A stretch of 32,447 nt of DNA from a virus, in IMG/VR virus record IMGVR_UViG_3300021963_000423, positions 1-32,447 of that record. One strand, given 5' to 3'. Positions 1 to 32,447 of this stretch are shown here, piece after piece. Under the pieces are notes generated by a model. It worked only from the letters and a program-made list of their open reading frames with translations. It ran no database searches and was not told the DNA's origin. The first letter of the stretch is position 1, and the number at the start of each line of letters is the position of its first letter. A program made the translations under genes and the position numbers.

Positions 1-185
1 TCTTCTCTTGTGAATCCAGCAACTGCCAGCGTTAGCTGATAGTTATCTTCATCTAGTTTAAGTAAATCATACGGCGGAAATGCTGTATTGTTTACCTTAC
101 TTAGACTATTAAAACGTTCCAACTCTCGGTTGAAACCAATAAAAAATGGATCCTTGAAAAGATCCATGGCGAATTGTGTTACCAT
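1..185 (-). CDS. Hsp20/IbpA-family small heat-shock protein, N-terminal part
   Basis: The first 61 codons of a gene that runs off the left edge. The N-terminus has the IbpA-like layout: an F-x-x-D-P-F-F-I-G-F stretch, then a leucine/arginine/phenylalanine segment, then FPPYDLLKLDEDNYQLTLAV, which leads into the alpha-crystallin domain (residues about 38-60 visible). Family members are ATP-independent holdase chaperones that keep unfolding proteins soluble in the cytoplasm; phage copies are thought to help virion protein folding. The start ATG (183-185) has an AAAAGGAG ribosome-binding site 5 bases upstream. It has its own promoter (242-271) with a CIRCE-like palindrome at the predicted transcript start, so heat-shock-type control is plausible. 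Only the C-terminal alpha-crystallin core is unseen. Confidence 0.85.
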   Translation of the reverse strand, partial: MVTQFAMDLFKDPFFIGFNRELERFNSLSKVNNTAFPPYDLLKLDEDNYQLTLAVAGFTRE

Positions 186-211
186 TTTGTGCTCCTTTTA
201 AGCGAGTTAAA

Positions 212-238
212 TTAGTACCCCCTATCGGCAGGTACTAA
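212..238 (-). promoter_or_regulatory. CIRCE-like inverted repeat (candidate HrcA-type operator)
   Basis: Perfect 8-bp arms TTAGTACC and GGTACTAA separated by 11 bases, 27 bp overall. The established CIRCE operator of the heat-shock repressor HrcA is TTAGCACTC-N9-GAGTGCTAA, also 27 bp. Aligned end to end the element here matches 13 of the 18 arm positions, and several of the differences are compensated in the opposite arm. It begins 3 bases downstream of the -10 box and covers the predicted transcription start, a normal place for a repressor site, and it lies in front of a heat-shock gene. HrcA binding is an inference. Confidence 0.55.
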
Positions 239-241
239 CTT

Positions 242-271
242 ATTATAGCATTTAGATAACTAGAATTGCAA
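242..271 (-). promoter_or_regulatory. Promoter of the Hsp20 gene
   Basis: Reading the minus strand: -35 TTGCAA (266-271), an 18-base spacer ending in TGC, and -10 TATAAT (242-247), so an extended -10 with a consensus hexamer. It starts immediately after the stop codon of the oxygenase gene and uncouples Hsp20 from the upstream operon. The same TTGCAA/TATAAT pair occurs in front of the small terminase gene. Confidence 0.75.
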
Positions 272-272
272 G

Positions 273-1082
273 CTATTTTTTATAACCTTTAGCAATTGCA
301 AGTGCGGCTGCAGCATCTATACCATTTGGATCAATCCAGAATCCAGGAATAAGGTACTTCCAACCTCTTTTTACAATGTGAGCTGTGTGGCTGTATGGCT
401 CTTTAGATGGGAATATAAGTATGCTTCCAGCTTCTGGCTTCAAAGAAAATGTTATCTTTCCATCATTAATTGGATCGTCTAAGGCACCTTGAGCTGCAAA
501 TTCATTAGGTTTTTCAAATTCTTTAACCATATGGTTCCATGTGTTCTCTGGAAACTCTTTGTCTGGATTACTTAAGACGCCATCTCTAATACAAAAAGAT
601 ATTTCTCCGCCCTCATAGTCATCATTCACGTAAAGAATCATAGAGTATTTAAGTCTAGTATCTCCTTCTTGTGCGTCATGGTGTGTACCCATCCAGGTGT
701 CTTCTTTGTACTTATGAATATTCATTTGACTAAGGATTACAACTTCGTCATCAATATTTCTTTTTTCTTTATAATCTTTTGCAACTTCCCGAAATCCATC
801 AAACACTGTGTCAAAAATATATTTACAGCGTGACATGTCTTCTGCTGACAAATCTTTTTTATCTATATCCTCAAGGCTATTTAAAAGAACTCTTTTCTTT
901 CTTCCATACCAATATACAGTTCCTCTGTCAGCCTCTACACCCCAATCAATCCAGCTATCTATAACATCCTTGATTGATTCTACGCCTTCTGTATTTTCAA
1001 TTGCTTCAACTAAAGCATATGGATCTTTAATTACATTTTTATAATAATAAACGCCGTCGTATAACTCTTCGTGATTCATCAT
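273..1082 (-). CDS. 2-oxoglutarate/Fe(II)-dependent dioxygenase (prolyl 4-hydroxylase-like)
   Basis: A 269-residue protein with the double-stranded beta-helix signature of the 2OG-Fe(II) oxygenase superfamily. The iron triad can be placed as H134 and D136 (T-H-H-D) and distal H232 in the YSHTAHIV segment; K242, ten residues later, would take the place of the usual arginine that binds 2-oxoglutarate. The stretch YVNDDYEGGEISF is typical of the prolyl 4-hydroxylase branch. Such enzymes couple decarboxylation of 2-oxoglutarate to hydroxylation of a protein or small molecule; phage relatives are common but their substrates are mostly unknown. The start ATG overlaps the stop of the thermonuclease gene (ATGA); the ATG one codon later is an equally possible start. 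It ends in TAG directly before the Hsp20 promoter. Confidence 0.85.
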   Translation of the reverse strand: MMNHEELYDGVYYYKNVIKDPYALVEAIENTEGVESIKDVIDSWIDWGVEADRGTVYWYGRKKRVLLNSLEDIDKKDLSAEDMSRCKYIFDTVFDGFREVAKDYKEKRNIDDEVVILSQMNIHKYKEDTWMGTHHDAQEGDTRLKYSMILYVNDDYEGGEISFCIRDGVLSNPDKEFPENTWNHMVKEFEKPNEFAAQGALDDPINDGKITFSLKPEAGSILIFPSKEPYSHTAHIVKRGWKYLIPGFWIDPNGIDAAAALAIAKGYKK

Positions 1083-1492
1083 TTTTTCTTACTTGCCTTT
1101 TCTCTAGCTTTTGCCAATGCTTCAAAATCTTTAACTTTTGTATCTCCAAGATAGCCCCATGCATACCCGTCATTGATCATCATTTCATTAAGCGATATAG
1201 TATTCCCATCTACATATACCCAGCCAAGTATTCTTCCATATTTTTCTGAAGAATCCATCTTTTCTGTTTTAATGATGACGGACTTGGCATCTTTAATATT
1301 TTTCTTTAAATATTCTTTAGCTTCAAGACCTAAAGCCTTTTCTGCAAGATCTTTTGTTCTAGACTCTGGAGTATCAATGCCAGCAAGACGGACACGTGAA
1401 GCGAATAGGATATCAAATCCTAAATCAATCAGTACATCTATGGTATCTCCATCAACCACATTTTCTACTTTTCTCACATAATATTCGTACAT
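1079..1492 (-). CDS. Staphylococcal-nuclease-like (thermonuclease) protein
   Basis: 137 residues with the complete SNase fold motifs: VDGDTIDV (12-20), RVRLAGIDTPE (33-43), YGRILGWVYVDG (85-96) and LNEMMINDGYAW (101-112). The equivalents of the catalytic arginines and glutamate of micrococcal nuclease appear as R35, E43 and R87, with D40 and T41 as calcium ligands. The family cleaves DNA and RNA with calcium. There is no signal peptide, so it should act in the cytoplasm, for example in host DNA breakdown or nucleotide salvage. The lysine-rich tail (EKASKKK) may aid nucleic acid binding. A GGAGG sequence 5 bases before the ATG supports the start. It sits between the dehydrogenase and oxygenase genes in one transcriptional run. 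Confidence 0.9.
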   Translation of the reverse strand: MYEYYVRKVENVVDGDTIDVLIDLGFDILFASRVRLAGIDTPESRTKDLAEKALGLEAKEYLKKNIKDAKSVIIKTEKMDSSEKYGRILGWVYVDGNTISLNEMMINDGYAWGYLGDTKVKDFEALAKAREKASKKK

Positions 1493-1501
1493 TACTTCCT
1501 C

Positions 1502-2215
1502 CTATTGATATCTTTCGCTTTTTGTATGCATAATTGTCATTTGATCAACATTTACTGTTTTAGGTAATGACAATATCCATCTTATTGCTTCTCCAACATC
1601 TTCTGCTTTTATCGCTATCTCTTGTGGAAACTCTTCTTTTGTATCTACTGCTCCAGGTGCTATCTGCGTAACCTTAATGTTATGTCCTGAGACTTCCATC
1701 CTTAATGTTTCAGCAAATGCCATTTCTGCTCTTTTTGCAACAACATAGTTGCCTCCACCTTTGTATGGGTATAGGCCCGATATTGATGTAATTACTATGA
1801 TATCACCAATATGATTTTTTTTCATATGAGGTATAACCATTTTAGACATATTCATTGGTGCTATAACATTAACATTATATGCATATGACCAGGCTTCTGG
1901 AGTGTCTTTTTCTATTATTGTGCTGCCGCCACCGCCACCTGCGTTGTTTATTAATGCACGTATTTCTTTATCTTCTAGATATTTATCTAACTCTTTAACG
2001 GATTCAAAATTAGTAATGTCCATTTTATAAGGATATATATTACTATACTCAGAAAAAATATCTTGCATTCTTTTTATATCTCTTGATATTGCAATGACAT
2101 TATAGAAGTTGGAGAGTATTTTTGAGGTTGCCTCTCCAACTCCACGGCTTGCACCTGTTACTATAACGTATTCTTTATGCAAAATTTTATTTAGCTGCTG
2201 CTGGTTTTCCGCCAC
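1502..2215 (-). CDS. Short-chain dehydrogenase/reductase (SDR)
   Basis: Classical SDR of up to 237 residues. It has the Rossmann cofactor motif TGASRGVG (20-27), the NNAG structural motif (90-93), the catalytic serine region around 144-146 and the Y157-x3-K161 pair (YVVAK). Family members use NAD(P)H to reduce or oxidise alcohols, sugars or acyl groups. The C-terminal VNVDQMTIMHT segment resembles the YdfG/serine 3-dehydrogenase-like branch, but the substrate cannot be read from sequence. The start is uncertain: GTG at 2215 overlaps the end of the lysin gene by 29 bases, while a TTG at 2182 lies just after that stop and would give a more typical short N-terminus. It is unusual in a phage and probably an auxiliary metabolic or surface-modifying gene. 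Confidence 0.85.
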   Translation of the reverse strand: MAENQQQLNKILHKEYVIVTGASRGVGEATSKILSNFYNVIAISRDIKRMQDIFSEYSNIYPYKMDITNFESVKELDKYLEDKEIRALINNAGGGGGSTIIEKDTPEAWSYAYNVNVIAPMNMSKMVIPHMKKNHIGDIIVITSISGLYPYKGGGNYVVAKRAEMAFAETLRMEVSGHNIKVTQIAPGAVDTKEEFPQEIAIKAEDVGEAIRWILSLPKTVNVDQMTIMHTKSERYQ

Positions 2216-2798
2216 CCTTTGAAGGTTTGGCTGGAGCTTCTTTTTTAACAGCTGGCTTTTCTGTTTTTGGCTTTACTGGAACACCAAATGCTGGTCTTCC
2301 AAATCCTACAACTGAAACAACTTGTGATTTACGAAGCTTAGATCCGTTCTTCTTTTTATATGCACGAACTTTTAGACATGCTTCTCCACCATTTCTTTGA
2401 TCTCCCCTTTTATCTGGGCTGGTGTTTCCTTCTACACATGTCACTGTTCCATCTCCGTTATCTTTAACGACTATGCCTACATGTGAAATTCTATCGACGC
2501 CATCTCCTGGGAAATCAAAATACAGAATATCTCCTGGTTGAGGAGTTGCTTCTTCTGCTTTCTGCCAAGTTCCAGCTTTTATAAAAGCTTGTGCTCCTGC
2601 GGGTGTATAAACTGTGTTAGGCACTTTTACGCCAGCCTCGTTAGCGCACCACATTACGAATGAACCGCACCATGGCTGAAAGTTAGACTTTGTAAACTTT
2701 CCATATTTTGTTTCATTATCTTTTGGACCTTCAATATATCCAACTTCTGCAAGAGCTACTTCTACTAGTCTTGCTGCTGATCCTTGTACTGCTGTCAT
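2187..2798 (-). CDS. CHAP-domain endolysin (peptidoglycan amidase/endopeptidase)
   Basis: 203 residues from an ATG preceded by a strong AGGAGG site. The CHAP (NlpC/P60-type papain fold) catalytic residues are visible: C44 in PWCGSFVMW, H106 in ISHVGIV, and E123/N125 in CVEGNTSP. QPGDILYFDF (87-96) is the usual strand before the histidine. CHAP enzymes cut peptide cross-links or the amide bond of peptidoglycan and serve as phage lysins in Gram-positive hosts, or as virion-associated hydrolases. The last ~30 residues are a Lys/Pro/Ala/Gly-rich tail without a recognisable cell-wall domain. No signal peptide is seen, so a holin would be needed for export; no classical holin is adjacent. It follows the tRNA cluster with an extra -10 element in front. 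Confidence 0.85.
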   Translation of the reverse strand: MTAVQGSAARLVEVALAEVGYIEGPKDNETKYGKFTKSNFQPWCGSFVMWCANEAGVKVPNTVYTPAGAQAFIKAGTWQKAEEATPQPGDILYFDFPGDGVDRISHVGIVVKDNGDGTVTCVEGNTSPDKRGDQRNGGEACLKVRAYKKKNGSKLRKSQVVSVVGFGRPAFGVPVKPKTEKPAVKKEAPAKPSKGGGKPAAAK

Positions 2799-2827
2799 TT
2801 TTTTCCTCCTATTAATAGTATAAGTAA

Positions 2828-2836
2828 AGTATAGCA
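2828..2836 (-). promoter_or_regulatory. Extended -10 element before the endolysin gene
   Basis: Minus strand TGC-TATACT, 30 bases upstream of the lysin ATG and 8 bases beyond the 3' end of the last tRNA. No convincing -35 is present because that position falls in the tRNA. It may give the lysin its own late start in addition to readthrough from the tRNA promoter. Confidence 0.45.
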
Positions 2837-2843
2837 TTTTTTG

Positions 2844-2914
2844 CTTTGGGTAGAGGAATCGAACCTATATTATCTGCTTCGGAGGCAGAAGTCCGACCAT
2901 TAGACGAACCCAAA
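2844..2914 (-). tRNA. tRNA-Arg (anticodon CCG)
   Basis: 71-nt cloverleaf. The acceptor TTTGGGT pairs with ACCCAAA, the D stem is GTCT/GGAC, the anticodon stem TCTGC/GCAGA encloses loop CTCCGAA (anticodon CCG, reads CGG), and the T loop is TTCGATT. The T stem has one T-C mismatch (ATAGG/CCTCT). Discriminator G; no encoded CCA. U1-A72 at the acceptor end is unusual for arginine. CGG should be rare in so AT-rich a genome, so the gene may serve a few codons or compensate for host tRNA damage. Confidence 0.85.
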
Positions 2915-2918
2915 TAAG

Positions 2919-2991
2919 TGTCCCCAGATGGTCTCGAACCATCGACCCGCAGATTAAAAGTCTGCTGCTCTACCAACTGAGCTATAGGAAC
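2919..2991 (-). tRNA. tRNA-Lys (anticodon TTT)
   Basis: 73-nt cloverleaf. Acceptor GTTCCTA/TGGGGAC includes G-T pairs, D arm GCTC/GAGC, anticodon stem GCAGA/TCTGC around loop CTTTTAA (anticodon TTT), T arm GATGG-TTCGAGA-CCATC, discriminator A, no encoded CCA. It is one base away from the Arg-TCT gene and so must be processed from a joint transcript. Confidence 0.92.
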
Positions 2992-2992
2992 G

Positions 2993-3064
2993 CACCCCTG
3001 GCTGGAATCGAACCAGCGACCAACAGATTAGAAGTCTGTTGCTCTTCCGCTGAGCTACAGAGGT
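2993..3064 (-). tRNA. tRNA-Arg (anticodon TCT)
   Basis: 72-nt cloverleaf. Acceptor ACCTCTG/CAGGGGT, D arm GCTC/GAGC, anticodon stem ACAGA/TCTGT around CTTCTAA (anticodon TCT, reads AGA/AGG), T arm GCTGG-TTCGATT-CCAGC, discriminator G, no encoded CCA. AGA is the arginine codon expected to be frequent in an AT-rich phage. Confidence 0.92.
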
Positions 3065-3074
3065 ATACTTTCTG

Positions 3075-3148
3075 TGCGGCAGGTAGGACTCGAACCTACG
3101 ATTACCGAATTATGAGTTCGGGGCTTTAACCAACTAAGCTACTGCCGC
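3075..3148 (-). tRNA. tRNA with CAT anticodon (Met, or Ile2 after lysidine modification)
   Basis: 74-nt cloverleaf. Acceptor GCGGCAG/CTGCCGC, D stem GCTT/AAGC, anticodon stem CCGAA/TTCGG around CTCATAA (anticodon CAT), T arm GTAGG-TTCGAGT-CCTAC, discriminator A, no encoded CCA. The paired G1-C72 argues against an initiator tRNA. Elongator Met and Ile2 (AUA-reading) cannot be separated by eye. It is the first gene of the tRNA transcript. Confidence 0.9.
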
Positions 3149-3154
3149 ATTGGT

Positions 3155-3406
3155 CTATTGTATGCTACCATCATCGTTTTTGTCAATAGTTGATTCTACA
3201 ATTTGCTGTACATATTCTGAAAAATGTTTTCTAATGCTTCCCATCGGTCTTCTTCCGTATGACTCCCAAATTCTTCTATACTCCATTATGTTTGTAAAAG
3301 TTGTTGGGCATACCATTATTCCATTGTATTCTCTAAGAACAGTTGGTAGCGGAACATGCTTTGTACAGCAAGTACAAAGTTTTGCTCTCTCTTGATATTC
3401 ACTCAT
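3155..3406 (-). CDS. Small phage protein with a Cys-rich N-terminus, function unknown
   Basis: 83 residues. C11-x-C13-C14 near the N-terminus and C33 could form a zinc-ribbon-like site (LCTCCTKH ... MVCPTTF), followed by an aromatic/basic helix region (YRRIWESYGRRPMGSIRKHF). I do not recognise a family. The start ATG overlaps the stop of the large terminase gene (ATGA), so the two should be translationally coupled, which hints at a role in packaging or in regulation near it. Its last codons carry the promoter of the tRNA cluster. Ends with TAG. Confidence 0.65.
   Translation of the reverse strand: MSEYQERAKLCTCCTKHVPLPTVLREYNGIMVCPTTFTNIMEYRRIWESYGRRPMGSIRKHFSEYVQQIVESTIDKNDDGSIQ
3157..3186 (-). 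promoter_or_regulatory. Promoter of the tRNA cluster
   Basis: Minus strand -35 TTGACA (3181-3186), 18-base spacer, -10 TACAAT (3157-3162). The predicted start falls about 2 bases before the 5' end of the CAT tRNA. It lies inside the last codons of the small Cys-containing gene, so the tRNAs, and perhaps the lysin behind them, can be expressed independently of the terminase operon. Confidence 0.75.
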
Positions 3407-5205
3407 ATTATTTGCATCCTATCCATCGCTTCTCTTAAATTTTCAGGCATTCGTGGAGCCCTAATCATATTATATGATGATGTTTCTCCATCATTTGGTG
3501 TTCCAAAATCATTATCATAACTCATTGACTCATAAGTATGAATATTAATCTCTTGATTATTATCAAATCTAGTTCTACTAATTGAATTAAATATTGCTCC
3601 ACACGTTGCGTCAGCTAAGTCTTTTGATCCCTTTCGTGGGTGATCAACCTTGTCTCTCATAATTCGTAGCTGACAAAGCTCATCTATTAATAGAGGAATA
3701 TGTGGACCTATTAATCTTTCTTCAGCAACAATCATAGCCATATCATCATAATGCTTTTTAGCTACAGATAGAATTTCTGTATTAATTCCATACTGTTTTA
3801 GTTGCTGCATCATATCGTGAGAATTCCATCTATCGAATGTACAAACCGCTATATTGAATCCTCTTGTTTTAAGAGAAAGTATATAATCTTTCACTTCAGT
3901 AAAATCAACAGACTTATCTGGAGTTGGCGTCCAGTATCTAACTGCATCAACTTCAACTATAGGAGCTGGTTGTGAGTAAGTATCTGTTACTTTAACATTA
4001 ACCCATTTATTTACATGTGCCATTGTGACGGCACAATGGTCATGCTTTTGAGCTAAGTCTACATGTATATAATATTTTTTATCTGGATCTGGAAGAAACC
4101 ATTCTTCAAGTCTTCCAAAATTATCCACTGCTATGGCACCTACATTAAATGCTTTTTCTACTTTTTCTCTTGATTTGAAAAATGCATCAATTGCATCAGG
4201 TGGCATACAGGCGAATCTGGATAGCGCATCAGTGGGGTTTGTAAAGAATGCTGTTTTGAAATCGTCAATTTTTCTAACTGGGTTAATCTCCCAAGTCGGA
4301 CGCTTAAGAGCATAAACTTTAGGTATCTTATAAGATATGATATGGTCTTCTTCCCATTGTATTTCAAATTCATTACCTTCAGTTCCATCTGGTAGCTCCT
4401 CATACATCTTAAACCGATGCTCTCTAATTATAGTTTCTTTTTCTCCAATTACCGCATCGTATCTTTGCTGGATATAATCATTCTTAAATCTAGGGAATGA
4501 TAGTAGTATAACTTTACCGAAGTCTGGAAAACGAGAATCTACTGATGCCCTGTACATATCATATACTGCGCTACCAGTTTTTGCTTGGTCGTGTCCTGTT
4601 GTATTTTCAATAGCAAAACCTGAAATCTCATCAAGGATTACAACAATTACGTTATAGCCTTCCCAAGCTTCTCTTTCTGAGTGGCCAGAGTGGACCGTTA
4701 TAGCCTTGTTAAACTGTATTTCAGATGCCTTGGCATAGTATTTGCCTATGAACCATGGAGACTTCTCTATTCGGCTCTTGAAGCCTTTAAAGAATACATT
4801 GTTTGCTTGCTGAGAGTTGATTGCAATATTAATAATATCAATAGAGTCGCCTGGAGGTTTCCCATAATAAGTAGCTGGATCTTTTAAGCATAATAGTAGA
4901 TACACTATATATGCAACAGCAATTGTTGATGAGTAGTCTTTTCCACTACCTTTACCTAACTGGGCAACAACTTCATTGGCTGTCTGTTTAAATCTTATTC
5001 CGCCTTCTTCTTCTCCAAATAGTTTCTTTAATGTTGATTCTTTATATATCTGTGAAGACTTTTCAATTAAAGTGTATTGATATTCAGATAGTGGTGGCAG
5101 TCCTAAAAAATTTGGATCGTTAACAAATGTACGTAGATCTACTGGCTTTTCTTCAAACTCTTCGCCATCTAATATATCAATTAAATCAGAAAAATCAAAC
5201 GACAT
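3403..5205 (-). CDS. terL: Terminase large subunit (packaging ATPase and nuclease)
   Basis: 600 residues. The ATPase half has Walker A AQLGKGSGKD (81-90) and Walker B VIVVILDE (186-193, D192/E193). The RNase-H-like nuclease half shows D383 in YIHVDLAQ, D458 in CTFDRW and D529/D532 in SKDLADA. It is the motor that pumps DNA into the prohead and cuts the concatemer. The ATG at 5205 is chosen because a GAGG sits 6 bases upstream; the ATG two codons earlier directly abuts that site. It overlaps the end of the small subunit gene by 11 bases and the next gene by 4, so the three form one translational chain. Confidence 0.93.
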   Translation of the reverse strand: MSFDFSDLIDILDGEEFEEKPVDLRTFVNDPNFLGLPPLSEYQYTLIEKSSQIYKESTLKKLFGEEEGGIRFKQTANEVVAQLGKGSGKDYSSTIAVAYIVYLLLCLKDPATYYGKPPGDSIDIINIAINSQQANNVFFKGFKSRIEKSPWFIGKYYAKASEIQFNKAITVHSGHSEREAWEGYNVIVVILDEISGFAIENTTGHDQAKTGSAVYDMYRASVDSRFPDFGKVILLSFPRFKNDYIQQRYDAVIGEKETIIREHRFKMYEELPDGTEGNEFEIQWEEDHIISYKIPKVYALKRPTWEINPVRKIDDFKTAFFTNPTDALSRFACMPPDAIDAFFKSREKVEKAFNVGAIAVDNFGRLEEWFLPDPDKKYYIHVDLAQKHDHCAVTMAHVNKWVNVKVTDTYSQPAPIVEVDAVRYWTPTPDKSVDFTEVKDYILSLKTRGFNIAVCTFDRWNSHDMMQQLKQYGINTEILSVAKKHYDDMAMIVAEERLIGPHIPLLIDELCQLRIMRDKVDHPRKGSKDLADATCGAIFNSISRTRFDNNQEINIHTYESMSYDNDFGTPNDGETSSYNMIRAPRMPENLREAMDRMQII

Positions 5206-5734
5206 CTGCATCCTCAATTACAACGGACTCAACTATTCCAGTAATTTGAGAAAGTCTCTTTGCAACATCCATTTTACATTTAGGACAAGATGCAGTTACT
5301 TCTTTAAGAATTCCAACAAGCACTTCCTGCTTTCTTTCTGTTTCAGCAATTTGAGAAGCTATTTGTGTATTTTCTAGTACGCCGACAGACTGAAGCATTG
5401 CAATTCTTTTAGTTTCAATATCCGCAATTAGTTTAAGTGCTCCAGATTTAACATTAAGTTGTCCTTGTGTGTCAGCATCTTCTACTGTTTTCCAGGCCTC
5501 TTTGATAAGCATAGCGTAATGTTGATCCGCACCAGAGATCGCTTCTCTGGCACGATCACGGATGTTGCTGTCGTTGTGTACAACAGACTTCCATTCGTCA
5601 ACATATTCAAGTACTTCTTTTCTAGAAAACCCTGTAAGTGTCGCTATTTGGCTTGCTGAATTGCCTTTGAGTAGTTCTTCGACCACCTTATTCATGCGGT
5701 CAAAATGAACTGCTGGCTCTATTTCATTAGTCAT
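5195..5734 (-). CDS. Probable terminase small subunit (HTH DNA-binding)
   Basis: 179 residues. A helix-turn-helix at about 25-46 (SASQIATLTGFSRKEVLEYV) is followed by long alpha-helical segments suited to oligomerisation, and a CPKC pair (C150, C153) near the C-terminus. Small terminase subunits bind the packaging site and regulate the motor; assignment rests on the HTH and the position right before terL. The start chosen is the ATG 7 bases downstream of a consensus promoter with no Shine-Dalgarno sequence, implying a leaderless mRNA. An in-frame ATG 12 codons further upstream would lie inside the promoter and is less likely. Confidence 0.7.
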   Translation of the reverse strand: MTNEIEPAVHFDRMNKVVEELLKGNSASQIATLTGFSRKEVLEYVDEWKSVVHNDSNIRDRAREAISGADQHYAMLIKEAWKTVEDADTQGQLNVKSGALKLIADIETKRIAMLQSVGVLENTQIASQIAETERKQEVLVGILKEVTASCPKCKMDVAKRLSQITGIVESVVIEDADVV

Positions 5735-5741
5735 ATACTTT

Positions 5742-5770
5742 ATTATACTTCTAGTTGACTGAAATTGCAA
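5742..5770 (-). promoter_or_regulatory. Promoter of the terminase operon (leaderless)
   Basis: Minus strand -35 TTGCAA (5765-5770), 17-base spacer, -10 TATAAT (5742-5747). Only 7 bases separate the -10 box from the ATG, so transcription should begin at or within a base or two of the start codon. It overlaps the 3' end of the preceding gene. Confidence 0.75.
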
Positions 5771-6092
5771 CCTTGTTGGCTATTTTTAAAAGCAGTAAAT
5801 ATCCAATTAAATCATCAATGTCATTATCTCCTGGGAAAGCCTGATCATTTTGAATTCTATTTAACTTGTCATCAATACGGACACGAATTTGTTCTTTTGA
5901 ATCCGCTTTTGAAAAAATACGAATTGGGTCTAGCGCTGAATTGCCATAAGATATATTCTTTTTAATAAGCATTTCAGCCATTTCTAGGCACTCAACAATT
6001 ATGCTATGTCCTGAAGGAGCATCTGTTGCTATCAACTGTAAGTCTGTAACCCAAGCTTGGTACCCGCCATTTTTATTTGGATAACCTGTCAT
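5751..6092 (-). CDS. All-alpha phage protein, possibly nucleotide-metabolism related
   Basis: 113 residues from an ATG with GAGGAAAA in front. The pattern YGNSALDPIRIFSK (49-62), IRVRIDDKLNRI (69-80) and DDLIGYLLLLKIA near the C-terminus recurs in many small phage proteins. The spaced acidic residues and helical make-up recall all-alpha NTP pyrophosphohydrolases and the DUF1599/nucleotide-modification-associated family, but I cannot assign a family with certainty. The ATG overlaps the stop of the 48-aa HTH gene (ATGA). Its 3' end overlaps the terminase promoter. Confidence 0.75.
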   Translation of the reverse strand: MTGYPNKNGGYQAWVTDLQLIATDAPSGHSIIVECLEMAEMLIKKNISYGNSALDPIRIFSKADSKEQIRVRIDDKLNRIQNDQAFPGDNDIDDLIGYLLLLKIANKVAISVN

Positions 6093-6235
6093 TTTTTCCT
6101 CAACAATCCGAATTCCTGTAAATATCTCTGTATAGTCATAGCAGAGACACCGCACTCTTTACCAATTTCTGTAACCGTTTTTTTCTGTACTATATACCTT
6201 CTATACAGCCATTCTTTGCTTTGATATAACTTCAC
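6089..6235 (-). CDS. 48-aa helix-turn-helix microprotein
   Basis: A GTG-initiated gene of 48 codons ending in TGA. After a short basic lead-in (KLYQSKEWLYRRYI) the segment TVTEIGKECGVSAMTIQRYL (20-39) is a compact helix-turn-helix of the kind found in resolvase, sigma and homing-endonuclease-associated DNA-binding modules. The GTG overlaps the stop of the methyltransferase gene by 4 bases (GTGA), and its own stop overlaps the next start by 4 (ATGA). That double coupling is strong evidence that it is translated. Likely a small DNA-binding regulator; its target is unknown. Confidence 0.75.
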   Translation of the reverse strand: MKLYQSKEWLYRRYIVQKKTVTEIGKECGVSAMTIQRYLQEFGLLRKK

Positions 6236-6825
6236 ATCGAATTCCAATTAAAATACTTCTTGTAATCTGAATATCCAACGGCGCTTCTATCAACCCACCA
6301 GTCCTCATGGTAATCTCTTACTACAAGAGCGTATCCTAAAGAATCCAAGATCTGTCTTTGTGTGTCACGCATTGCTGTATTATTTAAAACTAAATTTGCA
6401 TCGTGCTCAAATGTAATTACTGTAAATCTATATTTATTTAAAGGGACTGCAATAAGTCCATGAAGTGATAGATATGGGTTTCCAATAGGGTAACCCTTTT
6501 CATCATACCCACCATCAATATCTACCTGTAGATAATCAATTTGTTTTGGGTAGTTATTTTCTTCAAAATATTTAATGTAGTCAAATTGAGTTGCGTCACC
6601 AAGGATACAAGGATTTTTTCTATTCTCTGAAACCTCTTTGTGAAACTCTGGCACTATTTCAAAAGATACGCCAGACCAGTCAAACTCATTCTCAAGCCTG
6701 TATGTATTGCTACCATTTTTTGAATGGAATGCTCCTAGCTCAACGTAGTGACCATTTCTTTTATTCCCTAGAAGATCTAAAACAAATTCTTCCTGATTAC
6801 TTCTTTCATTCCAGTCTGGGCTCAT
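6232..6825 (-). CDS. FkbM-family SAM-dependent methyltransferase
   Basis: 197 residues. Motif I of the SAM-binding Rossmann fold is VELGAFHSKNGSNT (28-41), followed by GVSFEIVPEF (52-61), GDAT (76-79) and LQVDIDGG (99-106), the order seen in FkbM-type methyltransferases. Family members methylate sugars or other small substrates, often on surface polysaccharides. In phages they may modify host or virion glycans; the substrate here is unknown. Overlaps the resolvase gene stop by 4 bases. The C-terminus ends in ATGTGA, which also supplies the GTG start of the following HTH gene. Confidence 0.75.
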   Translation of the reverse strand: MSPDWNERSNQEEFVLDLLGNKRNGHYVELGAFHSKNGSNTYRLENEFDWSGVSFEIVPEFHKEVSENRKNPCILGDATQFDYIKYFEENNYPKQIDYLQVDIDGGYDEKGYPIGNPYLSLHGLIAVPLNKYRFTVITFEHDANLVLNNTAMRDTQRQILDSLGYALVVRDYHEDWWVDRSAVGYSDYKKYFNWNSM

Positions 6826-7388
6826 CTTTTTGTCAACACCTCATTCGAATAATGTGCAATGCCGAATGCATCTGCTACATCAAAATCATCTAGCTCTAAA
6901 TTATATTTGTTATTAAAATAATCTACAGTCCTTTGCTTCCTCATATTTCTGATTTGATTCTTATACCATGACTCTGCATGACCTGGATTTTTTAATTTTA
7001 TTGCTGCTTTCTCTTCTTTAGTTGGGTTCTTATTGCCAATATACGCCTGCCAAGAACTAGGGGATATAGTAATAACACTAGCACCACTGGCCATAAGCTC
7101 AGCAATAACAACACCGTAGACATAGGACAATTTTATCACAGCATCAGGCGATCTGACAAGGATAGCTCCCTCAACAACAATGTAATCTGATTTTAATTCA
7201 TCTAGCATTGTCGACATTTTTCTTTTGGCATCATATATCTTTTCGTATATATTCATACCCTCTAATTCTATTTTCCCCCATTTTAAAGGAACATCATTTT
7301 CCATTAAGCAGAAGGCTATTGAATTAGTTGAAGCATCTATCCCTAAAACACGATATGCCTTAGTCTTAATTAAACTAGCTAATGTCAT
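6822..7388 (-). CDS. RuvC-like Holliday junction resolvase
   Basis: 188 residues with an RNase-H fold of the RuvC type. The four acidic catalytic positions are D18 (LGIDAST), E73 (IVVEGA), and D170 and D173 (DDFDVADAFGIAHY). YVYGVVIAELM and ISPSSWQAYIG are typical connecting segments. RuvC cuts four-way junctions; phage versions clear branches from replicating DNA before packaging. The position between the Cas4-like nuclease module and the terminase fits this. It overlaps the zinc-protein gene upstream by 14 bases and the methyltransferase downstream by 4. Confidence 0.88.
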   Translation of the reverse strand: MTLASLIKTKAYRVLGIDASTNSIAFCLMENDVPLKWGKIELEGMNIYEKIYDAKRKMSTMLDELKSDYIVVEGAILVRSPDAVIKLSYVYGVVIAELMASGASVITISPSSWQAYIGNKNPTKEEKAAIKLKNPGHAESWYKNQIRNMRKQRTVDYFNNKYNLELDDFDVADAFGIAHYSNEVLTKR

Positions 7389-7653
7389 TTATGATCTCTT
7401 TTATTATTTTTTTTGTCTTGTCTTTTTTACCATTGACACATGCTGAGCACACATTAGAATCATTATATCTACTTAGCTTAGCCTTGCATGTTTTACACAA
7501 TCTGGTAGCACCATTTTTTATTGCTTTTTTTTCATAGTACTTTTCCATTATTCGCTTATTGGTTGCAACTCTACAGCATTCATCATTACAATATTTTTGA
7601 TTATGTGTTTTTGAGTCAAACTCTTTTGCACACTCTGAGTTAGCACAAATCAT
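7375..7653 (-). CDS. Small protein with two zinc-binding Cys clusters
   Basis: 92 residues. The N-terminal cluster C3-x4-C8 with YC22-x3-C26 resembles a treble-clef zinc finger (ICANSECAKEF ... KYCNDECC). A second cluster, CKTC (53-56) and CSAC (69-72), is a classical zinc ribbon. The C-terminus is very lysine-rich. Similar double-finger proteins occur in many actinobacterial phages and are presumed to bind nucleic acids. The start ATG overlaps the Cas4-like nuclease stop (ATGA) and the end overlaps ruvC by 14 bases, so it belongs to the recombination operon. Confidence 0.75.
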   Translation of the reverse strand: MICANSECAKEFDSKTHNQKYCNDECCRVATNKRIMEKYYEKKAIKNGATRLCKTCKAKLSRYNDSNVCSACVNGKKDKTKKIIKEIINDIS

Positions 7654-8441
7654 AGCTTTGGGGTCTCATACAGTTCTATTTGAACAGTGCCTACTGGACC
7701 AGACTTGTCGTAGCAAGCTTTTTTAACTGGGCAGTATGTGCATGGCATTTTTGACTTTGTAGCGCCAGCTGGACGCATCGGAAGATCTCCGTCTTTAAAA
7801 TTGTCCCAAACTTCTTGCATCCACAGGAATGTATCTTCAATTATTTTCTTATTCTTTTCATTCATTGAAATTGGAATAACTAGGATCTCCTGAGTATTTT
7901 TATTTTCATACAGAAAGAAACCTTCTTTTGCATTCTTAAGCTTCATATATGTAAGAAGTTGAAGCATATGGTTTGGAGAAGACTTCATCTCTGACTGTCT
8001 AGTATCCCAAACCTCTTGTTTTGCCGTCTTAATTTCACCTATAACAGTCTCTCCATCATACTCCATAATCAAGTCAATAAAGCCACGTATCGGGGGATAC
8101 TCATTAATGATTTCTTCTTCTTCAGCTCTCCACTCTGGCATTGTTTTAATAAGATTTTGTAGTCTTTCATGAGCCTGAGTTCCTTGAGCCATGTTAGCTA
8201 CTGCAACTGCATCATTGTCATCAATAAATACTGCACCAGAGAATGCCATGTACCAGTATCTTGGGCAATTTCCGTGTCCATATCCTAGTGAGCTTGGGCT
8301 AAATGACTTTTTTGTCATCTCCCCATCTTTGCGCTTTGTATTTCTATATGCCTCATCAAGGAGAGTGGCAAACTTTTCTGGATCAAAAAATTTGCCTGTG
8401 TGCTTTTTAAACTTAAGATTCTTTACTATATCTCTACCCAT
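7650..8441 (-). CDS. Cas4/RecB-like PD-(D/E)XK exonuclease with Fe-S cluster motif
   Basis: 263 residues. The nuclease core reads H91 (QAHERL), D123 (GFIDLI), E136-x-K138 (IGEIKTA) and Q161-x3-Y165 (LQLLTY), the Cas4/AddB/RecB order. Four cysteines frame it: C59 (NCPR) before, and C234, C237 and C243 (PCTYCPVKKAC) after, the pattern of a 4Fe-4S cluster that stabilises these enzymes. Cas4-like proteins degrade DNA ends; in phages they usually act in recombination or host DNA breakdown. There is no CRISPR array or other cas gene in the window. Overlaps the 25-aa membrane peptide gene (TAATG). Confidence 0.88.
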   Translation of the reverse strand: MGRDIVKNLKFKKHTGKFFDPEKFATLLDEAYRNTKRKDGEMTKKSFSPSSLGYGHGNCPRYWYMAFSGAVFIDDNDAVAVANMAQGTQAHERLQNLIKTMPEWRAEEEEIINEYPPIRGFIDLIMEYDGETVIGEIKTAKQEVWDTRQSEMKSSPNHMLQLLTYMKLKNAKEGFFLYENKNTQEILVIPISMNEKNKKIIEDTFLWMQEVWDNFKDGDLPMRPAGATKSKMPCTYCPVKKACYDKSGPVGTVQIELYETPKL

Positions 8442-8518
8442 TATTTAATATCCTTCCAAAAAGCCACCAATAAAATAATAATGGGACCAAATATAATTGA
8501 AGCCTGAATCCAACTCAT
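8441..8518 (-). CDS. 25-aa single-span membrane microprotein
   Basis: ATG to TAA, 25 codons. Residues 4-20 (IQASIIFGPIIILLVAF) form one hydrophobic segment followed by WKDIK, so N-out/C-in insertion is expected. The start overlaps the preceding gene's stop (ATGA), the stop overlaps the next gene's start (TAATG), and an AAGGATATTAA ribosome site for the next gene lies in its last codons. This coupling argues for real translation. Function unknown; it is one of three membrane microproteins in this stretch. Confidence 0.6.
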   Translation of the reverse strand: MSWIQASIIFGPIIILLVAFWKDIK

Positions 8519-8853
8519 GAGTTATATCTAACGACATACTTGAGCGCATCTACAAGTTTGTCTATAGACTCCTTCACTGAATAGTAAACATTTTTCTTGT
8601 TATTATTTACTGTGCCAGCTTTATCTTTTGCAATTGTTGAATACACTGATGACATTACAGCAAACTTAGTTGACATCGCTTGAAGCTCCATAATGAGCAT
8701 TGGGGCTTTGGCTGAAGGAACATCTGGATTCATTAATAATTTTACCACAATTGAAAGAGCTTTGTCTAAATGCTCATCTTGCATAAAATCATGAAGATCA
8801 TTAAACTCTGTAATATTACTTATTAACTCAAGTGTATTTTTATCCTCTGTCAT
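8515..8853 (-). CDS. Helical phage protein, function unknown
   Basis: 112 residues, almost entirely alpha-helical. The central part IMELQAMSTKFAVMSSVYSTI (about 53-73) and the C-terminal KNVYYSVKESIDKLVDAL form two amphipathic helices separated by a polar, Asn/Lys-rich loop (about 77-88). Size, helix layout and the nearby recA recall the T4 recombination mediator UvsY, but no diagnostic motif is visible and this is only a suggestion. Start and stop overlap the flanking membrane microprotein genes. Confidence 0.65.
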   Translation of the reverse strand: MTEDKNTLELISNITEFNDLHDFMQDEHLDKALSIVVKLLMNPDVPSAKAPMLIMELQAMSTKFAVMSSVYSTIAKDKAGTVNNNKKNVYYSVKESIDKLVDALKYVVRYNS

Positions 8854-8944
8854 TTTTAATTTTCTTATCCCATCTATCTATAAATAAACCTAAGCCGTAC
8901 CCAACTGTTAAGCCAAATATGAATCCAAACATAAATATAGTCAT
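8840..8944 (-). CDS. 34-aa glycine-zipper membrane microprotein
   Basis: 34 codons, ATG to TAA. Residues 3-22 form a transmembrane helix with glycines at 7, 11, 15, 17 and 19 (FGFIFGLTVGYGLGLFI), a GxxxG-type zipper that favours helix packing, and then a charged tail DRWDKKIKNDRG. Starts in the stop of the XapX gene (ATGA) and overlaps the next gene by 14 bases. Could oligomerise, possibly with its XapX neighbour. Confidence 0.6.
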   Translation of the reverse strand: MTIFMFGFIFGLTVGYGLGLFIDRWDKKIKNDRG

Positions 8945-9102
8945 CCTACAAACCTCTGGACAATCCCATATCCCAGCCATAGGCCAAAGATTCCCATAAG
9001 CCCTGCAAAAACAGGAGGCGCTGGAACTGGCAACTTAAATACACTAAAGATTGCACCAACGCCCATACCAGTGAGAGTTGTTAAAAGTATTTCTCTAATC
9101 AT
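8941..9102 (-). CDS. XapX-domain small membrane protein
   Basis: 53 residues. Two hydrophobic spans (about 5-22 and 31-48) are joined by KLPVPAPPVFAG (23-34), the hallmark of the XapX (DUF1427) domain, which is found in short bacterial membrane proteins of unknown function. An AGGAG site stands 5 bases before the ATG. It overlaps the nuclease gene by 8 bases and the next microprotein by 4. XapX proteins are not an expected part of a phage recombination operon. A role in lysis, superinfection exclusion or membrane anchoring of replication is conceivable but unproven. Confidence 0.72.
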   Translation of the reverse strand: MIREILLTTLTGMGVGAIFSVFKLPVPAPPVFAGLMGIFGLWLGYGIVQRFVG

Positions 9103-9400
9103 GATTCTCCTCATAAAACTCGATCAGTTCTTCAAGAATTGACCACTCTATAATACCTAGTCTAACTTTAGACTCTGTTCCTATAATTATTTTTAATGCT
9201 GGGTGCATATCTCTGCTTACCTTAAATGTATCAGTACAAATCTTAGACCATACTGGTTTGTTTAATGTAAAAGATTTTGAAGCTTCTTTGTAATCAACAA
9301 GAAACTGATTCCATTTGGCATCACCTTTTTGATAATCGCCTCGGCCAGAATTTTTCTGTGCCTTTGCTCCGTCTCTTTTAACCTCAGATCTCTCTGACAT
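9095..9400 (-). CDS. PD-(D/E)XK nuclease, Holliday-junction-resolvase-like
   Basis: 101 residues. The layout NSGRGDYQKGDA (17-28) then FLVDYKEASKSFTL (33-46) matches the small PD-(D/E)XK endonucleases related to archaeal Hjc, with D27 and D36-x-K38 as metal and catalytic positions. The following helix (PVWSKICTDTF) and strand (PALKIIIG) also fit. These enzymes cut branched DNA. The protein is a second potential junction resolvase beside the RuvC-like one. Start overlaps the zinc-ribbon gene stop (TAATG); ends in TAG. Confidence 0.7.
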   Translation of the reverse strand: MSERSEVKRDGAKAQKNSGRGDYQKGDAKWNQFLVDYKEASKSFTLNKPVWSKICTDTFKVSRDMHPALKIIIGTESKVRLGIIEWSILEELIEFYEENHD

Positions 9401-9594
9401 TAAAAGTTTACCTTATGCGTACTAACATGCCCTTTTGAGCATGTCCATGACATAGTATAATTTTCAAGATCCCACAACCCACCATCTACATCTTCATCAC
9501 AACTTGAGCATGGCTTTAAGCCTGGAATTTTTTCAAATGTAGAATTGACTTCTTCCTGCTGCTTATCCTTAAAGAATTCATTAAGATCTGGCAT
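9400..9594 (-). CDS. Small zinc-ribbon protein
   Basis: 64 residues from an ATG with GGAGAG 4 bases upstream. The C-terminal half holds CSSC (about 29-32) and, after a tryptophan-containing hairpin, TCSKGHVSTH, which could complete a Cys3-His or Cys3-x-His zinc ribbon. The acidic N-terminus (PDLNEFFKDKQQEE) is probably helical. It starts inside the last codons of recA. Probably a nucleic-acid-binding or adaptor protein of the recombination machinery; function not known. Confidence 0.7.
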   Translation of the reverse strand: MPDLNEFFKDKQQEEVNSTFEKIPGLKPCSSCDEDVDGGLWDLENYTMSWTCSKGHVSTHKVNF

Positions 9595-10585
9595 TAATCT
9601 CTCCAACTAATTTTTCTACAACATCTGGATTTTCTCTAAGGTATGAAACAGCTTTTGCTCTACCCTGAAACCTTTCTCCATTAACTGTATACCAGGCTCC
9701 GCCCTTTTCGATTGCTCCTACCATTTCTGCAACATCTAATGTCTCTCCAACACCATCTACTCCAAGAGTTTCTCCTTGGTAATAGAAGTCGTATTGTCCT
9801 GATAGGTTAGGGGGGCCGAGTTTGTTGTAATCAATAATCCAATTGACTGGTCTGCCAACCCTTTGTTCAATGATTTTGTCACCCACTTTAATGCCAGCTT
9901 TGATAGCATTAGCTTCAGCCTCAGAAGACCAAAGCTTAATGACGGTGGAAGAGAAAAATTTGACTGCCATTCCCCCTGTCGGAATGTGGGAGGCATGCAT
10001 AGATCCAAATTGATTTCTTTGCTGTGAGATGAGTACCAATAGTGTATTTTTGTTTGCATAATTTAACATCTTGACTGCATGAGTCATATCCTTTGCTTCT
10101 GCTCCGATTTGCTTTGTATCCTGCAAATCTTTCATTTCATTTCCGTCTTTTTCAAAATAGATTGCTGGCAATAGTGCTGAGATTGAATCTACAACAATTA
10201 AATCTACTCCTGCATCCATAAGTTTTGTAGCAACATCTACCATGTCATTGACTGTTTTTGCTGGAGAGTAAATAAGAGAAGAAGAATCTACCCCAAGGCT
10301 CTCAGCCCATGTCTGATCGTAAGATGCTTCCGCATCTATCCAAGCACAGGTCTTTCCCTCTTTTTGTGCAATAGCAATCATTTGCAAACAAAAAGATGAT
10401 TTACCAGCTGACTTGTTTCCCCATACTAGTACTTGTCTTCCGTAACCAAGGCCGCCCTTCAAGGCTAAGTTCAATCCAATGCTAGGCGTTGATTGTTTTT
10501 CTACAACAACATCCTGTGCAGACTGAACTCTTGCTCTTGTTTTAGGGTCAAGCTTTGATAGTATATCGTCTATCAATATTGTCAT
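9581..10585 (-). CDS. recA: RecA-like recombinase
   Basis: 334 residues. Walker A is GNKSAGKSS (56-64), with a glutamate in WIDAE (E86) and Walker B LIVVDSISAL (129-138). The loop region QRNQFGSMHASHIPTGG corresponds to L1/L2 and the C-terminal GGAWYTVNGERFQGRAKA is the bacterial RecA pattern. It forms the filament that pairs homologous DNA and in phages drives recombination-dependent replication and repair. It has its own promoter (10607-10635). Slightly short against bacterial RecA (~350), lacking part of the acidic tail. Confidence 0.93.
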   Translation of the reverse strand: MTILIDDILSKLDPKTRARVQSAQDVVVEKQSTPSIGLNLALKGGLGYGRQVLVWGNKSAGKSSFCLQMIAIAQKEGKTCAWIDAEASYDQTWAESLGVDSSSLIYSPAKTVNDMVDVATKLMDAGVDLIVVDSISALLPAIYFEKDGNEMKDLQDTKQIGAEAKDMTHAVKMLNYANKNTLLVLISQQRNQFGSMHASHIPTGGMAVKFFSSTVIKLWSSEAEANAIKAGIKVGDKIIEQRVGRPVNWIIDYNKLGPPNLSGQYDFYYQGETLGVDGVGETLDVAEMVGAIEKGGAWYTVNGERFQGRAKAVSYLRENPDVVEKLVGEINARS

Positions 10586-10606
10586 TTTAACTCTTTCTTT
10601 TGTATT

Positions 10607-10635
10607 AGTATAGCATTAAAATAAATTGCCGTGAA
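10607..10635 (-). promoter_or_regulatory. Promoter of recA
   Basis: Minus strand TGC-TATACT (extended -10, hexamer 10607-10612) and a weak -35 TTCACG (10630-10635) at 17 bases. It starts right where the MazG-like gene stops. No clear SOS-type operator (GAAC-N4-GTTC or CTG-N10-CAG) is seen in it. Confidence 0.55.
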
Positions 10636-11005
10636 GCTTTTGTCTAGACTTATTTTTTTCCATTTTATTAAATAAAATTTCATCAAGACTATGTGTTACA
10701 AATCCACCATTTCTCATGGCAGCGTATAGATCTAATGTTCTAATTAAAATATCAGAAATTTCTTCTACAATTTCTTCAGAACCTTTATTTTTTCTAATAG
10801 CCTCTAAAACTTCAGTAACTTCTGAATGGACAAGGGCTAACTTATTTCCTAAAACATCAAAGTTTTTTGGAGCATCCCAAAACCCTTTTTCTATTGCAGT
10901 TTCGTGCAATAACGCAGATAGAACATCAAGCCCATAATCAGTTACAAGCTCTGGGCTCTGAATTGAAGTTGGTAAAAGTTTACTTGTTATCTGATTCTGA
11001 TCCAT
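10616..11005 (-). CDS. MazG-like nucleotide pyrophosphohydrolase
   Basis: 129 residues. The paired acidic helices of the all-alpha NTP-PPase superfamily are present as E62-x2-E65 (SEVTEVLEA) and E82-x2-D85 (VEEISDILIR), which bind magnesium. MazG-type enzymes hydrolyse (d)NTPs or related nucleotides to monophosphates; phage copies are proposed to tune nucleotide pools or ppGpp. An AAAGGAAACCG leader supports the ATG. It overlaps the preceding gene by 26 bases. Confidence 0.8.
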   Translation of the reverse strand: MDQNQITSKLLPTSIQSPELVTDYGLDVLSALLHETAIEKGFWDAPKNFDVLGNKLALVHSEVTEVLEAIRKNKGSEEIVEEISDILIRTLDLYAAMRNGGFVTHSLDEILFNKMEKNKSRQKLHGNLF

Positions 11006-11210
11006 CGGTTTCCTTTAGTTTAAATGTAAATGTTTGATCATCTGAGTTATAATCAACTTGAAGCTCTTTGTCTTCTGCCCCAGCTTCAATAAATAGGTCT
11101 GATGAAACTTTAATTTCGCCTAAAGTCTCAAGGGCTGCTACTAAAATCTTTGGTACGCTTAGAGAAGAAAAAACTTCTTCTGCTGTAGTAACTTTAATGT
11201 CTTCGCTCAT
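10980..11210 (-). CDS. Small acidic protein, function unknown
   Basis: 76 residues, strongly acidic, with a helical N-half (TTAEEVFSSLSVPKILVAAL) and a beta-like C-half (LQVDYNSDDQTFTFKL). No recognised family. AAAGGAGATACT precedes the ATG, which overlaps the polymerase stop by 4 bases, so it is co-translated with DnaE. It could be a polymerase accessory or regulator, but nothing in the sequence proves that. Confidence 0.6.
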   Translation of the reverse strand: MSEDIKVTTAEEVFSSLSVPKILVAALETLGEIKVSSDLFIEAGAEDKELQVDYNSDDQTFTFKLKETDGSESDNK

Positions 11211-14200
11211 AGTATCTCCTTTATATTTAATGTTCCATCATCTAGTTTAGATAATGTAACCTTGCACTTCATTCCTTCACGCATTTTAGCAAGAGTCATT
11301 TTATACATCGCTGGGAATGCAATGGCTCTTGTCAATTCTTTACTCTTATTAGATAGTACAATATGACTCATTTGTTTACCAGCTTTTGTTGTGTATGGAG
11401 TAAAATTAACAACAATATACTCATCTTCTTCAAGATCATATTGCTTTCTATACAAATAGTCAACAAATATATCATTAGAGTCTGGATTGATATCAGAAAC
11501 CTTTACATATCTAGAGATTCTATTGTCTCCAACTAAAATAAAATACATTTGATTTATTTCAATTTGAGTTTGCTCGTTATGGAAAAGCCCAATAGTTCCA
11601 GTTTCATCAACAAGTTCTACTCTAGCCCAGCCGTTGCCTCGCTTTATGCTCTTTACCATTCCAAACATAACAAACGAGCCTAAGTCATCAAAATCTTCAA
11701 TAGGTCTTGCTTGTGCTTTAATTCTAGGAGGTATACCTTCAAGGTTAAAGCTTGGAATACCTAGGTATTCGTAGTAGTTGTCTTTTTCATTTCCTTGCCT
11801 TTTGTTATCATCAAACGCAGCACCGCCGATGGCGTCAAGAGCAGCAATAGCACGGCTATTAATGCCAGAACCTTTTTTCGATGCCTTACCAATGAAGTCA
11901 GCATAGTTATTATACGGCCTCTTTTCCATTATTTTATTTGCAATATTATCTGAAATATATTTTATTTCAGCTAAACCAAATCTGATCGCATCTTTTTGTA
12001 AAGAAAAATAAATATCTGACTCATTAATATGTGGCAAAAGAACTTTAAGGCCTAATCTTTTTGCCTCAATTAAATATTCTGTTCTTGCGTCTTTGTCATT
12101 TTCATTTTTAAGAATCGAGAACATGAACTCCAGAGGGTAATAAGTTTTGAGCCAAGCAGTATAGTAAGAAAGCATAGAGTAAGCAACAGCATGGGAACGG
12201 TTAAAAGAATAGCCTGCGTGAGCTTCAAAGTCATGCCATAGCGCTTCTGCCTTTTTCTCAGAAATGTGCTTTGTAGCACCAGTAATAAATTTATCTTTGA
12301 ACTGGTCAAATTCTTTTGCATCCTTCTTCTTTCCGATGATCTTACGTACTTTATCAGCTTCAGCCCATGACATGCCACCTAGGTGTACACATGCTTGCAT
12401 AACCTGCTCTTGATATATAATAACACCATATGTATTTTCTGTAAACGGCTTCATAATCTGATGCGTATAGTCAACAGCCTCATTGCCCTGCTTTCTATTA
12501 ATATAAGCAGAACCAACTGTATTCATTGCGCCTGGGCGCACAAGAGCATTAGAAGCTGCAAGATCTTCAAATTTATCTACGCCCATCTTTATCAAAAGAT
12601 TTGTATATGGAGTTGCTTCAGCCTGGAATACTCCGCTTGTATATCCTTCGCTTAGCATCTTATAAACTTTTGGATCATCCATCTTTAGTGTAGAAAAATC
12701 AATTTCTTTTGAATGTCTTTCCTTAATTGATTTTAATGTATCAGAGATCACAGATAAAGTCTTAAGACCTAGGGCATCTAGCTTAATAAGACCAATATCT
12801 GCAACCGTATCCATATCGTATGCCACGACTGGAATTCTTCCTGACACCTTATCCTGTGAATCTTCACGAGATTCTACTGGAGCAAATTTACGCAAATCAT
12901 CTTTTGCAACAACTACACCAGCGGCATGCACTCCAACAGATCTGATTCTTCCACGCAATCGATCTGCTAGCCATACTACCTCTGGGTATCTTGCTCTAAA
13001 CTCTTTTGTATTTGGAGAATCCATGAAGTCCTCGAATGTATCTACTGGTTTTAATGCACGATTAACCTCTTGTAATGGAACCATGAATACACGTGCAGCA
13101 TCTCTAATTACACCCTTATCCTTAAAATATGTGTATGTTGAAATAGACGCAACATGCTTAAACTTCTTCTTTAAATAATCTTTTACTTCTTTTCGACGAC
13201 GGTCCTCAAAGTCTGTATCAATATCAGGGAAATCGTTACGCTCTTCATTGATAAATCTAAAGAACAGTAAATCATACTCAATAGGATCAACATCTGTGAT
13301 GCCTAAAGCGTAGCAAACCAATGATCCAGCGGCTGACCCACGTCCTGGGCCAACCCTAATATCATTTTCTTTTGCCCAGTTAATCATATCTCCAACAACT
13401 AGAAAGTATGATGCAAAGTTTTTCTTAGCAATAATCGAAAGCTCTTCGTTAAGCCTGTCCATATAAATAGCATCTGAAGCCTTCTGAAGCCTTTCTAAGC
13501 CCTTTTCAGCCAACTCTCTTAGTCTTTCATCTGCATCTGTCTTTGGAACTGGCAGAAGGTCTAGACCTTGATTAAAATCATAGTCACCGACCTTGGCAGA
13601 AATCTCCATTGTATTTTCATAAATGTCTGTTCGATTAATCCCAGCCTTATTAAAGTCTGCTTCTATTTCTTTTCGGCTTTGAATAAATAAGTTATAATCT
13701 TGAAATGAAATTCTACGGTCAGGATAAAGATAATTAAATCTATCAATCATGTCTTTCATATTTCTAGACATATCAAAATCAATATCTTTGTCTGCTTTAG
13801 GGGATGTTGATAAGATTAACAAGGCTTCTTCTAGAACCCTATCTTCTTCTTTAGCAAAGTGAGCATCTCCTGTTGCTACCGCCTTAATTTTAAGTTCATC
13901 TGCAAGCTCAAGAAGCTTAGAATTTATTTCCTGCGGATTATGAGACTGAACCTCCACATAAAAATCTTCTTGAAAAGTTTGCTTAAAATCTTTGAGTATA
14001 AGCCTTGCTTCTGAAAACTCACCCTTTTCGATGCATTTACTAATAAGACCATTAAGGCATCCGCTAAGTACAATAATACCTTCTGCATATTCTTTTAAAA
14101 TCTCCTTATCAATACGTGGCTTGTGGTAAAAGCCTTCATTCCAAGCAAGCTCTTGAAGGATATTAATATTCTCCAAACCCTTTTTATTTTTTGCCAGCAA

Positions 14201-14476
14201 GATAATATGGTTGTAGGCTTGAATTGATTTATCTGTTTTAGACGATCTATCAAATCTATCTGTAGGGGATATATATGCTTCCACTCCAAGGATCGGCTTT
14301 ATTCCAAGCTTCTTAGCCGCAATTTGCATATCTCTATGTGATGACAATGTTCCATGGTCTGTTATTGCAATTGCTGTTTGTCCCGCATCAATGGCGGCTT
14401 GACATAGCTCTTCTGGAGAATTTAATCCATCCATTAAAGAATAATATGAATGAACGTGCAAGTGTGTAAAGCTCAT
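11207..14476 (-). CDS. dnaE: DNA polymerase III alpha subunit (DnaE type)
   Basis: 1089 residues. The N-terminal PHP domain begins HLHVHSYYSLMDG (5-17) and keeps ITDHGTLSSH. The polymerase palm carries GPGRGSAAGSLVCYALG and the catalytic aspartates in FPDIDTDFEDRR (about 415-426). Helix-hairpin-helix and OB-fold regions follow near the C-terminus (FVMFGMVKSIKRGNGW). This is a C-family replicase of bacterial type, not the A- or B-family enzyme of most phages, and no clamp, clamp loader or epsilon gene is seen in the window. The ATG at 14476 is chosen (TAATG overlap with the preceding stop) over upstream alternatives. Confidence 0.95.
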   Translation of the reverse strand: MSFTHLHVHSYYSLMDGLNSPEELCQAAIDAGQTAIAITDHGTLSSHRDMQIAAKKLGIKPILGVEAYISPTDRFDRSSKTDKSIQAYNHIILLAKNKKGLENINILQELAWNEGFYHKPRIDKEILKEYAEGIIVLSGCLNGLISKCIEKGEFSEARLILKDFKQTFQEDFYVEVQSHNPQEINSKLLELADELKIKAVATGDAHFAKEEDRVLEEALLILSTSPKADKDIDFDMSRNMKDMIDRFNYLYPDRRISFQDYNLFIQSRKEIEADFNKAGINRTDIYENTMEISAKVGDYDFNQGLDLLPVPKTDADERLRELAEKGLERLQKASDAIYMDRLNEELSIIAKKNFASYFLVVGDMINWAKENDIRVGPGRGSAAGSLVCYALGITDVDPIEYDLLFFRFINEERNDFPDIDTDFEDRRRKEVKDYLKKKFKHVASISTYTYFKDKGVIRDAARVFMVPLQEVNRALKPVDTFEDFMDSPNTKEFRARYPEVVWLADRLRGRIRSVGVHAAGVVVAKDDLRKFAPVESREDSQDKVSGRIPVVAYDMDTVADIGLIKLDALGLKTLSVISDTLKSIKERHSKEIDFSTLKMDDPKVYKMLSEGYTSGVFQAEATPYTNLLIKMGVDKFEDLAASNALVRPGAMNTVGSAYINRKQGNEAVDYTHQIMKPFTENTYGVIIYQEQVMQACVHLGGMSWAEADKVRKIIGKKKDAKEFDQFKDKFITGATKHISEKKAEALWHDFEAHAGYSFNRSHAVAYSMLSYYTAWLKTYYPLEFMFSILKNENDKDARTEYLIEAKRLGLKVLLPHINESDIYFSLQKDAIRFGLAEIKYISDNIANKIMEKRPYNNYADFIGKASKKGSGINSRAIAALDAIGGAAFDDNKRQGNEKDNYYEYLGIPSFNLEGIPPRIKAQARPIEDFDDLGSFVMFGMVKSIKRGNGWARVELVDETGTIGLFHNEQTQIEINQMYFILVGDNRISRYVKVSDINPDSNDIFVDYLYRKQYDLEEDEYIVVNFTPYTTKAGKQMSHIVLSNKSKELTRAIAFPAMYKMTLAKMREGMKCKVTLSKLDDGTLNIKEIL

Positions 14477-14685
14477 TAGTATCCGCCTAAACATTCATTT
14501 CTAGTATGATAAAGTCTAATCTTAATCATTGTTTTTTTATTTGGTGCAGTTAATAGTTCATTACAGGCTCCGCAATTAATATCCCATTCGCCAGAAAAGA
14601 AATCGTAACGGTAACCAAATTTTTGTTTCTGATACTTTTCAATTCTAAATGCAGTAAATGGGTCTGGTATCTCGTATGAAATCAT
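14476..14685 (-). CDS. Small Cys-containing protein before dnaE
   Basis: 69 residues. NCGACNELL (37-45) gives a CxxC pair, and the C-terminal LYHTRNECLGG supplies H and C, so a single zinc site (C-x2-C ... H-x5-C) is plausible. The N-terminal half is aromatic-rich (FGYRYDFFSGEW). No family recognised. There is no Shine-Dalgarno sequence. A TAGAAT -10 box ends 6 bases before the ATG, suggesting a leaderless transcript that then continues into dnaE. Confidence 0.65.
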   Translation of the reverse strand: MISYEIPDPFTAFRIEKYQKQKFGYRYDFFSGEWDINCGACNELLTAPNKKTMIKIRLYHTRNECLGGY

Positions 14686-14691
14686 ATGGTC

Positions 14692-14720
14692 ATTCTACTA
14701 AATATAATAGGGGCAGTCAA
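14692..14720 (-). promoter_or_regulatory. Leaderless promoter of the dnaE operon
   Basis: Minus strand -35 TTGACT (14715-14720), 17-base spacer, -10 TAGAAT (14692-14697), and 6 bases to the ATG. The -35 box includes the loop and the first bases of the downstream arm of the terminator hairpin at 14704-14737, so terminator and promoter share DNA. Confidence 0.65.
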
Positions 14721-14737
14721 TAGACTGCCCCTATTAT
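14704..14737 (-). terminator. Strong hairpin terminator after the ssDNA-binding protein gene
   Basis: A perfect 15-bp stem (14704-14718 with 14723-14737), ATAATAGGGGCAGTC on each strand, around a 4-base loop. It is symmetrical with T-rich flanks, so it may act in both directions, but the flanking genes are both on the minus strand. It lies 8 bases beyond the ssb-like stop codon and would keep the ssb-like transcript from entering dnaE. Confidence 0.85.
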
Positions 14738-14744
14738 TATAGTG

Positions 14745-15419
14745 TTACCAAATTACGCTTGAATCATCAGATGAAGGCTCATCTGAATTGCCAGCGTTTT
14801 CACCAGCAAAGAATGACTCCTGCTCTGTGTATGGTAGGTCACGAATTGCTGTAGACTCTAAGTCATACAGCTCTAGCGCTGATGAATCGAAAGGAGCTTC
14901 ATCTTTTGCTAGAGGAATAATTGTATAGCTTGTATCTGTTTTTGTTCCTGAACGCTTAATGCGCCACATGAGATTTGTAATTGAACCCATTTCTCCTGCG
15001 TACTCAATAAGCGTAGGCGTAATAGTTTTTCCACTTGAACCCTGTGAAAGAATTGCAACGTAAGGATCTTCCTTGCCGTCATCAATTAAAACATTAATGT
15101 ATAGTCGTGAGCGGCCTTTCCAGCCTGCCTTGTAATCTTTACGATGTTGTTCGCAACCATAGCACTTACCCTGATCTTCCATCGTACATAGTGCTTTGCG
15201 ACGATAGTCTTTTGGATTTGTATGCTCAACTGCAATAAATCCAAGCCCAGCCTTTTCATCATATGTTGGTGAATCTGGATCTAGTTCTTGCAAGAAACGA
15301 ACCTTTACGCTTTCTGCATCTTCCAGCTTTGCCCAACGAGCCTTTACTCCATCTCCACCTGTATGCTGTGGAGCATCCATAACTTTATTTAGACCTTTTA
15401 GTCCTTTAACGATACCCAT
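14745..15419 (-). CDS. Single-stranded DNA-binding protein (T4 gp32-like)
   Basis: 224 residues. An H66, C78, C86, C89 set (VEHT, LCTM, KCYGC) has nearly the spacing of the zinc-binding His-Cys3 site of T4 gp32. The core continues with basic/aromatic strands (GRSRLYINVLI, MWRIKRSGTKTDTSYTIIPL) typical of an OB fold. The C-terminus is an acidic, serine-rich tail ending DDSSVIW, the partner-binding tail seen in many SSBs. It coats ssDNA at the replication fork. With its own extended -10, an AGGAG-type ribosome site and a terminator directly behind, it is built for separate, probably high, expression. Confidence 0.85.
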   Translation of the reverse strand: MGIVKGLKGLNKVMDAPQHTGGDGVKARWAKLEDAESVKVRFLQELDPDSPTYDEKAGLGFIAVEHTNPKDYRRKALCTMEDQGKCYGCEQHRKDYKAGWKGRSRLYINVLIDDGKEDPYVAILSQGSSGKTITPTLIEYAGEMGSITNLMWRIKRSGTKTDTSYTIIPLAKDEAPFDSSALELYDLESTAIRDLPYTEQESFFAGENAGNSDEPSSDDSSVIW

Positions 15420-15468
15420 TTATATCTCCTCTATTTATAGTTGATGGTATAGATCCATCTGTCTTTTT

Positions 15469-15477
15469 ATTATATCA
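15469..15477 (-). promoter_or_regulatory. Extended -10 promoter of the ssDNA-binding protein gene
   Basis: Minus strand TGA-TATAAT (hexamer 15469-15474) overlapping the primase stop codon. No good -35 at 16-18 bases. The ~43-base leader can form a small GATGG/CCATC hairpin and ends with a GAGGAGAT ribosome site. The leader might allow autoregulation by the SSB, as in T4 gene 32; that is speculative. Confidence 0.55.
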
Positions 15478-16473
15478 TGGGTTCCAAGATTGATATTCAA
15501 TATTGGAAACTGAATTAACTATGCAAAGCTTTATTTCTTCATCAGTCATATCGCCTGCATCTTTTGCATCATGTGGATATATCTTACCATATTCATAGGA
15601 AGCCCACAAGATATCTTTGTTTCTTAAATTAGACGCAATACTCATTCCAAGGTCTCTTCCAGCCTGGTCTGTGTCCGTCATAATAATAATTTTATTAAAA
15701 TATTTATTTAATATATTTTTTTGCTCATTAGATAAAAAACCACCAAGGGTTGCTACAACATTTGGAAAACCTGCCTGATGAATTCTAATTGCATCAAAGT
15801 TTGACTCCACAACTATAACTTGGTCACCAACTTTTTTTGCACGATGAACATTGAACAAAGTTTTGCTTTTAGGCAAGTTAGTGCTATTCTTAAATGATTT
15901 GCCTTGTATTGACCTTCCTACAATACCAATTGGTGTACCATCTGGGCTATGTACTGGAGTAACAACCATGCTCATTGCGGAAGAATAGCCTAATAGAAAA
16001 TGCTTCATCGAGTCCTGATTGATTCCTCTAGACTCAAGATAATCTCTTGCATTTTTATTTCCTGCAAGATCTGCATGCAGCCTATCTAAAGTTGTCTGAG
16101 AAAATTCTTCAAACTCTGGCTTGTCTAGCATTGCATTAGCCAGCAACTCATCAAAGTTTTCTAAAGATTCAAAGCCTTTTGCTGATATAAATCTTAAAGC
16201 TTCAAAATCATTTTTGTGTGATACACGCTTTACTAATTCTATTAGAGAACCAGACTCGCCGCATGCTGGGTTATAGCAAAGCCATGCGCCAGATTTGCTG
16301 CTTATACAGCAGCTAGCGCTATGCCTATTTGAATGAAATGGGCAATAAAACATTATGTCGTTGCCAGGCTCACTTGTTATATCAAGACCTAACTCTTTTA
16401 GGATCGACTTGATATGCCCTGTAGCGTACTGCGTGGAATCAATTTTCCTTGCATAATCGCCTCTGCTTCGCAT
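15475..16473 (-). CDS. DnaG-type primase (CHC2 zinc finger and TOPRIM)
   Basis: About 332 residues from the ATG at 16473. The CHC2 zinc finger is CPFH (about 44-47) with LCYNPAC downstream. The TOPRIM domain shows VIVVESNFDAI, the glycine strand VATLGGFLS and IIIMTDTDQAGRDLG, the acidic metal site. It makes RNA primers for the phage DnaE. The C-terminal helicase-binding domain of DnaG is absent or very short. The start is uncertain: ATG at 16473 has a GAAGAAGG tract in front, whereas ATG at 16524 would lengthen the overlap with the gene at 16398-16700 from 76 to 127 bases. No other start codon precedes the zinc finger. Confidence 0.88.
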   Translation of the reverse strand: MRSRGDYARKIDSTQYATGHIKSILKELGLDITSEPGNDIMFYCPFHSNRHSASCCISSKSGAWLCYNPACGESGSLIELVKRVSHKNDFEALRFISAKGFESLENFDELLANAMLDKPEFEEFSQTTLDRLHADLAGNKNARDYLESRGINQDSMKHFLLGYSSAMSMVVTPVHSPDGTPIGIVGRSIQGKSFKNSTNLPKSKTLFNVHRAKKVGDQVIVVESNFDAIRIHQAGFPNVVATLGGFLSNEQKNILNKYFNKIIIMTDTDQAGRDLGMSIASNLRNKDILWASYEYGKIYPHDAKDAGDMTDEEIKLCIVNSVSNIEYQSWNP

Positions 16474-16700
16474 GCCTTCTTCTTCCCAACATATACGCCA
16501 TAGAGACTCATTAGGAATCTCCATGCTTGACCATCAAATTCTACCGAAAAGTTAGTATCTATGTCAAGCACTCTAAGATACCCTTTATCCCTCATCTGAT
16601 GAGTAAGCATGCTTTCGTACTGATGCTTAACTCTAACCATATCTGAGTCGTCTCTAAAATCAACCCTTACTTGAAATCTTTTTATCTGTTTGTGATTCAT
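16398..16700 (-). CDS. Conserved-looking phage protein overlapping the primase gene
   Basis: 100 residues from the ATG at 16700. The order FQVRVDF, MLTHQMRDKGYLRVLDID, FDGQAWRFLMSLYGVYVGKKKA looks like a real alpha/beta protein and resembles small proteins next to phage helicase and primase genes. Its function is unknown. It overlaps the helicase end by 41 bases and the primase start by at least 76, so its last ~25 codons are read in two frames. Position suggests a helicase-primase accessory factor. Confidence 0.65.
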   Translation of the reverse strand: MNHKQIKRFQVRVDFRDDSDMVRVKHQYESMLTHQMRDKGYLRVLDIDTNFSVEFDGQAWRFLMSLYGVYVGKKKACEAEAIMQGKLIPRSTLQGISSRS

Positions 16701-17928
16701 TATTTTGGAATGGATTCTCATAAATCTCTTTGACGATACCTCTATTGATATCCCAATCTAAGTATAAACCAAACTCATGTCCATGTCGATTCTTTCTAGA
16801 AACTACCTCAATCATATTAGTTCCTGGGTATCTATGAACAGCCATTGCCATGTCAGCATCATACTCAATTGCTTTTGACCAAGCTACCTGAGACATCATT
16901 GGAGGGTTATCCTGATCTGAAACATCATCAGCAGTTGCTGCAGTAATATCAATAATTGGAATGTTATTAGATACGGCAAGCATCTTGAATTCACGAGACA
17001 CGTTACGGTTTCTCTCAACTTCAGAGTTGCTTCGCTTATTATCATTAAATAGCTGGTGGTAATCAAGAATAACTAAATCTGGCTTATGCTGATCAATCTT
17101 ACCTTGAATAGTAGCAGGCGTTACCTCATTATTTCCTTCATTTGAAATAAGTATAAAGCTATTCTTATTCTCGAACTTTTTTTGTGACCATGAACGGAAA
17201 TCATCAATATTAATATCGCCCTTTGAAAAATCAGAGGCCTTAAATAAGCCTGACCCTAGCATAGTATAAATACGATCTCGCATATTCTCAGGAGACATTT
17301 CAAGAGAAACGATCATAGGCTTAAAGCCTTGTTCCCAAGCCTTGCAAGCTAGGTAGGATGTGAACCATGTCTTACCACGCCCTGGCCAGCCGATAGCGAC
17401 GATCAAGTGCCCTGGAGCCATACCTGTTGGGTACGCCAAGTCTATGGCCTCAAAACCCGTCTTAATGCCTGGAGAGCCACCCATTTCGGCAGAGCGTACT
17501 CTAAGCAATTCCATATGCCTAATTGCTGCTTCTGAATCAGTTATATCTAAGTCTCTAACATTATTGGTAAATCTACTTAGACCAGCCAGTTGGGACTGCA
17601 TGTTCTCTAAAACTCTTGATGCGGCATCTTCTTTTAGGGATGAGCCTGCACGAAGAATAATTGTCTTAAGTTTATTTGAAATAAACTCGTTCTTAAGTGT
17701 ATCAAGATAGTATCCAGTCTGACCTTTGACATCTACTGGCTCAAAGTCTTTAAATTTTTCTTGCAGAATTCCAGCTTCTGGAACTGCCTTAAATTTATAG
17801 TAGTAGGACTTAAGTCCATCCCAGATATCTTTGTGTGATGTGAATAGGTCGTCTACATTGTCCGCAAGCAGCGTACTAATATCTTTATTTTTACATACTG
17901 CTGAGATCAGCTCTGCTTCTGTGTTCAT
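16660..17928 (-). CDS. DnaB-like replicative helicase
   Basis: 422 residues. An N-terminal helical domain (1-130) is followed by the RecA-like ATPase: Walker A GWPGRGKTWF (about 179-188), MIVSLEMSPENM, and Walker B LVILDYHQLF. KAIEYDADMAMAVHR and SRKNRHG near the end are helicase motif 4 and arginine-finger regions. It unwinds DNA 5' to 3' as a hexamer ahead of the polymerase. The ATG overlaps the stop of the amber-interrupted gene (ATGA). Confidence 0.9.
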   Translation of the reverse strand: MNTEAELISAVCKNKDISTLLADNVDDLFTSHKDIWDGLKSYYYKFKAVPEAGILQEKFKDFEPVDVKGQTGYYLDTLKNEFISNKLKTIILRAGSSLKEDAASRVLENMQSQLAGLSRFTNNVRDLDITDSEAAIRHMELLRVRSAEMGGSPGIKTGFEAIDLAYPTGMAPGHLIVAIGWPGRGKTWFTSYLACKAWEQGFKPMIVSLEMSPENMRDRIYTMLGSGLFKASDFSKGDINIDDFRSWSQKKFENKNSFILISNEGNNEVTPATIQGKIDQHKPDLVILDYHQLFNDNKRSNSEVERNRNVSREFKMLAVSNNIPIIDITAATADDVSDQDNPPMMSQVAWSKAIEYDADMAMAVHRYPGTNMIEVVSRKNRHGHEFGLYLDWDINRGIVKEIYENPFQNNESQTDKKISSKG

Positions 17929-18248
17929 TCAATTCCGCCTTGCTCAACCATCTTCTTCGTTTCTTCTAGTAACAAACGACGCTTTTCTTTGTCTTTTTCA
18001 ATTTCAGTTTTTAGTGCATCCATCTTATCAAAATTATAAAAAAAGAACTGCAGTGGATGTCCATTTTTAGTAAGACCGAAGTAGTACTCTAGCAGCTATT
18101 TTGCACGATCAAATCCTACACTATCAATCACATCTTGCATAGCCCACTTTTCACGAAACTTATTTATGTTTGCAATACGACCATACCTCTCTTTATAAAG
18201 ATTCTGATAAAGAGTCATTAAGATATAGGGCTCTTTATTATTTGCCAC
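17925..18248 (-). pseudogene. Phage replication-region protein interrupted by an in-frame TAG
   Basis: A single reading frame of 108 codons, GTG (18248) to TGA (17925), broken only by TAG at 18096-18098. Part one is 50 residues (MTLYQNLYKERYGR, NKFREKWAMQDVIDSVGFDRAK) and part two 56 (LLEYYFGLTKNGHPLQFFFY ... EETKKMVEQGG). Joined, they read as one helical protein with a natural Y-G-R / E-K-W / H-P-L-Q-F-F-x-Y pattern like small proteins beside phage helicases, possibly a helicase loader. The start overlaps the previous gene by 11 bases and the stop overlaps the helicase ATG, so the frame is under operon constraint along its whole length. Readthrough, a recent mutation, two separate peptides or a sequencing error are all possible. 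Confidence 0.7.
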
Positions 18249-18441
18249 TCTTTAGCTCTTCCTCAATCTCTACAGTTTTTGCAATTAGCTTTTCTTCCAC
18301 AAACTTGTAGACTCTTTCTGTAGCAGAATCAACTGTTTCTCCAGAGCGCATGTCATCTTCTATGCCTATGCCAATCTTGATGCTTTCGTAATTACCTAAA
18401 TTTCTAGTAAACGAAAGGTCCACTTTAACTCTAGTTGTCAT
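18238..18441 (-). CDS. Small phage protein, function unknown
   Basis: 67 residues. A beta-rich N-half (VKVDLSFTRNLGNYESIKIGIGIED) leads into an acidic helix (ATERVYKFVEEKLIAKTVEIEEEL). Resembles small conserved proteins in phage replication regions but no domain can be named. AAGGAG stands 6 bases before the ATG. It overlaps the zinc-finger microgene upstream by 11 bases and the GTG start downstream by 11. Confidence 0.7.
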   Translation of the reverse strand: MTTRVKVDLSFTRNLGNYESIKIGIGIEDDMRSGETVDSATERVYKFVEEKLIAKTVEIEEELKSGK

Positions 18442-18544
18442 TTTTATGCTCCTTCATATGTCTAGATAAACTATCGTGTGCAAATATACCCCAGCGAAGA
18501 TCCCACTCTTTTTTGCAAATGCTACAAATAACAATTCTACTCAT
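18431..18544 (-). CDS. 37-aa C2H2-type zinc-finger microprotein
   Basis: 37 codons, ATG to TAG. C7-x2-C10 (VICSICKKEW) and H29-x3-H33 (SLSRHMKEH), with a hydrophobic WDLRW/GIF core between, form a C2H2-like finger; H23 is another possible ligand. The start overlaps the stop of the HTH gene (TAATG), and its end carries the ribosome-binding site and start of the next gene. C2H2 fingers are uncommon in bacteria and phages. Likely DNA- or RNA-binding; target unknown. Confidence 0.7.
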   Translation of the reverse strand: MSRIVICSICKKEWDLRWGIFAHDSLSRHMKEHKNDN

Positions 18545-19029
18545 TATTCCGCCTTCCAAACTGGTACAAACTTCCCATCTTCTGTTTTAGTATACAATAT
18601 TAAGTTGTTTTTGAGAAGAGCTTGTAGCTCTGTTCTAGATGGAATTTCAGAAGAGTGTCCTGAATCTAATATATGCTGATGCATGTCTAATATGTTTTTT
18701 TGATTAAACATATACATAGACCAAGAAGTGCTATTTGGCTCACCAATCGGATATATCTTTTGTGGGGTTGCAATTTTCCCCTCAATAATATAATCCTGTA
18801 TTGTAACTCTATGCCTATTTAAAATTTGAGACACTTGTCTAATTGAATAAGCATTCTCCATGTGCTTCTTTACTTGTGAGTAAGAATACATGACTCTTTT
18901 TTTATCAGGATAGCACCATGCAATTAGTTCATCTTTTGATCTAGATGCACTAAGAGTTTTATGTATTTTATCGTTTAAGAAGAAATACCGTAAAACTTTT
19001 GGTTTGCCGACTCTTTTTGATCTAGCCAT
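18544..19029 (-). CDS. MerR-like helix-turn-helix DNA-binding protein
   Basis: 161 residues. After a basic N-terminus (MARSKRVGKPKVLRYFF), the segment YSIRQVSQILNRHRVTIQDY (about 61-80) is a MerR/excisionase-type HTH, followed by a wing GKIATPQKIYPIGEP. SMYMFNQKNILDMHQHI matches the helix after the wing. Probably a transcriptional regulator or DNA-architectural protein of the replication region. It overlaps the zinc-ribbon gene by 55 bases. Confidence 0.75.
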   Translation of the reverse strand: MARSKRVGKPKVLRYFFLNDKIHKTLSASRSKDELIAWCYPDKKRVMYSYSQVKKHMENAYSIRQVSQILNRHRVTIQDYIIEGKIATPQKIYPIGEPNSTSWSMYMFNQKNILDMHQHILDSGHSSEIPSRTELQALLKNNLILYTKTEDGKFVPVWKAE

Positions 19030-19160
19030 TTTCCGAAAGAACTCGTTTCTTTATTGATCATCCATCTTTTTCCACACATGATGCAGAATAGCTCCATGTG
19101 TAGCTTCTGAGAAAACACTCTATCTACAAAAACTCTGCCATTACATTTTCCGCACCACAT
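18975..19160 (-). CDS. Zinc-ribbon protein
   Basis: 61 residues with two CxxC knuckles: C3-x2-C6 (WCGKCNGR) and C26-x2-C29 (LFCIMCGKRW), a classic zinc ribbon with the strand RVFVDRVF between. The C-terminal third is polar. Starts in the stop of the phosphoesterase gene (TAATG) and overlaps the HTH gene that follows by 55 bases. Such ribbons often bind nucleic acid or RNA polymerase; role here unknown. Confidence 0.75.
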   Translation of the reverse strand: MWCGKCNGRVFVDRVFSQKLHMELFCIMCGKRWMINKETSSFGKWLDQKESANQKFYGISS

Positions 19161-19960
19161 TATAGAGAGAATACCTTCCCATCAACAACACAAGAGTAAT
19201 CTGGAGCAACATGAATCATTTGAATATGTGGATAGTCATTAACAATATGTGCAATTGCAAAGCCCTTTTGCCAGTCGTGATGCTGCATGTACTTCATTCC
19301 ATCAGACTTTTCATCACACATATGTCCAAGCTCGTACCCACGAAGAGTTTCTCCCTCTCCATTATTTCTTAGTTCATATGTCACAAGGTGAGAAGCAATT
19401 CTATGTGAGTGACCTCTAATTAATGATACTTGCAAGTCTTCCATATCTTTTCTTACAGAGCCCGTTGAGGCAATAGAAAGTCCATGGTGTACGTGAATAT
19501 CGCCAAATCGACGCTTAGGTAATTCATTGTAATAAATATATTCGTACCCCAATGAGTCTAAACTCCACAGTGATTCTGGTGTTACCTCAGAGATGTAGTC
19601 TGGAAGCTTGGCATCTACATAATTAAATACTCTAATGTCATGGTTTCCCAATGCTGAGAAAAGCTGTGCATCTGGAAGCATCTCTCTTGTCTTTGCATAA
19701 AAGTCTCTTGCCCCTTTTGCTTCATGTCTCATCATAGGGACAATGAGGTCTCCGCTTTCTGTTTTATGATAGTTCAAAAACTCTGCTGAGCGGCCCTCTG
19801 TATATTTACTATAGCATGCCTGATCATCAGTATCACCAAGATAGTCTACTACATCTGGCTTAAACCACTTCATGACCTTAAACCAAAGTGCAATCATCTT
19901 GTCATCCTGATACGGGAACTGCTGGTCGGATGAAATCATCCACTTTAAATCGTTGCTCAT
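19160..19960 (-). CDS. Calcineurin-like metallophosphoesterase
   Basis: 266 residues with the metal-binding blocks in order: SDQQFP (11-16, D12), DYLGDTDD (39-46), GNHD (105-108), VHHG (157-160) and GHSH (183-186). The protein lacks a signal peptide and acts in the cytoplasm. Family members cleave phosphodiester bonds in nucleotides, nucleic acids or proteins; substrate not determinable. It is the first gene after the tail-block terminator, with AAAGG before the ATG and a promoter about 80 bases upstream. Confidence 0.85.
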   Translation of the reverse strand: MSNDLKWMISSDQQFPYQDDKMIALWFKVMKWFKPDVVDYLGDTDDQACYSKYTEGRSAEFLNYHKTESGDLIVPMMRHEAKGARDFYAKTREMLPDAQLFSALGNHDIRVFNYVDAKLPDYISEVTPESLWSLDSLGYEYIYYNELPKRRFGDIHVHHGLSIASTGSVRKDMEDLQVSLIRGHSHRIASHLVTYELRNNGEGETLRGYELGHMCDEKSDGMKYMQHHDWQKGFAIAHIVNDYPHIQMIHVAPDYSCVVDGKVFSL

Positions 19961-19978
19961 TATTTACCTTTAATATGT

Positions 19979-20004
19979 AAAAAAGTCACGGGTACGTGAC
20001 TTTT
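19979..20004 (-). terminator. Rho-independent terminator after the tail block
   Basis: Minus strand AAAAGTCACG, loop TACC, CGTGACTTTT and further T residues: a 10-bp perfect stem running into a T tract. It separates the tail operon from the phosphoesterase gene. A promoter lies just upstream of the hairpin, so it may also act as an attenuator for the replication operon. Confidence 0.85.
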
Positions 20005-20016
20005 AGGTTATGACTA

Positions 20017-20044
20017 ATAATAACATATTACCTCGTTATGTCAA
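20017..20044 (-). promoter_or_regulatory. Promoter upstream of the phosphoesterase, in front of the terminator
   Basis: Minus strand -35 TTGACA (20039-20044), 16-base spacer ending TGT, and -10 TATTAT (20017-20022). The predicted start (~20010) is about 6 bases before the terminator stem, so most transcripts would meet the hairpin at once. Confidence 0.6.
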
Positions 20045-20499
20045 GAGGTAGTTTTTGGTCTTGCATAAAATGCAATTATATTGAATGATTTTTTAACCGA
20101 TGTGGTTCCAGATTTTGGTACATACTTAACATACATTTGAGGAACTCCAGTATTTGTAAATGATATTCTGTAGTCTCCTTCTTCTCCGCTTCCCTCTGCA
20201 AGGGTTGCAACCACAGAGATCTTTCCATCTTCTTTTTCTGAGGTATAGAATGGAGATGCTCCCCAGTCCAGTGTGAATGGGCCTGAAACAACATTAGCTT
20301 TTAATGAAAGTTCTGGTGTACGATATCCCCAAACTACTGGTGTATACTGAGTAATTGTTCCATTAGGCAGCTTCAAAGTATTTTCCAGCGTGGATGTTTT
20401 TTCTTGTAAGCTTTGAACTGCAACAAATAACTTATTAATTTTTGTTACATCAAAAGGCTCTCCCTCAACTAAAAAATTACCTGCTAATGATTCTGCCAT
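20041..20499 (-). CDS. Putative tail-associated protein, function unknown
   Basis: 152 residues. A short N-terminal helix (VTKINKLFVAVQSLQEKTSTLENTL, about 18-42) looks like a coiled coil, and the rest is beta-rich and Ser/Thr/Gly-rich like a small fibre or capping domain. No family recognised. The TAATG overlap with the coiled-coil gene before it indicates co-translation. It is the last gene before the terminator, in an operon with its own promoter (20934-20961). Confidence 0.65.
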   Translation of the reverse strand: MAESLAGNFLVEGEPFDVTKINKLFVAVQSLQEKTSTLENTLKLPNGTITQYTPVVWGYRTPELSLKANVVSGPFTLDWGASPFYTSEKEDGKISVVATLAEGSGEEGDYRISFTNTGVPQMYVKYVPKSGTTSVKKSFNIIAFYARPKTTS

Positions 20500-20684
20500 T
20501 ACTGTTCTCCAATTCCCGCAATTTCGTTTTCATACTCTTCAAGTGCTGCGCTTCTTCCTTCTGCCTGATTACTTTGAATTGTAAGCTCAGCACGAAGCAT
20601 TGCAATTTGGGTCTCATAATTTGAGACAAGCTCTCCAATTTTTTGTTGCAAAGCTGTAATAATTAATGTATTTCTATCTGACAT
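20499..20684 (-). CDS. Small coiled-coil protein
   Basis: 61 residues, predicted as one long helix with heptad-like hydrophobic spacing (LIITALQQKIGELV, QIAMLRAELTIQ). No membrane segment and no known domain. Followed directly by the 152-aa gene (TAATG overlap) and preceded within 12 bases by another helical protein. Could be a chaperone or trimerising part of the tail fibre assembly; not certain. Confidence 0.65.
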   Translation of the reverse strand: MSDRNTLIITALQQKIGELVSNYETQIAMLRAELTIQSNQAEGRSAALEEYENEIAGIGEQ

Positions 20685-20696
20685 ATTAATCTTTCT

Positions 20697-20915
20697 TTAA
20701 TTAACTAGTGCTTCTCTTGTAAGTACGAGTGCATCCTTTTTTGCTGTTGCGCTTGCTATTCTGTCTGTAATAGACTGAATAACTGTTTGATCTACATCAA
20801 CAATTGCGTTAGCTTCTACTAAATCTAGTTCAGCTCCATATATCAAATATTGCATTTGCTTAATATGTTGATCTACAATATTAAGCTTTTCTTCTACTGT
20901 TAGTTCTATTGCCAT
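20697..20915 (-). CDS. Small helical protein with strong expression signals
   Basis: 72 residues, entirely helical with two amphipathic stretches (EEKLNIVDQHIKQMQYLIYGAEL and IQSITDRIASATAKKDALVLTREAL). It has one of the best ribosome sites in the window (AAAGGAGG, 7 bases before the ATG) and a consensus-like promoter 20 bases upstream. This suggests high-level, separately timed expression. Possibly a fibre chaperone or virion component; no family recognised. Confidence 0.7.
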   Translation of the reverse strand: MAIELTVEEKLNIVDQHIKQMQYLIYGAELDLVEANAIVDVDQTVIQSITDRIASATAKKDALVLTREALVN

Positions 20916-20933
20916 GGTATTCCTCCTTTCTTT

Positions 20934-20961
20934 ATTATAGCATTTAATTTAATCTAGTCAA
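20934..20961 (-). promoter_or_regulatory. Promoter of the three small post-fibre genes
   Basis: Minus strand -35 TTGACT (20956-20961), 16-base spacer ending TGC, -10 TATAAT (20934-20939): an extended -10 with consensus hexamer. It lies between the fibre gene stop and the ribosome site of the 72-aa gene. Confidence 0.75.
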
Positions 20962-20965
20962 TATT

Positions 20966-23900
20966 TTATACGTATGTTGATGCTGATGGATACCAAGCTG
21001 AGTAATTTGAGCTGCCAGCTGAGTTGTAGGCCAGCACTATTGCTCCAGCGTAGTTACAATATACTCCAGTCGATGGGTTATTTGCATAAGTGATCTGATA
21101 GCTTGTAACGTTTCCAACATCGATATTTGTTCCGCCAGCAAAAGCATTTGCTCCAGTTGCGTTAGATGCAAGCCAGTACGTCACTCTGTATCCAGTTGCT
21201 CCAGGTGAGGCCGTCCAAGTCATCAATCCGCTTCCGCTTACTGATAGTCCAGTAGGTGTGGCTGGTGTAGTAACTGTTGGGAAGTAAGGAGGGAAGAACG
21301 GTGGGAAGTGTGGTGGGAAGAACGGTGGGAAGAATGGCGGGAAGTGTGGTGGGAAGAATGGTGGGAAGTGTGGAGGGAAGAACGGTGGGAAGAACGGTGG
21401 GAAGTAAGGTGCAACTACAGCTGCTTGGTTAGTAGCAGTAGTTAGCGTGGTAGTAGCAACATCTCCGCCATTGCTTGTAACATCTTGCTTCATGACAGAT
21501 GTAGATGTAGCAGTATATGTTGTAGTAATTGGAGCGGTTCCATTAAAATAAACACGATATTTGCTATTTTGAATTGGTGTGGTTGGATAGCTTGTTATAA
21601 CTCCAGAACCACTGTTTGCATCAATTAAATATGCTGCAGCTGTTGATTGAATTGCAAATCTATCGATAATCATTATATCGGCATACTGCTGACCTGCATA
21701 AAATGTTGCTTCATATGTCATTATATTTGCAGAGTTACCGTATTGGTATCCGCTCCATCTAATTATATATTTAGATGTGTTAGACCAGTAGTATAGTGAT
21801 GATTGAACCATGTCTAGAGGCAAAATAGCTAGGACCTGTCCTGCTGTTGACATAACAGAGTCTGCTGAGTTTTCAGTAACAGTTGTTGATGAGCCTAATG
21901 ATATATACCCATTTGTTGAAACACTTAGCTTATTTCCAAACTGGAATGTGTAGCTTGGAGGAGAGTATGTCCATCTTGCATACATTGTTCTGCTAGATGC
22001 TGGAGGACTCCATGTTCCTCCTCCAACTACGCTCAATAAATAAGTTCCAGATGACGTCTCTGTAAATCTATCCAAAGTATAGTTTGCTCTGGTTGGGCTT
22101 GGTGCAGTAACTGATCCTCCAGCAGAAAATGTTGAAGTTGATATTGTTCCAGTTCCATCATTCTTGTCCCATGTAATCGTATAAACAATTGGTGTTACTG
22201 GGCCAACCTCACCACCTGCTACTTGAGATGAAGATCCAGCACCGTTTGTAGCTGTAACAAATATTCTTAAATAGCGCCTTACTGGGCTTATGCCAGTATT
22301 TGTATAGTCTTCCGCTGTAATAGTATAAGTTCCAGTAGTGGTTGGAGCAGTTAAATTTTGTGTCGATACAAGAGTTTCACTTGTTGCAACTCCTGCGGTT
22401 CCTCTATAAATTTTAACGGTATACCCTGTTGGAGAATTAGTCCAAGAACCAACACTAAAATCTAAAACGCTTCCTACTGACAAGGAAGTTCCAGAAAGCG
22501 TTGGGAGTGATGTATTAGATGGCTTATTTGCAATTACTACGCTCTTACTTCTTAGAGCAGATCTGGATGTATCTCCTTGTGGAATTGTTGAAACTGTTGC
22601 CGTAATAGTTCCGCCAGTTGAAAATGATTGTACGTCAGAAAATGTAGGGTTACCTGCGCCTGGGCTAAAACTTTGCCAGCCAGTTGATTCCCCGTCGCTA
22701 TAATCAATTTTCCATGATCTAGGCCTTGAAGTATTGTTATATGGGTAAGATCCAGTGTATCCGCTAAATGTTACGTCTGTATTTATTTCAGCAGTAGCTG
22801 GCGATGGATCATATAAAGCAACAGTTGTTGAGCAATTTATTGGAATATACCCGCCAACATCCCCGTTAAAGTACATGCTTCCTTCAGTTGCAGATGTAGA
22901 TCCAGTTGCGTAAACTCTTTGCTGTGTGCCAGTCTTTGCGCTTATTCTTATTTCTAGCTGCCATCTTGCCTGACCGTTATTGTAAGTAGGGGTTCCAGTC
23001 AAATAGGATGCGTCAATCCACTCTCTATCTGTTACTGTTGCTGTTGTTCCATTTAGAACTACTCCTCCCAAATAGCCGTTACCGCTGCCGTCTGAGTTAT
23101 ATGAAGATCCCCATGTTGTTCCGTTTGAAAAAGATGTTCCTGTTATAAAATTTTTATATGGATTTGAAGATGCGCTATTATCATAAAGCCTATACTCAAC
23201 TCTATATAAAGTGCTTGATGAAACGTTTGCAACATCAAAAATTAAATCCCAAATTCCATCTGATATTATTCTATTTAGGCTGTCAGTAGCATAGTTTCCA
23301 TTTATATCTCTAAACCTTATATTACTTATTGATGGTAGTGTTCCGCTTTCCTTTTTTGCAATTACCTCTGTACTGTAATATGTTGTATAAGAGTTTTTTA
23401 AAACAACTTCTGCAATTATAAATACCCCTGGAGCTGGAGCAACAGCAGTAGAATAAATTGATATTCCATTTAAATCTGGTGAATTTGATGATCCGTCTGT
23501 CCAGCCAGTTCCAAATTTTTGTATACCAGATCCGCTCAGATAGTCTGTCTGTAAAATTGTTCCATTTCTGTAATTTACTTTGTCTGTGTGACTCCACCAT
23601 CTAACATATGATTCTGATAGATTAGGAGACTCATACCATTTTGAGGATGCATAAAACTCCATTTGATATACTCCATCTGTTTCAGTAAAAATAGTTGATG
23701 TTATCGACGGAGTTTTTTTAATTATTTTAATTGGTGTAGATGGACCATTAAGGACAGTGGAGTCATAAGCATTTGTTGCAGTAAGCTGATAGTATAAATA
23801 GTTGCCATCAATTAGATTTATAGTAGATGCTCCATTATTAGATAAATTTAATACATCTGTTCCCACTGCTTCCAAGGGTGTGCTAACTATGCTGTTTAAA

Positions 23901-24220
23901 TTAGCCGCAGTTGCAGATAAAAACTGTCTATTTGTTATACTTAATATTGGCTTTCCAGTAAAATCTCCATCATGTCCGTACAAAACAGTGTCAATGTATT
24001 GAGGACTTGTTGCTACGGTTCCATTATAAGAATTTAATCTAATATTAATAGGATCAGAAACTAAGGATCCAGGGGCGTCGCCAGGCCACATCTTTATCCA
24101 GCCTGTGGCAACTTTTGCCCACACGCCGTTTGCTAATGACCATGTACTTGTACCAGTCTTAGCAAATACTTTTTTAGCGGCAGACCAAGTAGTAGAACCA
24201 GTCTTAGCGAATAAACCCAT
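20966..24220 (-). CDS. Large tail fibre / adhesin-like protein with xFPP repeat
   Basis: 1084 residues. Residues 4-45 hold a duplicated AKTG(S/T)xTWS unit ending in GWIKMWPG, typical of tail fibre N-termini. A long Ser/Thr/Gly/Asn-rich beta region with Ig-like character follows. Residues ~680-750 (ITWDKNDGTGTI ... MYARWTY) match the InlB B-repeat/Flg_new module. Then comes a tandem array of eleven xFPP units (939-982) and a C-terminal fibronectin type III-like domain (about 985-1084, PTGLSVSGSGLMTWTAS). Such modules bind surfaces, so receptor recognition is likely. The array would form a stiff, aromatic polyproline rod presenting the terminal domain. AGG before the ATG; short gap from the previous gene. 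Confidence 0.75.
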   Translation of the reverse strand: MGLFAKTGSTTWSAAKKVFAKTGTSTWSLANGVWAKVATGWIKMWPGDAPGSLVSDPINIRLNSYNGTVATSPQYIDTVLYGHDGDFTGKPILSITNRQFLSATAANLNSIVSTPLEAVGTDVLNLSNNGASTINLIDGNYLYYQLTATNAYDSTVLNGPSTPIKIIKKTPSITSTIFTETDGVYQMEFYASSKWYESPNLSESYVRWWSHTDKVNYRNGTILQTDYLSGSGIQKFGTGWTDGSSNSPDLNGISIYSTAVAPAPGVFIIAEVVLKNSYTTYYSTEVIAKKESGTLPSISNIRFRDINGNYATDSLNRIISDGIWDLIFDVANVSSSTLYRVEYRLYDNSASSNPYKNFITGTSFSNGTTWGSSYNSDGSGNGYLGGVVLNGTTATVTDREWIDASYLTGTPTYNNGQARWQLEIRISAKTGTQQRVYATGSTSATEGSMYFNGDVGGYIPINCSTTVALYDPSPATAEINTDVTFSGYTGSYPYNNTSRPRSWKIDYSDGESTGWQSFSPGAGNPTFSDVQSFSTGGTITATVSTIPQGDTSRSALRSKSVVIANKPSNTSLPTLSGTSLSVGSVLDFSVGSWTNSPTGYTVKIYRGTAGVATSETLVSTQNLTAPTTTGTYTITAEDYTNTGISPVRRYLRIFVTATNGAGSSSQVAGGEVGPVTPIVYTITWDKNDGTGTISTSTFSAGGSVTAPSPTRANYTLDRFTETSSGTYLLSVVGGGTWSPPASSRTMYARWTYSPPSYTFQFGNKLSVSTNGYISLGSSTTVTENSADSVMSTAGQVLAILPLDMVQSSLYYWSNTSKYIIRWSGYQYGNSANIMTYEATFYAGQQYADIMIIDRFAIQSTAAAYLIDANSGSGVITSYPTTPIQNSKYRVYFNGTAPITTTYTATSTSVMKQDVTSNGGDVATTTLTTATNQAAVVAPYFPPFFPPFFPPHFPPFFPPHFPPFFPPFFPPHFPPFFPPYFPTVTTPATPTGLSVSGSGLMTWTASPGATGYRVTYWLASNATGANAFAGGTNIDVGNVTSYQITYANNPSTGVYCNYAGAIVLAYNSAGSSNYSAWYPSASTYV
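21275..21406 (-). repeat. 12-bp tandem repeat (11 units) encoding xFPP
   Basis: Eleven consecutive 12-bp units, consensus TTC-TTC-CCA-CCN on the minus strand, translating as (Y/F/H)-F-P-P; the last unit ends in T. The first codon varies between TTC, CAC and TAC, and the third positions of the proline codons vary, so the array is not freshly copied. Gain or loss of units preserves the frame and would change the length of the linker before the C-terminal domain. Confidence 0.92.
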
Positions 24221-24237
24221 TTAGATTACCTATCTAG

Positions 24238-27200
24238 TTATCCATATGTTACCATAATGTCACCAATATGGCCAGTACTTGTGCTAGGGTTTCCAGTTGT
24301 ATTTTTAATATAAATATTTCTTACGTATGCACCAGTTGAACCATTTGGATAATATAATGGTGCTCCAGTTCTTAATCTCATTCTTCCGTCAATTGTAATA
24401 AATGCTGGGTGGCTGCTTGCTGCAGCTCCTTGTGTATTTGAAGAGTTACCAATATATAAACCATTTGATCCTGGAATTGTTATTGAGTGACCTGAAGATG
24501 AGAATGCGGCTGCCTGTGCTCCACCACCCCAAATTTCTGCAATTCCTGCAGCTTTCATTTGAAGGGCTCCAGTTGAGTTTATTAGGCCAGAGCTTATTGT
24601 TAGATCTATACTCTGATTTCCGCTATTTGCAGTAGAACCAGATCCAGTGAACCCAGTGTCTTCGTCTGGTGTTGTTGGCGCAGGATCTGCAACAATTGTA
24701 ACACCAGTAAAGCTTTGTGTTCCTGATATATTAAATGATCCTGCTGTAATTGATGAACCTATTATATTTCCGCCGCTTATAGTACCAGCTGATGCTCCTG
24801 AACCATAGGCTTGTAAAGTTCCACTGCTTATTCCCCAGCCACTTGTCAGTGTGTTATTTCCATCATATATACCAAATCCACCAGTAGTTGCTCTGACTGT
24901 TCCTTTAATTACTGCGCCAGTTGCAGTCAGTACTCCAGCTGCAGAAACTGTAAACTCTCCTGCAGTTCCTGCTGTTATAGATCCATCTGCATTTAATGTT
25001 GTATAGTTTTTCTTAATAGTTGTTGCGTCAATTGCCCATCCACCAATTGATCCTTTACTTACTGATAAACCGTTTACTGTATCAAGTTGCCAAAATTTTT
25101 CTGTTGCGCTAGTTCCTTGTATTCCATAATCTCCTGTAGCAGTTGTGCTAGAGTTTCCTGGTGTGAATAGTTGACCTATTTCAATTTTTCCAGTGCCATT
25201 TGTTATTTTTAACTGCCCTGGATAAGTAACTCCGCTAATGCTTCCGCCAATTGAGACTGATCCTAATACTCCAGATGCAGCTTTTATTGTTCCAGAAAGA
25301 TCTACATTGCTTGCTACCAAATCTCCAGAACTATTTACAGAAAACTTTGATCCTACTGTTATGTTGCCACCAAGGACGCTTATATTCCTAGCAATTACTG
25401 CTCCTGAATGAGTTACAGAAAACTTTGCATCATCATTAACATTTGCAGAATATCCTCCTGCGACTCCTGCACCTGCCCAAAATGCATATGATCCAGATGC
25501 TGCAAGTCCAGTATAGTTAGAAGAACCAGATATCTGATTTTCTATCTTGGTAGGCATTACTAGCCAATTTGCTATCTGTGCCCTTGTTGTAATAAATGTC
25601 AATGCATTGTTAGAGGCATTTCCAATTATTTGAGTAGTTGGGCTTGAATTAGTTGAGTCATAGATAAACAATCCCTCTTTATTTAAAAACATTCTTGAGC
25701 CTGTTTGTATAGGCTGTCCGCTTGCATCAAGGTCCCCAGTAAATATAGATCCGTTAGTTGAAATTTTTACTGGGTTATTAATCAAAGATATGTCTGCTAC
25801 AGATAATATTGTTACAGAAGCTGCTGCGCTTTGTGTTGCACTACCAGACTCTGATGTCCACTCACCTTTTACATAGACAGTTTGCCCTGCATTAGATGCA
25901 TCATAAACTATTACTGGTGAGTTTGTAGAAGATGCAACGAGAGAATATGTTCCATCTGGTGCTGAACTTTGATAAACCTTAATCCCAGTGGCGTTTGAAT
26001 TTAATGTTGAATTAACTGAGTATCCATTTGCTAGCGGAGTGACTGTAATTGTTGTTGTTACACCTGAAAGCAAATTTGGTTTAGTTGCAGTAGCAAGTCC
26101 ACTTATTGATACCTGAGTTAAATTTTCATTTCTATAAATATCTAAATCTGTTACATATCCTGCTGTAAATGATGACGGGGAAAATCCAAATGCATCTATA
26201 AGATTTTGTCTATATAATGTTACTGAAGTTGCTTGGCTTGCTGTAGTGCTACTTACTGTTTTTTCTATATACCTTGTAACTCCACCTGATGTAAGATATA
26301 CCTTTACGTATGACGGCAACTCTTTTGATGGCATAGTAAAGGATACAATAAAGTCTGTGCTTGACCAGGCAGCTGATGGGCTTACCACTGGATCTGGTGG
26401 AGTAGTATCAAACTCAACTTGATCAATTGCTTTTCCTTCTTTGACAGAAGATTCAGCTGTAGTGTCTCCAGTTTCTCCAGAGTGCTGTATTTTAAATTCA
26501 TGCAAAGCAAAACTATTTAAATCTATTGAAAGTGCTGAAGAAGTTCTTCTTGTTTCCCAAGTTGATGCGCCTTTAAGCCTATAAGAAATTGTTGTGTATT
26601 TGTAATCTCCAGTTGCAATAATCTCATCTGTTAATACCCAGCTAACAATTACACCAGTTCCTGTGCTCTGTACTGACCACGAGTTATCTGGAATTGTTTT
26701 CCCCGATAGCCCTCCTGTTGATATTGGAGAAATAACCTCTACTCCGTCTGTTTCTCCATCTGGGCCAATTGATGTTACTTTTACCTTAAATTGTTTCTTT
26801 ACGCCAGGGTAGTTTGCAAGCTGATCTGCTTTAAACAATGTAACCTTTTGCTGGGTAGATGTTTTATCGATAGCCTTATATTTTGGTATTGGCTCACCAG
26901 TATATGAACCATGTGGAGTAAATGTTACATTGTATCCACTAACCAACGGGTCAGTTTTATCAAATGTAACTATAAGGTCTAAGTTGCCTGCTCCGCCCCA
27001 TGTTGCAGATACATTAGAGACTTCAAGATTTAATGGGCCTGGTGTTGTAAAGTTTTTATATGCGGAATATTCAGAAACTGTATTGTCTTCATATACCCAA
27101 GCAAATTGTAGTGGGAACTCAGTGTTAGGTGGTAAGTTAGGTATGCTAACTATCCAGTACTCGGAGTCGTATACAGACTCTTCAATCTTTTGATTTATGT

Positions 27201-27240
27201 CTGGATATTTAACAAGGTCTAAGGGTAACGGATTTACCAC
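24238..27240 (-). CDS. Large tail-tip / minor tail protein with FN3-like domains
   Basis: 1000 residues. The first ~470 residues contain several fibronectin III/Ig-like beta domains (for example LDLIVTFDKTDPLVSGYNV, and GVIVSWVLTDE). The C-terminal half is a Gly/Ser/Ile-rich region (ISVLGGNITVGSKFSVNSSGDL, IKAASGVLGSVSIGGSISGV) like the beta-helical central-fibre or tip proteins of siphophages. Starts at GTG 27240, overlapping the previous stop by 7 bases; no other start lies nearby. A host-recognition or baseplate role follows from position and composition. Confidence 0.72.
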   Translation of the reverse strand: MVNPLPLDLVKYPDINQKIEESVYDSEYWIVSIPNLPPNTEFPLQFAWVYEDNTVSEYSAYKNFTTPGPLNLEVSNVSATWGGAGNLDLIVTFDKTDPLVSGYNVTFTPHGSYTGEPIPKYKAIDKTSTQQKVTLFKADQLANYPGVKKQFKVKVTSIGPDGETDGVEVISPISTGGLSGKTIPDNSWSVQSTGTGVIVSWVLTDEIIATGDYKYTTISYRLKGASTWETRRTSSALSIDLNSFALHEFKIQHSGETGDTTAESSVKEGKAIDQVEFDTTPPDPVVSPSAAWSSTDFIVSFTMPSKELPSYVKVYLTSGGVTRYIEKTVSSTTASQATSVTLYRQNLIDAFGFSPSSFTAGYVTDLDIYRNENLTQVSISGLATATKPNLLSGVTTTITVTPLANGYSVNSTLNSNATGIKVYQSSAPDGTYSLVASSTNSPVIVYDASNAGQTVYVKGEWTSESGSATQSAAASVTILSVADISLINNPVKISTNGSIFTGDLDASGQPIQTGSRMFLNKEGLFIYDSTNSSPTTQIIGNASNNALTFITTRAQIANWLVMPTKIENQISGSSNYTGLAASGSYAFWAGAGVAGGYSANVNDDAKFSVTHSGAVIARNISVLGGNITVGSKFSVNSSGDLVASNVDLSGTIKAASGVLGSVSIGGSISGVTYPGQLKITNGTGKIEIGQLFTPGNSSTTATGDYGIQGTSATEKFWQLDTVNGLSVSKGSIGGWAIDATTIKKNYTTLNADGSITAGTAGEFTVSAAGVLTATGAVIKGTVRATTGGFGIYDGNNTLTSGWGISSGTLQAYGSGASAGTISGGNIIGSSITAGSFNISGTQSFTGVTIVADPAPTTPDEDTGFTGSGSTANSGNQSIDLTISSGLINSTGALQMKAAGIAEIWGGGAQAAAFSSSGHSITIPGSNGLYIGNSSNTQGAAASSHPAFITIDGRMRLRTGAPLYYPNGSTGAYVRNIYIKNTTGNPSTSTGHIGDIMVTYG

Positions 27241-28169
27241 GATAGTTGCAACCTATATTCTATATCCACTGATCTTCCAGCTATCTTGTCTAGCCCATCT
27301 CCAGCCAGCACTGATCTACTTATAATTCCATAGTTTACATCATATGTATCTTCATCGTTAATTCTCAATGCATCAAAATGAACTGTAGTGTCAAATCCAG
27401 TTTCTGGATATACCTCAATTCCAATTTCATTAATTAGCGATAAATTTGCTTCGCCAACCTTATTTGCAAAAAGGTTGCTTAAAAGTGATGATTGAATATC
27501 ATACCCTGTGCTTGATGTAGGTGTTAAATCAACATAATAATACTCTGTACTTGAGCTGTACAACTTAATTCTTATCTTGCTAAGCTTATTGTCAGCTTGA
27601 TAATAAGACAATGCAATACTGTCATTTACACTATACCCTGAAAAATCTTTATTGGAAATTGAATATTTATATTCTTCAGGTTCAGATGAAGATGTTCCCC
27701 ATGATACTGTTGTTGATCCTATTCTAGAATATAAGCTTGATATGTCTGCCGCATTACCTAAATTAACCCACTGGGTTTGATCATCAAATGCATTTAACAT
27801 CTCGCTATTATAGAATGAATTATTATTTGCTCCATGCGGATATAAGCCAACCTCTTTAATCTTGCCAGTTACGCTTGATGGTATTTTTGCGCTATAGATA
27901 ACCGTATATGTATAAGAAGATGTGACTTCATCCCACTGTATATCTATGCTGCCAAAAGAGACTGGGACTTTATAAAATTCAAAATCAAGTCTTGTGTCTA
28001 AATCTGTTGCTGCAGTGCTACCTATTCCTAATGCAATATCTTTATTGCTAAATGATGTGTTGCCTGCTATAAAGTTAGTTAGAAATCTTTTACCAAATCT
28101 AGTGATGACATTTTCTGCACGACAAAGCTCAACTTCACCATCTTTAAAAACATAAGTTCCTTTTATCAT
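27234..28169 (-). CDS. Tail protein, function unknown
   Basis: 311 residues, mainly beta. The N-terminus (MIKGTYVFKDGEVELCRAENVITRFGKRFLTNFIAG) followed by IALGIGSTAATDLDTRL resembles tail fibre proteins that carry a short conserved N-terminal module; the middle has a jelly-roll-like (carbohydrate-binding-type) stretch around DFSGYSVNDSIALSYY. TAGGAGATGAA precedes the ATG. Likely part of the tail tip or fibre; exact role unknown. Confidence 0.65.
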   Translation of the reverse strand: MIKGTYVFKDGEVELCRAENVITRFGKRFLTNFIAGNTSFSNKDIALGIGSTAATDLDTRLDFEFYKVPVSFGSIDIQWDEVTSSYTYTVIYSAKIPSSVTGKIKEVGLYPHGANNNSFYNSEMLNAFDDQTQWVNLGNAADISSLYSRIGSTTVSWGTSSSEPEEYKYSISNKDFSGYSVNDSIALSYYQADNKLSKIRIKLYSSSTEYYYVDLTPTSSTGYDIQSSLLSNLFANKVGEANLSLINEIGIEVYPETGFDTTVHFDALRINDEDTYDVNYGIISRSVLAGDGLDKIAGRSVDIEYRLQLSW

Positions 28170-28177
28170 TTCATCTC

Positions 28178-28519
28178 CTATATCTGAGGTACCTTGGCAT
28201 CAAAACCTTTAATAACCTTACCGCTTGAATTTCTAAATTTAATTTTTAATGTAACTACTGTAGCTCCACCTGGAGCAGCTTTTCTTTCATACTTCCAGCC
28301 TATTATATCGTCTAGAGATGGTCTATCTGCTGGATCTTCTCCACCGCCATCTCCTCCGCCACTTGCTCCGCCAGCCTGAACAAACTTAGTTGAAGAATTA
28401 ACAAGCAAGCTTTCTATTTTTAAATATTTTGGATTTAAAAGTAGTGCGTCTGGAGACCCCTCTTGCAAAACAATTTGAGGGGCCGAGGATACGTCTTGCT
28501 CGTTTATCTTTGCTTTCAT
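28178..28519 (-). CDS. Small tail-associated protein with a Gly-rich linker
   Basis: 113 residues: an N-terminal segment (1-48), a flexible GGASGGGDGGGE linker (about 50-61), and a basic beta C-terminal domain with VVTLKIKFRNSSGKVIKGFD. No family recognised. The ATG is only 6 bases from an extended -10 box and has no Shine-Dalgarno sequence, so it should be translated from a leaderless mRNA. Possibly a linker or adaptor in the tail tip. Confidence 0.6.
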   Translation of the reverse strand: MKAKINEQDVSSAPQIVLQEGSPDALLLNPKYLKIESLLVNSSTKFVQAGGASGGGDGGGEDPADRPSLDDIIGWKYERKAAPGGATVVTLKIKFRNSSGKVIKGFDAKVPQI

Positions 28520-28525
28520 ATTTTT

Positions 28526-28534
28526 ATTATATCA
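28526..28534 (-). promoter_or_regulatory. Leaderless extended -10 promoter inside the tail block
   Basis: Minus strand TGA-TATAAT (hexamer 28526-28531), 6 bases before the ATG at 28519. No good -35 box. Would allow the distal tail genes to be expressed separately from the hub genes upstream. Confidence 0.6.
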
Positions 28535-28543
28535 TTTAGTTGA

Positions 28544-29944
28544 CTACAGAGTTCTGCAGCTTATGCTAGTAGATAGACCCCCCTCTGAATATGATTGAGA
28601 GACTGTATTTACTACAAACTTAGAGGTATTACCATCTGGGTATCCTTGATAAGGATAGGTAATAGATACAATATCTCCTACAGAAACTACAGGATTTCCA
28701 AAAACTGTCATGTCTACCACAGAGCCCTTATTAATTGCATTATCTTTAATCCAATTACCAAGTGCATCTGCATCTTCGTTTGACTGTATCCATTTTGATT
28801 CAAAAATAAATGGTTCTTTTTTAATATAATCCTTAGAGGTAGTTTCTATTATATTTTCTAATTGTCCAGAGTCGTTGATGGAATTTCCTATAACATAAAA
28901 ACTTGCGGAAGTGTTATCCTGAAGAGGTATTGGGCTCGATGCATTATTTAAAACAAAGCATTCGCCCTCATAGTTATTTAATTTTTGTGCAATGATAGTT
29001 GCATACTCATTGGCACCAGTTGAAAATCTTATTGGCATTACTGGTCTATTATCAAACTTTAGCTTCACGTGATGAATTTCTCGAACAGTTGTTCCAAACT
29101 CGTCTATGGCTGTAGCTGGAATTGTTTTGTTGCTCAATCCTTGAAATGACAAGTCTCCAAATGACATACTAATTAAGTCTTTTGAAAATTGTCCTGAGTA
29201 TCTATTAGTCTCAAATGTATTAATCTTATATTCGGTTTCACTAATATCCATTGCGTATACGTAATCAAAAAAACATGTTCCCTTTTTAGCAAAGACACCA
29301 ACTGTGTTTGATATAGGGATTAAATTATTGGCAACATCTCTATTTGTAGACACTGGACCATACGTGTCTGTTGCAGTTATCATGTATCCATTTACCCATA
29401 TTTTAAACTCTACCTTATTTGAATATGCTTTAATTTTTACATCTATATTAAAAGCTCTTCCTCCGTAAACAGCATTTAAAGTGCTTACGCTACTTACATA
29501 TTCATCTTTAAGTTTAATTTTTTTGCCTTGAACCTGAACACCTTTAACTGTTGCAGTATATGATTTAAAGATATTGATATTTTTGGAGTTTCCATTGATC
29601 GCATCTGGAGTTGTATCTAACTCAATAAAGTATCCAACTTTACCGTTATTGCCTAAAGCAAAAGCCAATCCTCCACACTGTAGCGGTTTCGACTGATCGT
29701 TATCCATAAACATAGTTGTTCCAAATGCATAGTACTTGGCAGAAGAATAAGAATTTGATGTTACGGGTGATGGGGTGACTGAAGCAAAAGATTTTGCCGA
29801 TACCGTATAGGTTGTAGACTCTTGTGTTTGAGTTATTTTTTTAAATGTTTTTTCCTTTGAAACACTTGTAGTAGTTTTAGGAGTAGTACTGGAGCCGCCA
29901 GAGGCTGCTATTATTCCTGCTAATGTAGTAGTATCGACAACCAT
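28544..29944 (-). CDS. Tail hub / minor tail protein
   Basis: 466 residues. A Thr/Ser-rich N-terminal linker (1-60) leads to a concanavalin-like beta region (LAFALGNNGKVGYFIELDT, FKIWVNGYMITATDTYG). The C-terminal ~150 residues (ESKWIQSNEDADALGNWIKD, VFGNPVVSVGDIVSITYP, FVVNTVSQSYSEGGLSTSI) resemble the end of phage tail hub (gp44-like) proteins. It overlaps the preceding stop (TAATG) and ends in TAG just before the internal promoter. Confidence 0.68.
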   Translation of the reverse strand: MVVDTTTLAGIIAASGGSSTTPKTTTSVSKEKTFKKITQTQESTTYTVSAKSFASVTPSPVTSNSYSSAKYYAFGTTMFMDNDQSKPLQCGGLAFALGNNGKVGYFIELDTTPDAINGNSKNINIFKSYTATVKGVQVQGKKIKLKDEYVSSVSTLNAVYGGRAFNIDVKIKAYSNKVEFKIWVNGYMITATDTYGPVSTNRDVANNLIPISNTVGVFAKKGTCFFDYVYAMDISETEYKINTFETNRYSGQFSKDLISMSFGDLSFQGLSNKTIPATAIDEFGTTVREIHHVKLKFDNRPVMPIRFSTGANEYATIIAQKLNNYEGECFVLNNASSPIPLQDNTSASFYVIGNSINDSGQLENIIETTSKDYIKKEPFIFESKWIQSNEDADALGNWIKDNAINKGSVVDMTVFGNPVVSVGDIVSITYPYQGYPDGNTSKFVVNTVSQSYSEGGLSTSISCRTL

Positions 29945-31926
29945 TATTTAATCTCCACCCCTGTGTAATCTGTCCATGCTGTTGCTTGACCAACAACGTG
30001 TGAAGCTGGAGTCGTTCCCAACGCTCCTCTTCCAGCAATCGTGCCGTCAGCATTTTCTTTTATTCTATAAACGCCAGCAGGCTTAAAAAATGTCGTATCG
30101 CCAGCATAGGATGGAACCATTGCTCTATATTTATCTACATCTGTTTGAGATGTAGCCCAGAAAAACTTTGCTCCTAATCCATCTCCTTTATTATATTCAA
30201 ATCCTATAGCGTCATATTCTATTATCTCTGAATCAATTAATAGATACCCAGCATACTGATAAAGCGCTTGTGCATTCTCTGCTTCGTAAGAACTAGTTAC
30301 ATTTGGTTCTAAAAATAGTACATAGTAGCCTATCTGATCTGGCATTGTTTGTTTAGTTTGAGGGTATGGAAGATTAAACCTTAATCCTCCGCCGCCAAGA
30401 ATAGTTACTGGAGATTGCCATACTGGTTCTGCGCTCTGGCCTTGATTTACTATTTGTGGGACTTGCCATCTTACTATAACTTGATTAGTTGCTGGTATCT
30501 CTCTTTTTGAAAAAGATATTATATTTGCAATTCTATTAACACCAGCTACTGTTTTGGGCTCTGAATAAAATGAAAAATTAATATTTCTAGAATTATTATA
30601 CATATAGTTTCTTGTATAAAACTGTAATATGTTATTATCATCAAATACAGCATTCATTTGTGTATCCATACATATCTGCTGTATTGTATCCCAGACTGTC
30701 ATAGTATCATCGGTTGAAAAATACTTAATGATATTAATTGATTCGTCTACCTTTGCTTCAGTTGATGCTGTATTAAAGTTATAGTTTGTCATCCCAACAT
30801 TATCTAAAACAGCAGAGAGTATAGCTGTAACTGGATATGACTCAAGGTATAGATTTGGCATTAATGTTTCCTGTAAATACTTTGCTCCATCTAGCGCTTC
30901 TATGTGAACATCACCGTAGCTTCCTATTGAATATTGGTTGATAAAATAGGTGCCTTGATTAATTGTTTTTATAGTTCCACTTACATCTACTGTCATATAC
31001 ATTTTAATTTCTGCATTTTTTATAAGATAATTCTTATCAGACTTTAAATGATCTGGAGATGAAACTGTATCATCATAAGATAAATATTGCATTGATTCGT
31101 TATCATATTTTGCAAGATCAATGGATAGTGTATTTGCTGTTACTGACCCAACTGGTAGGACCCCATCACCAGCTGAATTTGAAGACTCTTTATTAATAGT
31201 AAAGTTAACGACATCTGAAGATAGATCTCTAACTAGTCTAGGAGATATCTCAATTATTGCAGTTACTCTATCCTGATCTCTATTAGTTGCATTAACTGTG
31301 ACCTCTGTAATTTTTTTATCATTTGATGTAACTAGTGATGATTCTGTTGTAGACCATGAGGTTCCGTAATATATTATTGACTCGCCATTTGAATTAGGAG
31401 TTGCTGAAATTGGTCCAGAATTTGTACCGTCTGAGTACTTTAGTGTGATTGTACATGCTGATGGAATTTCATGATACTTCTCAAATCTAACCAATATCTT
31501 GTTAGCCAAAACAAACTTAGGGTATTTTATTGTCATTGATGCATCTGTATTTATTGCTGATGCCCAATACTTATAGTAGTTTTTTGCTCCCGCAAAATAT
31601 AATCTTGGAAGTGCGGAAGATGGAAGAACTGCTTTAGATCTTTGAAATAAGCCAGGCTCTCCTGCAGAACTACTAGCATCTCCCGATGCAGTGTATATGT
31701 AATATTTAACTCCAGACATAACTGGTCTAAATGGCGCAATAACAGATTCTGCTGGGAATAACTTCCTATATGGCTTAGAGCCATTTGAAACATATTCGCC
31801 TGAAGACTCTACTGTAATATCTTTGATCATTGAGTTCATGTTATACTCAATTAAACATTTAACTCCTGACTGAATGGTATGTGCAGAATATAAATGATTG
31901 ATTAGATCTGTATCTGTGCTTGCCAT
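29944..31926 (-). CDS. Large minor tail / baseplate protein
   Basis: 660 residues from the ATG at 31926 (TAATG with the previous stop); an upstream in-frame start exists but would enter the previous gene. The central part (DVHIEALDGAKYLQETLMPNL, FSTDDTMTVWDTIQQICMDTQMNAVFDDNNILQFYTR) is the pattern of tail-hub/baseplate proteins that form the tail tip around the tape measure. Together with the 466-aa protein it may represent a split hub. Beta-rich throughout. Confidence 0.68.
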   Translation of the reverse strand: MASTDTDLINHLYSAHTIQSGVKCLIEYNMNSMIKDITVESSGEYVSNGSKPYRKLFPAESVIAPFRPVMSGVKYYIYTASGDASSSAGEPGLFQRSKAVLPSSALPRLYFAGAKNYYKYWASAINTDASMTIKYPKFVLANKILVRFEKYHEIPSACTITLKYSDGTNSGPISATPNSNGESIIYYGTSWSTTESSLVTSNDKKITEVTVNATNRDQDRVTAIIEISPRLVRDLSSDVVNFTINKESSNSAGDGVLPVGSVTANTLSIDLAKYDNESMQYLSYDDTVSSPDHLKSDKNYLIKNAEIKMYMTVDVSGTIKTINQGTYFINQYSIGSYGDVHIEALDGAKYLQETLMPNLYLESYPVTAILSAVLDNVGMTNYNFNTASTEAKVDESINIIKYFSTDDTMTVWDTIQQICMDTQMNAVFDDNNILQFYTRNYMYNNSRNINFSFYSEPKTVAGVNRIANIISFSKREIPATNQVIVRWQVPQIVNQGQSAEPVWQSPVTILGGGGLRFNLPYPQTKQTMPDQIGYYVLFLEPNVTSSYEAENAQALYQYAGYLLIDSEIIEYDAIGFEYNKGDGLGAKFFWATSQTDVDKYRAMVPSYAGDTTFFKPAGVYRIKENADGTIAGRGALGTTPASHVVGQATAWTDYTGVEIK

Positions 31927-32357
31927 TATACTTCTTCCAGTGTAATCGATACACTCCAATGTGGCTCTATGCCTCTTTTAATTACGCTAAATGAAGCATC
32001 TGCAAACATTACTTTAATTACTTCTGCAGTGCTTTCTTGATTAGTTCCGTCTGTTGCTAAATTAACTTTAATATTAAATGCAGTTCTTCCTGCTGAGCTA
32101 TAATAAAAGTCTCTAAGATCTTTTGCTCCCCATGCCCCGTCAACTGTTAAAGCGCTTGTATGAGGCAACATTTCCCAAGATAGTGATATGCGGCGTTTAT
32201 CTGCAACCCAAAACTTTCTAAGTCCGCCATTCACCATTCTGGCAGAAGTTTCAATTCTTATTGGGCTAATGTCAAATGCAGACCTATTGTGTTCTGTGAC
32301 TTTACGGTATGATCCACCAGACTCTATCTGTAGGATTGACCCTCTAGGCATTAACAT
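31926..32357 (-). CDS. Small tail protein (distal-tail-like position)
   Basis: 143 residues, beta-rich (RKFWVADKRRISLSWEMLPH, GIEPHWSVSITLEEV), the type of small protein that often follows the tape-measure gene in siphophages of actinobacteria, where the distal tail protein or a tail-tip adaptor lies. The start ATG has GAGG 7 bases upstream; a second ATG lies two codons later. No motif proves the assignment. Confidence 0.65.
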   Translation of the reverse strand: MLMPRGSILQIESGGSYRKVTEHNRSAFDISPIRIETSARMVNGGLRKFWVADKRRISLSWEMLPHTSALTVDGAWGAKDLRDFYYSSAGRTAFNIKVNLATDGTNQESTAEVIKVMFADASFSVIKRGIEPHWSVSITLEEV

Positions 32358-32358
32358 A

Positions 32359-32447
32359 TCATGACCTCTTATTCGTTACAACTCGACCCATTGATGCTCC
32401 AACGCGAGCCATCCTTTGGTCAAATTTATTCATTACGTCGTCAACGG
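32359..32447 (-). CDS. C-terminal end of an upstream gene (possibly the tape measure protein)
   Basis: The last 28 codons of a frame that enters from the right edge and ends in TGA: VDDVMNKFDQRMARVGASMG then a basic tail ending KRS. Helical, with a polar basic C-terminus. By position just upstream of the distal tail gene it may be the end of the tape measure protein, but too little is visible to say. Confidence 0.5.
   Translation of the reverse strand, partial: VDDVMNKFDQRMARVGASMGRVVTNKRS

Follow-up and report, generated by a model that had tools for sequence, protein, structure and literature searches.

Is the single amber codon inside an otherwise intact gene of this phage's replication block a real and decoded feature, a boundary between two genes, or an error or recent mutation? 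In the window, the whole stretch of 32,447 nt analysed here (IMG/VR record IMGVR_UViG_3300021963_000423, positions 1 to 32,447), the minus-strand frame from GTG at 18248 to TGA at 17925 comprises 108 codons with a single internal stop, TAG at 18098-18096. Direct translation of the minus strand (window:17925-18248) gave VANNKEPYILMTLYQNLYKERYGRIANINKFREKWAMQDVIDSVGFDRAK, followed by TAG (18098-18096), LLEYYFGLTKNGHPLQFFFYNFDKMDALKTEIEKDKEKRRLLLEETKKMVEQGGIE and TGA (17927-17925), confirming the preliminary description of a frame that is open except for the TAG. The overlaps that it had described at both ends were also found, and amount to 11 nt with the upstream ORF and 4 nt with the helicase gene, which starts with ATG at 17928. 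The features of the locus and of the replication block, all on the minus strand, are as follows.

18238-18441, minus strand: small upstream ORF, PHROG 5189 (unknown function), overlapping the GTG start
17925-18248, minus strand: conserved 107-residue phage gene, interrupted in the window, PHROG 11101 (from homologues, profile and AlphaFold2 model)
18099-18248, minus strand: 50-residue N-terminal product if the TAG terminates, with its end within the third predicted helix (from translation and model)
18096-18098, minus strand: in-frame TAG, codon 51, private to record IMGVR_UViG_3300021963_000423 (from translation; sense in 166/166 relatives)
17928-18095, minus strand: 56 codons 3' of the TAG, strongly conserved (from dN/dS comparison)
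16660-17928, minus strand: DnaB-like replicative helicase, starting with an ATG that overlaps the final TGA of the gene with the TAG
15475-16524, minus strand: DnaG-like primase (Toprim), replication block
14745-15419, minus strand: single-strand DNA-binding protein, replication block
11207-14494, minus strand: phage DNA polymerase, replication block

A tblastn search of IMG/VR with the joined frame gave 387 related stretches, and the top 80 were 72-92% identical and colinear across the TAG; 127 Streptomyces phage records were matched as well (30-39% identity among the matches listed). The two halves thus belong to one protein, as had been proposed from the window alone. With the TAG read as Q, the product matched the PHROG 11101 profile significantly across its length (E 7.6e-23; residues 3-102 on profile positions 8-107 of 121) and was assigned to this family. 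An AlphaFold2 model built from 52 diverse members predicted a single four-helix chain (pLDDT 89.8), and 8 of the 13 invariant residues of the gene fall 3' of the TAG. The gene product gave nothing significant in Pfam and no significant match in the PDB by sequence or by fold, known helicase loaders included, and the best viral fold matches to the four-helix model were unnamed or uncharacterised phage proteins. In bacterial and archaeal genomes one relative was found, in a metagenome-assembled genome labelled uncultured cyanobacterium, with ACT at codon 51; it sits in a 110-kb contig, possibly a wrongly binned phage.

Codon 51 was compared in the relatives. Every one of the 80 close relatives has a sense codon there, and so does each of the 166 loci in the wider set, in which the codon reads GAA in 54, GAG in 51, GAT in 15 and CAG in 9 loci, with other codons in the remainder; the encoded residues are E, V, D, Q, F, A, N, T, K, S, I and R. 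No internal stop was present anywhere in the matched stretch of the 166 relative loci, and a scan of 2.9 million viral contigs (IMG/VR) for the motif with the TAG in place gave no match. Among the sequences searched, the TAG is private to this record. Judging from the GAG and GAA codons of the nearest relatives, it most likely derives from a glutamate codon by one G-to-T change; this origin is a reconstruction, because even the nearest relative is just about 85% identical in DNA over 1.8 kb.

Downstream of the stop, the gene has kept its constraint. Relative to the nearest relatives, the 56 codons after the TAG carry 18-22 synonymous and 1-8 nonsynonymous differences (dN 0.007-0.06, dS 1.1-1.8), and none of their residues is private to the window when set against the 166 loci. 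With the downstream codons apparently still under full constraint, the stop would be either very young, with no time for selection to relax, or not real. An old pseudogene or an old split gene was rejected, as the pattern of downstream constraint would differ.

The stop is also isolated within the window. Comparison of 1,492 ORFs of nine relative contigs with the window, spanning those parts of the window that have homologues in the nine, yielded one real in-frame stop, the TAG at 18096-18098, which was found with all nine; no frameshift or frame switch was seen in the comparable parts. Other candidates in this comparison were each supported by one ORF and were read as antisense or spurious ORFs or as differing start sites. 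At sites that are conserved elsewhere, the window has seven private substitutions, much like other lone lineages; as there is no general excess of odd private substitutions, the window is not generally poor sequence, and poor overall quality is not supported as the cause of the TAG.

In the reciprocal comparison, which covered 216,164 codons in the relatives, one analogous private stop was found, a TAA in the DNA polymerase gene of IMGVR_UViG_3300020141_000372 (L036, 9145-9147). As is likely for the window, one change has turned a glutamate codon into a stop while leaving the essential gene around it intact, and the contig belongs to the same group of phages. The two cases differ in the codon, TAA in L036 and TAG in the window, and in that a near-identical contig was found for L036 only: L033, 99.8% identical to it over 601 nt, has GAA at the site. 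Lone private lesions in these contigs therefore occur at very roughly one per hundred thousand codons, a rate that is only rough because many of the contigs are near duplicates. In another relative (L051, at about 9963), the polymerase gene aligns in two different frames and lacks about 62 residues at the junction, which suggests a deletion or an assembly join.

Whether TAG terminates elsewhere in the window bears on every reading in which codon 51 is decoded. It ends 8 of the 40 listed window genes, several of them at ends that relatives share, so TAG terminates in the window and the earlier statement that it is used as an ordinary stop is borne out. For the TAG at 7375, all eight relatives compared have TAG as well; at 9095, where the window gene ends with TAG, all eight relatives end with TAA or TGA, seven at the same place and one a codon earlier. 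Amber-recoded phages (code 15, crAss-like, Lak, phAss-1) resemble the window in having an in-frame TAG in a conserved phage gene, and a changed code in which TAG stands for an amino acid would account for that one codon. A phage with such a code would be expected to carry many in-frame TAGs at conserved positions and to avoid TAG as a terminator. Recoded phages such as phAss-1 have dozens of ORFs with TAG, often together with CTA suppressor tRNAs; for phAss-1 the count is 41 ORFs, alongside three suppressor tRNAs (PMC10607447). The window has a single in-frame TAG in roughly 10,500 codons and eight genes that end with TAG, and no CTA tRNA was seen in it or in nine relative contigs. Recoding by a changed code is already largely refuted, and we regard its probability as negligible.

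Another reading is that the locus now holds two working genes, the second being re-initiated after the TAG, or that the short form is functional. None of the 166 relatives is split; the possibility that relatives encode two separate genes here, which the preliminary description had named as decisive against a single interrupted gene, is not what was found. A CTG directly after the TAG could in principle start translation, but no in-frame ATG, GTG or TTG follows until an ATG about 25 codons on, the TAG sits mid-helix in the predicted structure, and most of the invariant residues would be left on the far side of it. We consider this reading extremely improbable. Readthrough is a less remote but still distinctly unlikely explanation. 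It would require the amber codon to be real and to be decoded usefully into full-length protein, by a CTA-anticodon tRNA of host or phage or by near-cognate decoding. A search for a tRNA with this anticodon, which the preliminary description had proposed for phage and host, detected none in the window and none in nine long contigs of relatives; the window encodes four tRNA genes (2843-3148: Arg-CCG, Lys-TTT, Arg-TCT, Met-CAT), and the tRNA islands of relatives vary, some of them including Gln-CTG/TTG, Trp-CCA or Leu-TAG. The window is, however, part of a genome of about 115 kb in relatives, so that a tRNA gene outside it is possible. Programmed readthrough is recognised by a stop that is conserved among relatives and followed by an open frame, but the stop is present in 0 of 166; the RNA downstream of the stop is predicted to fold no more stably than shuffled controls (z 0.31), and the conserved ends at 7375 and 9095 speak for genuine termination at TAG. 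What readthrough has in its favour is that the gene is otherwise intact and under constraint, that a position which takes 12 residues in relatives would tolerate almost any inserted residue, and that the base directly after the TAG is C; in E. coli, a C in that place makes UAG a comparatively leaky stop. A more specific version, a real, lineage-specific amber codon suppressed in the host of this phage, which would restrict production of one replication-block protein to hosts or stages of infection in which a tRNA decodes amber, is very unlikely, and somewhat more so than readthrough at large.

With a probability of about 90%, we therefore regard the TAG as a nonsense change of one base, private to this record, that reflects either an error in the consensus or a loss-of-function variant of very recent origin. 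Of the four options put forward originally, recent nonsense mutation and assembly error stood up, given the sense codons in 166/166 relatives and the private stop in L036, and nothing was found in support of programmed readthrough or of a suppressor tRNA outside the window. Of these two, an error in the assembled consensus (a miscall, a DNA-damage artefact or low coverage) has marginally better than even odds; a true, very recent loss-of-function variant in the sampled population is a serious contender at clearly less than even odds. The balance tips slightly towards error, since in a gene this strongly conserved a null allele would be expected to form the majority sequence only rarely. An ordinary, strongly conserved replication-block gene of an uncultured tailed phage would thus have been hit by one private base change, turning a glutamate codon into TAG via a single G-to-T. 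If the change is real and unsuppressed, the product would be a 50-residue fragment that breaks off within the third of the four helices in the model, and translation of the helicase gene would have to begin with no ribosomes coming in from the gene before it. Oxidative damage is recognised as a source of artefactual G:C to T:A changes in sequencing data (PMC5521083); the TAG of the window and the TAA of L036 both fit a G-to-T change, although two cases prove nothing. Phage genomes assembled from metagenomes do contain single private stops, even within genes for DNA polymerase, and such a stop alone should not be taken as evidence of recoding.

Judged from its position, the gene in its intact form probably serves the DnaB-like helicase as an accessory. 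Its earlier designation as a replication gene agrees with the synteny with the replication block but goes beyond the family annotation, PHROG 11101 being labelled "unknown function"; the designation rests on synteny, because the family has no assigned function. In Streptomyces phage Moab (Stanwilliamsviridae, Gilsonvirus), the homologue gp55 lies just before a DnaB-like helicase, followed by primase, SSB and a DnaE-like polymerase, and the order in the window is the same. The Streptomyces phage homologues, such as Moab gp55, are near full-length (30-39% identity among the matches listed) and uninterrupted, whereas the window has the TAG at codon 51. As a conserved gene before the DnaB-like helicase that is common to environmental and Streptomyces phages, it is a fair target as a possible helicase partner.

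Three further observations were made on genes of the window. The gene at 1502-2215 ends with TAG (1502-1504) and the next gene, at 1079-1492, carries on in that frame; in four relatives the stop comes one codon before this TAG, so the two are separate genes. The ORF at 20966-24220 (1,084 residues) has no PHROG or Pfam match and is little covered by the nine relatives compared. Within the replication block, a conserved 107-residue ORF at 16398-16721 overlaps the start of the primase gene (15475-16524) by about 127 nt, the same arrangement as the overlap of gp57 and gp58 in Moab.
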